Below are positions 1 through 64,000 of a stretch of DNA of 64,000 bases, one piece after another. The position numbers were made by a program, and so were the translations under genes. This stretch comes from Rheinheimera sp. D18 (GTDB lineage Bacteria > Pseudomonadota > Gammaproteobacteria > Enterobacterales > Alteromonadaceae), in assembly GCF_004345025.1 (NCBI RefSeq), contig NZ_CP037745.1, forward strand, positions 248,001 through 312,000, read 5' to 3'. Under the pieces are notes generated by a model, which saw only the letters and a program-made list of their open reading frames with translations, was not told the DNA's origin and made no database searches. The first letter of the stretch is position 1, and each line of letters begins with the position of its first letter.

Positions 1-965
1 CGCGTAGCCATGAAGCACTAGAGCAGCGCAGTAAGCTAGATCAGCAATTAAAACAGCAGTTAGAGCAGTTTGAAGCCAGCTTAAGTAAAGATGCTGGCAC
101 GGAGTTTCTGGATCGCTTAGAACATGAAAAGCGTAAGTTGCCAGACTATGCAGGCAAACGGCAGCAACTGCCTATTTTAGTAGATTTACTGCATATTTTG
201 CATGACCAGCAACAACAGTTATTGGAAATGGGCGAAAATATCGGCGGCGATTTAAAGAAATTCTTTACCGTGTTTAGCGATATAAACCGCCGTATTGCCG
301 CGCAAAGCAAACGTTTAAGCGAAGCGGTGGCAGATGATCTGGTGCTAGATGGCATTAGTAAATCAGAAGTGCGTATTTTATCAACCATTGATGAGCTAGG
401 CTTTTGGTTGCCGTTAAAGCAATTTGCCAAGTTATACGATGATTGGCGCGCATCGGGTAAGGCGTTGCCATCAGAGCACTATCTTAATGCGTTAGCTGAT
501 GTGGTAGAGCTGCTGCGTGCTGATGAACAATACAGTATTGAATCATTGCTGCGTTTAGAGCTGCATTTAAGTGAAGGCGGCTCGGAGCTAGTGATTAAAA
601 ATGACCGTCAGTTATTAGAGTCGTCTAGTCACGGCATGGCTTACCTTATTTTATGTAAATACTTACTGGCGTTCACCCGATTATTGCGCGGCGATGCTAA
701 GGTAGCTATTCACTGGCCAATAGATGAAATTGGCACTTTAGCCTATCACAACGTTGAAAAACTGTTTGCTGCCTGTAGTGCCAATAATATTATTGTTGTT
801 GGTGCCTTTCCTAACCCAGAATCTGATGTATTAATGCTGTTTAAACATCGTTATTTAATTGAAGCCAGCCAACAACACCCGAACCAGCGCCAGTTAAAAC
901 GCATTCAACCTAAAGTAAGCCGACTCGCCGAACGGCTAGCACAACGTCAGCAGGAGGTAAGCTAA
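1..965 (+). CDS. SMC-like ATPase (MksB/MukB/DUF3584 type), C-terminal part; 5' end outside window
   Basis: The reading frame is open to the left edge (first full codon at position 3), so only about the last 320 residues are seen. The first 60 residues are rich in Gln, Glu, Leu and Lys and look like a coiled coil. Near the C-terminus a Ser-Ser-His-Gly segment followed by a hydrophobic helix resembles an SMC signature region. It is followed by a Walker-B-like strand ending in Asp-Glu (IHWPIDEIG). This arrangement fits the C-terminal head of MukB/MksB/JetC-type SMC ATPases, which pair with kleisin partners on DNA. The stop overlaps the next start by one base (TAATG), so the three genes are coupled. 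The N-terminal Walker A should lie outside the window. Chromosome-segregation and anti-plasmid roles are both possible. Confidence 0.72.
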   Translation, partial: RSHEALEQRSKLDQQLKQQLEQFEASLSKDAGTEFLDRLEHEKRKLPDYAGKRQQLPILVDLLHILHDQQQQLLEMGENIGGDLKKFFTVFSDINRRIAAQSKRLSEAVADDLVLDGISKSEVRILSTIDELGFWLPLKQFAKLYDDWRASGKALPSEHYLNALADVVELLRADEQYSIESLLRLELHLSEGGSELVIKNDRQLLESSSHGMAYLILCKYLLAFTRLLRGDAKVAIHWPIDEIGTLAYHNVEKLFAACSANNIIVVGAFPNPESDVLMLFKHRYLIEASQQHPNQRQLKRIQPKVSRLAERLAQRQQEVS

Positions 966-1585
966 TGTTGCAACACGGCGCCTTACTAGAACGGCTATTA
1001 GCCGGCAGCTTTATTTGCCAAATTACCGATGAAGACGGTTTTCGGCATTTAAGTAATGAACAAACCCAGCAAGATATTAACCATTACTTACGGCCGTTAA
1101 ACCGGCGTTTGGTGTGTAATGATGATAACAGCGTGTATTTCTTGGCGTATCACGAGCTAAACAAAACTGCGCGCGAGCACTTAAGCAGTCAGTTTACGCT
1201 AACGGCACAGTCGTTATTGCCGCTACTAGAATGGTTGCAATTAGTGCAAGAAACGCTGGGTCGTGACAGTGCGCTAACTGCGGGTGACACCATTAAGTTA
1301 CAAGAATTTGTACTGCGCACTGAAGATAACCAAAGCCTACGTCAGCGTTTAAACCAACTAGCGGCAGACAGGTTTTTTAATAGCCAAAGCGATGCGTTAG
1401 ATAATCAGGTAAAGCTGATTTTTCGCCGTTTAAAAGAGCATGGTTATTTACTGCAACCACACACCGATCGGCAGTACTATATTGTTACTGGCAAAATTGA
1501 CCACCTAATTGACGTGATCCGCTTTATTCGTGATGAAGAACACTTGCCAGTAGAAGATACGCCAATGCAGGATGAGCTAATTTAA
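965..1585 (+). CDS. MksE/MukE/JetB-like winged-helix subunit
   Basis: A 206-residue soluble protein sits between an SMC-like ATPase and a larger helical partner, with one-base stop/start overlaps on both sides. Length and style match the MksE/MukE/DUF4194-type KITE subunits of bacterial SMC complexes. It opens with a short helix, then an acidic phenylalanine-containing strand, then winged-helix-like segments, including a C-terminal part (about residues 140-180) reading as helix, turn and a YIVTGKID strand. In such complexes this subunit bridges the kleisin to DNA and the ATPase heads. The assignment comes from gene context, size and general pattern rather than a decisive motif. JetB of a Wadjet-like system is an equally good description. 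Confidence 0.65.
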   Translation: MLQHGALLERLLAGSFICQITDEDGFRHLSNEQTQQDINHYLRPLNRRLVCNDDNSVYFLAYHELNKTAREHLSSQFTLTAQSLLPLLEWLQLVQETLGRDSALTAGDTIKLQEFVLRTEDNQSLRQRLNQLAADRFFNSQSDALDNQVKLIFRRLKEHGYLLQPHTDRQYYIVTGKIDHLIDVIRFIRDEEHLPVEDTPMQDELI

Positions 1586-2826
1586 TGGCGGCGTTTGATA
1601 GCAAAACTGGGTCTAACTTATTTAGTATTGGTAGCGAGCGGCTTGCCTTACTCGGTAAGCACCATAAAGCGCTAATGCAAGGCTACCTGGATGGCTTTGT
1701 TGATGAAACTGCGTTCAGTGATATTGCGTTAAAAAAACTGATTAACGCGCGCATTTTATGGCGACCAGACGAGCAGCAACCATTAGCACTAAGGCCGCTA
1801 GTCAGCGAATTAATTGCTAGTATGGTTGCCGATGAAAATCGTCGGCAAATTAATGCTGACGTAGCCGAAAAGCTCGAGCAAATTCGTAATCGCGTACAGG
1901 CCTACCGTGATTCACAGTTTAAAGGTGATTACAGCGTAGCTGAACTGCAATTGCAGCGCCTTACTGAGCATGTGCATGATTTAAGCGGCCAGTTTGAAGA
2001 GGCGATTGATAGCCTGTGGCATCGATTAAATAGCGATTTTGGTTTTGTGAGCAGCTTAGACGATAAAATTCGTGAAAATGAGCGCGCACAAAAGCAATTA
2101 CGGCGTTTACTTGATGGCTTAGATTTACTCGATTTTACCGAGCTAATTGAACTAGCCGAGGGTAATAGCCATTTACGCAAGCTGTTGGTTAGCCAGTTGC
2201 AAAGCCAACTTAGCTCGCACCATAGCAGCTTGCTAGAAGTGCAAAAGCGTTTAATTGAGTTATTAGCTAAGTTTCGTCAGCAGCAATCACGCTCAATGTT
2301 AATTGCCAATATGGCGGCTTTTTTACGTCAGCACCCAAAGTATCACCCAGCAGATTATGCCAACCGCTCTGAGGTGCCAAACTTACTTAACCAAGCTGTG
2401 GCTATAGTGCCGCAAGCGGCTATAGCGCTAGATCGCAGCAGCGAACGGCAGCTATTAGCGGAATTAGTGCTAAGTTTGCCGCGATCGGTAAATAGTAGTT
2501 TGCCTGATCAACACAGCGCCAGTTTTGCTGCACCGTTTGTAGATGATGCAGTAGCCGCAAGGCAACAAGCATTACAACTTGATGTAGAAAATTTTTACTT
2601 GCGCGTAATTGATCACGGCAGCAGCCTAAGCGCACTTGATTATTTAGCGCAGCAGCAACTCGCGTGGGATGGGGAAATTTGGCTGTATCAAATTATCGCG
2701 GAATACCAAGCGCTGCCGGTAGATGAAAAGCAGATGTTTGTTATGCTACGCGACGAAGCCCCAGCTAGTGCAATGAATAGCTTACTGCTAATACAGGATA
2801 TTAGTATTAGCTTGCAGGCAGCTTAA
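1585..2826 (+). CDS. MksF/MukF/JetA-like kleisin candidate
   Basis: A 413-residue, mostly helical protein is the last gene of the SMC cassette; its ATG overlaps the preceding stop (TAATG). Residues about 20-95 look like a winged-helix domain. A long charged helical, probably coiled-coil stretch follows (about 100-260), then a glutamine- and leucine-rich C-terminal half ending in an acidic domain that could be the cap-binding end of a kleisin. This fits MukF/MksF/JetA. Homologues of this family are sometimes carried under misleading enzyme names, but I see no catalytic motif. No JetD/MksG-type Toprim nuclease gene follows; the next genes are unrelated. Assigned mainly from context. Confidence 0.6.
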   Translation: MAAFDSKTGSNLFSIGSERLALLGKHHKALMQGYLDGFVDETAFSDIALKKLINARILWRPDEQQPLALRPLVSELIASMVADENRRQINADVAEKLEQIRNRVQAYRDSQFKGDYSVAELQLQRLTEHVHDLSGQFEEAIDSLWHRLNSDFGFVSSLDDKIRENERAQKQLRRLLDGLDLLDFTELIELAEGNSHLRKLLVSQLQSQLSSHHSSLLEVQKRLIELLAKFRQQQSRSMLIANMAAFLRQHPKYHPADYANRSEVPNLLNQAVAIVPQAAIALDRSSERQLLAELVLSLPRSVNSSLPDQHSASFAAPFVDDAVAARQQALQLDVENFYLRVIDHGSSLSALDYLAQQQLAWDGEIWLYQIIAEYQALPVDEKQMFVMLRDEAPASAMNSLLLIQDISISLQAA

Positions 2827-2940
2827 TGTTACATTTATTAGCTAAATTTCTTTTGCCAGTTAATTACGTAACACTTGATATTCAAATAATATAAGCCATA
2901 GGTTTATTTTTCATATAACAGTTTTCATAGGCGAATCAGT

Positions 2941-3159
2941 ATGAGTAATCAATTTAAAGAGTACAAAGTTTTGCATATTGTTGAAGGTGGCTGTGGCACT
3001 ATTTTTCTTGGTTCATCAGGGTTGCCATTGAAAAAAATAGAAGCAGAGCTTAACAGCCAAGCTGCGCAAGGGTGGCAAGTAGTTTTTCAGGTTATTGAAC
3101 AAAAACGTTTCTTTTTATTTTGGCAGCGTGAAGCGATGATTGTCACTTTAGGGCGTTAA
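2941..3159 (+). CDS. DUF4177 domain protein
   Basis: A 72-residue protein with the DUF4177 layout: an opening strand (YKVLHIVEGG), then a helix of the form 'K-IEAELNSQAAQGWQV', then two more strands ending VTLGR. The Gly-Trp followed by hydrophobics after the helix is the family hallmark. Function is unknown; members are small alpha/beta proteins often found near membrane or stress genes. It ends one base before the YidD-like gene, so the two are probably cotranscribed with the TM2 gene behind them. No signal peptide or membrane segment is present. Confidence 0.7.
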   Translation: MSNQFKEYKVLHIVEGGCGTIFLGSSGLPLKKIEAELNSQAAQGWQVVFQVIEQKRFFLFWQREAMIVTLGR

Positions 3160-3160
3160 T

Positions 3161-3415
3161 ATGCAGCGTTTTCTGCTGTATATGATTGAATTATATCGTG
3201 CAGCTGGTGGCAGTAAACGTTGGTTTGGTATTGAATGCAATTTTGAACCAACGTGCTCGATGTATACGGCAGAAGCAATTCGCCAATATGGTGTAACTAA
3301 AGGCTGTGGGATGGGTTGGAAACGGATTCGAGCTTGTAATCAGCCGGATGCTATTTGTAAGTGCATTGATCCCGTGTTAGCTCGGAGTGAGAATGTTAAA
3401 ACAAGAACACGTTGA
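3161..3415 (+). CDS. yidD: YidD-like membrane protein insertion efficiency factor (orphan, divergent)
   Basis: An 84-residue protein with the YidD pattern: an amphipathic N-terminal helix, then FEPTCSMYTAEAI, corresponding to the family's 'PTCSxY-x-EAI', then a Gly-rich turn, a KRIRAC segment corresponding to 'KRIxRCNP', and a C-terminal DPVL resembling 'DPVP'. YidD assists YidC/Sec-dependent insertion of inner-membrane proteins. Canonical yidD sits between rnpA and yidC near the origin; here it lies between DUF4177 and TM2 genes, and its C-terminal third has extra cysteines (CNQPDAICKC) unlike the usual version. It may be a paralogue. It overlaps the following gene by about 23 bases. Confidence 0.78.
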   Translation: MQRFLLYMIELYRAAGGSKRWFGIECNFEPTCSMYTAEAIRQYGVTKGCGMGWKRIRACNQPDAICKCIDPVLARSENVKTRTR

Positions 3416-3779
3416 TGCTGAAGAGGAACGCATACGGGCATGTGTCGCCGAGCTACCTGATGCGGCTAGAGTAATTTTTTACCAGAAATTAACCCGAGAG
3501 TTGAAAGATCCCGACACTTATGCCGTATTGAACTGGTGCTTTCTAATCGGCTTTCATCACTTCTATTTAAAACAGTGGTTACGTGGCTTGCTAAATATTG
3601 CCGTGGCTATAGTTGGCATTAGTATACTATTTACATCGAGCTGGTTGCTTGGTGTAATCTTGTTAGTGATCATTGCGATATTTGAAATGGCCGGTTTATT
3701 TCGTTCACAAATTATTATTCAAGATTATAATAACCAATTAATGCAAGCGCTGTTAAATGAGAATTTGGGTCTACTTTAA
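3393..3779 (+). CDS. TM2-domain inner-membrane protein
   Basis: I chose the ATG at 3393 because GGAG at 3384-3387 sits five bases before it; a GTG at 3387 would place that site inside the start. The product has about 128 residues. The N-terminal 45 residues are charged and helical. The rest holds two membrane helices with a TM2-like core (VLNWCFLIGFHHFYLKQW, where the His-Phe-Tyr resembles the domain's 'G-HRFYLG'). TM2 proteins are small membrane proteins of unclear function. The gene overlaps the end of the YidD-like gene and its last nine bases overlap the convergent solute-binding gene. Pairing with a YidD-like factor suggests a membrane-insertion role, by inference only. Confidence 0.7.
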   Translation: MLKQEHVDAEEERIRACVAELPDAARVIFYQKLTRELKDPDTYAVLNWCFLIGFHHFYLKQWLRGLLNIAVAIVGISILFTSSWLLGVILLVIIAIFEMAGLFRSQIIIQDYNNQLMQALLNENLGLL

Positions 3780-4586
3780 AACTTTCTGCTGATATTCACC
3801 ATTTGCTAAGCTATCAAAATAGCGTTTATAACGACCGCTTCGTTTAAACCGTAACAAGTGCTTATTAAATGCCGCCATTAATTGCGCGCTGTTTGCGCTG
3901 TGTTTTGGTAGCATTAAAAAACTTTTATTAATTAATAATGGTGTGGGGTGATGAGTTACTTTGTCGGTAAGCTCAGGTAGATGTTGCCGTAACGTATAAT
4001 AGCCAACGCTTATTTCTTCAGCGAACACGTCAATACGCCCAGCCGCCAGCAAGCGGAAGTTATCCTCGGTGGTAACGGCGCGCGATACTTTAAATAGGCC
4101 GCTTTTTAGCGCGTTGTCAAATGCTGGGCCGTAGCTATAACCAACACCAGCGCCTATAACTAGGCCGCGTAAATCACTGAGTTGTTGCCAGTTAAATGTG
4201 CGCTTTTTTTGATGAAAAAATACAAACTTCTCATCTAGCACTGGCTCGCTAAATATGAAATCAGCAATTCTATCGTCGCTGAACATCCAAACCGCGGTAG
4301 CGTCATATTTGCCATGTGCGGTGTCTCTGTATGCTCGGCCCCAAGGTAAAAAAGTAAAGTTAACTTTGTAACCTGCCTCAAGAAAAATATCATGAATAAG
4401 ATGCGCTATTACGCCTTGCTTGGGTAGCTCGGCACTGAGAAAGGGTGGCCATTCGCCAGCGCTAATTTTCAGCTCGGTTAATGGCTCGTTTTGAGTGGTT
4501 GGCGTTGCATGGGCGAAGCTATAGCTATTCAGTAGTAATGCAAAGCTAGTTAGCAATATATGACGTAATAACTGAGCTACTAACAT
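3771..4586 (-). CDS. Periplasmic solute-binding protein, SBP_bac_3 family
   Basis: A 271-residue protein with a signal peptide (hydrophobic residues about 8-26, cleavage probably after AHA). The mature part begins LKISAGEWPPF and continues with GVIAHLIHDIFLEAGY and FLPWGRAYRD. This is the amino-acid-binding (family 3) fold seen in Alteromonadales proteins of the 'transporter substrate-binding domain' group. No permease or ATPase gene adjoins it, so it may be a stand-alone sensor-type binding protein rather than part of an ABC importer. The start is supported by GGAG seven bases upstream (TATTGGAGATACATT before ATG). It is convergent with, and overlaps, the TM2 gene. Confidence 0.8.
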   Translation of the reverse strand: MLVAQLLRHILLTSFALLLNSYSFAHATPTTQNEPLTELKISAGEWPPFLSAELPKQGVIAHLIHDIFLEAGYKVNFTFLPWGRAYRDTAHGKYDATAVWMFSDDRIADFIFSEPVLDEKFVFFHQKKRTFNWQQLSDLRGLVIGAGVGYSYGPAFDNALKSGLFKVSRAVTTEDNFRLLAAGRIDVFAEEISVGYYTLRQHLPELTDKVTHHPTPLLINKSFLMLPKHSANSAQLMAAFNKHLLRFKRSGRYKRYFDSLANGEYQQKVLK

Positions 4587-4782
4587 AATGTATCTCCAAT
4601 ATTGCCGTCATCAAAGGCAGGCAACGCCGGGCAAGCATTTGTTAAGGTTAGCTTAGTTTTACCGCAACGTCCGCTGAGAATCCAGCCGTTTAATTAACCA
4701 ACAATGGTTAGGCTTGCGTGATTTCTGGATAACAATTTTCTGTACCAACAAACTAAGTCGTTTGTTTTACTATTGACGGGCT

Positions 4783-5634
4783 TTAATCGTCTTGTTCTGC
4801 CGCGCGCTCTTTTCGTGCTTCAGCTTCAGCAAATGCGGCTTTAATCTGCTCTAATACTGAATCTACGTCGGCTTCATGGGTATCGGCAACAAACTCGCCG
4901 GTTAATTCTGAATCTGGGGTTAACTCGCCAGCTTCGTAGAGTGCCCATATTTCGGCGGCGTATTGTGTGCTGAGCAATTCTGGCGCGTATTGGCCGTAGT
5001 AATCACGCATATTATTTACATCGCGCTCAAACATCCATTTGGCATTATTGTTCGCCGCAGCGTCTACGGCTTGTGGTAAATCAATAATTACCGGGCCGTG
5101 ATCGTCGACTAAAACATTAAACTCTGATAAATCGCCATGCACCAAACCCTCACATAGCATAAGCACAATGTAGTGCAGCATAGTAGAGTGATCGGCTATG
5201 GCAAGCTCAGCGTCCATTGCTACATCGGCTAAACGTGGCGCAACCATGCCCTCGTCATCGCAAATGAGCTCCATCAGTAATACGCCTTCGTAACAACCAA
5301 AAGGTTGTGGTACGCGCACACCGGCTTTGGCCAACTTAAATAAGGCGTCTACTTCCGCATTTTGCCAACTTTCTTCTTGTTGTTTACGGCCGAATTTAGA
5401 GCCTTTTTCCATAGCGCGCGCACGTCGAGTACTGCGCACTTTTCTGCCTTCTTGGTATAGCACCGCTTGCTTAAAGCTGCGTTTATCGGCTTCTTTATAT
5501 ACTTTGGCGCAGCGAATGTCCTCGCCGCAGCGCACGATATAAACAGAGGCTTCTTTACCGCTCATTAGCGAGCGCATGACTTCATCCACTAAGCCCTCAT
5601 CGACCAGTGGCTGAATACGTTTTGGTGTTTTCAT
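4783..5634 (-). CDS. RIO1-like serine protein kinase (PA4780 family)
   Basis: Starting at the internal ATG 5634 the product is about 283 residues beginning MKTPKRIQPLVDEG. The longer reading frame to 5706 adds a hydrophobic segment not expected in this family. Kinase features visible are a nucleotide-binding strand (SGKEASVYIV), a probable ATP-contacting Lys in RCAKVYKE, the catalytic loop HGDLSEFNVLV (near residue 161) and the metal-binding IIDLPQAVD, as in RIO kinases. The C-terminal tail is acidic and helical. Bacterial members are compact kinases of unclear substrate. It is a stand-alone gene. Downstream (4747-4766) is a 7-bp AT-rich hairpin that is a poor terminator candidate. Confidence 0.85.
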   Translation of the reverse strand: MKTPKRIQPLVDEGLVDEVMRSLMSGKEASVYIVRCGEDIRCAKVYKEADKRSFKQAVLYQEGRKVRSTRRARAMEKGSKFGRKQQEESWQNAEVDALFKLAKAGVRVPQPFGCYEGVLLMELICDDEGMVAPRLADVAMDAELAIADHSTMLHYIVLMLCEGLVHGDLSEFNVLVDDHGPVIIDLPQAVDAAANNNAKWMFERDVNNMRDYYGQYAPELLSTQYAAEIWALYEAGELTPDSELTGEFVADTHEADVDSVLEQIKAAFAEAEARKERAAEQDD

Positions 5635-5818
5635 TGCGCCGTTATACCTTAGTTGGCGGCGGTTATAAATAGCTGTAAGTTCGTACAGAATGAAAATAAT
5701 CTGCAAATGCAGCCGTAAGACAAGAAATACTGTGTTTTGCCGAAAAAGTGTGCAATATCGGTACTTGTCAGGTATGTTGGTAAAAAAATATTAAATGCAA
5801 AATTAGGTATAACGCTAC

Positions 5819-7870
5819 ATGGCTTATTTTCGTCTAGCTTGGTTCTATAGCGTCATTTTTACCAGTATTTTACTGTGCTTGCCCGTAACTGCGACTGACG
5901 TTGATACTAAGCTAGAACAAGCACTGGATCGTTATATTCAACTTACTGATAAAGATGATGAAAAAGCTGCACATACCTTATTACAGCAGTTAGCTGAAAC
6001 TAATAGTGATACCCCGGCAATAAAAAGCCGTGTAAGACTATTAAGCTATTTACTTACTGAGGCCTTTGATCTTAATGACAATACAAAGATAAACGTATTG
6101 TTGCAACAGTTGTTACAGCTGAGTGAAGTAACCGAAAACGCAAACGCTTTAGCAGAAATTTATGCTACGGAGCTGGAGTTATTATTACTGCAGAATAAGC
6201 TTGATGATGCCATTATTAAAGCGGATTTGCTTGAGCGCGTACTGCTAAGTGCAACAGATTTGCGCCAGCGTTACTACGGCCATAATGTATTAGGTCGGTT
6301 ATACAAAGCTGATAGTCAATATGAACAAGCCTTGCAGCATTTTATTAGTGCTATGGATATTGTGGCACAAACTGACGATAGTTTTACGCTGCGTCGCCGA
6401 GCTTTTCTTAATTTCAACATCACACTCGTACACGCCGAGCTAAAAAACTGGCCGCAGGCTGCGCAGTTAGCTGAAGAGTTAGTAAATGATGCGATTAAAT
6501 ATCAAAATGTTAACTTTCTTCCAGAACTCTATTTATTACAGGGTTATATTGCTGGTTCAGCGGGCAAATATGACGATGCCATTAGCATTAACAAAAGAGG
6601 CTTAGCCGCTGCGTTAGAAATTGGTCGTGAAGGAACGGCTCTAACATTTGAAAATAATATGGGCGCCGGTTATATCGAGCTTAAGAGATACGACGAAGCG
6701 AAAGTGGTTTTACTGCAAGCACAGCAACGCGCGGTTAAATTAAAGGATGAATCTAGCCAACAGCTTATTAAATTAAATTTGGGCTTTATTCTTGTCATGG
6801 AAGGACAGCATAAGTTGGGATTAGAGCAGATGCAGGCTAGCATGCTTTATTTTAGTAAGCATGCAGCAAAAGTAGAATACGAGCCCAATTATACGGTATT
6901 GGCCAGAGCTTACGCTGCCGCGGGCTTATATCAACAGCAAGCTGAAACACTGGTTGAGCAAATGGCGTTGCGTGAAGAGATCCGTTCAACCGATAGAGAA
7001 GCTCGCCTGAACGAACTGCAAAATCGTTATGATACTAAAGCCAAAAGCCAGCAAATAACCATTTTAGAACAAGAAAATAGCTTAAAAGCGCAACTGATTG
7101 AAAATAAGCAGTTACAGCAAAAACTCATGTTTCTATTGGTGCTGCTAATTCTCTTTGCTGCGGTTGCGCTATTGATGTTGTATCGCAAGGTGCGCCGGTC
7201 AAATCAAAAATTATATGAAACCAATAAGCAGTTGGCATTTCAGTCGCAGCGCGACCCGCTTACTGGGCTATATAATCGGCGTGCGTTGCAGCAGCACATG
7301 CAGCTGCGCAGCCAAAAGCGGCGAGACCAAGATGCTAGCTTAACAGGCTTGCTGTTACTGGATATCGATTTTTTTAAGCGTATCAATGACCATTATGGTC
7401 ATAGTGTTGGCGATGCAGTGTTAATTGAGTTAAGCCAGCGCTTGCTAAAAATATGCCGAGAGCATGATCTCGTTGTGCGCTGGGGTGGTGAAGAGATTTT
7501 ACTGGTATTAGAACACTTAGTACCTGATCAATTATCGAGTTTTATTGAGCGTATCTTACAAATAATCACAGCGCAGCCAGTAATATTTGAACAGCACAGT
7601 ATTAGTGTGACCGCTAGTGGTGGTTTTATTCATTTACCCTTTGCTGGGGTAAGTGAAGAGCAGCTGGGTTGGGAAAAGGTAATGCAGATTGTTGATATGG
7701 CACTTTACTTGAGCAAGGCGAATGGCCGTAATCAGGTGTGCATGATAAATGGTTTAAAGGTGAGCTTTAGCCAAGCCGAAGCCTTGTTAAGTAGCGATTT
7801 AGGCGGAGCTATTCGAGCCGATATGTTAGATATAACTAGAGTTTCAGGCCCTGGCGGTGCGGTAAATTAG
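5819..7870 (+). CDS. TPR-containing membrane diguanylate cyclase (GGDEF variant GGEEI)
   Basis: A 683-residue protein. A signal peptide (residues 1-25) is followed by a periplasmic helical region with tetratricopeptide-like repeats (about 90-390), a coiled coil, one membrane helix (about 435-456) and a cytoplasmic GGDEF domain (about 475-650). The domain has the usual RDPLTGLYNRR entry, the metal-binding DIDFFKRINDHYGH and the active-site loop GGEEI at residues 556-560, where the common Phe is Ile. An inhibitory I-site REHD sits at 547-550, five residues before the loop. It should make cyclic-di-GMP in response to a periplasmic signal. A roughly 40-residue tail of unknown function follows. 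It is monocistronic and followed by a 145-base gap. Confidence 0.88.
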   Translation: MAYFRLAWFYSVIFTSILLCLPVTATDVDTKLEQALDRYIQLTDKDDEKAAHTLLQQLAETNSDTPAIKSRVRLLSYLLTEAFDLNDNTKINVLLQQLLQLSEVTENANALAEIYATELELLLLQNKLDDAIIKADLLERVLLSATDLRQRYYGHNVLGRLYKADSQYEQALQHFISAMDIVAQTDDSFTLRRRAFLNFNITLVHAELKNWPQAAQLAEELVNDAIKYQNVNFLPELYLLQGYIAGSAGKYDDAISINKRGLAAALEIGREGTALTFENNMGAGYIELKRYDEAKVVLLQAQQRAVKLKDESSQQLIKLNLGFILVMEGQHKLGLEQMQASMLYFSKHAAKVEYEPNYTVLARAYAAAGLYQQQAETLVEQMALREEIRSTDREARLNELQNRYDTKAKSQQITILEQENSLKAQLIENKQLQQKLMFLLVLLILFAAVALLMLYRKVRRSNQKLYETNKQLAFQSQRDPLTGLYNRRALQQHMQLRSQKRRDQDASLTGLLLLDIDFFKRINDHYGHSVGDAVLIELSQRLLKICREHDLVVRWGGEEILLVLEHLVPDQLSSFIERILQIITAQPVIFEQHSISVTASGGFIHLPFAGVSEEQLGWEKVMQIVDMALYLSKANGRNQVCMINGLKVSFSQAEALLSSDLGGAIRADMLDITRVSGPGGAVN

Positions 7871-8015
7871 TTATGCCATTGTTTTATATCTATTATATTC
7901 AGCTCTAACCAATGCTATTGCTGCAGTAATGGCTTTCTGCTAAATTTGCCGTCGAATTAAAACTTAACAAATAATTATTATATTAATTTCTTATTTGCAA
8001 TTTGGAGTGGCGAAG

Positions 8016-9644
8016 GTGTTTTTAGCAAATAAAGCCATATTAACTGCGGCAATACTGAGCCTGCTACTTGCTGGATGTGGTGGCGGTGGTGGGCTCAATA
8101 ATGATATTAACAACGGTTCTGGTAGTACGGGTAAAGTTACTTATGTCCCCGGAGTGTATGGCCCAGAAGCTGATTTTAAGAATTTTTGTGCGATACCAAG
8201 AAAAGGTATAGATCCCTATACCAATGCGGCATACCCAGATAAAGCCGGCTCTAAGTTACACGAGCAGTTATGGCTGCGCTCATGGAGTAATCGCACCTAT
8301 TTGTGGTACCGGGAGTTGAGCGATGTTAACCCTGCGGGTTATGGCGTTATTGAATACTTTGCTCAATTAAAAACCAGCGGTTTAACCGACTCTGGCGCAC
8401 AAAAAGATAAATTTCACTTTGCAGAAAATACGGCTGACTACTTACAACAAACTGAAAGCGGGGTGGAATCAGGTTATGGTATTAGTTGGTCTTTAACCAG
8501 TAACGTACCGCCACGTAAACTGACAGTCGCCTATATTGAGCCCAATTCGCCAGCAGCGGTTGCAGGCGTAAGCCGTGGTGATGAAGTGCGCTTTATTGAT
8601 GGCGTGAGCTTTGTTAATGAAAATTCGACAGACGCACTCAATAAGTTGATTGCGGGCTTATACCCTATGTCTGCCGGTGAGCCACATCAATTCGTCATGG
8701 AAAAAGTTAATGGTGCCAATGTTACGTACAATATGGTGTCGGCTGATGTTGAAATTATGCCGGTACGAAATGTTTCTGTATTAAATACCGATATAGGTAA
8801 GGTGGGCTATTTGGTATTTAATAGCCATATTGCCTTAGCCCAACAACAATTGATTAGTGCGGTTAAGCAATTTAGTGAAGAGAACATTGCCGAGTTAGTT
8901 ATAGATTTACGCTACAACGGCGGAGGTTTGTTAGCGCTCGCCTCGCAGCTTGGCTATATGGTTGCCGGTGATAACGTTATTCAAAACCGGTTTTTTGAAA
9001 CAATGCAATTTAATGATAAATACCCAAATACTGATCCTATTACGGGGGCAAGATTACAGCCAGTACCGTTTTACGACGTAGTTATTGACTATGACCGAGG
9101 TGTAACTACGCCTCAAGCACTGCCAACGTTAGGTTTAAGTCGAGTATTTGTTATTACTGGTGACGGCACCTGTTCTGCCAGCGAAGCCTTTATGAATGCG
9201 TTACGCGGCGTCGATTTAGAGGTTATTCAAATTGGTGAAAATACCTGTGGTAAACCCTATGGCTTTTACCCAGTAGATAACTGCGGCACAACATTTTTTA
9301 CCGTACAGTTTTCTGGTATTAATGCCAAAGGCTTTGGTGACTACGCTGATGGCTTTACACCAACTGAAACTCCCTTGTACGAGTCGGATATTAAAGGCTG
9401 CGCGGTAGCTGATGATTTTAGCCATGACTTAGGCTCGCAAAGCGAAGCGCGTTTAAATACAGCGCTGTATTATGCTAAACATGAAAAGTGTCCCGTCGTT
9501 GCGTCAGTTACCCAGCTGAACCGCAGTGGCGCTTATCGTCTGTTAGCCACATCAAGTGCAGAGCCCGTGGTCGAATTTAAATTAAAGCCGCGTAATCAAT
9601 TATTAGATAATCGTATTAACATGCCAATTAAGCCTTTGGAGTAA
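8016..9644 (+). CDS. S41-family (tail-specific-type) serine protease lipoprotein with PDZ domain
   Basis: I chose the GTG start at 8016 because GGAG (8004-8007) lies eight bases upstream and the resulting N-terminus is a clean lipoprotein signal ending LLLAGC (Cys21). A glycine run follows the lipid cysteine. The order is a helical N-terminal domain, a PDZ-like segment (about 155-215) and the S41 catalytic core. Its motifs are DLRYNGGG, the nucleophile region TCSASEA (Ser387 likely catalytic) and TCGKPYG (Lys413 likely general base); spacing between the two matches the Ser/Lys dyad of Prc/CtpA proteases. Cysteines lie next to both catalytic residues. It is probably membrane-anchored in the periplasm. 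Its stop overlaps the next start (TAATG), suggesting a partner. Confidence 0.85.
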   Translation: MFLANKAILTAAILSLLLAGCGGGGGLNNDINNGSGSTGKVTYVPGVYGPEADFKNFCAIPRKGIDPYTNAAYPDKAGSKLHEQLWLRSWSNRTYLWYRELSDVNPAGYGVIEYFAQLKTSGLTDSGAQKDKFHFAENTADYLQQTESGVESGYGISWSLTSNVPPRKLTVAYIEPNSPAAVAGVSRGDEVRFIDGVSFVNENSTDALNKLIAGLYPMSAGEPHQFVMEKVNGANVTYNMVSADVEIMPVRNVSVLNTDIGKVGYLVFNSHIALAQQQLISAVKQFSEENIAELVIDLRYNGGGLLALASQLGYMVAGDNVIQNRFFETMQFNDKYPNTDPITGARLQPVPFYDVVIDYDRGVTTPQALPTLGLSRVFVITGDGTCSASEAFMNALRGVDLEVIQIGENTCGKPYGFYPVDNCGTTFFTVQFSGINAKGFGDYADGFTPTETPLYESDIKGCAVADDFSHDLGSQSEARLNTALYYAKHEKCPVVASVTQLNRSGAYRLLATSSAEPVVEFKLKPRNQLLDNRINMPIKPLE

Positions 9645-10024
9645 TGATGAAAAAAATCGCATTAGTCAGTGGTGCTATGGTAATACTAGGCTGTCAGCAT
9701 CTGAGCTTACAGGCAGAGCCTGCGGTGCTAAGTGCGGTGAATGCTGATGTGAAATTGCAATTACAGCAACGCATTATTGAGCTAATTGGCGGCGCACCGG
9801 TTAAGTTGTCTGATACCGTACTAACGCGTAATAACATATTAATTATTGAGCAAGCCGTACTGCGCGATAATGCTGGTTTGCCCATTATGGGACGGCATCA
9901 CCAGCTGTCTAACCGCTTTAGCTTGTGGTTAGATGCTGACGGCTGTTGGTTGCAACACGATAGCAGTGAAAAAAGGGTAGTATTAACTGGTGTAAGCTGC
10001 ACGGCGCTGCAGAGTAAATCTTAA
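9644..10024 (+). CDS. Small lipoprotein of unknown function, partner of the S41 protease
   Basis: A 126-residue protein beginning MMKKIALVSGAMVILGC, a lipoprotein signal with the lipid Cys at about residue 17. The mature part is an alpha/beta domain with two further cysteines near the C-terminus (DGCWLQHD and GVSC), which could form a disulfide. I do not recognise a family. The gene starts on the last base of the S41 protease gene, so it is probably translated with it and may be an adaptor or inhibitor, by inference. Two adjacent ATG codons (9644, 9647) are possible starts. Confidence 0.72.
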   Translation: MMKKIALVSGAMVILGCQHLSLQAEPAVLSAVNADVKLQLQQRIIELIGGAPVKLSDTVLTRNNILIIEQAVLRDNAGLPIMGRHHQLSNRFSLWLDADGCWLQHDSSEKRVVLTGVSCTALQSKS

Positions 10025-10027
10025 TAC

Positions 10028-10059
10028 TAGTCATTGCCGATGTTAATCGGCAATGACTA
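10028..10059. terminator. Perfect 14-bp inverted repeat between convergent genes
   Basis: Positions 10028-10041 are exactly complementary to 10046-10059 with a four-base loop (GTTA). It lies just after the small lipoprotein gene and contains the last codons and stop of the convergent endonuclease gene. Neither side has a clear T-run, so it may be a bidirectional transcription end or an RNA-stability hairpin rather than a classical intrinsic terminator. Confidence 0.5.
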
Positions 10060-10783
10060 CACCATAACCGCTATTTTGATAACCTAGATACCATTCTTTC
10101 TCGCCGCTAACAAAGGGATTGTTATGCTGCATATCTTTAGCAATGCGTTGGTTTAATTGGGATTCTTCAGCAGTTACTGGGTCTAGTTTATGCCAGGCTA
10201 ACATTAGTTTTTGCTGGCTATGTGATAACGATAAGTTATATTTATCGGCCATATAAAAATAGATGCGGGCAATATCACCGCGAATATTGGCACTGGGCTC
10301 AAACACTTTTTGCTTAAAATCAACTTTAATAGGGCAAGCGCCGTGCTGTGCCGCCGCGCTAGGTAACATGCTAAAGCGGTAGTTGCTGCGGTCGCCATTT
10401 ACTTCGCCAATTGCTGGTTTTAGGTTATATAAGTCGGCTTCCATCGCGCGAAATACGCTATCCGTTTTCACGCAATTTTTACGGCCACCATTTTGCCAGC
10501 ATTGGCGCTGGTGGCCAAAGTGGTAAGCGGGCATCACATGCTCCCATTCAACCCGATTTGCACGGTCAGTATTTTTACGTACTTGATAACCACAACTGGT
10601 TAAATCGAGCACCGCCTTTTTACTCTGCCAGCTAATATCACAGCCGCAATAAAAGCTTTTGGTGGTAGGGGAGTAAATTAATGAGGCTAATTTCTTGGCC
10701 TGAGCAAAATTTATTGGCGCACCAATGCTGGCGCTAACAAAAAACAGCATTAAGCTGCTAAATAACAACGATAATAATTTCAT
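10043..10783 (-). CDS. endA: Endonuclease I (periplasmic or secreted DNase)
   Basis: A 246-residue protein with a signal peptide (residues 1-21, ending SIGA). It carries the endonuclease I core: paired cysteines in FYCGCDI, VEWEHVMPAYHFGHQRQCW with the catalytic His and metal-contacting residues, then EADLYNLKPAIGEVNGDRSN and a terminal WYLGYQ. This matches the EndA/Dns/Vvn family of His-Me finger nucleases, which degrade extracellular or periplasmic DNA. The stop codon lies in the loop of a perfect hairpin shared with the convergent gene. Such nucleases commonly limit transformation or scavenge DNA; ComM is encoded about 9 kb away. Confidence 0.92.
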   Translation of the reverse strand: MKLLSLLFSSLMLFFVSASIGAPINFAQAKKLASLIYSPTTKSFYCGCDISWQSKKAVLDLTSCGYQVRKNTDRANRVEWEHVMPAYHFGHQRQCWQNGGRKNCVKTDSVFRAMEADLYNLKPAIGEVNGDRSNYRFSMLPSAAAQHGACPIKVDFKQKVFEPSANIRGDIARIYFYMADKYNLSLSHSQQKLMLAWHKLDPVTAEESQLNQRIAKDMQHNNPFVSGEKEWYLGYQNSGYGVVIAD

Positions 10784-10851
10784 TCACTACCACTTACGTC
10801 AGTGAAAATACCTTTCGATAATGTACAGGCTAACGCTGAACAAACGCTGAT

Positions 10852-11355
10852 TTAATGCATTTTTCCGGCTATGTTTTCAATATCTTGCTGCAATGCTTTA
10901 CGTAAACCGAGTTCGAAGCCTAGCTCTGCTACGATAAATAATGGGCCAACAATAAGGCCAACGGCGTCATCTACAAAAGCAGGCTTTTTGCCTTCATAGT
11001 AATGACCAATAAATTGCAATATCCAGCCAATGGCAAACAGGCTAATGGCACTGATAAGCCAACTATTAAACGGCTGAGCTGAAATATAATACGCGATGGC
11101 TAAACAGAGGCTATTAAATAGCAACATGGCGAGGCCAAAGCGCAAATCGAGGCGAAAATAAAATAAACTAGTGGCTAGATATAAAAGTAATGCCGGTGTA
11201 ATAACAACGCTAGCGAGAGTTAGTAACGGGATACTAATAAAGCTGTAAATCGCCACCACAATTAAGGGAATACCAATATAGTGGGTAAGTAGGTTGCGCT
11301 TATCGCGATGATAACGCGCATATTGGCCTAAATGTTCAGTTAAATTTTTCATCAA
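10852..11355 (-). CDS. Mpo1-like (DUF962) membrane protein
   Basis: A 167-residue protein with four to five hydrophobic helices. The conserved DUF962 elements are present: an N-terminal YARYHRDKRNLLTHYIGIP and a later QFIGHYYEGKKPAFVDD, both with histidines that in the yeast protein Mpo1 coordinate iron for alpha-oxidation of 2-hydroxy fatty acids. Bacterial function is not established in detail. The two neighbours on the same strand are unrelated, so it is probably transcribed alone or reads on into endA. Two Met codons stand at the start (11355, 11352). Confidence 0.87.
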   Translation of the reverse strand: MMKNLTEHLGQYARYHRDKRNLLTHYIGIPLIVVAIYSFISIPLLTLASVVITPALLLYLATSLFYFRLDLRFGLAMLLFNSLCLAIAYYISAQPFNSWLISAISLFAIGWILQFIGHYYEGKKPAFVDDAVGLIVGPLFIVAELGFELGLRKALQQDIENIAGKMH

Positions 11356-11459
11356 TTACCACCTGCAACGTTAGCCCAATTAAGCATAATATAGAGCCTA
11401 AGGTGTGTGTGGCTGGCGGTCAATGAGACACTTTGTTGCTGGTGTATATAAAATGTAGC

Positions 11460-14400
11460 TTATTCTGCGCTAAATAATGCCAGTAGATCTTCTGCTTTAC
11501 CCTGCCATGGTTGGCCTTGGCCTCCAGCAAACAGCTGATCGGCCAGTTGTTGCTTATGTTGCTGTAGTAATTGCACTTTTTGTTCTACAGTATTGCTGGC
11601 AATTAATTTGTAAACAAACACATTTTTCTGTTGGCCAATACGATGTGCGCGGTCGGTAGCTTGCGCTTCTGCTGCTGGGTTCCACCACGGATCATAATGA
11701 ATAACCGTGTCGGCGGCGGTGAGGTTTAAACCTGTTCCACCGGCTTTTAAGCTAATTAAAAATACCCGAGTCTCACCATTTTGAAAGGCATCAATCTGCT
11801 GCTGGCGGTGTTTAGTTTGGCCGGTTAGTTTGCTGTAGGAAATACCCAGTGCGTTTAACTCGTCTTCTATTAACGTTAGCATGCTAGCAAACTGGCTAAA
11901 TAATAGTATGTTGCGACCTTCTTCTAGCATTTCTGGCAAGGTGTCGCGTAGCCATTGCAGCTTGGCATTGCTGCGTACTGAACGTGCATGTTCAACTGGC
12001 ACTAGGCGGGCATCGCAGCACGCTTGGCGTAGCTTTAATAAGGCGTCAAGAAACAGAATTTGGCTAGCGGCAACACCTTTTTGAATAAATAATTCGCGTA
12101 CTTTAGTTTCCATAACTAAGCGGATGCTTTCATACAGGTTACGCTGATCGCTTTCTAGTTCTAATAGCTGAATAATTTCGGTTTTATCTGGTAATTCAGC
12201 TGCAACTTGGGCTTTAGTGCGGCGAAGCATGAACGGCGCTATTCTTGCTTTTAGCGCGTTTGCTCGTTCGGTGTCGCCGTGTTTTTCTATCGGTTTGCGA
12301 TATACCTGATTAAAGTGGGTATCGTTGCCGAGCAAACCTGGTAATACGAAATCAAAAATCGATTTTAGTTCGCCTAAATGGTTTTCTAGTGGTGTGCCTG
12401 ATAACGCCAGTTTAAATTGGGCTTTTAATTGGCGCACCGCTTTGGCCGCTAAGCTACCGGCATTTTTAATATGCTGAGCTTCATCAAGAATAATCGCGCT
12501 AAGTGGCTGACTTTGATAATACTTTTGATCGCGGACTACTAGTGGATAACTGGTAACAATAACGTCGTAATCACCAAGTTGATTAAACAGCGGCTGGCGT
12601 TTATTGCCATGTACTTGCAATACTCGTAGCTGTGGCGTAAAGCGTGCCGCTTCTACTAACCAGTTACCTAGTACACTGGTTGGGCAAATAATTAAGGCGG
12701 GTTGCGTGAGCTCGCCGCGTTGCTTTAATGACAACAATAAACTTAATGTTTGTAGCGTCTTGCCCAGCCCCATATCGTCGGCCAGAATGCCTCCAAGACC
12801 AAATTCACGCAAAAAGCTAAGCCAACTTAAACCTTGTAGCTGATAATCACGTAACGATGCTTGTAAACCATCGGGCACATTACATGGCGTAATGCCGTTA
12901 AAGTTATGTAATGAAGCACTTAAACGCTGCACCCGTTGAGCATTTAAATATTGAATATCTTTTGCTGATTCTGGCGGTAATAAAGCGGCTTTAAATGCCG
13001 GCAAATCTAAACTGAATTGTGGTTTGTTCGGGTTTAATAGCTCAACAATGGTATCAATAAACGGTTGAATAAGTTTTAGCGGTAACGCAAGTTTGCCCTG
13101 TGGCAAAGATAGCCAAATAGGCTTGTTTGCATCCGGTAGGCCATGCTGGCGCAGCCATTGGCTGATCAGTGGCAACAACGGTACCTGAGTGCCATCAATA
13201 TCTACTTGTATTGCTAGGGCAAAGCCACCAACCGCGTTGTCTTGTACTTGCAAGTACGGGTTATGGCTAAGAATATCGAGGTTAAAGTTGTCATCTTTCG
13301 CAATATGCCAGCCTTGCTGCTCTAAAGTTGGTAAAGCGTCTAGCAGCGGCTGCCACAGGGTTGGGTTATCTGGGCCTTCTCCTACGCCAAAACCACTATG
13401 CTCGCTATAAGGTGGGGCTAATTGCGGCAACTGTATTAGCTGCAATGCTAATAGGTGCTCTAATGCCGTTACTTCAGTGGTGCGGTTACGTTTTACAAAT
13501 ACCGTAATACCGTCTTGCTGCAGTTCGGTTTGTGCTGCGGTTAAATTTAGCGGCAGCAAATAACTTTCATATTGAAACTGCAAGATAGCGGTGGGCTCGC
13601 TGCGCCCACGCACTTTATGCGGGAGCATTTTTAACTGTAGAACTGGTCTCGGCTTGGTTTTAACTTGCTTTAAGCCAGCGGCTGCTGGCAATGGCAGACT
13701 AGTTTGGTTAAACAGCTGTTGTAAACGGCTAATACTTGGCATTAATGCTTGCTGTGGTATTGGCGGCATTTTATTCAATAGCTTAAGCTGTTTGCTGCTA
13801 AGGTTGGTGTCTAGCTCGCCGAGTTCGTAATAACTGGTATCTAGATAATATGGCGGGTCGGTATACACCAGCTCAAACTCGCGCTCGCTATCATCTAGTT
13901 GCCAAATTAACTGTTGGCCTGCTTTGCTTTCTTGCCAAGCAAATTGCAGGGCTCGTTTGGGCCCCTGCTTTACCGGATAGCGCGCTTCAGAAAAAAAGCA
14001 GCGCCCGCTAGCGAGTAATTGTTGCAGTAATTGATGGCCCCAATCACCCTCTAATAGTGGCAAATCGCGTAAGCTTTGTGCGCGAAAATAGCTGAGTAAG
14101 CGGTAGTCTTGTTGTTCTATCCAGTGCGGAATAACCGGCGATACTAAGTCGTATTTGCCGATACTAACGCCCTTGGTGTAGCCGCCTTTTTTGCTATTTC
14201 GTACTCGGCGAGGGCTAAGTTGTAAGCCTGCCTGACCATAAGACAGCAGATAGAGTACGACATCTTTTTCGTCCTGTTCTGGTGTCATGGCTTGCTGAAC
14301 TTGATCAAACCATTGGTTTAACTGCCGCACGGGTTGTTGTTCTAGTTGTAGTTTATTTTGCTGATAGTCGCGCTGCAGGCGCAATAATACGGCGAGTACG

Positions 14401-14663
14401 TGTTTACATAGCGCGCCAACTGGGCAGGTGCAGCGATTTTGTAGCTGCCAACCATCATTGCTGGGTTTAAGGCTAATAAACTGGCGGTATGGCGTAAAAG
14501 CAGCGCCCCAAACTTGAGCACTGATCTCAGATAAATCACTGTTATATTCTAACTTAACCACTTTGCCGGCTTGTAAATAAGCCTGTGCACGATGAAAGGT
14601 TACAGCGTCAAACCAATGTTCAAGCTGTTGCTGGCTAAGTGGAAACGCAGTATCGATAGTCAT
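11460..14663 (-). CDS. SWIM zinc-finger SNF2-family DNA translocase/helicase
   Basis: A 1067-residue protein. A SWIM finger (CxC-x5-CxH, CTCPVGALCKH) lies near residues 75-90. A long middle region follows, then a Swi2/Snf2 ATPase: motif I DDMGLGKT near residue 628, motif II DEAQ near 724, then LSGTPLENHLGEL, and in the second lobe LLFSQF, SLKAGGTGLNLTAAD and the helicase motif VI DRAHRIGQ. This is the large bacterial HepA/RapA-like SNF2 group, which remodels protein-DNA or transcription complexes; the exact substrate is unknown. It stands alone between the Mpo1-like gene and the envelope operon, with gaps of about 100 bases on each side. Confidence 0.92.
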   Translation of the reverse strand: MTIDTAFPLSQQQLEHWFDAVTFHRAQAYLQAGKVVKLEYNSDLSEISAQVWGAAFTPYRQFISLKPSNDGWQLQNRCTCPVGALCKHVLAVLLRLQRDYQQNKLQLEQQPVRQLNQWFDQVQQAMTPEQDEKDVVLYLLSYGQAGLQLSPRRVRNSKKGGYTKGVSIGKYDLVSPVIPHWIEQQDYRLLSYFRAQSLRDLPLLEGDWGHQLLQQLLASGRCFFSEARYPVKQGPKRALQFAWQESKAGQQLIWQLDDSEREFELVYTDPPYYLDTSYYELGELDTNLSSKQLKLLNKMPPIPQQALMPSISRLQQLFNQTSLPLPAAAGLKQVKTKPRPVLQLKMLPHKVRGRSEPTAILQFQYESYLLPLNLTAAQTELQQDGITVFVKRNRTTEVTALEHLLALQLIQLPQLAPPYSEHSGFGVGEGPDNPTLWQPLLDALPTLEQQGWHIAKDDNFNLDILSHNPYLQVQDNAVGGFALAIQVDIDGTQVPLLPLISQWLRQHGLPDANKPIWLSLPQGKLALPLKLIQPFIDTIVELLNPNKPQFSLDLPAFKAALLPPESAKDIQYLNAQRVQRLSASLHNFNGITPCNVPDGLQASLRDYQLQGLSWLSFLREFGLGGILADDMGLGKTLQTLSLLLSLKQRGELTQPALIICPTSVLGNWLVEAARFTPQLRVLQVHGNKRQPLFNQLGDYDVIVTSYPLVVRDQKYYQSQPLSAIILDEAQHIKNAGSLAAKAVRQLKAQFKLALSGTPLENHLGELKSIFDFVLPGLLGNDTHFNQVYRKPIEKHGDTERANALKARIAPFMLRRTKAQVAAELPDKTEIIQLLELESDQRNLYESIRLVMETKVRELFIQKGVAASQILFLDALLKLRQACCDARLVPVEHARSVRSNAKLQWLRDTLPEMLEEGRNILLFSQFASMLTLIEDELNALGISYSKLTGQTKHRQQQIDAFQNGETRVFLISLKAGGTGLNLTAADTVIHYDPWWNPAAEAQATDRAHRIGQQKNVFVYKLIASNTVEQKVQLLQQHKQQLADQLFAGGQGQPWQGKAEDLLALFSAE

Positions 14664-14786
14664 AACGCCTAGATGCTAAACACAAAGGCGTAATGCTACC
14701 GTAGTTTTGCCTTAAGCTATATGCACAGCGCTAAAATAAGCTGATTTTCTGTAATTAATTGACGGATCGACTCTTACTCGCGGTAA

Positions 14787-16433
14787 TTAAAAATAATAGT
14801 CGATACTAAGCTGCAGGTAGTCGTCGTGCCGAATAAAGTAAAGTGCCTCTGTGGGCTGTTGGCTTTGAAATAGCCAAGCATCAAACCTTAGTCTAAGGTT
14901 GCTAGTTAGACGCATTGCAGCTTCAATTTTCGCACTTCTACTGTCGCTATTATCTAAGTCTTGTACTAAGCCAAGTAGAATTTCGCTACCCGCTACGTCG
15001 TTTGCAGCAAGGCGGGCACCTAAAAACAGATCGTTTTGTCCCAATACCGGTGACAGTGTATTTCGGCTGTCATATTGGTATTCAGCTATCCAGCCAACAT
15101 CCCAGCTACTCTCAAATAAACCAACTTGTGTGTATTCAAAGCCAAGCGTACTGGCGATAAAATCTTGCTGTCGTGTTTTACGGTATATAGCTTCAAGCTT
15201 CCAAATCCAGCTACCGCTAATCAGCTGAGTTTCCAGCCCTAACTGTTGCATTTGCAAGTATAAAGGCTGCAGCTGGCCTTGCGCTGTGGGTGTAAATAAG
15301 GGCTCGCGGTTATTGCCCTCAAAGTAACTTAACGCAATATCTAACTCGTCAAATTGTCTGGTCCAGCGCAGGGCAAAATCGAGATTTTTCTCGGCTTGCG
15401 CTGACTCGTATTCTGTATGCTCAGTAGCAAAAGGCAACGGCGGCCTTAGGCGACCGTCAACACCGGCTAAGGTGCGCTCACGAAAATAAGGCAATAGGTA
15501 GAACGACAGCGTGCCAGCGTCACCATATAGGTTCCAATTTAGCATCGGCTGACCTAGCTTGGTTTCGCCATCAATAGTCGCGACTAGGTCAGTTTGGTTA
15601 ATAACATCAACTAGATGCTGAGATTCCGTGACACCCCAAAACACAATATCGACACCGGCTTTAACATCGAAACCGTCGCCAGCGTATTGCCAATAAGCTT
15701 GGCGTACATCAATTAAATTGCGCTTATTGTCAGTTTGATCCCAGCGCAAAAAAGGCTCTAGTACTAGCTGATGCGCGCGGTCATTACTTTGCCAAACCCA
15801 TTCTGCACTTAGGGCCACGCTGGTATTCGTGTTACGTTGCCCTTGTTCGCCTGATGTGGGGTAAAAGCGCTGTTCTAGGCTTAGCGTGTAAGCTTGGTTT
15901 AATGCGCTAAGCCAATGCTCTGGTGCAGGTTTAGTCTCTGGTGTGTTTAAGACTGGCGAGATAGGGTATATCTTGTTAGCTAAGCTTTCAGTTTGGGGTT
16001 TTGTTGATGAAGTCGCGGCTGTAGCGGTTGTTTGCTCGTGAGCTGGTGCCGGCAAAATTGCTGCGGTATCAGGATTTTTTGTTGTGTAGTTATTTGCCTG
16101 AGCTAATGTTTTAATGCTTCTGCCTGGTTTAGCAGCAATGGCTTGATGGTACCACTGCCTAGCTTTAGCCTCAGATATTGCCAGCATTTGGCTGCGCTCT
16201 GGCACTGTTAGCTGGTTACCAAGGCGCAGTGCATTAATATTTTTATCAGTAAAAGCGTCGGGGTTAGCCTGCCACAGTGCATACACTACCTGCACCATAG
16301 CCACTTGCTCATCGGGCCTGGCTTGAGTGGCAAGCTTCCACAACGTGTCTGCAGTTTGCACTGGTGCTAACTGTTGCGGTGCGGCATTAGTTAGCGCGGT
16401 AATAAAAGCCAGACTAGAAATGAGTAAACGCAT
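14787..16433 (-). CDS. Outer-membrane beta-barrel protein with N-terminal FimV/LysM-like domain
   Basis: A 548-residue protein with a signal peptide (1-17). Residues about 28-80 match the FimV N-terminal pattern: TLWKLATQ, then ALWQANPDAF, then NINALRLGNQLTVP. A low-complexity Ala/Thr/Pro linker runs to about residue 175. The rest is alternating aromatic beta-strands ending in Phe (LSIDYYF), the mark of an outer-membrane barrel; part resembles the DUF1302 style (VIFWGVTESQHLVDVINQTD). It is the last gene of a three-gene operon with MMPL and LolA-like proteins, 18 bases after the latter. It is probably the outer-membrane end of a lipid or hydrophobic-compound export route, with the FimV-like domain touching peptidoglycan. 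Function inferred. Confidence 0.78.
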   Translation of the reverse strand: MRLLISSLAFITALTNAAPQQLAPVQTADTLWKLATQARPDEQVAMVQVVYALWQANPDAFTDKNINALRLGNQLTVPERSQMLAISEAKARQWYHQAIAAKPGRSIKTLAQANNYTTKNPDTAAILPAPAHEQTTATAATSSTKPQTESLANKIYPISPVLNTPETKPAPEHWLSALNQAYTLSLEQRFYPTSGEQGQRNTNTSVALSAEWVWQSNDRAHQLVLEPFLRWDQTDNKRNLIDVRQAYWQYAGDGFDVKAGVDIVFWGVTESQHLVDVINQTDLVATIDGETKLGQPMLNWNLYGDAGTLSFYLLPYFRERTLAGVDGRLRPPLPFATEHTEYESAQAEKNLDFALRWTRQFDELDIALSYFEGNNREPLFTPTAQGQLQPLYLQMQQLGLETQLISGSWIWKLEAIYRKTRQQDFIASTLGFEYTQVGLFESSWDVGWIAEYQYDSRNTLSPVLGQNDLFLGARLAANDVAGSEILLGLVQDLDNSDSRSAKIEAAMRLTSNLRLRFDAWLFQSQQPTEALYFIRHDDYLQLSIDYYF

Positions 16434-16451
16434 AAGTTAATCGTCCCGAAA

Positions 16452-17243
16452 CTAGCGTGCCCGCTGCAGTGCGTTAGTATCAAAATCGGCAGCGGTGCGG
16501 CCTGTGTTAAAGCTGATTTTATGAATGATTAAATCAGTACTTTTAGCGGTTTGATGATTAACCATTCTCAGTTTATGCGGCCGCCAGTATTTATCTAGAT
16601 AGAGTTGGTAATCTTGTAGCGTTAGGGTTTTTAGCAGGCTATGCTTTTTATCATAAAATTCAATTTTTTCCGGCTGATAATATTGCTGATTTAGCCATAC
16701 TACACTTTTGCTATAGCCCGAGTATTCGTCAGCGGGCGTTTGTTCGATGACAAGGCAGGTACTATCGCCGCACGCTTCGTCACGCAAATAGTTAAAATGA
16801 AACTTAGCTATTTCAAACGAGCTTAAATCTTCATAAGCAAACTCACTGCCCATAAAGGGGCCAGATTTATTGCGTGACGCAATGCGTTTTACTCGTTTTA
16901 ATGCGGGTAAGTATAACCATTGATCATCTTCGCTTGAGGGATGTGAATGGTTTAAAAATGCCGTACCGCGCACATCGCGCGGCTCATCAAAAATAGTTAA
17001 GCCTTTATCACCATCGTCTGGCATTTCTAACGCCGCAGTGCGCATTTCTCGCTTACTTTCTGCACCGGCGGCATTGCGTAGCACCATAGTAGTAAGGCTT
17101 TCACTGTCGCCCCAACCGGCGTCGCGGCTTTTGCGCTCTTTGGCAATAGCGAGTCCTTTACCATCGTCGGCGCTAGCCAACGGCGTGAGTAAACTTAGCG
17201 CTAAACTTAGTAGCACCAGAGGTGTAATAATGGCATTACGCAT
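16452..17243 (-). CDS. Periplasmic outer-membrane lipoprotein-sorting (LolA-like) protein
   Basis: I chose ATG 17243 over the upstream TTG because AAGGAAAG sits about eight bases before it and it gives a standard signal peptide (MRNAIITPLVLLSLALSLL, cleaved near ASA). The mature protein of about 240 residues has the LolA-like features of proteins paired with MMPL transporters: an early GKGLAIAKERKSRDAGWGD, then WLYLPALKRVKRIASRNKSGPFMGSEFAYEDL. The fold should be an open half-barrel holding a lipid. Its start overlaps the end of the MMPL gene by eight bases, so the two are coupled. It probably shuttles cargo across the periplasm to the barrel encoded next. Confidence 0.86.
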   Translation of the reverse strand: MRNAIITPLVLLSLALSLLTPLASADDGKGLAIAKERKSRDAGWGDSESLTTMVLRNAAGAESKREMRTAALEMPDDGDKGLTIFDEPRDVRGTAFLNHSHPSSEDDQWLYLPALKRVKRIASRNKSGPFMGSEFAYEDLSSFEIAKFHFNYLRDEACGDSTCLVIEQTPADEYSGYSKSVVWLNQQYYQPEKIEFYDKKHSLLKTLTLQDYQLYLDKYWRPHKLRMVNHQTAKSTDLIIHKISFNTGRTAADFDTNALQRAR

Positions 17244-19530
17244 AGTTTTTACTTTCCTTAGTATCAAATTTGAGTAAAAAGGCCGGCAGAAATAAGAAGT
17301 CGACTACCAGCGCAGCAAAAATAATAATGGCCGTTAATAAGCCCATATCGGAATTTAGATGAAAGCTAGATAACATTAGCACACTAAAGCCGATTACCAG
17401 CACAGCGGTGGTGATCCACAGTGCGCGGCCGACGGTGTTAAAGGCATAACGCACCGCTTGTTCTGCGTTTTGACCTTCTTTGCGCGCATATTGGTACTTG
17501 GCAAGAAAATGTACGGTATCGTCAACTACAATACCCAAGCTTAAGCTGGCGACGATAGATAAGCCTAAGTTAACCTCACCGGAATACCAACCCCAAATAC
17601 CAAAACCAATAGCGGCAGGCGCAATATTCGGCAGTAAACTAATAAAGCCCATACGCCAAGAGCGCATACTAAATACGAGCAACAACGAAATAAGCACTAA
17701 TGCCAGCGGCAGGGTTTGCAGCATTGAGGCCATATTGCGCTCGCCAATATGACCAAATATCAGTGCGGTACTGGCGGCGCTAGCTGAATATGCTGGATAA
17801 TGCTCTGCTAGGTAGGTGAGTGCATGCTGCTCAAAGGCAGTAATTTCTTTACTACCGATATTTTTTAATGCCACCGTAATGCGAGTGGCGCTTTTATCCA
17901 CATTCAGCTGGTTGTTTAAATCTAGCCCATACGGTAGCGACATTTCATACATAAGCAGGTATTGCGCGGCTTCGTCTTGGGCGGTTGGCACCCTATAATA
18001 GGCGGGGTCGCCGCCATGCATATTTTGATTTAAGCGTTTAAAAGTATCGCTAATACTATTAACGTGCGCCACTTCCGGTTGTTGCATTAACCACTGGCCA
18101 AATTGGTCTATTGCGTTAATAAATTCGGGCTGATTAACGCCGCTGCTTTGCCCGCTATTGATCACAAAATCGATTGGCATAGACGCCGCGAGGTGCTGAT
18201 CAAGAAAGTCGATGGACTGACGAAATTCAGTTCGTGTAGAAAAGTACTTTACGGCTTCGTCATTTACGGTATTTAGGCTAATTAGGCTGGCAAAACCGGC
18301 CATTATTAGCAACATGCCGGGGAAAAGTACATTTTTTCGACGAATAACAAAGCTGGCTAAAGCGTTCATGACAGTGTCTTGCTGTACTGTTATTTTTCCG
18401 GCTTTAATTGGTAGTACGTATAGCAGTGCCGGTAATGTCACAATACTAAATAAGCAAGCCAGCATCACACCAACCGCGGTCATGTTGCCAAGGTCGGCCA
18501 GTATTGGCACTTCAGAAAAATTTAGCGTTAAAAAACCAATAGCGGTAGTCGCGCTAGTAATAAAAACCGGCCCTAAATTACGCTGCATGCTAAAGCTAAT
18601 GGCGTCTTTTTTACTGTCACCACGACCAAGTGCAAACTGCATTGAGGCAATAACGTGTACACAATCGGCCACCGCCAAGGTCATTAAAATAGTAGGTACG
18701 TTAACGGTTGCCGTACTTAAAAATATACCCGCCCAACCGGCTAAGCCCAAGGTGCTGGTAATGGCGATAACAATAACAATAACGGTAGCCAGCGCGCCTA
18801 ACGCCGAACGCAGTAACGCTGCCAGCATAATAACAATAACAATAAACATAATGGGAATTAGCGTTTTGGCATCATGCTCAGCTTCATGGGCAAAGGCATA
18901 ATTCATGGCAATAACGCCAGATAAGTGAAAGTTTATCTGTGGATAGCGCGCACTAAAGTCAGCCTTTAGCTGCTCGGCAAACTTATAGGTATCAAATACT
19001 TCTTTATTTTTGTCTAACTCTGGTAGCTGCACGGTAATGTTAATTGCCGCAAGCTGGCCATCTTTGGCAATTAGGCGGTTAACTAAAGTAATTTCGTTTA
19101 AGGCAACGTGGCGAATAGTGGCGATTTTAGCAGCATCGAGCTGGTTGGTGTTTAGTAGCAAATCTTCTACTAGTAAGTCGTCTTCATCTGCTTGGGTGTG
19201 TTGAAAATTAGTTATGGAGTCAACACGAATAGAATAGGGGGTTTGCCATGCTGCATCGGTCATTTGTTTGATGAGAGTTAACACCTCTTTATTAAACATC
19301 GAACCTTCAGCAGGTGCGATGCCTATTAGGATGTTGTCAGTTTTATTAAACTCGTCTTGCATCCGCTCAAAAGCCAACAGCTGCGGGTTATCGTCGGCAA
19401 AAAATATGCGAAAGTCACCGCGAAAATACAGTTGGCTTATACCGCTGCTCATTAGCACGACGAGTAATAGCGTGCTAAGTAATACCCACCACGGGTGCTT
19501 TAGCACCAAGCCTAACCAACGTTCTCGCAT
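17236..19530 (-). CDS. MMPL/RND-superfamily transporter
   Basis: A 764-residue protein with the RND duplication: a first membrane helix (about 13-33), a large periplasmic loop (35-220), a block of five helices, then a second set with the same layout (helix near 402, loop to about 610, five helices). The sterol-sensing/MMPL type core contains LAVADCVHVIASM and, in the second half, VVDDTVHFLAKY, with acidic residues in the membrane that carry the proton relay. MMPL proteins export lipids or other hydrophobic cargo. It is the first gene of the operon with a LolA-like carrier and an outer-membrane barrel, which suggests a complete trans-envelope path. No biosynthetic genes adjoin it. Confidence 0.9.
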   Translation of the reverse strand: MRERWLGLVLKHPWWVLLSTLLLVVLMSSGISQLYFRGDFRIFFADDNPQLLAFERMQDEFNKTDNILIGIAPAEGSMFNKEVLTLIKQMTDAAWQTPYSIRVDSITNFQHTQADEDDLLVEDLLLNTNQLDAAKIATIRHVALNEITLVNRLIAKDGQLAAINITVQLPELDKNKEVFDTYKFAEQLKADFSARYPQINFHLSGVIAMNYAFAHEAEHDAKTLIPIMFIVIVIMLAALLRSALGALATVIVIVIAITSTLGLAGWAGIFLSTATVNVPTILMTLAVADCVHVIASMQFALGRGDSKKDAISFSMQRNLGPVFITSATTAIGFLTLNFSEVPILADLGNMTAVGVMLACLFSIVTLPALLYVLPIKAGKITVQQDTVMNALASFVIRRKNVLFPGMLLIMAGFASLISLNTVNDEAVKYFSTRTEFRQSIDFLDQHLAASMPIDFVINSGQSSGVNQPEFINAIDQFGQWLMQQPEVAHVNSISDTFKRLNQNMHGGDPAYYRVPTAQDEAAQYLLMYEMSLPYGLDLNNQLNVDKSATRITVALKNIGSKEITAFEQHALTYLAEHYPAYSASAASTALIFGHIGERNMASMLQTLPLALVLISLLLVFSMRSWRMGFISLLPNIAPAAIGFGIWGWYSGEVNLGLSIVASLSLGIVVDDTVHFLAKYQYARKEGQNAEQAVRYAFNTVGRALWITTAVLVIGFSVLMLSSFHLNSDMGLLTAIIIFAALVVDFLFLPAFLLKFDTKESKNYA

Positions 19531-19716
19531 AGGTTACTCCAAAACTTATTTTCATTAGCCAGACCAGTAGCTTAGCTTAAGCTAACGGCAACCATATACT
19601 GTGTTATCCAGTGTAGTCTATCTATTTAATAGTCGATAAAACAATTATCTAACCTTGCCAATAATTAACATTATGCTAAACATTAGTTATTATTTTTCAT
19701 CTTTACCGGAGGCAGG

Positions 19717-21219
19717 ATGTCATTAGCTGTTGTGTTTAGCCGTGCCCGGCATGGTTTAGAGGCACCTTTAGTTACTGTTGAGGTACATATTAGCAATGGT
19801 TTGCCGGCGTTTCAGTTAGTGGGCTTACCAGAAACCTCGGTTAAAGAATCGCGTGACCGTGTGCGTAGTGCCATGGTTAACAGCGGCTTTGCTTTTCCCG
19901 ATCGAAAAATAACCGTAAATTTAGCGCCTGCCGATTTACCTAAAGAAGGTGGCCGGTTTGATTTACCCATAGCGCTAGGCATTATTGTCGCATCGGGGCA
20001 GTTGGCGGAAAAAAGTCTGCAGGGTTATGAGTTTTGTGGCGAGCTGGCACTGTCGGGTGAAATTCGCGTGATAGTAGGTGAAATACCGGTGGCCATTGCT
20101 TGTCGTGACGCCGGCCGCGAGATGGTACTACCTATGCTTAATGCGCAGCAGGCCCAGCAAGTACCTAATGTAGCAGTGCATGGCGCTGATCACTTATTGC
20201 AAGTGCACAGCTTTTTACTGGCGCAACAAGCGTTACCCGCTATACCGCCTTTACCGCAACGCGAAGTTAAACAACAACCTGATTTGGCCGATGTAAAAGG
20301 CCAAGCGCATGCCAAACGAGTATTAGAAATTGCTGCTGCCGGCGAGCACAATTTATTAATGCTGGGCCCTGCGGGTACCGGCAAGTCGATGTTAGCGCAA
20401 CGCTTGCAAGGTATTATGCCGCCATTAACCGAGCAAGAAGCCTTAGCTACAGCGGCTATTTATTCTATCGCCGGTTTACAACGTAATTTAACCGATTGGC
20501 AGCAACGGCCGTTTCGTAGCCCGCACCATACCAGCTCCGCCGTGGCATTAGTGGGCGGCGGCTCAGTTCCACGGCCGGGTGAAATTTCCCTGTCGCATCA
20601 CGGCATTTTATTCTTGGACGAGTTGCCAGAGTTTCCGCGAAAAGTGCTAGACGTGTTAAGAGAGCCTTTAGAAACTGGTGTGGTGCATATTTCTCGTGCC
20701 GCCAGGCAAGCCGAATTTCCAGCGCAATTTCAGCTGGTGGCGGCATTAAACCCCAGTCCGACTGGTCATCATCAAGATGGTCGCGCTACACCAGAGCAAG
20801 TTATGCGCTATTTAAACCGCTTATCAGGGCCGTTTATTGACCGTATAGAGCTACAAATTGAAGTGCCGTTACTACCCAAAGGCATGTTAAGCCAGCCCAC
20901 CCAAGAAGAAAGCAGTGCCATTGTGCGAGAGCGAGTGCTAGCAGCAAGACAGCTGCAGTTGGCGCGTCAAGGCAAAGCCAATGCGCGTTTAACCGGTTCA
21001 GAGCTAGCTGAGTTTTGCCCCTTGCAGCAAGCGGATGCGCAGTTTTTAGAAGATACCATCCATCGCTTTAAACTGTCGGCACGAACCTATCATAAAATTA
21101 TTAAGGTAGCACGCAGCATTGCTGATCTGCAGCAACAGCGGCAGATCAGCCGCGCGCATTTAATGGAGGCACTCAGCTACCGCGCCTTAGAACGGCTGCT
21201 GAGTTATTTGAAAAACTAA
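19717..21219 (+). CDS. comM: ComM/YifB family Mg-chelatase-like AAA+ ATPase
   Basis: A 500-residue protein in the usual ComM layout: an N-terminal Lon-protease-like domain ([35 protein letters not shown]), a Walker A GPAGTGKS at about residues 216-223, a Walker B-like LFLDELPEF, and the C-terminal helical lid with [16 protein letters not shown]. In transformable bacteria ComM is a hexameric branch-migration helicase that extends heteroduplex during natural transformation; in others it has a general recombination role. A GGAGG site (AccGGAGGCAGG) precedes the ATG. The stop overlaps the convergent pyrC stop by four bases. Confidence 0.95.
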
Positions 21220-22247
21220 ACGAGTTTCCAGTTTAAGGTTTCGCCAGCATAAAACGGTACTATGGGTTTACCGTTAGGTAGCGTAATGTCAGTTGGTACC
21301 TGCCATTGTTGTTTTTGCAGCGTGATAGTGCCTGTGTTGCGTGGTAAACCGTAAAAGTCAGCGCCGTAGTGGCTAGCGAAGCCTTCTAGCTTATCTAGAC
21401 AACCTAAGTCATCAAATACCTGCGCGTACAGCTCAATTGCACTATGGGCACTGTAACAACCCGCACAGCCACAGGCTGATTCTTTACGATGTTGCTCATG
21501 GGGTGCAGAGTCGGTGCCTAAGAAAAACTTAGTTGAGCCAGACGCTACTGCAGCGCGCAAGGCTTCTTGATGGCTGCGACGCTTTAATACCGGTAAGCAA
21601 TAGTTGTGTGGTCTAATTCCACCCACTAACAAATCATTGCGATTAAGTAATAAATGCTGTGGCGTAATGGTGGCGGCGACATTGCCTGAACTACTAGCAA
21701 CAAAACTAGCGGCATCAGCGGTAGTAATATGTTCAAACACGACCTTTAGTGTAGGTAAGCGCGAGACGATATGCTGTAAATAACGGTCGATAAATATTTT
21801 TTCGCGATCAAATATATCGATATCGTGATCGGTTACTTCGCCGTGCACTAACAGCAACATGCCGTGTTCTGCCATTGCCTCAAACACCGGATACAAGCTG
21901 TCTAACGCACTGACTGCGTCGTTAGAATTGGTAGTAGCGCCTGCAGGATATAACTTAGCGGCAACTACGCCTGCCGTTTTGGCGGCAATAATATCGGCTT
22001 CACTGGTTTTGTCGGTTAAAAATAGTGTAATTAACGGCTGAAATTGGCTGTTGGCTGGGCGCGCGGCTAAAATTCGCTCGCGGTAAGCCACGGCCATAGC
22101 TGCATTAGTTACTGGCGGTACTAAATTGGGCATAACAATAGCCCGGGCAAACTGGCGAGCAGTGGCCGGCACGGTTTCTAATAGCATATTGCCATCACGA
22201 AAATGTAAGTGCCAATCGTCTGGAGTCTGAAGGGTTAGGCTGGTCAT
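21216..22247 (-). CDS. pyrC: Dihydroorotase
   Basis: I chose ATG 22247 because AGGAG sits seven bases before it and the protein then starts [19 protein letters not shown], as in PyrC of E. coli; the longer frame to 22304 is a hydrophobic extension. The product has 343 residues. The zinc site is visible in HLHFRDG, a KLYPAG segment with the carboxylated Lys, [15 protein letters not shown] and [10 protein letters not shown], and the catalytic Asp in FLGTDSAPH. It cyclises carbamoyl-aspartate to dihydroorotate in pyrimidine synthesis. It is convergent with comM, with a four-base stop overlap. Confidence 0.96.
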
Positions 22248-22399
22248 GCATAGGCTCCTGCGGGCTATTAAAAATAAAGTTAATAAACAAACGTATTGTA
22301 GCAATTAACTGCAGCGGGCGAAATTGGCGCGTGATGTATTCGTGAGTTTTGCTACACTGTGTAGCGACTAATTAAAAGCATACAACTTAGGAGTGTAAG

Positions 22400-22552
22400 A
22401 TGAGCGATTTCGATTTTGACCTTGAGCATTTAGATTTTGCCGCCGCCGAGCAAAATGTAGAACGCCAACAACAAGCCGAATTTGAACGCGTCGACGCACC
22501 ACAGTTTGGTGACGAAGACGACGAGTGTAGTGGCGGTGCTTGTAAAATTTAG
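22400..22552 (+). CDS. Small acidic protein (50 residues) with C-terminal Cys-Ser-Gly-Gly-Ala-Cys
   Basis: A short gene with a strong ribosome site (AGGAG seven bases before ATG 22400). The product starts MSDFDFDLEHLDFAAAEQ, has a central Gln/Glu-rich helix, then an acidic patch (GDEDDE) and ends CSGGACKI. It has no signal peptide. The two cysteines four residues apart near the end could bind metal or form a disulfide. I do not recognise a named family. The stop overlaps the convergent MFS gene stop by four bases, the same arrangement as other real gene pairs here, which supports it as a gene. It is divergent from pyrC across 152 bases. Confidence 0.7.
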   Translation: MSDFDFDLEHLDFAAAEQNVERQQQAEFERVDAPQFGDEDDECSGGACKI

Positions 22553-23745
22553 CTCGCGGCGTTGGCTTGTGCTTTTACGATAGCTTTTTGCCAGAACTGA
22601 CTTACCGCAATGCATAGCACGCCTACTAGCATAAGTAATGAAAAAGGTAGTGCTGTACCGTTGTCAAATAACGCCAACAGTGGTCCTGCTAAGGCGCCAA
22701 TACCAAAGCGTAAGGTGCCAATAACTGCAGTAGCCGTGCCGCTATTTTGCGGGAATTTCATGATGATCATCGCATCAGCATTAGTGGCAATTAAGCTTAA
22801 GCTTGCCATCAGTGGCGCGATTGATAGCACAGTATAAACCAGCGAGAATTGCCAAAAATTAAACAAGGTTAAAGCGCTTGCACTAATAATGGCTATCACT
22901 AGGCCAATACGCAGCATATGTTGTGGCCCGCGCCGAGTAACTAGCCTGCTGTTAATGAAATTAGCTAACATTAGCATGGCCACGTTAAAGCCAAAAAGTA
23001 GGCTAAACTCTTGTTCGTTTACGCCAAAAAATTTGATGTAAACAAAGGGTACAGCGGTAAGAAAGCAAAAAAATGAGAATGACGCAAACATAGAAGTGGC
23101 AATGTCTGGCCGTGCAGATTTATTGGAAAATACTACTTTATAACCAGACAAAAAGGTCGGCTTTGCCACCGTTTTGTCGCGCGGAATTTCTGGCAAATAA
23201 CGCCAGCTCATTAGCAATACTATTACACCATAACCGGCAAGTGTGACAAAAATCATCTGCCAGTTTGCCACCCATAGTATACCGCTACCTATGGCCGGTG
23301 CTAATAGTGGTGCTAACATCATAATCATCGACACGTAGGACATACCTTTGGCGGTATGTTCTTGGTAGATATGCCGAACTATGCCGGGCACAACCACGGT
23401 TGCTGCTGCGCCGCATAAAGCTTGCACCGCACGTAAGGCTAAAAACCATTCGATAGAATTGACTAAACTTAGTGCGATACTGGCTAATACAAAGCCGGTT
23501 AGGCCGAATATAGCCAGAGGCCGACGGCCTAAGCTATCTGCCAGCGGGCCGCACACCAGCATGCTAACACCAAAAAACGCGAGAAAAATGCTGAGCGACT
23601 GCTGCACCATACCGATGTTGGTATTTAACTGTTCGGCCATAATTGGCATAGCAGGTAGGTACATGTCTATTGCTAGCGGCGTGGTAGCAACAACGGCGGC
23701 TAATAATATAATAATCCAGCCAGCGGGTTTGTTGGGCATTGTCAT
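22549..23745 (-). CDS. Bcr/CflA family multidrug MFS exporter
   Basis: A 398-residue protein with 12 predicted membrane helices. The DHA1/Bcr hallmark is in the first helices: TPLAIDMYLPAMP, followed by the loop motif GPLADSLGRRP and later RAVQALCGAAATVVVPGIVRH. Bcr/CflA proteins are proton-driven exporters of bicyclomycin, sulfonamide, chloramphenicol or cysteine-like compounds; the substrate here cannot be told. ATG 23745 has an AAGAG site. It is divergent from the DUF3334 gene and convergent with the 50-residue gene. Confidence 0.92.
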   Translation of the reverse strand: MTMPNKPAGWIIILLAAVVATTPLAIDMYLPAMPIMAEQLNTNIGMVQQSLSIFLAFFGVSMLVCGPLADSLGRRPLAIFGLTGFVLASIALSLVNSIEWFLALRAVQALCGAAATVVVPGIVRHIYQEHTAKGMSYVSMIMMLAPLLAPAIGSGILWVANWQMIFVTLAGYGVIVLLMSWRYLPEIPRDKTVAKPTFLSGYKVVFSNKSARPDIATSMFASFSFFCFLTAVPFVYIKFFGVNEQEFSLLFGFNVAMLMLANFINSRLVTRRGPQHMLRIGLVIAIISASALTLFNFWQFSLVYTVLSIAPLMASLSLIATNADAMIIMKFPQNSGTATAVIGTLRFGIGALAGPLLALFDNGTALPFSLLMLVGVLCIAVSQFWQKAIVKAQANAAS

Positions 23746-23884
23746 AGTCTCTTGAGTTGCTGGCGCGTCATGATACGCGGTTTTATCTATCGCTGCTAAC
23801 TAGTAGCGGTAAAATGTAGGCAAAATAGCGTTAACATGCGGATTGCGCGTATACTAAGCTTAATCAGGAAGTTGGAAACCGATC

Positions 23885-24559
23885 ATGAAAAAAACCAAAG
23901 TTATAACCACCGACGAAATATTGCTTACGCTGTGTCAGTCGGTAAGTAGGGTGCTGTCTGGAGCCGGTAATAGTAACGTTGCTTACTCGCCAATGGTTCA
24001 GAAAATACAAAAAACTTGTTTACGGCCTGATCTGGGTTGCTTCGTATTATTTGATGGCGGCTTTTCAGGCTTAGTCATTATCAATTTTACGGCACAAGCC
24101 GCGATGGAAATTTATAAAAAATACCTAATGAGCATGGGTATGCCAGAACATGAGCTAGCCCAGTTTCATACATCGGACGAAGTTGGCAACGTGATGGGTG
24201 AGTTGATGAACCAGATTGTTGGTGATTTTACTAATACCGTTCGTTACGAATTGCAAACGTCTATTAATCAAAGTCAGCCCAAAATGATGGCGATTAATAA
24301 GCAGGTACAAATTTTAATTAATACTCAGCTCGATCAGCCACAGGCAAGACGAGTAACCTTTAGTACGCCCGAGCACAATATTTTTTATTTAGAACTTGCT
24401 ATGGATAAAACTGAGTTTATTCAGTTACATGAATTCGACAAAGTTGAACAAGAACATCCCGATGATATTTTGGCGAATGCGCAGCAATATACCCCAGCAA
24501 ATACGGTGACGGCGGATGCTGAAGTGGATGATGATTTTCTTAAAACCTTAGGTTTATAA
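23885..24559 (+). CDS. DUF3334 protein, CheX/CheC-like
   Basis: A 224-residue soluble protein of the DUF3334 type. The central part DEVGNVMGELMNQIVGDFTN resembles the 'E-x-x-N-x-x-G' helix of CheC/CheX/FliY phosphatases, which remove phosphate from CheY, and the N-terminal half has LFDGGFSGLVIINF, a likely strand pair of the same fold. A role in chemotaxis or phospho-relay control is therefore possible but not shown. The last 30 residues are acidic and look disordered. It ends directly against the convergent histidine kinase gene with no spacer. Confidence 0.75.
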   Translation: MKKTKVITTDEILLTLCQSVSRVLSGAGNSNVAYSPMVQKIQKTCLRPDLGCFVLFDGGFSGLVIINFTAQAAMEIYKKYLMSMGMPEHELAQFHTSDEVGNVMGELMNQIVGDFTNTVRYELQTSINQSQPKMMAINKQVQILINTQLDQPQARRVTFSTPEHNIFYLELAMDKTEFIQLHEFDKVEQEHPDDILANAQQYTPANTVTADAEVDDDFLKTLGL

Positions 24560-25786
24560 TTAATGACTAATATGGCGCTGCGGCAGCAGTAACACAAAAC
24601 GTGCGCCGCCCAGTGTCGAGTTGGTAATGCTAATTTTACCCAGATGCCACTGCGTTACTCGCGCAACTATGGCTAAGCCTAAACCAAAACCACCCGCTTG
24701 TTTATTACGACTAGCATCAATACGAAAAAATGGTTTAAGAATATCTTGGCGCAGTTGCTCGGGTATTCCTGGGCCGTCGTCTTCTACTTCAATTTGCCAA
24801 TACTGCTTATGTTGGCTTAGTGTTAAACTAATGTGCTGCACAGCATATTTTTTGGCATTAACTAGCAGATTTTGCAACGCGCGCTCAATATAATGACCAT
24901 CACCATGCAACATAGCTTGGGCTGGCAGCGTTAAATAAATGGGTGCGCCGGGTAATGGGGTGAGCTTTTCTTGCACGTTAGTAATTAATTCGGTTAAATT
25001 AATTTGTTGCATCTGTAGCGGTAACTGTCCGGTTTCTAAACGCGCATAGTCTAAGATCTCATCGACTAAATGTTGTAACTCTTTAACATCTTGCAGCATG
25101 AGCTGCTTTTCTTGTGCGGGTAACTGCTGTGCCATTTCTAGTGCAAAGCTTAACCGTGCAATCGGTGTTCTAAGCTCATGTGACACCGCTTGTGTCATTT
25201 CTCGTTGTAGTTTTAATAAGTCGCGAATTTGCCCACTCATATACTGAAAACTATCGGCAATGGGCGCAATAAAAGACCGTGCCGGTAAATATAAGTTGGT
25301 ATCAGTGTTAGTGCTAAATTGCTGTAGGCTATGCTGTAAGCGCCGAATATCGCGTGCTACCGGCCATAGCCACAGTGCTATAGCGACGGCAAGTAGTATA
25401 AAAAATAGTAGAGTAAACCAGGTAGCACCATCGTTTTGTATCAGCGGCAATGGGCCAAGCCGCCATAACTGATTATTAGCAAGATAATAAAAATACACTT
25501 GTTCTTCTTCAAACAAGCTCACTACTTTACCCTGTTGTAATAGGCTTAACTCTGCTGGTAGCCAGCTAATACTGTCAGTTGGCAATGCGATGATATTTAG
25601 CGAAACTGTGCTTGGCCAAGTAGCAACCGGTTGCTGTAACTGCTGCTGCAATAGCGAGGTATAGCTTGTTAACCAAGGCGGCTCGGCTGCAGGTTGCCAT
25701 TGTTGCCACAGTTGTTCTACGGCCCAACCCGCTGCCAGCAGCACGATAAAAATAAATAGATAAAAATGCCAGAATAGGCGCTGCAT
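24560..25786 (-). CDS. rstB: Sensor histidine kinase, RstB-like
   Basis: A 408-residue membrane sensor: first helix about 5-25, a periplasmic domain of about 105 residues, a second helix about 130-150, a HAMP linker, the HisKA box QAVSHELRTPIARL with the phospho-His, then the ATPase boxes LVNAKKYA (N), DDGPGIP (G1) and GGFGLGLAI (G2). This is an EnvZ/RstB class kinase. It lies 12 bases after the regulator gene and is the last gene of the MipA-DUF3019-RstA-RstB operon. The name RstB rests on operon context and overall similarity; the signal is unknown. Confidence 0.85.
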   Translation of the reverse strand: MQRLFWHFYLFIFIVLLAAGWAVEQLWQQWQPAAEPPWLTSYTSLLQQQLQQPVATWPSTVSLNIIALPTDSISWLPAELSLLQQGKVVSLFEEEQVYFYYLANNQLWRLGPLPLIQNDGATWFTLLFFILLAVAIALWLWPVARDIRRLQHSLQQFSTNTDTNLYLPARSFIAPIADSFQYMSGQIRDLLKLQREMTQAVSHELRTPIARLSFALEMAQQLPAQEKQLMLQDVKELQHLVDEILDYARLETGQLPLQMQQINLTELITNVQEKLTPLPGAPIYLTLPAQAMLHGDGHYIERALQNLLVNAKKYAVQHISLTLSQHKQYWQIEVEDDGPGIPEQLRQDILKPFFRIDASRNKQAGGFGLGLAIVARVTQWHLGKISITNSTLGGARFVLLLPQRHISH

Positions 25787-25798
25787 AATTAGCTGATC

Positions 25799-26488
25799 TT
25801 ACCAAGCATCAGCGACAAACAAGTAGCCTTTGCCCCACACGGTTTTAATGCGAAACGGTGTTTCTGCATTATCATTTAACTTACGGCGTAAATGTGAAAT
25901 GCGTACATCTACCGTACGGTCGAGACCATCGTATTCCCGACCAATTATTTGTTGGTGAATAGCTTCGCGTTTTACCGTTTGCCCAGCGTGCTTGGCTAGC
26001 ATCCAAATTAAGTCAAATTCGTAGCTCGTTAAATCTACCCGCTCATGATCTAACCACGCCTCACGTGAGCGTTGCTTTAGTAGTAAGCGATTAAACTGTA
26101 GTTCTTGTTGGTCGGTTTTAGTGTTGCTTTGGGTGCGGCGTAATAGCGCATTAATGCGGGCAACTAGCACTCTTGGCTCTACTGGTTTTACTACGTAGTC
26201 ATCGGCACCCAGTTCAAGCCCTAATACTTGGTCAATATCGCTTTGTTTGGCCGTTAATATTAACACTGGGCCTTTGTACCAAGGGCGAATTTGCCGACAG
26301 ACGCCAAAGCCATCTAAGCCAGGCAGCATTAAATCGAGCACGATAAGATCGGGTTGAAACTGGCGACAATGCTCAGCTACAGCGTCACCATGGCTTTGCA
26401 GCTGCACAATAAAGCCGTGTTGCGCGAGATAACTCTGCACCAGAGTCGCTAGACGAATATCATCTTCGACCAGTAATATTTTAGCCAT
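25799..26488 (-). CDS. rstA: OmpR-family response regulator, RstA-like
   Basis: ATG 26488 is preferred: GGAG lies nine bases before it and the DUF3019 stop overlaps it (TGATG), while the ATG at 26503 precedes that ribosome site. The product is about 229 residues starting MAKILLVEDD. The receiver domain has the acidic pair EDD, the phospho-acceptor Asp in VLDLMLPGLDG and the Lys in VVKPVEP. The C-terminal winged helix carries YEFDLIWMLAKHAG and DVRISHLRRKL. It should bind DNA as a phosphorylated dimer. It is cotranscribed with its kinase and two envelope genes, which suggests autoregulation. Confidence 0.88.
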   Translation of the reverse strand: MAKILLVEDDIRLATLVQSYLAQHGFIVQLQSHGDAVAEHCRQFQPDLIVLDLMLPGLDGFGVCRQIRPWYKGPVLILTAKQSDIDQVLGLELGADDYVVKPVEPRVLVARINALLRRTQSNTKTDQQELQFNRLLLKQRSREAWLDHERVDLTSYEFDLIWMLAKHAGQTVKREAIHQQIIGREYDGLDRTVDVRISHLRRKLNDNAETPFRIKTVWGKGYLFVADAW

Positions 26489-26868
26489 CAGAATATACTC
26501 CATGCACTGTTTAAACGGCGTCTAGCCGGTTTTCGGCTTTGTACCTGTAACTCGGTTTGCAATAAAATAGTATTATCGCTGCTGCGCAACGTCAAATCGG
26601 TATTTTGCCAGCTAAGTTGTTGTTGCCAGTGGCCCTGATTGGCGTCTTGCCAACAATACAGCTTTTCTTCAGCAATAAATAAGCAGGTATTTTGCGTGGT
26701 GTTACTACGCCAATGTAATTTTAGCTTGGCTTGGCAATGTTGGTTTTGTTGCTCGGTAACGCAAATTTTTGGGCTGACGTCCCAGCACAGCTGTGCTGCA
26801 CAGTGTTCGGGCAGGTTTGGTTGTGCAACTAGCGTATTTAAAGCCAGTAATAGCCAGAGCTCATGCAT
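26488..26868 (-). CDS. DUF3019 small periplasmic protein
   Basis: A 126-residue protein with a signal peptide (MHELWLLLALNTLVAQ). The mature part has the DUF3019 pattern: SPKICVTEQQNQHC, then LHWRS, then NTCLF and LYCWQD, an immunoglobulin-like beta arrangement with four or more cysteines suited to disulfides. Function is unknown. It starts on the last base of the MipA gene (ATG and stop share a base) and its stop overlaps the RstA start, so it is tightly coupled to both. It could be a periplasmic accessory of the RstB sensor, an inference from this arrangement. Confidence 0.82.
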   Translation of the reverse strand: MHELWLLLALNTLVAQPNLPEHCAAQLCWDVSPKICVTEQQNQHCQAKLKLHWRSNTTQNTCLFIAEEKLYCWQDANQGHWQQQLSWQNTDLTLRSSDNTILLQTELQVQSRKPARRRLNSAWSIF

Positions 26869-27719
26869 TAAAATAGCCGATAACTTACGCCAAAGAACCA
26901 GGTTACAATATTGTCGGTTCGCACCAGAGGGCTGTTAGTCATTGCATCATCCAGATGTAAGTAACGCAAGAATGCCAGTAACGCGAAGTCTTCTGACAAC
27001 GGCTGCTGCCAGCCTAGGCGCAGTTCCGGTTGCCAACTTGCTTTACCATTATAACGGCTTATATAAAACGGCTCATTATTATCAATACCGTAATAAGTAT
27101 CAATAAGTTTGGCGCTTTTCCAATACAACGTAGTATTTAATTGCCAGTTACCAAAGGACGTTTGCCAATGGCGACCTGCGCTGATGCTGGCGTGCTGTCC
27201 GTTATAGGCGTTACTGATGTCTTGCCAGAATAGCGTTTGTAGGTGCCAGTCGTTATCAAACCAGTCTAGCTGCAAGCCCAGATCAACCGCAGTGGGGCGT
27301 TTGCTAACTTCACCAAGTGATAACTGCCGTGGTGAGTTAAGATCGTTAAAAATTGAGGAGTGGCTATAGCTTTGATTAAGCTGAAAAACATTACCGCCAA
27401 ACCATTTTTGAAAATAGCCTTTTTCGGGGTTTAGCCGACTAATGAGACTTAGCTGCCACTGGTCATTTAGCTGCCAGCTACTACCTAGCTTGCCGTTATC
27501 AAAAAACCAATTTTCGCCGTAATAGTAAATATCAGGCAGCAGCACTAACGGCAGTTTTTCACCGTCGTATAATGGATTACTGCGCTGACCGTAGCCTATG
27601 GCAAGGCTTAAATGAAATTTTTGCTCGGTAATGCAGGACGTTTCATCGGCACAGGATAACGCGGCTTCAGCATTCGCTGCTATGTTAAGCAAAAAAATTA
27701 GCAGTAGGCCGTATCGCAA
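26868..27719 (-). CDS. MipA/OmpV-family outer-membrane protein
   Basis: A 283-residue protein with a signal peptide (residues 1-19) and a beta-rich mature part ending in Phe (FFGVSYRLF). The family start LSLAIGYGQRSNPLYDGEKLPLVLLP is close to the MipA/OmpV pattern 'GxGxxxxPxYxG', with IYYYGENWFFDNGKLG following. MipA was described as a scaffold linking murein hydrolase and synthase; OmpV-type proteins are outer-membrane porin-like barrels. It is the first gene of the four-gene operon ending in RstAB and so is probably under RstA control. It is divergent from the lipoprotein gene. Confidence 0.88.
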   Translation of the reverse strand: MRYGLLLIFLLNIAANAEAALSCADETSCITEQKFHLSLAIGYGQRSNPLYDGEKLPLVLLPDIYYYGENWFFDNGKLGSSWQLNDQWQLSLISRLNPEKGYFQKWFGGNVFQLNQSYSHSSIFNDLNSPRQLSLGEVSKRPTAVDLGLQLDWFDNDWHLQTLFWQDISNAYNGQHASISAGRHWQTSFGNWQLNTTLYWKSAKLIDTYYGIDNNEPFYISRYNGKASWQPELRLGWQQPLSEDFALLAFLRYLHLDDAMTNSPLVRTDNIVTWFFGVSYRLF

Positions 27720-27877
27720 GTTACACCTTTATTTTTGATAGAGTCAGACTACATTAGTCTAACAAGTTGCTGTGCTACGCATAAGGTGGCATAACAATGT
27801 TTCACAATTTACTGCGATTAATAACAGTAAGCCTAGAATGCTGCCGCTAGACTAACAAAAATAGCATGGGGTAGCTT

Positions 27878-28336
27878 ATGAAATTTAGCGCCAAAATAGT
27901 CATAGTAACATCGCTTTGTTTGTTAATTGGCTGTGTAGAAAACCTGACCGCCGATGATGCTGCAGCATATCGCTACCTGGCCCGGGGTGATACTGCGCAG
28001 AATGATGATAAATTAATTCAAATTATTAGTAATCAGAGTAGTTTTGATCAGGTGTTTTATCAGCTACTTAATCGCAGCAGCACACCAGAAACCATTAACT
28101 TTTCTGAATACCAAGTACTGCTAGTAATGGCGGGAGCACAGCAGAACACACTAAAACTGGAAGTAGAAAAGTTTAGCGGCCAGCCAGACCAAGTACATAT
28201 TATACTCAGTAGTGAATACGCTGGCGCGAATTGCCCAGCACCAGCAGTAGTGCGCCAACCATGGATGCTGGTGGTGTTTCCTCGCGTTGCGCAGCCCTTA
28301 GCTATTCAAGAGCAAATAAAAGTTACTAAGTGTTAG
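27878..28336 (+). CDS. Lipoprotein with PrcB C-terminal-like domain
   Basis: A 152-residue protein with a lipoprotein signal ending LLIGC (Cys19). The mature domain has the PrcB C-terminal style: a first helix with SSFDQVFYQLL, then INFSEYQVLLVMAGAQ, where a beta strand precedes a Gly turn, then alternating strands and a final VKVTKC-like end. PrcB proteins were named as partners of proteases in other bacteria. Two further cysteines (ANCPAP and the C-terminal KC) may pair. Its stop overlaps the convergent SulP gene stop by four bases. The family call is moderate. Confidence 0.68.
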   Translation: MKFSAKIVIVTSLCLLIGCVENLTADDAAAYRYLARGDTAQNDDKLIQIISNQSSFDQVFYQLLNRSSTPETINFSEYQVLLVMAGAQQNTLKLEVEKFSGQPDQVHIILSSEYAGANCPAPAVVRQPWMLVVFPRVAQPLAIQEQIKVTKC

Positions 28337-30069
28337 TCACTGTTAAGAGCGGGCTGTTGTAATAGTTCTAAAGCTTCACGCAAGGTTGGATAAAAGCTAA
28401 GTTGGCCTTCTATCGGTTGCACGCCCGCTTTGGCTAGCGTTCTTAGTGGCTGAAACTGCAATTCGGCAATCATTAAGCTGGTTTTGCTTTTGGCACATTT
28501 ACTAATTAGTTTATTAAGTGCCGATAAACCACCCGCATCCAGTAACGGCACGCCATCCATATACAAAATAATGCCTTTGCTATGTTCGCTCAAACGGGCA
28601 ATATCAGAAAAAATACGATCGGCAGCAGCAAAAAATAATGGGCCACTAATTTTTAATACTTGCCAGCCGTTGGGTACGGGGTGCTCAACTTGTTTACGGT
28701 TGCTACTAATGTCGGTTACCTTGCTCATTGCGGCAATTTCTTTAACAAACAGCAACGCCGCTAACAAAATGCCAGCAGTAATGGCAATAACCATATCGAA
28801 CAGCACAGTAAGTGAAAAGCAGGTAATAAATACCCATATATCGCTGCGCGGTGCAGTTTTTAACAGCAGTACTGCTTTGTGGGCTTCGCTCATATTCCAA
28901 GCGACAATAATCAGTAGTGATGCTAACGCTGCCATGGGTACATAAGATAGCAGCGGTGCTAGCAGTACCAAGCCGAGCAGCAACACTATAGCGTGGATAA
29001 TTGAGGCGATAGGTGATTGTGCGCCGGCTTTAAGGTTAGCCGCGGAACGCGCCAGCGCCGCCGTTGCGGTAATGCCGCCAAAAAATGGTGTAATAATGTT
29101 ACCAATACCCTGACCCATTAATTCACTATTTGCACTGTGACGCCGGCCAGACATACCATCTAATACTACTGCGCAAAGTAACGATTCGATAGCTCCGAGC
29201 ATGGCCATGGCAAAGGCGGCGGTTAGTAAGTCTTTGACCAGTTGCCAGCTAAAATTGAGTAGCTCACCATCCGGACCAGGGCGCAGCCATGGCCAATCAA
29301 AGTAGGGTAAATAGGGCGGAATGCCATTGCCCAAGCTGCCATCGTGATCAAGATAACTAAAACGTGAACCGATAGTGTCAACTTCAATACCTTGTTGCAG
29401 CAGTACTAAGGCCAATGCAGTACCGACAAACAGCGCCGGCAAATGCGCCGGAATAATGGTTTTAAACTTCGGCCAAACCAGCATTACCGCTAAGGTAACT
29501 GAGGCTACCAATAAACTTGGCCAAGTTAATTGCGGCAGATGTTGTGCCAGAACCGCAATTTTATCGATGTAATGCTCGGGTAGATCATTAATGGGTAGGC
29601 CAAAAAAATCTTTTAGTTGCAAGGTAGCAATAACTACGGCAATGCCACCAGTAAAACCTAGGGTTACTGACTCAGGAATATACTCAATTAATCGACCAAG
29701 GCGCATTATTGCCATGAATATTAGCAGTACACCAGATAGTGCAGTGGCAATAAGCAAGCCGCTTAAACCATATTTAATGGCAACTGGATATAAGATAACG
29801 ACAAAGGCTGCGGTGGGGCCAGAAATGCTATAACGAGAGCCGCCAGTAAGCGCAATAACAAAACCAGCAATAATGGCGGTATAAAGCCCATATTGCGGTG
29901 CAACACCACTGGCTATTGCCAACGCCATGGCTAGCGGTATAGCAATAATGCCTACGGTAATACCGGCCAGTATATCTTTGCCAAATTTTTTGCGGTTATA
30001 GCCTTCGGCCAATACTTCACGCAGGGCGTGGCCTAGGCGTAAAGAAAACAGATGGGCACGGTCTGGCAC
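28333..30069 (-). CDS. SulP-family anion transporter with STAS domain
   Basis: A 578-residue protein: ten or more membrane helices carrying the SulP signature region (ITVGIIAIPLAMALAIASGV, PQYGLYTAIIAGF, ISGPTAAFVV), then a C-terminal STAS domain (about 455-560) with FFAAADRIFSDIA and ILYMDGVPLLDAGGLSAL, the serine/threonine loop here being DAGG. SulP proteins carry sulfate, bicarbonate or other anions; the substrate is not given by sequence. The start at 30069 is ATG-like with upstream spacing of 59 bases to the ThrE-type gene on the same strand. Confidence 0.93.
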   Translation of the reverse strand: MPDRAHLFSLRLGHALREVLAEGYNRKKFGKDILAGITVGIIAIPLAMALAIASGVAPQYGLYTAIIAGFVIALTGGSRYSISGPTAAFVVILYPVAIKYGLSGLLIATALSGVLLIFMAIMRLGRLIEYIPESVTLGFTGGIAVVIATLQLKDFFGLPINDLPEHYIDKIAVLAQHLPQLTWPSLLVASVTLAVMLVWPKFKTIIPAHLPALFVGTALALVLLQQGIEVDTIGSRFSYLDHDGSLGNGIPPYLPYFDWPWLRPGPDGELLNFSWQLVKDLLTAAFAMAMLGAIESLLCAVVLDGMSGRRHSANSELMGQGIGNIITPFFGGITATAALARSAANLKAGAQSPIASIIHAIVLLLGLVLLAPLLSYVPMAALASLLIIVAWNMSEAHKAVLLLKTAPRSDIWVFITCFSLTVLFDMVIAITAGILLAALLFVKEIAAMSKVTDISSNRKQVEHPVPNGWQVLKISGPLFFAAADRIFSDIARLSEHSKGIILYMDGVPLLDAGGLSALNKLISKCAKSKTSLMIAELQFQPLRTLAKAGVQPIEGQLSFYPTLREALELLQQPALNSD

Positions 30070-30128
30070 GTTAACCTCACTTTGGCAAAATATAGCCGTT
30101 AGTTTAGCAAACTGAGCATACTATTACT

Positions 30129-31355
30129 TTATAAGCTTTTCGTTGGCGGTAAAGCAACGTTAGCAAAAATAAGCCCAGCAATTAATGACATAAAAATTAA
30201 AAAAGTTTGTTGACCAATACCGGTAGACACGACAAATTCTTGACCTGAGATTAGCGAATTTAAGCCAATATAGGTTTTACTGCCGGGCACTAATACAATA
30301 AGCCCATGCATAGCAACAATAACCGCTGGTGCCTTAGCTAACCGAGTAAAGAGGTTACTGTATATACCCACGGCAAAGGCACCAAGAAAAGCGCCTAATG
30401 TATAATCAAATAAGTTTGCGCCAGCAATACTGACGCCATAGGCAATAAAACCTGAAGCCAGTGACCACAGTGTGTATTTACCTCGGCTATTAAATAGAAT
30501 AATTAGCGATACACCTAAAATACCTACGGCTAGCCAAGCGAAACTTTGAGGAATAGGCGGAGGTTTGATGAAGTCGACAGTGCCGAATAAACGAAACCCT
30601 ACTGCGATACCTAAAAATGCACCAAAATACAGCTTAAACAACAGCATCATGGCGTCCATAATTCTGGCATTACCCGATACTAAATGGCGCGCCGCCAGCT
30701 CGGCTAGGCCTAGCGTTAATGCTAAGCCGGGTATAAAGGCAATAATGGCAGATAACACGGCTAGACGAATGTTAATGCCCGGGTCAATATAGCGACTAAT
30801 GGCACAGGCAGCCACGGCAGCCACTAGCGCGACTAAGGGCTCGAGCATATAAGCGATACGGGCAGAACGTGCTGCCCATAACATAAATAGGTATACCAGT
30901 AGCGATAACAAGCACGACCAAAGCACGTCATTCCAGCTGGTTGCCATTAACATGGCAAAAGCGCCACCCGATAGCATCATGGCAACACCACAAGCTAACT
31001 TACTGTACGAGCTAGGTCGCATATCGATAGCATCTAATAAGGCATCAGCTTCGTTTAGGCTAACTTGGCCTTGCAGTACTTGATCTGCCAACTCATCGGT
31101 ACGCGATAGCGCACCTAAATCCATACCGCCGGGGTCAACGCGGGCAGCGTGGGTATATTCTTGTTCATGGCCTTCGCTCCAAATAACAAAGGTCATTGCC
31201 GTTGGCGAAATAATAAATGAAGCATTCAAGCCCAAATGCCTTGATAGTTGACTAAGGTGAGCCTCTAATCGAGACGCTGGCGTGCCGTACTTATGTAGCA
31301 TTTTGCCAAGCTTAACAATAAACTTTCGTTTTTGGGTAAAATCACCGCTATACAC
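30129..31355 (-). CDS. ThrE-type threonine/serine exporter
   Basis: A 408-residue protein starting at a GTG with a GGGAAG site upstream. The N-terminal soluble domain (about 1-115) has LHKYGTPASRLEAHLSQLSRHLGL and SRTDELADQVLQG, typical of the ThrE/DUF1212 domain. About ten membrane helices follow, with IPGLALTLGLAELAARHLVSG in the first half and a second ThrE_2-like half containing HGLIVLVPGS. This is the fused, full-length form known from Corynebacterium ThrE, which exports threonine and serine. It is separated from the divergent chemoreceptor by about 215 bases in which I see no further gene. Confidence 0.88.
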   Translation of the reverse strand: MYSGDFTQKRKFIVKLGKMLHKYGTPASRLEAHLSQLSRHLGLNASFIISPTAMTFVIWSEGHEQEYTHAARVDPGGMDLGALSRTDELADQVLQGQVSLNEADALLDAIDMRPSSYSKLACGVAMMLSGGAFAMLMATSWNDVLWSCLLSLLVYLFMLWAARSARIAYMLEPLVALVAAVAACAISRYIDPGINIRLAVLSAIIAFIPGLALTLGLAELAARHLVSGNARIMDAMMLLFKLYFGAFLGIAVGFRLFGTVDFIKPPPIPQSFAWLAVGILGVSLIILFNSRGKYTLWSLASGFIAYGVSIAGANLFDYTLGAFLGAFAVGIYSNLFTRLAKAPAVIVAMHGLIVLVPGSKTYIGLNSLISGQEFVVSTGIGQQTFLIFMSLIAGLIFANVALPPTKSL

Positions 31356-31571
31356 ACCCGCTTCCCATTAGTGCACTTTAACTTGCTTATTGTAATGTAA
31401 AACCGTGCTTTGGCATAAATACTATTATTGCGCCTTCTTTTAACTATAATTTGCGAGCCGCACAGGCATTTGGAGTTATAAATTATGGCCTTATAGCGCT
31501 TTCTTTTATTAGTGGCTGCACTATGATGTAACAATATCAACATTGTTTATGTTGTCATCTGGAGTGTCGTT

Positions 31572-33251
31572 ATGTTCAAGTTGTCGCTTAAAAATAAAAT
31601 GTTACTACTAGCCGTATTACCTATGATGGCAATAGTATTGGCATTAATGTTACTGATTTACAGCCAGATGCGCGCCATGGGCACAGAACAAATTAATCAG
31701 TTTCGTGTTGATATGCTGCAAGAAAAGCAAGATGCCTTAAAGAATCACGTTGCTATTGCCGCCAGTGCAATCGCACCTTATTTTACGACGAATAATCCTA
31801 GTGTTGAGCAGTTAAATGCCGCAAAAGCAATGATTCGCGCGATGCGCTTCGGTGATGATGGCTACATGTTTGTTTATGATTTAGACGGCGTAAATATAGT
31901 ACATGGCTCTAATTCTAGCTTAGAAGGTCGTAACCTAATTGATTTAAAAGATCCTAACGGTGTGCCACTGATCCGTGAGTTAATTGACGCGGCTAAAAAA
32001 GGCAGTGGTTTTGTTACCTATATGTGGGATGAAAAAACGCGTGGCGGCTTAACACCCAAACTAAGCTATGCCGCAACGATGAACAGCAACCGCTGGGTTA
32101 TAGGTTCGGGTTTCTATATTGACGACATTGACCGGCGCGTAGCGCAAAAACAACTGCAAATTGATGGGCTTATTCTTAACACCTTATTGCTGGTCCTAGG
32201 CGGTGCGGTGCTAATGTTGGTAATCGTGGTTTTACTGGCATTGTTTGTTGCTAACTTAGTGGTTCAGCCACTACAAAAAGCCTCAGCAGCACTAATTAAT
32301 ATAGGACAGGGGGAAGGCGATTTAACCCAACGATTACAAGTAGAAACCGCGGATGAAGTAGGTGAAGTTGCGCGAGGTTTTAACGAATTTGCCCAGAAAA
32401 TACAACAGCTTGTGACTGAAGTAAAGCAAGCTGTACAAGCCCTTAGCCATAGCGCTAGCGCGATGCAAAAAATAGTTAACCTAACTGACCAAGATGCTAA
32501 TACGCAAAAGGCTGAAACGACTCAGGTAGCGGCAGCGGTATACCAAATGTCGGCTGCGGTGCAAGAAGTAGCAAGTAGCGCAGGCTTAGCCGCTAGCGCC
32601 GCGCAAGAGGCAGATAAAGAGGCGGTAGGCGGCCAGCAAAGTGTGGCGCAAACCATAAACTCAATAAACAAACTGGCTGAAGAAGTAAACACGGCAGGCG
32701 ATACTATTGAAAAACTAGGTGCCGACGCCGACCAAATAGGCCAAGTGGTCAACGTTATTCGTGGAATTGCTGAGCAAACCAATTTACTGGCGTTAAACGC
32801 GGCGATAGAGGCGGCAAGAGCCGGCGAACAAGGCCGTGGTTTTGCTGTGGTTGCTGACGAGGTGCGTACTTTAGCTACCCGTACTCAGCAAAGTACCAAT
32901 GAAATTCAGCAAATGATTAACCTATTTCAACAGGGTACCAATGATGCGGTGCAAGTCATGCAACGCGGACGTGAGCAGTCAATACAAACGGTAGCCCAGG
33001 CCGACCGCGCCAGTGAGTCTTTGCAAACTATTACTAAATCCGTAAGTACTATTACCCAAATGAATATTCAAATAGCGACCGCCGCCGAGCAACAAACGGC
33101 AGTAGCCGCCGATATTAGTCGCAGTATTCATGAAATAGCGCATTTGGCAGACCAAGCCGCAAATAATGCGGCTGAATTAGCGTCTTCCACTAACGGGTTA
33201 ACCGAGCTAGAGCGCCGGCTTAGTGCATTAGTGCAGCGCTTTAGAGTTTAA
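31572..33251 (+). CDS. Methyl-accepting chemotaxis protein with periplasmic Cache domain
   Basis: A 559-residue receptor: first helix (about 10-28), a single periplasmic Cache_2 domain (about 40-190; [47 protein letters not shown]), a second helix (about 207-232), HAMP (about 233-290) and the cytoplasmic signalling hairpin whose tip reads [20 protein letters not shown] then [15 protein letters not shown]. These features are diagnostic. Ligands of such Cache domains are often small organic acids, but this cannot be read here. There are no che genes nearby. The start has GGAG nine bases upstream (TCTGGAGTGTCGTT). The stop overlaps the convergent gene by four bases. Confidence 0.95.
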
Positions 33252-34147
33252 GGCGCAGCTATAGGCGTATTGGGTAAAACCGACAATGGCCGACGGACAA
33301 ACCAACGGCCTAAGTGCCACAATAGCCAAAGTGATAGCAGAGGAAAAACCAATGTTTGCAGGCTGTATACCACAATAAGTTGGATTAGCTTTTCTACCAT
33401 CGTATCGGAGAAGCTTTTTACAGCAGCAAACATATCGTTAGCTTTTCCTGCCAGCTGGCGCAGCCAGGCAAATGAGCCTTCATCGGCACTTTGCAGCGGC
33501 TGATCAACCAGCTGCAGCGCCTGAGTTTCGCCACTTAACGCGGCCTCTGCTGCTATGCGTTGCGGCTCTAGTACCCAGTCAGATAGCTCGGCAACACCAA
33601 ACGCCGCAAGCGGCACACCAATACGGATTACCAATAACAAAGCAACAAAAGCGCGCAATACATAGGTGCTATTAGTGCGCCAGCTGACAGGGCCGACGAG
33701 CAGTATAATAGCGGATAGCACAATACCTGTACCAAATAGAGGTAGTGCAGCCAGTTTGCCGAACTCGAGTAAAAATAGCTGTAAACCAATTGACGTCATA
33801 GCAATAACCATCAAATCTGAATAGCGCACCGCCATATCTTGTAGTGGCTTTAGTAATTGCCCCGGTTTAACACTAGCCACGCCAACACCGACTTCGGCTT
33901 CGGAAACAAAGGCAATGCCACGGTCAATTAAGCGTGCGGTTGCAAACGATGCACTACTGAGTAGTAGGCTATGTTGCAGGGCTGAGTGCGCTTTATCATC
34001 TAGTGGTGCCAGTGCTGGGTTAACTATGCGCTGCTGCAATAACCCGCTGTATATACCTGTTGCTAGTGCAATAACACAAAGTAATAACACCAACAGACGT
34101 TTTATTGGGCTAAGTTTGACAAGTTGTAGCTTGGTACGTTGTTTCAT
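33248..34147 (-). CDS. Uncharacterised inner-membrane protein
   Basis: ATG 34147 is chosen because GGAGG lies five bases before it; a GTG four codons upstream precedes that site. The product has about 299 residues. A basic N-terminus precedes a first helix ([20 protein letters not shown]), followed by a periplasmic-type segment of about 80 residues, three hydrophobic helices (about 110-180), a second soluble segment of about 75 residues and a final helix pair, ending in a basic tail. I do not recognise the family and see no catalytic motif. It is convergent with the chemoreceptor and is followed by no partner on its strand. Confidence 0.6.
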
Positions 34148-34213
34148 TGCAGCCTCCACAGAACAGCATCGCTTGTTTAGCTGAAGCCAGTATTAATGAT
34201 AAAGCTTGTGCTG

Positions 34214-35107
34214 TCAGTCTTTTAGCAAGATTAATATAGTTCCTAATAGCGTAAGTAGCGCACCAAGCCAAGCACCAACGGCAGGGCTGCGCTTATATAC
34301 CAGCCACAATAACGGCAAGATCATTACTGGACTCACGGATGACAAAATAGCCACTATTCCGGCATCGCCATATTTTAATGCTTGCAGTATTAACGTCATA
34401 CCTAACACCATAGATAACGCCGCATTAACTAACACCAGCATAAATACTTTAGCTGTTAATGGCCGATAGGCTTTAGCCACTTTAAAGCCAAGCATAAAAA
34501 TAAGCTGGTGCAGTACAAAAGCGCTAGTCATACGCACCGCAGAAGCGGCAACGGGGTCAATGTTGGTTGTCATTACCGGTTTTAACATCAAAGTAGATAT
34601 TGCTTGGCATAGTGCTGCCAGCAAACCTAAGGCAATGCCGCTGCGTAATTGAGTTTGGTTAGTTTCCCATGCGTGCAATTCAGTTTTGCGTTTACCAAAT
34701 AAGATGGCAATCATTACGCCGCTTATGAGTAAACTGCTGCCGATTAAAGTCCAGCCCCACTGGGTTTCACCGAGAAAAAAATACGCTAGTATTACAGAAA
34801 ATGACGCATGTGTAGCAAATAATACTCCTGCTCGACGTGGGCCAAGCCGGTTCATCGCGGCAAATAATGCAGTATCGCCAATAAAGATGCCAATAACACC
34901 CGATAGTACTAAAACAGTGCTGCTCGCTAGTGCCAAACTATGCCAGCCACCGGTTATAAACACTATGAGCCAAAGCATTACAGCGGCACACAGCATGCGC
35001 CAACGGGTAAAGCTAAAGGCACCTAAGTGAGTAGAGGCTTGAGCCGATAATAAACTGCCAATAGCCCAGCATGCGGCTGCGGCCAGGGCGAGATATTCGT
35101 ATGACAA
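34214..35107 (-). CDS. DMT-superfamily transporter (EamA)
   Basis: A 297-residue protein with ten predicted helices in two EamA repeats. The first has ACWAIGSLLSAQAS, then GVLFATHASFSVILAYFFLGE; the second ends AILSSVSPVMILPLLWLVYKRSPAVGAWLGALL, where the 'SSVSPVMIL...' segment is a usual EamA repeat feature. The substrate is unknown; DMT proteins export amino acids or other metabolites. The frame starts at a TTG (35107) without a clear ribosome site, so the true start may differ. Confidence 0.85.
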   Translation of the reverse strand: MSYEYLALAAAACWAIGSLLSAQASTHLGAFSFTRWRMLCAAVMLWLIVFITGGWHSLALASSTVLVLSGVIGIFIGDTALFAAMNRLGPRRAGVLFATHASFSVILAYFFLGETQWGWTLIGSSLLISGVMIAILFGKRKTELHAWETNQTQLRSGIALGLLAALCQAISTLMLKPVMTTNIDPVAASAVRMTSAFVLHQLIFMLGFKVAKAYRPLTAKVFMLVLVNAALSMVLGMTLILQALKYGDAGIVAILSSVSPVMILPLLWLVYKRSPAVGAWLGALLTLLGTILILLKD

Positions 35108-35180
35108 GGTACGTTCTGCAAGGACGAAAACAGGCAGTATATACTGTGCCGGAGTAACAGCAAGCTAGCGGTTAATCCAA

Positions 35181-35948
35181 TTAGCTATTACTTAACCGCA
35201 GTAAATTATCACAAATTATGGCTGCGGCTATGCCAACGTTTAATGATTCGGCGTTGCCAAAGGCGGGTATGGTAATTTTGCGGTTGATATATGCACTAAG
35301 CTCTGCACTAATGCCATTGGCTTCATTACCTAGCACAATAAAACCGCCTGGCTGTTTAAGCTGCAGTTGATGCACCGACTCACCACCAAGATAAGCGCCG
35401 TACACCGGAAGCGGGCTGTGCTTAAATAGCTCGGGTAAGCTTTGGTAATGTAAATTAACGCGTAAAAAGGAACCTTTAGCGGCGGCAATAACTTTGGGGT
35501 TAAAGCAATCAGCAGTATCTGGCGAGCAAACAATATCAGTAATACCGTACCAGTCGGCGATACGAATAATAGTGCCAAGATTGCCAGGGTCGTTAATTTG
35601 GTCCAGCACTAATACCCAAAGCGCAGGCAGTTGCTGCGAAGCCAAACCTACTGAAAATAGCTGTTGCTCCGGTATTTTCACTACGGCTAATGCGGCATCG
35701 TTACTGGCAAAAGTACCTACTTTTACTAGCTCGTCGCTGCTGCATTGCTGTATTAAATCGGCCTTTTTTACATCATTAACATAACGCTGTAAAAAAGGCT
35801 CGGTAGCAAATACGGCTGTTACCTGCCAGTTAGAGGCTAATACTTCTAGTACGGCTTTTTCGCCTTCAACAATAAATAGTTGTTCGACTTTGCGATATTT
35901 TTTTTGCTGGAGTGAGCGAATTAGCTTACCCCATTTTTGGCTAATCAT
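35181..35948 (-). CDS. TrmH/SpoU-family RNA 2'-O-methyltransferase
   Basis: A 255-residue protein. An N-terminal substrate-binding domain (KLIRSLQQKKYRKVEQLFIVEGEKAVLEVL) leads to the SPOUT fold with its three motifs: DQINDPGNLGTIIRIADWYG, FIVLGNEANGIS and the C-terminal IPAFGNAESLNVGIAAAI, which together make the knotted S-adenosylmethionine site. It probably methylates ribose in rRNA or tRNA; the exact site is unknown. Its ATG overlaps the stop of the amidohydrolase gene by four bases (ATGA), so the two are cotranscribed. Confidence 0.92.
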   Translation of the reverse strand: MISQKWGKLIRSLQQKKYRKVEQLFIVEGEKAVLEVLASNWQVTAVFATEPFLQRYVNDVKKADLIQQCSSDELVKVGTFASNDAALAVVKIPEQQLFSVGLASQQLPALWVLVLDQINDPGNLGTIIRIADWYGITDIVCSPDTADCFNPKVIAAAKGSFLRVNLHYQSLPELFKHSPLPVYGAYLGGESVHQLQLKQPGGFIVLGNEANGISAELSAYINRKITIPAFGNAESLNVGIAAAIICDNLLRLSNS

Positions 35949-37594
35949 TTACTAAAGGCCTGTTTACCATTTACAAAGGTTTTTTCTACCGTAACTTGCC
36001 ATAACTGCTCTGGTGGAATTTGATAAATGTCGCGGTCTACCAGAATAAAGTCGGCCCAGCTACCCGGCGCTAATGTACCCATGCTGTTTTCTTGAAAGGC
36101 ACCATAAGCCGCATCTATTGTAAACGAGCGCAGTGCTTCGGTTAGTGTTAAACGTTGCTCCGGTAGCCACCCGCCTTTAGGTTGATTCTCATGATCTTGT
36201 CGAGTAACTGACGCGTGAATACCATGAAACGGCTCGGCCAGTTCTACCGGAAAGTCAGAGCCGCCAACAATAATGCTGCCTTGGTCAATAAAGCTGCGCC
36301 AAGCATAAGCACCACGCAATCTAGCAACGCCTAAGCGATCGCCGGCCATATTTTTATCTGAAGTAGCATGCAACGCTTGCATGGCGGGTATAACATGCAA
36401 ACTAGCAAAACGTGGAATATCTTTTGGTGAAACAATTTGCGCATGTTCAATACGATGGCGGCTTGATTCACGTTTATCTTTGGGAACAAATTTCTCAAAC
36501 CGGTCAAGCACTAAGCGATTAGCGAGATCACCAATAGCGTGCACGTTGGTTTGAAAACCCGCATCAATGGTCATTTTCATAATTTGGCTTAATAGATCCG
36601 GTTGCGTAACCAATAAGCCGCTTTGGCTTGGTTGGTCGCTATACGGTTCTATTAACGCTGCGCCGCGGCTACCCAAGGCACCATCGCCATATATTTTTAC
36701 CGAACGAATATCTAAATAATCAGTTGGGTCATCAATAATGCCCGCTGCCAGCCATTTCGGTAATTGTGAATCATCGGCCGATAACATCGGGTACACACGC
36801 ATAGGCAGTTTGTGCTCTGCTGCCAATTGTTGGTAAAGCTTAACTGTGCTTGTGTCCACGCCAGCGTCATGCACGCTGGTAATGCCTAGCGCTAATAAGT
36901 GCTCAAAAGCAGCATTTAGTGCATGTAGTTGGTCGGCATCGGTGGCGGATGGAATATGTTGCTGCACCAACCCCATCGCGTTATCAACTAAAACGCCAGT
37001 AGGATTGCCTTTGGCATCGCGAATAATTTCGCCGCCTGCTGGGTCTAGAGTTTCACGGGTAATGCCAGCCAAAGCGAGGGCTTTACTGTTTGCCCAGCCA
37101 GCATGGCCGTCTACCCGAGTTAACCATACCGGCTTATTATTAACGGCTTCATCTAAAAGCGCCGTCGTGGGGAAGTTTTTTTCTGGCCATAACACTTGGT
37201 TCCAGCCGCGGCCGCGTAGCCATGGTAAATCGGGGTGTTGTTTTGAAAACTCAGCGACACGTTGCACGGCGTCTAGCTCGCTACTGCTACCACGCAGTTC
37301 TATTAGCGATAAATTTTGGCCTAAGCCTAGTACATGGCCGTGGCCATCAATTAAACCCGGTAATAGGGTTTTACCTTTACCGTCTAGTTTGCTGGCTTCT
37401 GGATATTGTGTGCTAACTGAAGCGTCGCCACGAGCCAGTACTTTGCCACTGCTGTCGTCAAACACTAGAACGTTAAATTGTTGCAACTGACGATTGTTGT
37501 CAAAACCATAACCTTGCACATTAGATAAAACCACTGGTGCGGCACTGAGGCTGGTTACGAATAAAGCCGAAACAAGGCTGGTTAAACGAAACAT
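35945..37594 (-). CDS. Exported YtcJ-like amidohydrolase (amidohydrolase_3)
   Basis: From ATG 37594 the product has 549 residues with a signal peptide (MFRLTSLVSALFVTSLSAAP). The metal-dependent hydrolase barrel is clear: the first metal motif LLPGLIDGHGHVLGLG, then WLTRVDGHAGWANS, GITSVHDAGVDTS, a VKIYGDGALGSRGAAL strand, NVHAIGDLANR, the third His pair RHRIEHAQIVS, and the final Asp in IIVGGSDFPVE. Such proteins often act on amides or carbamates in the periplasm; the substrate is unknown. It lies upstream of and overlaps the RNA methyltransferase gene. A fumC terminator stands just before it. Confidence 0.9.
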   Translation of the reverse strand: MFRLTSLVSALFVTSLSAAPVVLSNVQGYGFDNNRQLQQFNVLVFDDSSGKVLARGDASVSTQYPEASKLDGKGKTLLPGLIDGHGHVLGLGQNLSLIELRGSSSELDAVQRVAEFSKQHPDLPWLRGRGWNQVLWPEKNFPTTALLDEAVNNKPVWLTRVDGHAGWANSKALALAGITRETLDPAGGEIIRDAKGNPTGVLVDNAMGLVQQHIPSATDADQLHALNAAFEHLLALGITSVHDAGVDTSTVKLYQQLAAEHKLPMRVYPMLSADDSQLPKWLAAGIIDDPTDYLDIRSVKIYGDGALGSRGAALIEPYSDQPSQSGLLVTQPDLLSQIMKMTIDAGFQTNVHAIGDLANRLVLDRFEKFVPKDKRESSRHRIEHAQIVSPKDIPRFASLHVIPAMQALHATSDKNMAGDRLGVARLRGAYAWRSFIDQGSIIVGGSDFPVELAEPFHGIHASVTRQDHENQPKGGWLPEQRLTLTEALRSFTIDAAYGAFQENSMGTLAPGSWADFILVDRDIYQIPPEQLWQVTVEKTFVNGKQAFSK

Positions 37595-37629
37595 AGAGTA
37601 GGGTCCTAGTGTGATGTTGTCGGCCACTA

Positions 37630-37663
37630 TAACAACAAAATAGTGCCAGAGGAATCTGGCGCT
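37630..37663 (-). terminator. Intrinsic terminator of fumC
   Basis: On the minus strand a nine-base stem (37655-37663 with 37642-37650, one G-T wobble) with a four-base loop is followed by a T-rich tract (ATTTTGTTGTT) ending near 37630. It starts ten bases after the fumC stop, so it fits an intrinsic terminator that separates fumC from the amidohydrolase gene. Confidence 0.7.
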
Positions 37664-37672
37664 CTAATGTAA

Positions 37673-39055
37673 TTAGTCGCTAATATTACCGCCCTTACAC
37701 AAGCGGGCAGGGTTTAGCAGTTGTTCAAGTTCGGCTTGGCTGTAGTTAGTTTGCTCTAATGCAATGTCGAGTATTGGTCGCTTTTCGTGATACGCCTGTT
37801 TGGCTATTTCAGCTGCTTTAGTGTAGCCAATTAGTGGATTAAGCGCTGTCACTAGTATTGGGTTTAATGCTAAGGCTTTACTAATATTGTCTTCGCGCAC
37901 AGTAAAACCGGTAATAGCGTTTTGAGCCAAGGTGTTGCAAGCATTGCTTAGTAGGCTAATGCTTTGTAGTAAGTTATGCGCTATTAACGGCAGCATTACA
38001 TTAAGTTCGAAGTTACCTGACTGCCCAGCTAGGGTAATACTGGCATCGTTACCTATTACCTGAGCGCAGATCATGGCAACAGCTTCTGGGATCACCGGAT
38101 TAACCTTGCCTGGCATAATAGATGAACCGGGTTGTAATGCGGGTAATTCAATTTCACCTAAACCCGCTAGCGGGCCTGAGTTCATCCAGCGTAGGTCATT
38201 GCTGATTTTCATTAAGCTAACGGCTAACATTTTCAAGGCGCCCGATGCGGCAACCGCAGTATCTTGCGAGCCTATAACACTAAAAAAGTTAGCGGCGGGG
38301 CGAAACACCAAACCGGTATTTTGATTTAACTGTTGGCAAAACTTGTGTGCAAAGGCGGGGGCGGCATTAATGCCAGTGCCAACTGCTGTACCGCCTTGGG
38401 CTAGCGCTTGTAAATGATGTAGCTGCATCTGTAGTTGCTGCTCAGCTAAATTAAACTGAGCTTGCCAACCGCCTAATACTTGGCCAAAACTCACTGGCAT
38501 GGCGTCCATTAAATGAGTGCGCCCGGTTTTGACCAAGTGACCGATTTGTTCTGCTTTGGTGGCTAGCTGTTGTTGCAATTGTTGTAGTGCCGGTAGTAGT
38601 TGCTGTTGTAAAGCTAGGGCGGCACTAACATGAATAGCGCTGGGAATAGTGTCATTACTGCTTTGGCCTAAATTAACATGGTCGTTAGGGTTAACGCTTT
38701 GCTTTAGGGTACGACTTGCTAAAGTCGCCAGCACTTCATTTACATTCATATTGGTGCTAGTGCCTGAGCCGGTTTGAAAAATATCAAGCGGATATTGCTG
38801 CATATCGGTATTGGCAAGTTGGCTATCTGCGGCCTGACAAATAGCTTGGCTAATACTTGCATCAAGCAAGTTTAGCTGCTGATTAGTTTGTGCAGCGGCT
38901 TTTTTAATCTGTAACAACGCACGTATAAAATTAGCGGGTAAGGTGAGACCGCTTAGCTGAAAATTTTGCACGGCACGCTGTGTTTGTGCTTGATATAGCG
39001 CTTTAAGGGGTACTTGTAATTCGCCCATACTGTCGCGTTCGGTACGTGTTGCCAT
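37673..39055 (-). CDS. fumC: Class II fumarate hydratase
   Basis: A 460-residue protein of the fumarase/aspartase superfamily. It has TERDSMGELQVP at the start, GSGTSTNMNVNEVLA, the VKTGRTHLMDAMPVSFGQ segment, GTAVGTG and the superfamily signature GSSIMPGKVNPVIPEA, plus a C-terminal IGYTKAAEIAKQAY. This combination indicates iron-independent FumC, converting fumarate and malate in the citric acid cycle, though a related lyase cannot be excluded. It has its own terminator and is divergent from the mrp operon across about 235 bases. Confidence 0.92.
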   Translation of the reverse strand: MATRTERDSMGELQVPLKALYQAQTQRAVQNFQLSGLTLPANFIRALLQIKKAAAQTNQQLNLLDASISQAICQAADSQLANTDMQQYPLDIFQTGSGTSTNMNVNEVLATLASRTLKQSVNPNDHVNLGQSSNDTIPSAIHVSAALALQQQLLPALQQLQQQLATKAEQIGHLVKTGRTHLMDAMPVSFGQVLGGWQAQFNLAEQQLQMQLHHLQALAQGGTAVGTGINAAPAFAHKFCQQLNQNTGLVFRPAANFFSVIGSQDTAVAASGALKMLAVSLMKISNDLRWMNSGPLAGLGEIELPALQPGSSIMPGKVNPVIPEAVAMICAQVIGNDASITLAGQSGNFELNVMLPLIAHNLLQSISLLSNACNTLAQNAITGFTVREDNISKALALNPILVTALNPLIGYTKAAEIAKQAYHEKRPILDIALEQTNYSQAELEQLLNPARLCKGGNISD

Positions 39056-39290
39056 GTGCTCTCCAATAAATTGTTGGTAGTCGCTTGCTGTGTTTAGTTT
39101 AGACGCTAAACGCGGTGGCTAAAAAATTAGTCTAATATCTTGCGATAGAACTTGGTTTTCCTGCGGCAAAAACGCAATGTAATCACAGCATTACCGATTG
39201 TCATTTATAGACTTTTCGCACATATAACGGTATAAACAATGCCATTAATAGCGAAAATACGGTTCACTTTATGAAGGACGCGTGCCAGCC

Positions 39291-42086
39291 ATGACACTAC
39301 TGTGGATCTTACTTCTGCCGATGTTAGGAAGCTTAATACCAATAATAACAGCTAAACGGCAGCGTAGTGCCTGTGCGTTAGCAACAGCGGTAGCACCAGC
39401 GGTAGCTTTGGTGTTGTTGGTGCTGAATGCAAAGCCAATATTTGCTGGTGAAACGCTGCGTTTCTTTTATGCCTGGGTGCCGTTGTTGGGGCTGGATATT
39501 ACTATTCACTTAGATGGTTTGGCGTTTTTATTCTCGTTATTGATTTTAGGCATTGGTTTACTCATTATTTTATATGCGCGGTATTATTTGTCCGAGCGCG
39601 ATTCAATGCCACGTTTTTATGCCTACCTAATGCTATTTATGACTGCGATGTTAGGGATAGTGCTATCGGGCAATCTATTACAACTTTGGTTGTTTTGGGA
39701 GCTAACCAGTATAAGTTCGTTTTTACTGATTAGTTTTTGGTGGCATAAACCCGAAGCGCGGCGTGGTGCGCGCATGGCGCTAACGGTAACTGCAGCAGGT
39801 GGTTTGGCGTTATTGGCGGCATTTTTACTGATAGGCGAAATAGTTGGTAGTTACGATTTACAACAGGTGCTATTGAGTGTTGATTTGATTAAGCAGCATA
39901 GTTGGTACCCAATATTGTTAGTGTTGTTTTTATTAGGTTGTTTTACGAAATCTGCACAGTTTCCGTTTCACTTTTGGCTGCCTAATGCCATGACAGCACC
40001 AACACCGGTAAGTGCTTACTTACACTCGGCTACTATGGTAAAGGCCGGTATCTTTTTATTAGCACGGTTTTATCCAGTGCTGTCGGGTAGCGAATTATGG
40101 TTTGTATTGGTAAGTGTTACCGGCTTAATAACCTTACTCGTTGGCGCATACCTAGCATTATTTAAGCATGATTTAAAAGGCTTACTTGCTTATTCTACTA
40201 TTAGCCATTTGGGCTTAATTACCCTGCTATTTGGCATGGGTACCGACCTAGCTGCGGTTGCAGGTATCTTTCACATTATTAACCACGCCACGTTTAAAGC
40301 CTCGTTGTTTATGGCCGCGGGTATCATTGACCACGAGTCTGGCTCGCGAGATATGCGTAAATTAAATGGTTTATGGCAATTTATGCCGATTACCGCCACC
40401 TTAGCGATGGTAGCTGCTGCGGCAATGGCGGGTGTGCCTTTACTCAATGGTTTTCTATCCAAAGAAATGTTTTTTGGTGAAACACTAAATCAACAGTTAT
40501 TAGGGTCGTTATCCTGGGTTATTCCGGTGTTGGCAACCTTAGCGGGCGTGTTTTCAGTAGCCTACTCGTTGCGCTTTATTCATGATGTGTTTTTTAATGG
40601 TCAACCCAAAGGTTTAAGCAAAACGCCGAAAGAGCCACCACGTTATATGCGCGTGCCAGTAGAGTTTTTAGTGGCGCTCTGTATTTTAGTGGGTATTTTT
40701 CCAGTATACCTAATTGGTGATTTACTCGACGCGGCCGCTTTAGCTGTGCTTGCCGGTGACGTGCCCGAGTACAGTTTAGCTATTTGGCATGGCTTTAATT
40801 TACCGTTACTGATGAGTGCACTGGCGCTATTGGGCGGTACACTGATTTATGTATACCGTAAGCATTTGTTTGAATTTCAAAACACGCTGCCAGATGTGGA
40901 CGCACTAAATAGCTTTGAACGAGGTGTAAAACAATTTGCAGCGCGCTGCCATCGGTTTTATCAATGGCTAGATAATGGCTCGTTACAACGTTATATGACC
41001 TTGGTATTACTTAGTTTTGTGGTATTAGCTGGTTTGCCGCTACTTGATTTGGCAACCCTATGGGGGGGGCGACAAGAATTACCGATAGATGCGGTAAACG
41101 CTACTGGCGCCGCTATGCTGTTAATTGCCGCTTTTGCTACCGTATTGTGGCATCGTAAACGGTTAATTGCGCTGTTGATGATTTCGGTAGTGGGGCTAAT
41201 GGTATCTATTGCCTTTACTCGGTTTTCAGCCCCGGATTTAGCACTTACTCAGTTATCCGTAGAGGTTGTGACTATTATTCTGCTTATGCTGGCGCTATTC
41301 TTTCTGCCGCATAAAACACCTAAACAGTCAGAATCGTCGAGGGTGGTGCGTGATCTGAGTATAGCTAGCATGGTCGGCGTCGTTGTTGGTAGTTTAAGTT
41401 ATGCGTTAATGACGCGACCATTTACCAGCATTTCAGATTTCTTTATTGCTAATGCCAAAACGGGCGGTGGTGGTACTAACGTCGTTAACGTTATTTTGGT
41501 CGATTTTCGTGGTTTTGATACCTTAGGCGAAATTACGGTGTTGGGTATAGCATCATTGGGGATCTTTAAGTTGTTAACTCGCATTCCGTTATTTAAACCC
41601 AGTAGTGACGGTGAAGGCCGGCCTTGGGCGCTGCAGCGTAATTCATTATTGCTGTCAACGGTTGCACAGAGTTTGCTGCCACTAGCTATTATGGTGTCAA
41701 TTTATATTTTCTTCCGTGGCCATAATATGCCTGGCGGTGGCTTTATTGCCGGCTTGATAACTGCGGTGGCGATTATTCTGCAATACATTGCTCAGGGTGT
41801 AGATTGGGTAAAAGAACGGATGAACGTTGAATATCAGCGTGTTGTTGCCATTGGTTTAATGATTGCGCTACTTACCGGGGCCGGTAGTTGGCTGTTTAAT
41901 CGGCCGTTTTTAACCTCGTGGTTTGCACATTTTAATGTGCCTTTACTGGGTGACATTGAGTTAGCCAGTGCTATAGCCTTTGATTTGGGGGTTTATATTA
42001 CGGTTGTTGGCTCAACACTGCTTATCTTGGCTAATTTAGGCAAGATGACCACATCGCATCGTCCAGTGCATAAGGAAGCTATTTAA
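39291..42086 (+). CDS. mrpA: Mrp Na+/H+ antiporter subunit A with fused subunit B domain
   Basis: A 931-residue protein. Start codons at 39282 (GTG, three bases after AAGGA) and 39291 (ATG, 12 bases after it) are both possible; the ATG is kept here by length. The NuoL/MrpA core has about 20 helices with [47 protein letters not shown] and the lysine-bearing helices of proton pumps. The C-terminal part (from about residue 690) contains [17 protein letters not shown] and the MnhB-type [19 protein letters not shown], so subunit B is fused as in group 2 Mrp operons. The reading frame has an eight-G tract at 41062-41069. First gene of a six-gene operon. Confidence 0.93.
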
Positions 42087-42439
42087 TGGAAACCCTGTTC
42101 GCCAGTTGTATTGGTTTTCTTACTTTTTGTGGCGTTTTTTTAATGCTACGCGGCCGGACTTTCCCAGTAATGTTGGGATTAACCATGCTGTCTTACGCAG
42201 TAAATCTGTTTATTTTTGCTTCTGGCCGCTTAACACTGCGCGGTGCTGTGGTGCTTGGCACTACAGAGCACTATGCTGACCCGCTACCACAAGCGCTGGT
42301 ATTAACCGCGATTGTAATAGGTTTTGCTATGACCGCGTTTTTAGTGATCCTCGCGATTCGCGCCCGAGCTGATTTAGGCAACGACCACGTAGATGGTAAA
42401 TTACCCGATGCAGATGGTATGAAAAGGGAGAGTCGTTGA
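42086..42439 (+). CDS. mrpC: Mrp antiporter subunit C (NuoK-like)
   Basis: A 117-residue protein with three membrane helices of the NuoK/MrpC type: ASCIGFLTFCGVFLMLRG, GLTMLSYAVNLFIFASG and LPQALVLTAIVIGFAMTAFLVI. The first base of its ATG is the last base of the mrpA stop, and its own stop overlaps the mrpD start (TGATG). MrpC is a structural partner of the NuoK-like channel in the hetero-oligomeric Na+/H+ exchanger. The C-terminal tail is charged and cytoplasmic. Confidence 0.93.
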   Translation: METLFASCIGFLTFCGVFLMLRGRTFPVMLGLTMLSYAVNLFIFASGRLTLRGAVVLGTTEHYADPLPQALVLTAIVIGFAMTAFLVILAIRARADLGNDHVDGKLPDADGMKRESR

Positions 42440-43962
42440 TGTGGCATTTAATTACGGCGCCTATACTGCTGCCAATGCTTACGGCTTTGCTTATTATGCT
42501 GCCGCCAATACATTACTCACCGGTACGGCGACGTTGGCTAAGTATTATTTCCAGTGCAATACAGCTGGTTTTGGTAGCAACTTTATTACTAAAAGTACAA
42601 CAAGATGGCGCAGTACATTACGCTGTTGGTAACTGGCAGGCGCCGTTTGGTATTATTTTAGTAGCTGATACCTTGTCTATGGTAATGGTGTGCTTAACGT
42701 CATTTTTGGCGTTCGGGGCTATTTGCTATGGTAGCGCTGGCGATGACGAAAAAGGTTCGTTTTTTCATCCGTTATTTCAGTTTCAAGTAATGGGTATTAA
42801 TGGCGCGTTTTTAACCGGCGACCTCTTCAATATGTTTGTGTTTTTTGAGGTATTGCTTATTGCTTCCTATGCCTTACTTATTCACGCCGGTGGTAAAAAT
42901 AAAACTAAAGCAGCGCTGCACTACGTCATATTAAATTTAACCGGCTCAGCAATATTTTTATTTGCCTTAGCAGTATTGTACGGCACGCTGGGTACGCTAA
43001 ATATTGTTGATATGGCCGCTAAGGTGGCGTTATTGCCAGCAGCAGATGTGATGCTGGTCAAGTCAGGCGGCTTAATGCTAATTATTGTCTTTGCGCTTAA
43101 AGCCGCGGTGTTGCCGCTACAATTTTGGCTGCCTGCAACCTATTCATCAGCTTCTGCGCCAGTGGCTGCATTATTTGCGGTAATGACCAAGATAGGGGTA
43201 TATGCACTGTTGCGAGTTTATACCACTATATTTGGTGCTGAGGCTGGTGCCTTAAGTGGTATGGCCGGTAGTTGGTTGTTGCCAGTCGGCTTGGCTACCA
43301 TAGTTCTGGGGTCGATAGGTGTGATCGCCAGTAACGATTTTCGTAAACTCGTGGCCAACTTAGTGTTGGTATCGGTTGGTACTTTGGTAAGTTTAGTGGC
43401 GCTACAAACTGAGCTGACCGCCGCCGCCGCAATTTATTACACAGTGCATTCAACCTTAGTTGCAGCGGCACTGTTTTTAATTGCCGATTTAATTGCCAAT
43501 CAACGCGGTAAGGCGGGCGACCGTTTGGTATCTGGGCGTCGAGTTTCTCAGCCGGTGTTATTGGGTATTATGTTTATGGTGGGCGCGATGACCGTTGCCG
43601 GCTTGCCACCATTTTCGGGTTTTATTGGCAAGCTAATGTTGTTACAAGCGGTGGCCGAACCAAGCAGTAAATTGCTGCTCTGGAGCATAGTACTAGTATG
43701 TAGTTTACTGGTTATTGTTGGCTTGTCGCGCGCAGGAAGCACCTTATTTTGGCGAGTAAGTGGCAGTGATGCTGGTGAGGGTAAGGCGGCGCCGTTACAA
43801 GTGTTTGCCGTGTGTTGGCTGCTAATAGCTAGCCCATTGCTAGTGATATTTGCGGGACCTTTTACTGAGCTATCACAGCACGCTGCGGCACAGTTATACC
43901 CTAGCGGTGCCAACGCGGTGTCCAGGCACGCGCTTGCTCCTGAGTTGGAGGTAGTGCCATGA
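42439..43962 (+). CDS. mrpD: Mrp antiporter subunit D (NuoN/M-like)
   Basis: A 507-residue protein from ATG 42439, which has GGGAG eight bases upstream and overlaps the mrpC stop by one base (a TTG just before is less likely). About 14 helices form the NuoN/M fold, with NMFVFFEVLLIASYALL, LPLQFWLPATYSSASAPVAAL and the KIGVYALLRVY segment. It is the second ion-translocating core subunit. Its stop overlaps the mrpE ATG (ATGA), so expression is coupled. Confidence 0.93.
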   Translation: MWHLITAPILLPMLTALLIMLPPIHYSPVRRRWLSIISSAIQLVLVATLLLKVQQDGAVHYAVGNWQAPFGIILVADTLSMVMVCLTSFLAFGAICYGSAGDDEKGSFFHPLFQFQVMGINGAFLTGDLFNMFVFFEVLLIASYALLIHAGGKNKTKAALHYVILNLTGSAIFLFALAVLYGTLGTLNIVDMAAKVALLPAADVMLVKSGGLMLIIVFALKAAVLPLQFWLPATYSSASAPVAALFAVMTKIGVYALLRVYTTIFGAEAGALSGMAGSWLLPVGLATIVLGSIGVIASNDFRKLVANLVLVSVGTLVSLVALQTELTAAAAIYYTVHSTLVAAALFLIADLIANQRGKAGDRLVSGRRVSQPVLLGIMFMVGAMTVAGLPPFSGFIGKLMLLQAVAEPSSKLLLWSIVLVCSLLVIVGLSRAGSTLFWRVSGSDAGEGKAAPLQVFAVCWLLIASPLLVIFAGPFTELSQHAAAQLYPSGANAVSRHALAPELEVVP

Positions 43963-44495
43963 GATTTAAACCCAAATATCGCTGGCTGCCAGCACCTTAT
44001 CGTAGCGTAACCTTATTTATTGTTTGGTTGCTATTAAACCAAAGTGTGGAAGTTGCGCAACTCTGTTTCGCTTTGGTGTTAGCAATACTACTGCCATTAT
44101 TAACGTCACGGTTTCGTGAACCGCAGCCATTAATTTTAAAACCGGTATTAGCGATACGTTATATGTTGTTGGTACTGGCCGATATTATTACTGCTAACGC
44201 GCAAGTTGCAGTACTTATTTTGGGACCGAAACGGCGTTTAAATCCGGCATTTGTAAGAGTACCGCTAGACTTGAAACATGATTTGCCGATTACTATTTTG
44301 GCAAGCACGGTGTCGATGACGCCCGGTACGGTAAGTGCGGAGATTTATCCAGATATTACGCTAATTGAGTCGGGAGCGCCGATGCCGCAGCGCTGGCTGC
44401 TAATCCATGTGCTGAACATGACTGATGAAGCTGAGCTTATAGCATCAATAAAACAACGCTATGAAGCACCGCTAAAGGAGATTTTTCAATGCTAG
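43959..44495 (+). CDS. mrpE: Mrp antiporter subunit E
   Basis: A 178-residue protein. After a short basic start it has two membrane helices (about 18-55) and a soluble C-terminal domain with ILASTVSMTPGTVSAEI, the conserved MrpE motif, and HVLNMTDEAEL near the end. It is required for assembly of the Mrp complex. It overlaps both neighbours: mrpD by four bases and mrpF by seven. Confidence 0.93.
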   Translation: MRFKPKYRWLPAPYRSVTLFIVWLLLNQSVEVAQLCFALVLAILLPLLTSRFREPQPLILKPVLAIRYMLLVLADIITANAQVAVLILGPKRRLNPAFVRVPLDLKHDLPITILASTVSMTPGTVSAEIYPDITLIESGAPMPQRWLLIHVLNMTDEAELIASIKQRYEAPLKEIFQC

Positions 44496-44758
44496 ATAAC
44501 GTGATTATGCTGGTGTTTGTTATGATCAGTATCGCGCTGCTATTAAACGTGTGGAGTTTACTACGAGGACCAAGCTTACCCGACCGCATTCTAGCGTTAG
44601 ACACCATGTATATTAATAGCATTGCGCTAATCATTTTATATGGTTTGCTGATGGCGTCGCCGTTATATTTTGAGGCGGCGTTGTTAATTGCCATGCTAGG
44701 TTTTGTTAGCACGGTTGCTGTGTGTAAATTTTTATTGCGCGGCGATATTATAGAGTAG
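44489..44758 (+). CDS. mrpF: Mrp antiporter subunit F
   Basis: An 89-residue protein with three membrane helices and the MrpF hallmark LLRGPSLPDRILALDTM after the first one. It then reads LIILYGLLMASPLYFEAALLIAMLGFVSTVA, as in this subunit. It belongs to the smaller set of membrane subunits packed around MrpA and MrpG. It lies eight bases before mrpG and overlaps mrpE by seven bases. Confidence 0.93.
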   Translation: MLDNVIMLVFVMISIALLLNVWSLLRGPSLPDRILALDTMYINSIALIILYGLLMASPLYFEAALLIAMLGFVSTVAVCKFLLRGDIIE

Positions 44759-44766
44759 GGGCAACT

Positions 44767-45132
44767 ATGCAGCATTGGCTTGAGTGGGTTATTGCGTTTT
44801 TTTTATTATTAGGTGGTAGCTTTGTTTTAATTGGCTCTATTGGTTTAGCGCGGATGCCTGATTTTTTTATGCGCCTGCATGGGCCTACTAAAGCCACAAC
44901 TTTGGGGATGGGGGGGATTTTACTTGGCTCGATATTGTTTTTTAGCTTAACTGGCGTAGTAAGCTTGCACGAGCTATTAATAACAATATTTTTGCTAATT
45001 ACGGCGCCTATTAGCGCACACATGCTAATTAAGGCAGCATTACATCACAAGTTAGCGGCGATTGAAAAAACTCAAGGAATGAACAATATTCCACCGGCGC
45101 AAACTAAAACTCACGACCGTAATTCTCAGTAA
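44767..45132 (+). CDS. mrpG: Mrp antiporter subunit G
   Basis: A 121-residue protein with three helices and the MrpG core: GGSFVLIGSIGLARMPDFFMRLHGPTK, then TLGMGGILLGS. The Gly-Gly of that second motif is encoded in a run of seven G (44910-44916). The final 35 residues are charged and hydrophilic. It is the last gene of the operon and ends four bases before the convergent ptsO gene; I see no terminator between them. Confidence 0.93.
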   Translation: MQHWLEWVIAFFLLLGGSFVLIGSIGLARMPDFFMRLHGPTKATTLGMGGILLGSILFFSLTGVVSLHELLITIFLLITAPISAHMLIKAALHHKLAAIEKTQGMNNIPPAQTKTHDRNSQ

Positions 45133-45136
45133 TAGC

Positions 45137-45406
45137 TTAGTTTTCGTCAAAGCCGTTGTTAATCAGATCAACCACCGCGCAAAGTGCTTGCGCGGCATCT
45201 TTACCTTCTGTGTGTACTTCTAGGGTTTTACCTTTGCTGCTTGCCAGCATTAGCAATGCCAGCACACTGCTGGCATTGGCAGTTTTATCGTCTTGCACCA
45301 ACTCAATACTTGATACAAATTGCTGGCAAAGCTGTACTAGCTTTGTCGCAGCTCGAGCGTGTAAGCCTAACTGATTAACAATGGTAACGGTTTGGCTGCA
45401 TTTCAT
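45137..45406 (-). CDS. ptsO: NPr, phosphocarrier of the nitrogen PTS
   Basis: An 89-residue HPr-like protein. The phosphorylated His16 lies in [13 protein letters not shown], and the regulatory segment reads [17 protein letters not shown], as in NPr/HPr proteins. NPr takes phosphate from PtsP and passes it to PtsN (EIIA-Ntr) encoded in the same run. The start overlaps the rapZ stop by four bases. It is the last gene of the long minus-strand unit that begins at yrbG. Confidence 0.94.
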
Positions 45407-46272
45407 GAATTACCGTTTTTGTTATGGTGCCTTACTAATTCACGGTGCCGCAGTTGCACATCGTCTCGTAAACTACGGAAGCTCTCGGCCAAACATTCAA
45501 CCATATACACAGAGCGATGTTGGCCACCGGTGCAACCAATAGCAATAGTAAGGTAGCTACGATTATTGCGCTCTAGGTGCGGTAACCATGTGCTAATAAA
45601 GCTATTAATTTGCCAGATATATTTACCAACGATGGGCTGCGCGGAAAGGTAATCCTTTACTGGCTGGTCTTGTCCGGTTAAGGGTTTTAAATTGGGCTCC
45701 CAGTGTGGGTTAGGTAAAAACCGAGCATCAAACATAAAATCGGCGTCTTTGGGTATGCCGTATTTAAAACCAAAAGATTCAAACAAAATAACTAATCTAC
45801 CGGTTTTTTGGCCTAAAATTCGCTCTCGTAGCTGCTCCGCCAACTGATGGATATTTAGCTCTGTGGTATCTATATATAAATCAGCGCGGCTAGAAATAGG
45901 GTCGAGTAAATGCTGTTCACGAGAAATGGCTTCATCTAACGACATTGCTTGATGCGACAGTGGATGCAAGCGACGCGTTTCGCTAAAGCGTTTAATTAGG
46001 CTGGAATGATCGGCGTCTAAATATAAAATCGTTAGATCAAGTTTACGCGGTAAATATGACAGTATTTCGGCTAATTCATCTGGGTCTTCTGGTAGGTTAC
46101 GCACGTCAATACTTACGGCAACGCGCTCATATTGCCCCATTACTGTGGTAGCTAATGTTGGTAATAAATTTACCGGAATATTATCAACACAGTAGTAGCC
46201 TAAGTCTTCCATTACGCGCAGTGCAACTGACTTCCCTGAACCGGAACGACCGCTGACAACTAGTAATTTCAT
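45403..46272 (-). CDS. rapZ: RNase adapter protein RapZ
   Basis: A 289-residue protein with Walker A GRSGSGKS (residues 8-15), a Walker-B-like LTILYLDAD, and the C-terminal half with [38 protein letters not shown] and a basic end. In enterobacteria RapZ binds the small RNA GlmZ and delivers it to RNase E, tuning glucosamine-6-phosphate synthesis; RapZ also senses the metabolite. Here it sits in its usual place between ptsN and ptsO, with four-base overlaps to both. Confidence 0.96.
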
Positions 46273-46742
46273 TTCGCTATTTCCGTTGCACTATAATCGA
46301 GTAATAATTGATACAGCTGCTGATTAGTTTCTGCATGCCGTATTTTGCGGGTAAAGTCTTTTTGGCTAAACATTTTTGCCATGCTAGCTAGCGTACTTAG
46401 GTGCGCTTGGCATTGATCTTCTGGTATTAGCATGGCGCAAAATATATCTACCGGTTGATTATCAATAGCGTCAAACGCGATGGCTTCTTTGCTTACGACA
46501 AACACTAAAATGGGCTTAGTGACTACTTTTAGTTTGCCGTGTGGAATGGCAATGCCGCCGCCTATACCCGTAGAGCCGAGCTTTTCTCGTGTCATTAGCG
46601 CTTCAAGAATGCTGTATTCTGATATATCAGGTAACTGCTGATGTGCCAGCTCGGCGATGTATTCAAGAATACGTTTTTTGCTGTTAAAAAGAACTGCACT
46701 TTTAGTGCAGTTCTCGGTAAGCATTGAAGTTAAGTTCATCAT
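46269..46742 (-). CDS. ptsN: EIIA-Ntr, nitrogen PTS regulatory protein
   Basis: A 157-residue PTS EIIA-2-type protein. The phosphorylated His68 is in [12 protein letters not shown]; the opening [29 protein letters not shown] and the later [12 protein letters not shown] match PtsN. It receives phosphate from NPr and, depending on its state, controls potassium uptake and other systems. It overlaps rapZ by four bases and follows hpf by seven. The first Met-Met pair gives two possible starts. Confidence 0.95.
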
Positions 46743-46749
46743 CTTCTAA

Positions 46750-47043
46750 TTAATGTCGTGCAGTCTTTTCTTTATGCTTAATTACCTGGCGATCTAATTT
46801 GTCGATCAACAGGTCAATTGCAGCATACATATTCTCGTCTTCTGCTACTGCAAATACTTCAGCGCCATTTAGCAGTAACTTAGATTCGGCGATATGTTTC
46901 AATTTTTCCACGTTTAGAGTCACGTGTACATTGTTTATCTGGTCAAAATGCCGTTCTAGCTTTGCAAATTTAGTATCAACGTATTGTTTTATAGCTGTTG
47001 TAATTTCAACATGACGACCAGTTAACGTGATTTGCATAGACAT
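46750..47043 (-). CDS. hpf: Ribosome hibernation-promoting factor
   Basis: A 97-residue protein of the short HPF/YfiA class: ITLTGRHVEITTAIKQYVDTKFAKLERHF, then the VTLNVEKLKHIAE strand-helix turn, and DENMYAAIDLLIDKLDRQV with the conserved acidic-aromatic motif that enters the ribosomal decoding region. The short length (no C-terminal domain) matches the gammaproteobacterial form that works with RMF. It sits between rpoN and ptsN, as in enterobacteria. Confidence 0.95.
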   Translation of the reverse strand: MSMQITLTGRHVEITTAIKQYVDTKFAKLERHFDQINNVHVTLNVEKLKHIAESKLLLNGAEVFAVAEDENMYAAIDLLIDKLDRQVIKHKEKTARH

Positions 47044-47064
47044 GTTCCTTCTTTTGGGCTTAAT

Positions 47065-48552
47065 TTACAGCAACGTTTTGCGTTGATTTGATGGAGGTAT
47101 ATACAGTGATTCGCGGTACTTTGCAATTGTACGGCGGGCCACATTAATACCCTGTTCTAACAGAATGTCCGCCATTTTGCTATCGCTAAGTGGCTTAGTT
47201 GGGTTTTCTGCAGCGACTAACTTTTTGATAAAGGCTCGAATGGCTGTAGATGAACATTCACCTCCCGTTTCTGTGCTTACATGGCTAGAAAAAAAGAATT
47301 TTAGTTCAAAAATGCCTCTAGGTGTGTGCATATACTTTTGGGTGGTTACGCGCGAAATTGTTGATTCATGCATACCTACCATTTCAGCAACATCATTTAA
47401 CACCATAGGTTTCATTGCCTCTTCGCCGTGCTCAAAAAACGCTTGTTGCTGCTGTACAATACAGTTTGATACCTTTAATAAGGTTTCGTTACGACTTTCT
47501 AAACTTTTTAAAAACCACTTGGCTTCTTGTAAATGCGAGCGAATAAATTGAGTATCGGCGCTATTTTTTGCAGTACGCGACATTGACGCATATTGTTGAT
47601 TGATACGTACTTTGGGCATTGCATCTGGATTAAGTTCAACTTGCCAGCGGCCTTTAACCTTAGTTACGCTAACATCAGGAATAACATACTGTTGTTCTTC
47701 ACGAATGACATCAGCACCTGGCCTAGGGTTTAAACTTTGTATCAGCTGCATAACCTCTTTTAATTCGTCCTCTTTGAGTTTAGTCACTCGCATTAAAGAA
47801 CGAAAGTCGCGATTGGCTAAAAACTCAGTATGCTCTCGAATCATACTTTGCGCTTCGGCTAAATAGGGCGTGTCTGCTGAAAATTGGCGCAGTTGCACCA
47901 GTAAACATTCTTGCACTGAGCGTGCGCCAACACCGATAGGGTCAAATAACTGAATACGTTTTATCACCGCTTCAACTTCGTCAGCTTCAACGTAGTCTAA
48001 GCCAAGCGACTCAAGAATGTCGTCACAACTAATGGTTAATAAGCCATTGCCATCGATAGCTTCAATAATAACTTCGGCAATAATGCGATCGGTCGCGGAA
48101 AATGGGGTTAACTGCATTTGCCAGCGCAGATAGTCTTGCAGTGTTTCAGTGGTTTCGCCTTGATAAGCTAGGTCTTCTTCACCACTATTGTTACCTGCCG
48201 TAACTGGCGCAGCACTTACTAGGTCATCCCAATTATTGTCGAGCGGTAAATCTTCCTGAATATTTTGTTCAGTCATTGATTCGCTGCTGTCGGGCTCTGA
48301 TGGCTCATAGTTTTCATCAGACGCGTGCTCAGCTTCGTAGTTACTTTGCTCTGAGGTGTCTGATGCGTCTTTGGGATCGGCAGAAAAACTGTCGTACTCG
48401 TCTTCTGCTTCTAGCAGTGGGTTAGCATCCAGCGCTTCCTGAATTTCTTGTTGCAACTCAATGGTCGACAACTGTAACAAGCGTATAGCTTGCTGTAGCT
48501 GCGGCGTCATGGTGAGTTGCTGTCCTAAGCGAAGTTGCAAAGAGGGCTTCAT
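47065..48552 (-). CDS. rpoN: RNA polymerase sigma-54 factor
   Basis: A 495-residue sigma factor. Region I (residues 1-50) is Gln/Leu-rich ([19 protein letters not shown]), region II is a long acidic linker (about 50-130), the core-binding domain follows, and the DNA-binding part has a helix-turn-helix ([21 protein letters not shown]) and the RpoN box [10 protein letters not shown] near the C-terminus. It directs transcription of enhancer-dependent promoters. It is 49 bases after lptB and 21 before hpf. Confidence 0.97.
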
Positions 48553-48601
48553 CTACTTCTACCGTTATCCTGAATGATCCGCTGCAATGGTTTTTTATTT
48601 A

Positions 48602-49324
48602 CTATAGCCTGAATTGCTCGCCGAGGTATACATCGCGTACCTTCTGATTTGCTAGTACGTCTTGTGGTGAGCCTGACGCTATCAGTTCTCCATGACTAAC
48701 AATATAGGCAATTTCACAGACATCAAGGGTTTCGCGAACATTATGGTCGGTGATAAGTACTCCGATACCGCGTTGGCCAAGATGCTGAATAATCTTTTTG
48801 ATATCTAACACGGATATTGGGTCAACACCAGCAAAGGGCTCGTCAAGTAAAATAAATGCTGGGTTAGCAGCAAGTGCTCTGGCAATTTCTACCCGTCGGC
48901 GTTCACCGCCAGACAAGCTCATACCTAGGCTATGTTTAATATGGCCAATGTGAAATTCTTCTAATAAATCGTCTGCGATTTCCGCTCTTTTAGCATTATT
49001 TAGCTCTTTTCGGGTTTGTAGAATTGCCAGTAAGTTGTCATACACCGATAGTTTGCGAAAAATAGAACTTTCTTGGGGTAAATAACCAATACCTTGGCGA
49101 GCACGAGCATGCATAGGGTCAAAGGTTATGTCCTTATCGTTTAGGATAATATGGCCTTTATCTGATGGCACCAGACCAACAATCATATAAAATGTTGTGG
49201 TTTTACCTGCACCATTTGGCCCCAATAAACCAACAATTTGGCCCGCACTTACTTCTAAGCTAACATCTTTTACGACCTGTCGACCCTTGTAGCTTTTGGC
49301 TAGATGTGATGCAACTAACTTCAT
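48602..49324 (-). CDS. lptB: LPS export ABC transporter ATPase
   Basis: A 240-residue ABC ATPase with Walker [10 protein letters not shown] (residues 35-43), the Q-loop YLPQESS, the signature [15 protein letters not shown] and Walker [14 protein letters not shown], then the switch His in ITDHNVRE. This closely follows LptB of the LptB2FGC complex that extracts LPS from the inner membrane. Its ATG overlaps the lptA stop by four bases. LptF and LptG are usually encoded elsewhere. Confidence 0.96.
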
Positions 49325-49806
49325 GGGTTATTTTTTTCCTCAGGGGTAAAAATAGTGGTAACACGCTTAGTCTTATCACTTTCTGCGCTTAATTGCTGTT
49401 TTTCGACGTTATATTTAATACTAGAGGCTTTAACAACGCTGCCGCTTTGTGTCAGCTCGGCGTCTCCGGTTAGCGTTAGTGTGCGGCTTAAGGGTTCATA
49501 GCGCATTTCAAGAGCTTGTGCGGTTACGGTTTTCCCATCTGCCAGCATCTGTGAATAAGTTACCGGTTTACCTGTGGCCAGATAAATTTCCTTACCTTTA
49601 CCGGCTCGGGCATTAATTTCTAGCTGGTCGGCCTTCATCTGCATCGAACCTTGAGTAATAACAACGTTACTACGATAGGTAAGTACGTTTTCTTCAACTG
49701 ATACCAGGTTATCTGCGTCTATTTGAATTTTTTGTGTGTAATCGGGTGCGGCGGCCATTAAGCTTGAGCTGCATAGCAGTAAAACAAACATAAAATTAGT
49801 CTTCAT
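49321..49806 (-). CDS. lptA: LPS transport periplasmic protein LptA
   Basis: Starting at ATG 49806 the product is 161 residues with a signal peptide ([20 protein letters not shown]); starts at 49812 or 49827 would extend it by two or seven residues and no clear ribosome site decides. The mature jellyroll has [36 protein letters not shown] and the [22 protein letters not shown] stretch typical of OstA/LptA. It bridges LptC and LptD across the periplasm. It overlaps the lptC end and the lptB start. Confidence 0.93.
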
Positions 49807-50350
49807 TGTCATATACCGTTTGCTCATGTTGTACCAATTGGAATGTTTTTGTTGTTAAGTCAGCTTTAATGCCGCTGCCTTTGATATAGAAACCCTTACC
49901 ACTAATTAATACTGGCTGATTATTTTGTAATCGATTATCAGGAAACAGCATTTCTAAGCTCTCGGTTTCGATATGCTCGATTAATTCATCGTGCTGTAGG
50001 CTGTCAATTTTTACTTGTTGTTCTAAAATGATTTTATCCTGAGGGAACCACACTGCATACTGGCTACTGCCTTGCCATATTGGCTGATGTTGTTCGTTAT
50101 ACAGGGTATATACTGGCTTTTCAAATTGGGTGAAACCTAGTAGCTCAAAATGCTCTAAGCGCTTTGCACTAATACTATCAACCAAATAACCGTCGCTGTT
50201 AAAAATACGCCGAGTAACATTTTGTGCTACGTAATCGGGTAGTAATTCCTGATCCGTTTGTAACGCATTGTTGTTGTCAGCAGGCTCAAACCATAAATAG
50301 GCTGCGGTACCTGTGAGTATAATAATTAGTAAAGTAAATAACTTTCTCAT
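49796..50350 (-). CDS. lptC: LPS export membrane subunit LptC
   Basis: A 184-residue protein with one N-terminal membrane helix (FTLLIIILTGTAAYLWF) and a periplasmic LptC domain: FNSDGYLVDSISAKRLEHF, then ILEQQVKIDSL and TESLEMLFPDNRLQNNQPVLISGKGF. It anchors the LptA bridge to LptB2FG. It overlaps kdsC by four bases and lptA by 11 or more, so all four Lpt/Kds genes are coupled. Confidence 0.93.
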   Translation of the reverse strand: MRKLFTLLIIILTGTAAYLWFEPADNNNALQTDQELLPDYVAQNVTRRIFNSDGYLVDSISAKRLEHFELLGFTQFEKPVYTLYNEQHQPIWQGSSQYAVWFPQDKIILEQQVKIDSLQHDELIEHIETESLEMLFPDNRLQNNQPVLISGKGFYIKGSGIKADLTTKTFQLVQHEQTVYDNED

Positions 50351-50901
50351 GCGCTGCTACCATCAAACAGGCCAAATTTGTGCTGACTAATAAGTAATAG
50401 ATCGCATAACTCACGCACTGCACCGTAACCACCATTAAGGCTGGTAACAAAATGTGATTGTTGCACTAAGTACGGGTGTGCATCTTTTACTGATACCGCT
50501 AAGCCACAGTGTTGCATTACCATCCAATCTGCTAAGTCGTCTCCGATGTAGGCAATTTGCGTTGGTATAAGTTGCAGTTGTTGTTGTAATTGAGTAAATG
50601 CGGCGAGTTTATTTTCTTGGCCTTGATAAATGTAGGGCACAGTTAATGAGGTCATACGCTGTTGCACTATGATTGAATTACGGCCAGTAATAACGGCCAC
50701 TTCAATACCTGCTTGGCGCAGTGCTTTAATGCCATAACCGTCGCGGGTATGAAACGCTTTTAGCTCTTCGCCGTTATTGCCAAGGTAAATGCGACCATCA
50801 GAGAAAACCCCGTCGACGTCACAAATAAGCAGTTTAATTGCGCTTGCCTTGGTTAATATATCTGCGGAAACAGGCTGGTAGAGCTGGCTAAATAAACTCA
50901 T
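50347..50901 (-). CDS. kdsC: 3-deoxy-D-manno-octulosonate-8-phosphate phosphatase
   Basis: A 184-residue HAD phosphatase: IKLLICDVDGVFSDGRIYLG with the catalytic Asp pair, then VAVITGRNS, and IGDDLADWMVMQHCGLAVSVKDA near the end. It lacks a cap domain and forms tetramers in the known family. It removes phosphate from Kdo-8-P to give free Kdo for lipid A core. It abuts kdsD and overlaps lptC, in the classical order. Confidence 0.95.
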   Translation of the reverse strand: MSLFSQLYQPVSADILTKASAIKLLICDVDGVFSDGRIYLGNNGEELKAFHTRDGYGIKALRQAGIEVAVITGRNSIIVQQRMTSLTVPYIYQGQENKLAAFTQLQQQLQLIPTQIAYIGDDLADWMVMQHCGLAVSVKDAHPYLVQQSHFVTSLNGGYGAVRELCDLLLISQHKFGLFDGSSA

Positions 50902-51870
50902 TTATAGCACTCCGGCACGCAGTAAGTCGTGCATATTCATGGCGCCAACCGGTTTGCCATCGGCATCAACAATAATTAAGCCGTTCACTTTCTTTTGTTG
51001 CATAATTTGTAGTGCTTCAGCGGCGAGCTGCTGCGCGGTGGCGGTAATGCAGCGAGCTGTCATTACTTCGGCTATTAAGCTGCTATGAATGTCGTAGCGT
51101 TGGTCCAGAATGCGACGCAAGTCACCATCCGTAAACACGCCAGCCATTTTCCCGTGCTCGTCAATAATGGCGGTCATACCCAGACCTTTTTTCGATATTT
51201 CCAGTAATGCGTCTTTTATCGTTGCTGTTTTCGCCACTACCGGCATTAGCTCGCCGCTGTGCATAATGTCTTCTAAACGCAGCAGTAACTTACGGCCCAA
51301 ACTACCGCCGGGATGCGATAGCGCAAAATCGTCAGCGGAAAAACCTCTGGCATCAAGCAAGGCAACAGCAAGCGCATCGCCCATAACTAAGGTTGCGGTA
51401 GTGCTCGCGGTAGGCGCTAAACCCAGCGGGCAAGCCTCTTGCTCTACTTTTACACAAAGATGCGCATCAGCTAGCTTTGCCAACGTTGAGTTGGGGTTGC
51501 CGGTCATGGCAATAAGCTTAATGCCTAGCCGTTTGATTACAGGAATGATGGTTAATACTTCGCCAGTTTCGCCAGAGTTTGAAATAGCAATGACGATATC
51601 GTCTTTAGACAACATACCCAGATCACCATGGCTAGCTTCCCCTGGGTGAACAAAAAAAGCGGGTGTTCCTGTAGAGGCCAAGGTCGCCGCAATTTTACTG
51701 CCAATATGGCCAGATTTTCCCATACCGGTGACAATGATTTTACCCTTGCTGTCGAAAATAAGCTGGCACGCCAAGTTAAAGTTAGTGTCTAAGTATTGGC
51801 TTAATTGCTCTATTGCTGCAGCTTCAATTCTAATTACTTCGGCTGCGCGCGTACGAAAATCAATGCTCAT
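50902..51870 (-). CDS. kdsD: D-arabinose-5-phosphate isomerase
   Basis: A 322-residue protein with an N-terminal SIS sugar-isomerase domain (GMGKSGHIGSKIAATLASTGTPAFF, HGDLGMLSKDDIVIAISNSGETGE) and two CBS domains (from about residue 205; MHSGELMPVV, and AEVMTARCITATAQQLAAEAL). It makes arabinose-5-phosphate from ribulose-5-phosphate for Kdo synthesis. It is 16 bases after yrbG and directly before kdsC. A long open frame on the opposite strand here is only a shadow. Confidence 0.96.
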   Translation of the reverse strand: MSIDFRTRAAEVIRIEAAAIEQLSQYLDTNFNLACQLIFDSKGKIIVTGMGKSGHIGSKIAATLASTGTPAFFVHPGEASHGDLGMLSKDDIVIAISNSGETGEVLTIIPVIKRLGIKLIAMTGNPNSTLAKLADAHLCVKVEQEACPLGLAPTASTTATLVMGDALAVALLDARGFSADDFALSHPGGSLGRKLLLRLEDIMHSGELMPVVAKTATIKDALLEISKKGLGMTAIIDEHGKMAGVFTDGDLRRILDQRYDIHSSLIAEVMTARCITATAQQLAAEALQIMQQKKVNGLIIVDADGKPVGAMNMHDLLRAGVL

Positions 51871-51886
51871 ATCTATATCCTAACAG

Positions 51887-52870
51887 TCAGAGTGTGGGTG
51901 AGGTAAAAAGCATATATTGATAGGCAATAAACCCGCACAGTAACAATACACCTTCAATTCGGTTAATACGTTGCACTTTTCCTAATCGTAACGACATTAA
52001 CAGCATTACAACCGTAGCACCGATCATGACGTAGCTGTCTCGGCTGCCGGCCATTGGATCTAAGGTGCCTGGGCCAATTACGGCACCAAGCCCCAATACG
52101 GCTAGAATATTAAAGATATTTGAACCAATAATATTACCCAGTGCTAAATCATCTTCACCTTTTAAAATAGCAATTACACTAGCCGCAAGCTCAGGCAAGC
52201 TGGTGCCCACAGCGATAATAGTTAAACCAATAACTAAATCGCTTAAACCAGCATAGCGGGCAATAGTCACTGCCCCGTGTACTAATAGCTGTGAGCTAGC
52301 GAGTAACAGTATCAGGCCAACGCCAACCCACACTAACGCCCGAACTAATGAAACGGGTTCATGTTCAGCTGCGTCATTATTAATTTCTGCAATAAGAGGG
52401 TCGTCAGTTTTTGCATTTTTACCCCAATAAACTAATAAAGCTAAAAATCCGATAAAAGCGACGAGTAAAATTACACCTTCGGTGCGCGTTAAGTCGCTAT
52501 CGCTAATAAAGTAATAGCCCAATAACAGGCATGCTAATAACAGTGGGTATTCGCGTTTTAATGTGGTTGATGATACGGCAATAGGTTTTAACAATGCGGC
52601 GACACCAATAACAAGCAAAATATTAGTAATATTAGAGCCAAGCGCATTGCCTACGGAGGTATCAAGCATACCCTGCCAAGCTGCGCTGGCTGAAACGAGC
52701 ATTTCTGGCGCCGACGAGCCCATTGCAACAATAGTTAGGCCAATAATCATTGGCGAAATGCCAGCGGAACGTGCGACGGACGACGCGCCGAAAACAAAAC
52801 GGTCTGCGCTCCAGATCAATAACACGAGGCCAACCAGAACGAAAAAAATGGCTAATAACAACGGTGACAA
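51887..52870 (-). CDS. yrbG: YrbG-type calcium/sodium antiporter
   Basis: A 327-residue protein with ten helices in two inverted repeats. Each repeat holds the CaCA family alpha motif: GLTIVAMGSSAPEM with a following GNALGSNITNILLVIG, and GLTIIAVGTSLPELAAS with GNIIGSNIFNILAVLG. These form the ion-binding site. It is the first gene of the kds-lpt-rpoN-ptsN unit and is divergent from mlaF. The direct function in E. coli is not settled. Confidence 0.95.
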   Translation of the reverse strand: MSPLLLAIFFVLVGLVLLIWSADRFVFGASSVARSAGISPMIIGLTIVAMGSSAPEMLVSASAAWQGMLDTSVGNALGSNITNILLVIGVAALLKPIAVSSTTLKREYPLLLACLLLGYYFISDSDLTRTEGVILLVAFIGFLALLVYWGKNAKTDDPLIAEINNDAAEHEPVSLVRALVWVGVGLILLLASSQLLVHGAVTIARYAGLSDLVIGLTIIAVGTSLPELAASVIAILKGEDDLALGNIIGSNIFNILAVLGLGAVIGPGTLDPMAGSRDSYVMIGATVVMLLMSLRLGKVQRINRIEGVLLLCGFIAYQYMLFTSPTL

Positions 52871-53044
52871 AATTTTTCCTTAGCAGAAAATAGATAACAG
52901 CAATTATTTTCCAGCTTATTGGCAACAAATGCAAAAAAAAGCTGCCACTTTGGCAAAGTATCTATTTTTTCGCACAGTTAGTTAGGGTTTTTGCTAACGA
53001 CTTTAATGGTAAAGCCGTTTACAATAATACAACTTTATACGCAG

Positions 53045-53050
53045 TATAAT
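53045..53050 (+). promoter_or_regulatory. Candidate -10 element of the mla operon
   Basis: A perfect TATAAT lies at 53045-53050, about 75 bases before the chosen mlaF start. The nearest -35-like TTTACA (53018-53023) is 21 bases upstream, which is longer than normal, so the -35 is weak. This position overlaps the TTG (53050) that a longer mlaF frame would need, and it therefore supports the downstream start at 53125. Confidence 0.4.
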
Positions 53051-53124
53051 TGAAAACATACAAATATGTATGTATATTGCGAACCGGTTTCAGTAATGCC
53101 TTTAGGTGGGCAAAGAGAGCTAAT

Positions 53125-53928
53125 TTGTCAGAGATATTAATAGACATACAGCAGCTGAGTTTCAGTCGCGGTGAACGTGTTATTTATCATGATATGAATA
53201 TGCAGTTTGCCCGCGGCAAGGTTACCGCCATTATGGGGCCAAGCGGCATTGGTAAAACTACGCTGTTGCGCTTAATTGGTGGCCAGTTAAAACCCGATAG
53301 CGGTAAAATATTATTTGATGGCGCCAATATACCTACACTATCACGCAGTGCGCTGTACCAAGAACGTAAACGCATGAGTATGCTGTTTCAAAGTGGTGCA
53401 CTGTTCACTGATATGACGGTATTTGATAATATTGCCTTTCCAATCCGAGAGCACACGCGCCTACCGGAATCTCTTATTCGACTTATTGTTTTAATGAAAT
53501 TAGAAGCCGTTGGTTTGCGTGGTGCACGAGATATGATGCCAGCCGAATTGTCTGGCGGTATGGCACGACGAGCCGCATTAGCCAGAGCCATTGCGTTAGA
53601 CCCAGAATTAATTCTGTACGACGAGCCGTTTGCCGGGCAAGACCCCATATCCATGGGGGTAATTGTACGGCTAATACGCTCTTTAAATGATGCGCTTGGC
53701 TTAACCTCGATTGTGGTATCGCACGATGTTAATGAAATAATGAGCATTGCTGATTACGTTTATGTGATCGCCGAAAAAACCGTAATTGGCCATGGAACAC
53801 CGCAGCAATTACGTGAAAGCGCTTCGGCATTAGTGCAACAGTTTTTAAAAGGCGAGGCAGATGGTCCGGTACCGTTTCATTATAAAGCTGCACCTTATGA
53901 GCAAGAGTTATTGGAGTTGGCCCGGTGA
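53125..53928 (+). CDS. mlaF: MlaF, ATPase of the phospholipid transport ABC system
   Basis: I start it at TTG 53125 ([18 protein letters not shown], 267 residues), which fits the length of E. coli MlaF (269). The longer frame from TTG 53050 would begin inside the -10 box and adds 25 odd residues. Motifs are Walker [10 protein letters not shown], then [20 protein letters not shown], signature [17 protein letters not shown] and Walker [14 protein letters not shown], with a switch His in VSHDVNE. With MlaE, MlaD and MlaB it moves phospholipids between the membranes to keep outer-membrane asymmetry. AGAG is seen eight bases upstream. Confidence 0.93.
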
Positions 53929-54707
53929 TAGCAGATAAATTACAGCAACTAGGGGCGGCAACATTTAAAAGCATTACAGGGTTTGGTCGGGCCGGCATTA
54001 TGTTGTTTGGTGCCTTGGTTGGTAAACCTAATTTTCGTAAAGGTTTTCCGCTACTGATTAAACAACTATATGTTATTGGTGTTTTGTCATTGTTAATTAT
54101 TTTGGTATCAGGGCTGTTTATCGGCATGGTGCTATCGTTGCAAGGCTACACGGTATTAATTAAATTTGGCGCTGAACAAATGCTTGGCCCTTTAGTGGCT
54201 TTAAGCTTGTTACGCGAACTTGGGCCAGTAGTTGCGGCGCTGCTGTTTGCCGGTAGAGCCGGTAGTGCGCTTACTGCTGAAATTGGCTTGATGAAAGCGA
54301 CTGAGCAGTTGTCTAGCTTAGAGATGATGGCGGTTGACCCTTTACGCCGCATTATCGCACCGCGCTTTTGGGCTGGTGTAATTAGCTTGCCCTTACTGGC
54401 ACTTATTTTTACTGCGGTGGGTATTTTAGGTGGTCACTTAGTAGGTGTTGATTGGCTAGGTGTCGATGGCGGTGGTTTTTGGGCGGCAATGCAAGCCAAC
54501 GTTGATTTATATGAAGATGTATTTAACGGTATGATTAAAAGTGTGGTATTTGCTTTTATTGTGATTTGGATTGCTTTACACAAAGGCTATGACGCCGTGC
54601 CAACCTCTGAGGGTATTAGCACAGCAACAACGCAAACTGTAGTAACTGCATCTTTAGCTGTACTAGGGTTTGACTTTATTTTAACTGCAATAATGTTTGG
54701 TGGATAG
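53925..54707 (+). CDS. mlaE: MlaE permease
   Basis: A 260-residue inner-membrane permease. After a cytoplasmic start come about five helices with [56 protein letters not shown] and the C-terminal [31 protein letters not shown]. These are the MlaE/YrbE conserved segments. It overlaps mlaF by four bases (ATGA-type GTGATAG junction) and is followed one base later by mlaD. Confidence 0.95.
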
Positions 54708-54708
54708 C

Positions 54709-55173
54709 ATGCCAGGGCGCAAAATTGAAATTCTAGTTGGTGGTTTTATCGTATTAGCCTTAGCAGCATTTTTAATGTTGGCGTTAAAGGTAGCGAATAG
54801 TGGCGTTGGGGTAAGTAGTGAAACCTATACTCTAAAAGCTAAATTTGAAAACGTTGGTGGTTTAAAAGTGCGATCGCCAGTGAAGGTAGGTGGTGTGGTT
54901 GTTGGTCGGGTTACTGCGATTGAATTAGACACAACGTATTACACGCCAGTTGTCAGCTTGGCCATTAACGCTAGCTACAATAATTTTCCAGAAACCAGCA
55001 GTTTGGCAATTCTAACCTCAGGTTTGTTAGGTGAGCAATACTTAGGGTTACAGCCAGGTTTTGTTGATGAAACTGTTGAAATTTTAGGTAACGGCGACTA
55101 TATCGAAGATACCAAATCAGCTTTGGTGTTAGAAGAATTGATTGGTCAGTTTTTATTTAACCGCGGGAATTAA
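54709..55173 (+). CDS. mlaD: MlaD, MCE-domain periplasmic ring protein
   Basis: From ATG 54709, one base after the mlaE stop, the product has 154 residues. One N-terminal helix (LVGGFIVLALAAFLMLALKVA) anchors a single MCE domain: LKAKFENVGGLKVRSPVKVGGVVVGRV, then ILTSGLLGEQYLGLQPG. MlaD hexamers form the periplasmic pore of the MlaFEDB complex. The upstream TTG codon gives four extra residues and is less likely. The ribosome site lies in the end of mlaE (GGTGG). Confidence 0.95.
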   Translation: MPGRKIEILVGGFIVLALAAFLMLALKVANSGVGVSSETYTLKAKFENVGGLKVRSPVKVGGVVVGRVTAIELDTTYYTPVVSLAINASYNNFPETSSLAILTSGLLGEQYLGLQPGFVDETVEILGNGDYIEDTKSALVLEELIGQFLFNRGN

Positions 55174-55175
55174 TT

Positions 55176-55826
55176 ATGAAATTATCTACTTTTCTTCTAG
55201 CCGCCTTATTAATATTCAGTTTTTCGCTAAAAGCGGCTACTGAAACTGCAACCTATACTGACCCGTATAAAATGATGGAAGTACTGGCTGATAATACGTT
55301 TAGCCGTATTGCCAAAGAGCAGAGCAATATTGCTGCAGACCCAGAGGTGTTGCGAGTTATTGTTAACGATGAATTAGTGCCTTACATTGACAGTCGTTAT
55401 GCCGCGCTGCGCGTTATTGGTAATAGCGCCGATCTGAAAAAAGTTCCTCGTGAAGATATACTCGCCTTTGTTGACGCATTCCAAAATTACATGGTGGCCA
55501 CCTACGCTGGTGTTTTTACGCAGTATCGTGACCAAAAAGTGATTATAGAGCCTGGCGCTGGCGGTTTAGAAGAACAGAAAATTATTACGGTCAGAACGCG
55601 AGTTATTGACCCTGGCAAGCCAGATATAAAAATTGATTTTAAATTACGTCGAGGCAAAGATTCAGAGACTTGGTTGGTGTTTGATATGGTAGCTGAAGGC
55701 ATTTCTCTTCTTGATAGTAAAAGGGCAGAGTTAGGTAACCTGATCCGCCAGCAGGGCTTAGTTAGTGTAACTAATCTGTTGCGAGAAAAAGCCAAAGCGC
55801 CAATCACCTTGCCGGAGGCGAAGTGA
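55176..55826 (+). CDS. mlaC: MlaC, periplasmic phospholipid carrier
   Basis: A 216-residue protein with a signal peptide (MKLSTFLLAALLIFSFSLKAA). The mature part has YKMMEVLADNTFSRIAKEQ, VPYIDSRYAALRVIG and FVDAFQNYMVATYAGVF, then a beta region with VRTRVIDPG and WLVFDMVAEGISLLDSKRAELGNLI, as in MlaC/Tol2 family. It shuttles phospholipid between MlaA at the outer membrane and MlaFEDB. It overlaps mlaB by four bases. Confidence 0.95.
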   Translation: MKLSTFLLAALLIFSFSLKAATETATYTDPYKMMEVLADNTFSRIAKEQSNIAADPEVLRVIVNDELVPYIDSRYAALRVIGNSADLKKVPREDILAFVDAFQNYMVATYAGVFTQYRDQKVIIEPGAGGLEEQKIITVRTRVIDPGKPDIKIDFKLRRGKDSETWLVFDMVAEGISLLDSKRAELGNLIRQQGLVSVTNLLREKAKAPITLPEAK

Positions 55827-56116
55827 TACTAAGTATCGAGCTACGCGGTGACACTTTACATTTTACCGGTATGTTAAATCGTGATACGTTAATGCTGTAT
55901 TCACCGTTTAAGTTATTAAATAACGTTTCTGGTGCGATAAATTTTGATTTTACAGCACTGGAGAATATAGATACTGCGGGTTTAGCGTGGTTACTACAGC
56001 AGTTAACTAGGGCTAAAGAGCGCGGGTTGTCGATAGCATTATGTAATGTGCCAAAGCAACTGTTATCATTAGCCGAAGTTACGGCGGTGCGGCCGCTATT
56101 GCCAATTAGTAATTAA
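55823..56116 (+). CDS. mlaB: MlaB, STAS-domain subunit
   Basis: A 97-residue protein with a STAS fold: LSIELRGDTLHFTGML, then the conserved ALENIDTAGLAWLLQQL with the Asp-Thr-Ala that contacts MlaF, then ALCNVPKQLLSLAEV. It stabilises the ATPase in the MlaFEDB complex. The start (GTG/ATA region at the end of mlaC, overlap of four bases) is GTG, and GGAGG precedes it within mlaC. Ten bases separate it from ibaG. Confidence 0.92.
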   Translation: MILSIELRGDTLHFTGMLNRDTLMLYSPFKLLNNVSGAINFDFTALENIDTAGLAWLLQQLTRAKERGLSIALCNVPKQLLSLAEVTAVRPLLPISN

Positions 56117-56125
56117 GGTTTCATT

Positions 56126-56383
56126 TTGGATATCAAGCAAATAGAGCAGCTGCTGTTAGAGCAATTGCAATTAACAGAAGTTAGAGTTGGTATGGACGGT
56201 ACGCACTACGCTGTTACAGCGGTTGGTGACTGTTTTGCCGGTGCTAGCCGAGTTAAGCAACAACAAATGATTTATGCGCCACTTATGAGCGCTATTGCCG
56301 ATGGCTCAATTCATGCCGTCAGCATTAAGACCTTTACGCCTGAACAATGGCGTAGAGAAAAACTTTTTAATCCTCCGATGTAG
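56126..56383 (+). CDS. ibaG: BolA-family protein IbaG
   Basis: An 85-residue protein starting at a TTG with AAGG eight bases upstream. It has the BolA fold features: an N-terminal helix (IKQIEQLLLEQL), the strand with VRVGMDGTHYAVTAVGDCFAG and the RVKQQQMIYAPL helix with the conserved Arg-x-x-x-Gln. IbaG binds monothiol glutaredoxins and iron-sulfur clusters and is linked to acid response. It is followed seven bases later by murA, the usual arrangement. Confidence 0.92.
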   Translation: MDIKQIEQLLLEQLQLTEVRVGMDGTHYAVTAVGDCFAGASRVKQQQMIYAPLMSAIADGSIHAVSIKTFTPEQWRREKLFNPPM

Positions 56384-57659
<1,276 letters not shown>

Positions 57660-57661
<2 letters not shown>

Positions 57662-58742
57662 ATCGTCTTAGTTCTTTAGTTATTGCATCTACGATTAGCT
57701 GTTGCCCATTGCGGTTAATCGTAAGAGCTAACGTACTATTGGGTTCTGTTTCTGCAATCATATTTAGTGCTTGTTGTATGCTATCAAAATGCTTACCGTT
57801 TATTTCAAGTAAGATATCACCTACTTTTAAGCCTGCATCTGCAGCTGGGCCATTAGCATTTACTGCACTTATGCTTAGGCCATACAGTGGTTGGCCCGTT
57901 GAGATTAATCGCTCACCAGCCGCATTAACTACCGCATCTCCAGCAACACCAAGATGACTGCGGGTAACCTTGCCATGCTTAATGAGTTTTTGCATTACGT
58001 TAAGCGCTAGCTGATAAGGTATGGCAAAAAATATCCCTTGAATATCTTGGTTCTCTAGTTGGAATGCTGCGGCGTTAATGCCAACCAGTGTGCCATTACT
58101 GTTAACCAGTGCACCGCCAGAATTACCTTGGTTTATAGCAGCGTCCATCCGCATAAAATCAATATAGCCCCGTGAACTTAGCCCAGTGTTACCGTTAGCG
58201 CTAATAATACCTTGAGTGATAGTTTGGCCTAAGTTAAGAGGGTTACCTATGGCAAGTACAACATCACCCACTTGAGGTTCTAACTGCGGATCTTGTGGGA
58301 TCACCGGTAAATTGTCGGCTTGCACATACAATACCGCAAGATCAGTTAGTTCATCTTGGCCGATTAACAGCGCTTCTAAGGTACGACCATCTTGCAGAGC
58401 GACTTCGATATAGTCAGCACCATACACAACATGAAAATTAGTTAAAATGTAGCCGTGTGCGCTCATAATAACGCCGGAGCCGAGCTCTTGTCTTTCAATA
58501 GTGCGCGGGCGAAGTGAACGCGGGTCAACCAAGGTACTGCGTGTATACACATTGACTACTGCTGGTGCTGCACGTCGCACGGCTTTGGCGTAACTTACAG
58601 GTTGATGCTCATTACCTGCTTCAGCACTACTAAACAGCGGAGCAGATAGATGACTTATCGAAGGAAAAAAGAACATTAGCATAAAAGCTAATGCCAAGCC
58701 GTAGATAATACTTTTAAGTAGGAAATACAGAAATTTAGCCAC
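57660..58742 (-). CDS. degS: DegS, membrane-anchored periplasmic protease
   Basis: Start at GTG 58742 gives 360 residues with the usual short N-terminus before a membrane helix (about 9-25); starts further up to 58787 add a polar leader without a ribosome site. The trypsin-like domain has His104 (LTNFHVVYG), Asp134 (TDLAVLYV) and Ser208 (AINQGNSGGALVN), then one PDZ domain with the GLSISAVNANGPAADAGLKVGD segment. DegS cuts RseA to release sigma-E when outer-membrane porins misfold. It is downstream of degQ behind a hairpin, so it may have its own promoter. Confidence 0.93.
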
Positions 58743-58792
58743 GGGTTTTGAAAGGTCTACAAAATACGGATTGTGCAAGCATAGCACTAATA

Positions 58793-58829
58793 TAAGCTAA
58801 GCAGTAGCGCTAGGGCACTGCTTAGCTTA
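58793..58829. repeat. 13-bp inverted repeat between degQ and degS
   Basis: Positions 58793-58805 and 58817-58829 are perfectly complementary over 13 bases with an 11-base loop. It lies seven bases beyond the degQ stop and before degS on the same strand. There is no T-run after it in the minus direction, so it is better seen as an attenuating or mRNA-stability hairpin than an intrinsic terminator. Confidence 0.6.
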
Positions 58830-58835
58830 GTGTTA

Positions 58836-60188
58836 TTAACGAATTAGTACGTATAAACTTGCATTACCGCGGCGGATATTTAATGCAGCAACACCCTCGC
58901 GGTTTTCCAGCATTTTGCGCAGCTCTGCCAAATTGGTTACCCGCTGCCGATTAATGCCGATAATAATATCGTCAGGCATTAAGCCAATTTGCGCTGCAGC
59001 AGAATTGTTAGCAACAGACTCAATTTTAACCCCACCGCCCTCGGCGTTAGACAGCTCTGCACCATCAAGCATTGGATGCATTTGGCTGGCAGCAACCTGA
59101 GTTGTTGATAGCTCTTTAAGTTTGATGGTTAGCGTACGTTCCTTGCCGTCACGTAATATACCAAACTTAGCTTCTCGGCCTGCGCCTAGTGTACCAACCT
59201 TTGCACGAAGCTCTTGAAACGAGCTGATTTTATTACCATTCATACTGATAATAACGTCACCCGACTCTAAGCCTCCTTCAGCCGCCGCGCTGTCGGCAAT
59301 AACTTCGTTAACAAAGGCACCACGACTCACATTTAAGTGCATAGCTTCGGTTAGGTCGGAAGTAACATCTTGGCCGCGAATACCCAAACTGCCACGGCGA
59401 ACTTCACCATGCTCAATAATTTGGTCAACTAGGTTTTTCATCATATTGGCTGGAATAGCAAAGCCAATACCGATATTGCCGCCATTTGGGCCCAAAATGG
59501 CCGTGTTAATACCTATCAGCTCGCCGTGAAGATTGACCAAAGCACCACCAGAGTTACCACTGTTAATGGCTGCGTCGGTTTGAATAAAGTCTTCAAAGCC
59601 TTCGATACCAAGGCCGCCACGACCTAAAGCGCTGATAATGCCTGAGGTAACGGTTTGCTCTAAGCCAAAGGGGTTACCAATTGCTACGGCAAAGTCGCCA
59701 ACACGGGTTTTATCTGAGTCGGCAAGTTGGATCTGAGTTAGTTTTTTCGCTTCAATTCTTAGTAATGCAATATCAGTTTCTGGATCGGCACCAAGCTTGG
59801 TCGCTTTAAACGTGCGGCCATCTTTTAAGCGAACTTCAATGTCGGTTGCATCCTGGATAACGTGGTTATTGGTGACGATATAGCCTTTATCAGCGTCAAT
59901 TATTACGCCCGAGCCTAAACCTTTAAACGGCCTTTCTTCACGGTATTCAGGTTGACCGCGTTGGCCAAAAAACTGACGAAACGCGTCAGGTAGGCGCTGG
60001 CGAACCTCGCGGCTACCTGCTACTGAAATGTGCACTACCGCTGGTGTGGTTTGCTCCAGCATAGGTGCTAGAGTAGGTATTTCTTGGGTATTGGAAAAGA
60101 ATGGGATTCGAGCCTCTGCTGGAGCGGGTTGAGCTAGCAATAAACCCGCAGCAACAGCAGTAGCAAGCAATGATAACCTTTTGTTCAT
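58836..60188 (-). CDS. degQ: DegQ, periplasmic Do-family serine endopeptidase
   Basis: A 450-residue protein with a signal peptide (1-26, ending AEA). The protease triad is His109 (VTNNHVIQ), Asp139 (PETDIALLRI) and Ser213 (INSGNSGGAL). Two PDZ domains follow: the first with SLGIRGQDVTSDLTEAM and the second starting near GGGVKIESVANNSAAAQIG. It is shorter than DegP in its LA loop, fitting DegQ. It degrades or refolds damaged periplasmic proteins. It follows zapG on the same strand after an 87-base gap with a nine-base A/T run. Confidence 0.93.
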   Translation of the reverse strand: MNKRLSLLATAVAAGLLLAQPAPAEARIPFFSNTQEIPTLAPMLEQTTPAVVHISVAGSREVRQRLPDAFRQFFGQRGQPEYREERPFKGLGSGVIIDADKGYIVTNNHVIQDATDIEVRLKDGRTFKATKLGADPETDIALLRIEAKKLTQIQLADSDKTRVGDFAVAIGNPFGLEQTVTSGIISALGRGGLGIEGFEDFIQTDAAINSGNSGGALVNLHGELIGINTAILGPNGGNIGIGFAIPANMMKNLVDQIIEHGEVRRGSLGIRGQDVTSDLTEAMHLNVSRGAFVNEVIADSAAAEGGLESGDVIISMNGNKISSFQELRAKVGTLGAGREAKFGILRDGKERTLTIKLKELSTTQVAASQMHPMLDGAELSNAEGGGVKIESVANNSAAAQIGLMPDDIIIGINRQRVTNLAELRKMLENREGVAALNIRRGNASLYVLIR

Positions 60189-60275
60189 AGCATCTAAGTC
60201 TCCTGTTACAAGTTGCGCTTAAGAGTCGTAGATTAAAAAAAAAGTTCAGTACTTTTGTTCAGTTAATTAACCAAA

Positions 60276-60725
60276 TTATTCAGTTTCTTTTATTGGCTTA
60301 CTGGCTTTGATTAGGCCGCTAGCTCCGTCTGAGTAATCACGAGGCTGTTGTTCTGTTGCCGAGTGCACTCGACGTTTTTCATCTATTTGGTGAATAGACT
60401 GTCGAATATAAGCCGCAGCATCGCCAGTTAAATAGTTAATGTCAGGCCGAACTGATTCTGTTGGTCGCTCGACTAGTTGCATTTTAGAATCAGAAATATG
60501 GCGAGCAATACGGGCATAGTTATCTTGTAACTGCGTCATAAGGTGGTTTGTTGTTTCAAGATGGCTAGAAACGTCTTGCCGATACTGAACCAACTGCGCT
60601 TTGCTTTCGTTTAACTCAAGCTGCAGCTTGTGCTGGTTTAGCTGCTTTAAGGTTATTAGGCGAGCAACAACAGCACCAATAACTAAACCAGCGCCCAGCC
60701 AGGCGGCGGCATACATATAGTCCAT
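60276..60725 (-). CDS. zapG: ZapG/YhcB division-associated membrane protein
   Basis: A 149-residue protein: one N-terminal helix (AAAWLGAGLVIGAVVARLITL), then a long coiled coil (about 27-85) with Gln and Leu, then DINYLTGDAAAYIRQSIHQI and a disordered polar tail. This is the DUF1043/YhcB pattern. YhcB is linked to cell elongation and division coordination. It is divergent from zapE, sharing a short intergenic region, the classical order in gammaproteobacteria. Confidence 0.88.
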   Translation of the reverse strand: MDYMYAAAWLGAGLVIGAVVARLITLKQLNQHKLQLELNESKAQLVQYRQDVSSHLETTNHLMTQLQDNYARIARHISDSKMQLVERPTESVRPDINYLTGDAAAYIRQSIHQIDEKRRVHSATEQQPRDYSDGASGLIKASKPIKETE

Positions 60726-60842
60726 AACAACTCCTGAGGGTAATATCTGTTGATAGTGTAACCTAACTTCTTATCCAGAGTGGTAAGGCATGTTACTATT
60801 ATTACCGATATTAAAGCTTTAATTAACCCCCTTTCAAGTAAG

Positions 60843-61940
60843 ATGCAAATGACGCCATTACAAAAGTATCAACAAGATTTAACCAGAGATGATTTTCAGT
60901 ACGACGTTGCACAAGAATTTGCCGTTAAGCAGTTACAGCGTTTGTTTGACGATTTTGTTGCAAACCAACCTAGTAAACCAACTCTGTGGCAGAAATTGCT
61001 CGGTAATGCTGATACTTCGCGACCATTAACGGGGCTATATTTTTGGGGTGGGGTAGGCAGAGGTAAAACCTATTTGGTTGACACTTTTTATGATTGCTTG
61101 CCTACAACAAGAAAATTAAGAATTCACTTTCATCGTTTTATGCATCGGGTGCATGAAGAGCTAAAGCAATTAAAGGGAATCAGTGATCCGTTAGAAAAAG
61201 TGGCCGACTCTTTTAAACAAGAGGCCGACATTCTGTGTTTTGATGAGTTTTTTGTCTCAGATATTACTGATGCAATGATCTTAGGCACCTTGATGCAGGC
61301 TTTGTTTGCTCGTGGTATTACGTTGGTAGCAACCTCAAACATTGAACCTGATGGCTTATATCGTAATGGCTTACAGCGCGCTCGATTTTTACCGGCAATA
61401 GCCTTAATTAAAAAACATACGCAGGTCGTTAACGTCGACAGCGGTATTGACTATCGGTTACGAACATTAGAAAAAGCCGAGATTTATCATTTCCCGCTAG
61501 ATGCACAAGCAGAAACTAATTTAAGCCAATACTTTAATGCATTATCGGCCGAGCCGCGCCGACAAGATGTGCAGATAGATGTTGCCAACAGAAAGCTAAA
61601 CGCACGTTATGATGCCGATGGTATTGTTTGGTTTAACTTTGCTGAGCTTTGTGAGACGGCACGTAGCCAATATGATTACATGGAGCTAAGTCGCTGTTAC
61701 CACACGGTTTTGCTATCGGGAGTTAAAGTAATGGGCCGCACTAACGACGACGTCGCTAGGCGTTTTATTGCGTTGGTTGATGAGTTTTATGAGCGTAATG
61801 TAACACTGATTATTTCTGCGCAAGTTGCGTTAGAAGCTTTATACACAGATGGCATTTTAAGTTTTGAATTTAAGCGTTGTATCAGTAGGTTACAAGAAAT
61901 GCAGTCGCGTGAATATTTGGCGAAAGCACATTTGCCATAA
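60843..61940 (+). CDS. zapE: ZapE, cell-division AFG1-like ATPase
   Basis: From ATG 60843 the product has 365 residues (start MQMTPLQKYQQDLTRDDFQYD); a frame to 60780 adds a hydrophobic leader not seen in E. coli ZapE, and no strong ribosome site decides. The ATPase core has Walker A GGVGRGKT, then RIHFHRFMHRVHEELK, Walker B LCFDEFFVSDITDAM and the sensor VATSNIEPDGLYRNGLQRARFLPAI. ZapE destabilises FtsZ polymers and is needed under low oxygen or heat. It is divergent from zapG. Confidence 0.92.
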   Translation: MQMTPLQKYQQDLTRDDFQYDVAQEFAVKQLQRLFDDFVANQPSKPTLWQKLLGNADTSRPLTGLYFWGGVGRGKTYLVDTFYDCLPTTRKLRIHFHRFMHRVHEELKQLKGISDPLEKVADSFKQEADILCFDEFFVSDITDAMILGTLMQALFARGITLVATSNIEPDGLYRNGLQRARFLPAIALIKKHTQVVNVDSGIDYRLRTLEKAEIYHFPLDAQAETNLSQYFNALSAEPRRQDVQIDVANRKLNARYDADGIVWFNFAELCETARSQYDYMELSRCYHTVLLSGVKVMGRTNDDVARRFIALVDEFYERNVTLIISAQVALEALYTDGILSFEFKRCISRLQEMQSREYLAKAHLP

Positions 61941-61977
61941 TTATTTGCTAAATAAGACAAATTTTATGCGTAGGGTG

Positions 61978-62006
61978 CTGATTTTTAAAGTTGGTTAATA
62001 TATAAT
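61978..62006 (+). promoter_or_regulatory. Candidate rplM promoter with GC-rich discriminator
   Basis: TATAAT at 62001-62006 lies 17 bases downstream of a CTGATT (61978-61983) that is a modest -35 match. Transcription would start near 62013 within CCGCGCCCGG, a GC-rich discriminator like those of ribosomal promoters under stringent control. This reading is from sequence only. Confidence 0.55.
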
Positions 62007-62012
62007 CCGCGC

Positions 62013-62142
62013 CCGGCCTACGTTACAGCCTAATACTGCCGTTAGCCCGGTGGTTTTTGTACTCGAAGGGGTACGCTAACGACACAAGTTGCAACAGCCC
62101 TGCACTGTGTCAGGTGTAACTAAGTTATTTTTGGATAAATGA
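62013..62142 (+). promoter_or_regulatory. Structured 5' leader of rplM-rpsI
   Basis: The 130 bases between the probable start of transcription and rplM contain a two-part hairpin: outer stem CGTTAGC 62040-62046 with 62075-62081, and inner stem 62059-62064 with 62069-62074 (loop GAAG, one wobble), with a 12-base bulge 62047-62058. This is the kind of element used for autogenous control by L13, which is known for the E. coli rplM operon; the match to that RNA was not tested. Confidence 0.5.
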
Positions 62143-62571
62143 ATGAAAACTTTTACCGCTAAGCCAGAAAGCGTAACACGCGACTGGTACGTTGTTGATG
62201 CGACAGACAAAACACTGGGCCGTATCGCAACAGAAATCGCTTCCCGTTTACGTGGCAAGCACAAGCCAGAGTACACTCCGCACGTTGATACCGGTGATTA
62301 CATCATCGTTGTAAACGCAGAGAAAGTAGCTGTTACAGGTGCTAAAGCGCAGAACAAAATGTATTACTCTCACACTGGCTTCCCAGGCGGCATCAAGGAA
62401 ATCAGCTTTGAGAAATTGATCGCGAAGAAACCAGAAATGGTTCTGGAACTTGCTGTTAAAGGCATGTTACCAAAAGGCCCACTGGGCCGCGCTATGTTCC
62501 GTAAGTTGAAAGTTTACGCAGGCGCCGAGCATCAGCATGCTGCTCAGCAACCGCAAGTATTAGATATTTAA
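62143..62571 (+). CDS. rplM: 50S ribosomal protein L13
   Basis: A 142-residue protein with the L13 sequence features: [50 protein letters not shown], and [23 protein letters not shown]. It binds 23S rRNA early in large-subunit assembly. Codons are of the highly expressed type (many CGT, GGT and GTT). It lies 12 bases before rpsI and shares the operon. Confidence 0.98.
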
Positions 62572-62583
62572 TCGGAGCATATC

Positions 62584-62976
62584 ATGGCACAGAATCAATA
62601 TTACGGAACTGGTCGTCGTAAAAGCTCAACGGCCCGTGTATTCATTAAAGCTGGTACTGGTAAGATTACTGTTAACCAACGCGAATTAGCCGAGTATTTC
62701 GGTCGCGAGACAGCTTGTATGATTGTTAAACAGCCATTAGAGCTAGTTGAAATGGTTGAAAAGTTTGACTTATACATCACTGTTAAAGGTGGTGGTATCA
62801 GCGGTCAAGCTGGCGCTATCCGTCACGGTATTACTCGTGCACTGATGGAGTTTGACGAATCATTGCGTCCTGCACTGCGTAAAGCAGGCTTTGTAACGCG
62901 TGATGCACGTAAAGTTGAACGTAAGAAAGTGGGTCTGCGTAAAGCACGTAAGCGTCCACAGTACTCAAAACGTTAA
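62584..62976 (+). CDS. rpsI: 30S ribosomal protein S9
   Basis: A 130-residue protein with the S9 ends: [20 protein letters not shown] and the C-terminal tail [18 protein letters not shown] that reaches the P-site tRNA. GGAG (ATCGGAGCAT) precedes the ATG. The intrinsic terminator follows 20 bases later, so rplM and rpsI form a closed operon and petA has its own promoter. Confidence 0.98.
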
Positions 62977-62995
62977 TCGTTTTATTACAGTACAG

Positions 62996-63023
62996 AAACC
63001 CGGCACATGTTGCCGGGTTTTTT
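62996..63023 (+). terminator. rpsI intrinsic terminator
   Basis: A GC-rich stem AACCCGGCA (62997-63005) with TGCCGGGTT (63011-63019) and a five-base loop is followed by TTTTTT (63018-63023). This is a strong intrinsic terminator ending the rplM-rpsI operon. Confidence 0.93.
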
Positions 63024-63231
63024 ATTTGCAGCACCAGAGCTAAACAGCGAGTAAACTAACGGTTATACCCTGTTATACAACGCAAACAGTTAAGATAATA
63101 GCTATTCACATTGCCTTAATCCTTGTGTAAAGCAAGGCTTTTCATTATGATCTACCTCATTTTACAGTTATAATAATTGCTGAAATTCAGCCGCTTAAAT
63201 TTTGTTTAAGTGTTAACGTGGAGACGAGTGG

Positions 63232-63822
63232 ATGAGCAACGCGCCCGTAGATCAAGGTCGCCGCCGCTTCCTTACCATTGCAACCTCGGTCGTAGGGGGT
63301 GTAGGTGCTGTCGGAGCTGCTGTACCTTTTATAGCTTCGTGGAACCCAAGTGAGAGAGCTAAGCAAGCTGGTGCAGCAGTAACTGCTGATATCAGCAAAT
63401 TAGAAGAAGGCCAGCTAATACGTGTTGAATGGCGCGGTAAGCCAGTTTGGTTAGTAAAACGCAGCCAAGTATCACTAGATCAATTACCTCAGCTAAATAG
63501 CATGTTACGTGATCCTGAATCAGCAGATGAGCAACAACCTGCTTACGCGCAAAATATTTATCGTTCGAAAAAGCCGGAGATTTTTGTTGCTGTAGGTATT
63601 TGTACTCACCTTGGTTGTTCACCAACCTATATCCCTACCGACTTTGACGCCCACGTTGAGGGTGTACACTCTGGTTTCTTCTGTCCATGTCATGGTTCTA
63701 CTTATGACTTAGCGGGCCGCGTGTTCTCTGGTGTACCAGCGCCGAAAAATCTACAAATTCCACCTTATATGTTTATTGACGACAATACTTTAGTAATTGG
63801 CGAAGATGAGGGGACAGTCTGA
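63232..63822 (+). CDS. petA: Ubiquinol-cytochrome c reductase Rieske iron-sulfur subunit
   Basis: A 196-residue protein with a twin-arginine-type N-terminus (GRRRFLTIATSVVGG) and one membrane helix. The 2Fe-2S site is seen as CTHLGC (Cys124 and His126) and CPCHGS (Cys151, His154), with Cys129 and Cys153 for the stabilising disulfide. It passes electrons from ubiquinol to cytochrome c1 in the bc1 complex. A GGAG site (GTGGAGACGAGTGG) precedes the ATG. Its stop overlaps the petB start (TGATG). The 255 bases upstream hold the rpsI terminator and probably the pet promoter, but I see no clear boxes. Confidence 0.96.
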   Translation: MSNAPVDQGRRRFLTIATSVVGGVGAVGAAVPFIASWNPSERAKQAGAAVTADISKLEEGQLIRVEWRGKPVWLVKRSQVSLDQLPQLNSMLRDPESADEQQPAYAQNIYRSKKPEIFVAVGICTHLGCSPTYIPTDFDAHVEGVHSGFFCPCHGSTYDLAGRVFSGVPAPKNLQIPPYMFIDDNTLVIGEDEGTV

Positions 63823-64000
63823 TGTTTAAAAATCTGATGAACTGGATTGAATACCGTCTGCCATTTATGGAAAAGATGAACCTGCATGTTATGCAGTATC
63901 CAGCACCAAAAAACTTTAACTTCTGGTACTTCTTTGGCTCATTAGCCATGCTGGTATTAGTTAACCAAATTCTGACCGGTGTTTGGTTAACCATGAACTA
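63822..64000 (+). CDS. petB: Cytochrome b subunit of bc1 complex, N-terminal part (runs off window)
   Basis: The frame opens at ATG 63822, overlapping the petA stop by one base, and stays open to the right edge (59 complete codons). It reads MFKNLMNWIEYRLPFMEKM, then HVMQYPAPKNFNFWYFFGSL and a hydrophobic helix LAMLVLVNQILTGVWLTMN, the conserved first helix of cytochrome b ahead of the haem-ligand helices. It houses the two b haems and the quinone sites. The remaining gene and the expected cytochrome c1 gene lie outside the window. Confidence 0.94.
   Translation, partial: MFKNLMNWIEYRLPFMEKMNLHVMQYPAPKNFNFWYFFGSLAMLVLVNQILTGVWLTMN

Follow-up and report, generated by a model that had tools for sequence, protein, structure and literature searches.

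The window analyzed here, a 64,000-nucleotide stretch of the Rheinheimera sp. D18 genome (a single contig of 3.31 Mb; G000:C1:248001-312000), opens inside a cassette that encodes an SMC ATPase, a KITE subunit (E) and a predicted kleisin (F), in that order (Table 1). The genes are joined by one-base TAATG overlaps at 965 (SMC/E) and 1585 (E/F), as a first-pass annotation of the window had described, and a third TAATG, absent from that description, overlaps the end of F at 2826. This last overlap sits where relatives begin a nuclease gene, D, and here opens a 22-codon open reading frame (ORF). The same annotation had taken the cassette to be cut by the window edge and had expected the Walker A half upstream; both points are borne out by the upstream sequence, in which the complete SMC gene (G000:C1:245276-248965, 1229 aa) starts 2725 bases before the window. 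An ATG 24 bases later is conserved in relatives and is probably the true start, giving 1221 aa.

Table 1 Features at the start of the window (positions within the window)
Feature	Position	Strand	Basis
SMC ATPase, DUF3584 class; C-terminal ~320 of 1229 residues with ABC signature and Walker B	1..965 (ORF 3-965)	+	ORF call, Pfam
KITE subunit E, MksE/MukE/JetB type, 206 aa	965..1585	+	Pfam, PADLOC, fold
Predicted kleisin F, MukF/MksF-like, 413 aa	1585..2826	+	Fold, weak profile match
Vestigial 22-codon ORF, no recognizable D sequence	2826..2894	+	Junction reading against relatives
DUF4177 protein, first right-border gene of the chromosomal slot	2941..3159	+	

In the complete SMC protein, a Walker A motif near the N-terminus (GTNASGKTT, encoded just upstream of the window) is followed by a long coiled coil and, near the C-terminus, by the ABC signature (SSSHGMAY) and Walker B (HWPIDEIG). 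The part inside the window, used alone as query, matches Pfam DUF3584 (E = 2.6e-78); the best PADLOC match, to JetC3, is marginal (E = 3e-4) and lies mostly in the coiled coil. E matches the Pfam MksE family above its curated cut-off (E = 1.6e-7) and the PADLOC JetB model (E = 3e-6), and F matched no family model in the search of the window proteins. Structures of both were predicted from alignments of 21 homologs (pLDDT 86 for E and 74 for F). For the E model, rows 1-16 from Foldseek and rows 1-10 from VIA-align are all JetB or MukE chains. MukF chains occupy ranks 1-7 in VIA-align for the F model (Z 12.1-13.0); unrelated helical proteins score as high as Z 12, however, and the Foldseek match to MukF 1t98 (probability 0.97) was counted as weak support. 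The kleisin assignment therefore leans as well on where the gene lies in the operon and on profiles, which at three loci match canonical MksF weakly (E = 0.002-0.005), and is supported by the three taken together. Profiles of E, F and SMC recovered no relatives in a sequence search of the PDB, with no match to MukB, MukE or MukF. The earlier reading of the partial protein as an SMC of the MksB/JetC kind, and of the 206- and 413-residue proteins as its KITE and kleisin partners, thus agrees with the family and fold matches, and the three proteins belong to the MukBEF/MksBEF/Wadjet superfamily.

The three-gene arrangement is not due to chance, as the same genes occur in the same order in the relatives examined. 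SMC-E-F was found in all 21 genome loci first taken and in 77 of 80 loci from GTDB, with the genes mostly joined by one- or four-base overlaps; at the other three GTDB loci SMC and E are present, F was not recognized and the locus ends soon after E. This order is kept across 95 non-redundant relatives. Among 28 MksE-like loci from across the class, parsed with a loose Walker A pattern and read by eye, 22 instead read F-E-SMC, two read SMC-E-F (both DUF3584) and four were unclear. The reversal relative to MukFEB, MksFEB and JetABC, which the first-pass annotation had pointed out, is therefore real and marks the DUF3584 clade. The Wadjet I-III order (kleisin-KITE-SMC-nuclease) is not matched, all relatives being SMC-E-F(-D), nor is the canonical mksF-mksE-mksB, which is seen at loci L235-L237 and class-wide. 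Two loci (L183, L190) have an MksE-like gene with a possible kleisin before it and no SMC gene recognized directly after.

The usual cassette has four genes, SMC-E-F-D, in which D encodes ~290 aa and overlaps the end of F (E. coli, plasmids and relatives); this form was seen in E. coli, Marinobacter and Vibrio copies. D is DUF7281, and JetD_C was also matched above its cut-off; of 23 D proteins, 10 match JetD_C. An invariant glutamate and DxD are present in the 23 proteins, as expected of a Toprim center, and sequence comparison with the PDB gave only Spo11 (E = 0.019) and MksG (E = 0.079), both weak. At the level of sequence, D can be classed as a JetD/MksG-like Toprim protein. Since D stands fourth in most relatives, the window cassette is not a stand-alone oddity or a primitive three-gene condensin; it is a four-gene Wadjet/MksBEFG-like cassette minus its nuclease.

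The cassette draws attention to a little-described clade in which SMC comes first and the nuclease is DUF7281, and which PADLOC models barely detect. In the literature searched, we found no mention of DUF7281, and those of DUF3584 are passing ones, in papers by title on other systems. The PADLOC JetC3 model had no match in 143 genomes, where controls were likewise silent. Three canonical-order MksF-E-B loci (L216, L217 and L218, in G209, G210 and G069) likewise have a DUF7281 match a few kb downstream, so some MksBEFG systems may also have this family as their nuclease. Two N-terminal types of D, MxYPPL.. and MQxxLSP.., are distributed in disagreement with the SMC tree (L055, L083, L066 and L053, downstream of F), and L055 holds a D remnant of another type than the D of its sister L083; cassettes may exchange D among themselves. 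Separately, a protein of Dolichospermum phage Dfl-JY45 (PP438435.1:86940-90557) is 38% identical over part of the DUF3584 SMC.

Directly downstream of F come the vestigial ORF and then the DUF4177 gene, in line with the earlier remark that no JetD/MksG gene follows. That annotation had left a choice between a divergent condensin and a plasmid-defense variant whose nuclease is either missing or encoded upstream. The upstream option fails, as the genes before the SMC encode uracil-DNA-glycosylase-like, DUF945-like and UPF0126/PF03458 proteins; absence holds, since searches for a nuclease elsewhere in the genome gave no JetD_C match at E ≤ 1 and no DUF7281 match at E ≤ 0.01. The 22-codon ORF was also considered as a recognizable D stub, which its score does not support (23 against a shuffled median of 21 and a 95% value of 28).

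Loss of D recurs among relatives. Across the 95 non-redundant loci, D is intact in 76, fragmentary in four and undetected in 15, so that it is lost or broken in 19, as against one F and no E (Fisher test, 1.6e-5 for D versus F and 1.4e-6 for D versus E). Reading of the junctions adds N-terminal D stubs in L061, L063 and L070 and a broken D in G009. Of the 31 genomes in the genus, 28 have the cassette, 20 of these with a DUF7281 match and eight, including the window genome, without; searches of the other D-less genus genomes found no DUF7281 match. Several stages of D are found there: intact, with internal deletions, as N-terminal stubs, or with nothing left. Parsimony on the genus tree gives six changes in D, and such counts, which alone cannot separate gain from loss, would also fit an ancestral three-gene form that acquired D several times. 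We regard this as very improbable, as truncated or deleted D genes with differing breakpoints lie right after F in six of the eight D-less genus genomes (G015, G002, G029, G026, G018 and G009), two Onishia genomes hold N-terminal D fragments, and the outgroup forms L046, L051, L141 and L142 have D. No D fragment was seen in the window genome or in G019.

The motor genes persist where D is gone. At all 19 D-less loci the ATPase motifs are intact and E and F are full length; the sole short F belongs to a locus with D. On D-less branches with usable dS, dN/dS of SMC, E and F together is mostly 0.026-0.064, and most controls with D are similar (one D-less branch, L128, has 0.13 and its sister with D 0.12). 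Most of this apparent constraint may predate the loss of D, because several D losses in the genus look recent, with remnants little decayed, and saturated dS on the window's own branch means that dN/dS gives no date for its loss. Stronger evidence of retention comes from four genera that form a D-less clade (G031, G032, G035 and G406; support 100/100): SMC, E and F are all intact, with SMC identities of 46-66%, D is missing near the cassette in every member, and the genomes gave no DUF7281 match. The cassette could be a decaying relic, its nuclease inactivated as harmful or useless and the other genes remaining for want of time, and the recent losses with recognizable remnants would suit this. 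However, the window genome combines three intact genes and their ATPase motifs with no recognizable D remnant, the 19 D-less loci show no matching decay, and the four-genus clade is old, which together leave a relic improbable.

In the genus, at loci with borders inside the stretch examined, a UPF0126 gene precedes the cassette and a DUF4177-YidD-TM2 group follows it, with the right border running from this group to a RIO kinase gene. The spacing to the borders differs between loci, as other cargo is gained and lost. In the window genome there is little in the slot besides the cassette, the genes being UPF0126, SMC, E, F and DUF4177. Arsukibacterium sp. MJ3 (L067), the nearest sister, has D and, after it, ~2 kb more DNA ahead of DUF4177. 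In the three genus genomes that lack the cassette (G007, G012 and G022), the same UPF0126 gene is followed by a canonical MksF-E-B set (MksF 415 aa; MksE 196 aa, PF21980 E = 7.8e-35; MksB 943 aa), with no D-like gene adjacent. Each of the 31 genomes therefore has exactly one of the two sets (MksFEB in 3/3 without and 0/28 with the cassette; Fisher test, 2.2e-4, only a guide because the genomes are related). This alternation at one slot speaks for functional equivalence of the two sets, although it could arise from a hotspot for defense cargo no less than from a shared cellular role. In G022, part of another MksB, a C-terminal piece of 86% identity, is found a few kb downstream from the intact MksFEB (G022:C29:376531-376659).

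The distribution of the DUF3584 cassette bears on a defensive role. It occurs in 10 of 369 genomes of the class, a patchy pattern, distant forms are on plasmids, and the four-gene cassette is carried by 11 of 5426 E. coli genomes. In one of these (L140:12027-18428, E. coli NZ_CP148334.1), it adjoins type II secretion genes, SngABC (Shango) and AbiE; the SMC gene of that copy is annotated with an internal stop, and in two other E. coli strains IS911 is inserted within the cassette. Given the JetD/MksG-like partner and this defense-island setting (SngABC, AbiE), the four-gene form would be a Wadjet-like anti-plasmid system. The nuclease-less complex might likewise still act against plasmids or phages, either by restriction without cutting (compaction, silencing or a block to segregation) or with a nuclease borrowed from elsewhere. 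Such a role gains from the resemblance of the four-gene version to Wadjet/MksBEFG, from the gain and loss of cargo at the genus slot and from the patchiness, which fits defense better than housekeeping and so speaks against a condensin. We consider it unlikely, if deserving of some weight: neither JetD_C nor DUF7281 was matched in the window genome, nor DUF7281 in the remaining D-less genomes of the genus, and in all genus genomes sampled the slot is filled by one SMC set or the other, which is unusual for a defense gene.

We therefore favor, with reasonable though far from full confidence, the reading that a Wadjet/MksBEFG-type cassette has repeatedly lost its nuclease and kept its motor, probably as an accessory chromosomal condensin. 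With D, the complex would extrude loops on small circular DNA at the expense of ATP, after which D would cleave, as in Wadjet/MksBEFG. Lacking D, the complex would still have its SMC dimer, kleisin bridge and KITE dimer, and these would load on DNA and extrude loops. The window genome also encodes canonical Smc and ScpA, so the window complex would be a second condensin, acting beside SMC-ScpAB as P. aeruginosa MksBEF does. A bolder form of this reading, to which we give slightly less than even chances, is that a plasmid-cutting SMC-E-F-D system has been converted independently and repeatedly to a nuclease-free condensin, with the stages laid out in one genus and a slot interchangeable with MksFEB. 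Because sister species share the locus and the SMC, KITE and kleisin genes and differ in whether D is present, damaged or absent, the defense-to-condensin hypothesis is directly testable with matched pairs.

Among known systems, MksBEFG/Wadjet type I (JetABCD) is alike in combining SMC, KITE, kleisin and, in the window's relatives, a Toprim nuclease in one tight operon, in the matches of E to JetB and of the relatives' D to JetD_C, and in the predicted KITE and kleisin folds. It differs in having the kleisin first, whereas the window cassette and its relatives have the SMC first, a DUF3584 protein of ~1220-1230 aa with marginal JetC matches; D is a DUF7281 protein, kept in most relatives and gone from the window genome. 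By order, and with its nuclease missing, the window set is not Wadjet I-III. E. coli MukBEF is alike in that MukE and MukF folds are recognizable in E and F; it differs in its F-E-B order, in the lack of a sequence-level match in the PDB search and in replacing SMC-ScpAB, with which the window set coexists. A review regards it as unresolved how Wadjet arose and how it relates to MukBEF and MksBEF, and proposes that P. aeruginosa MksBEF likely arose by nuclease loss (PMC10586767). Like the window set, P. aeruginosa MksBEF has three subunits, no nuclease and a coexisting SMC-ScpAB, and three genus genomes hold a nuclease-less MksFEB in the cassette's own slot. The window set has the reverse order and another SMC class and, by analogy, probably works like a nuclease-less MksBEF.
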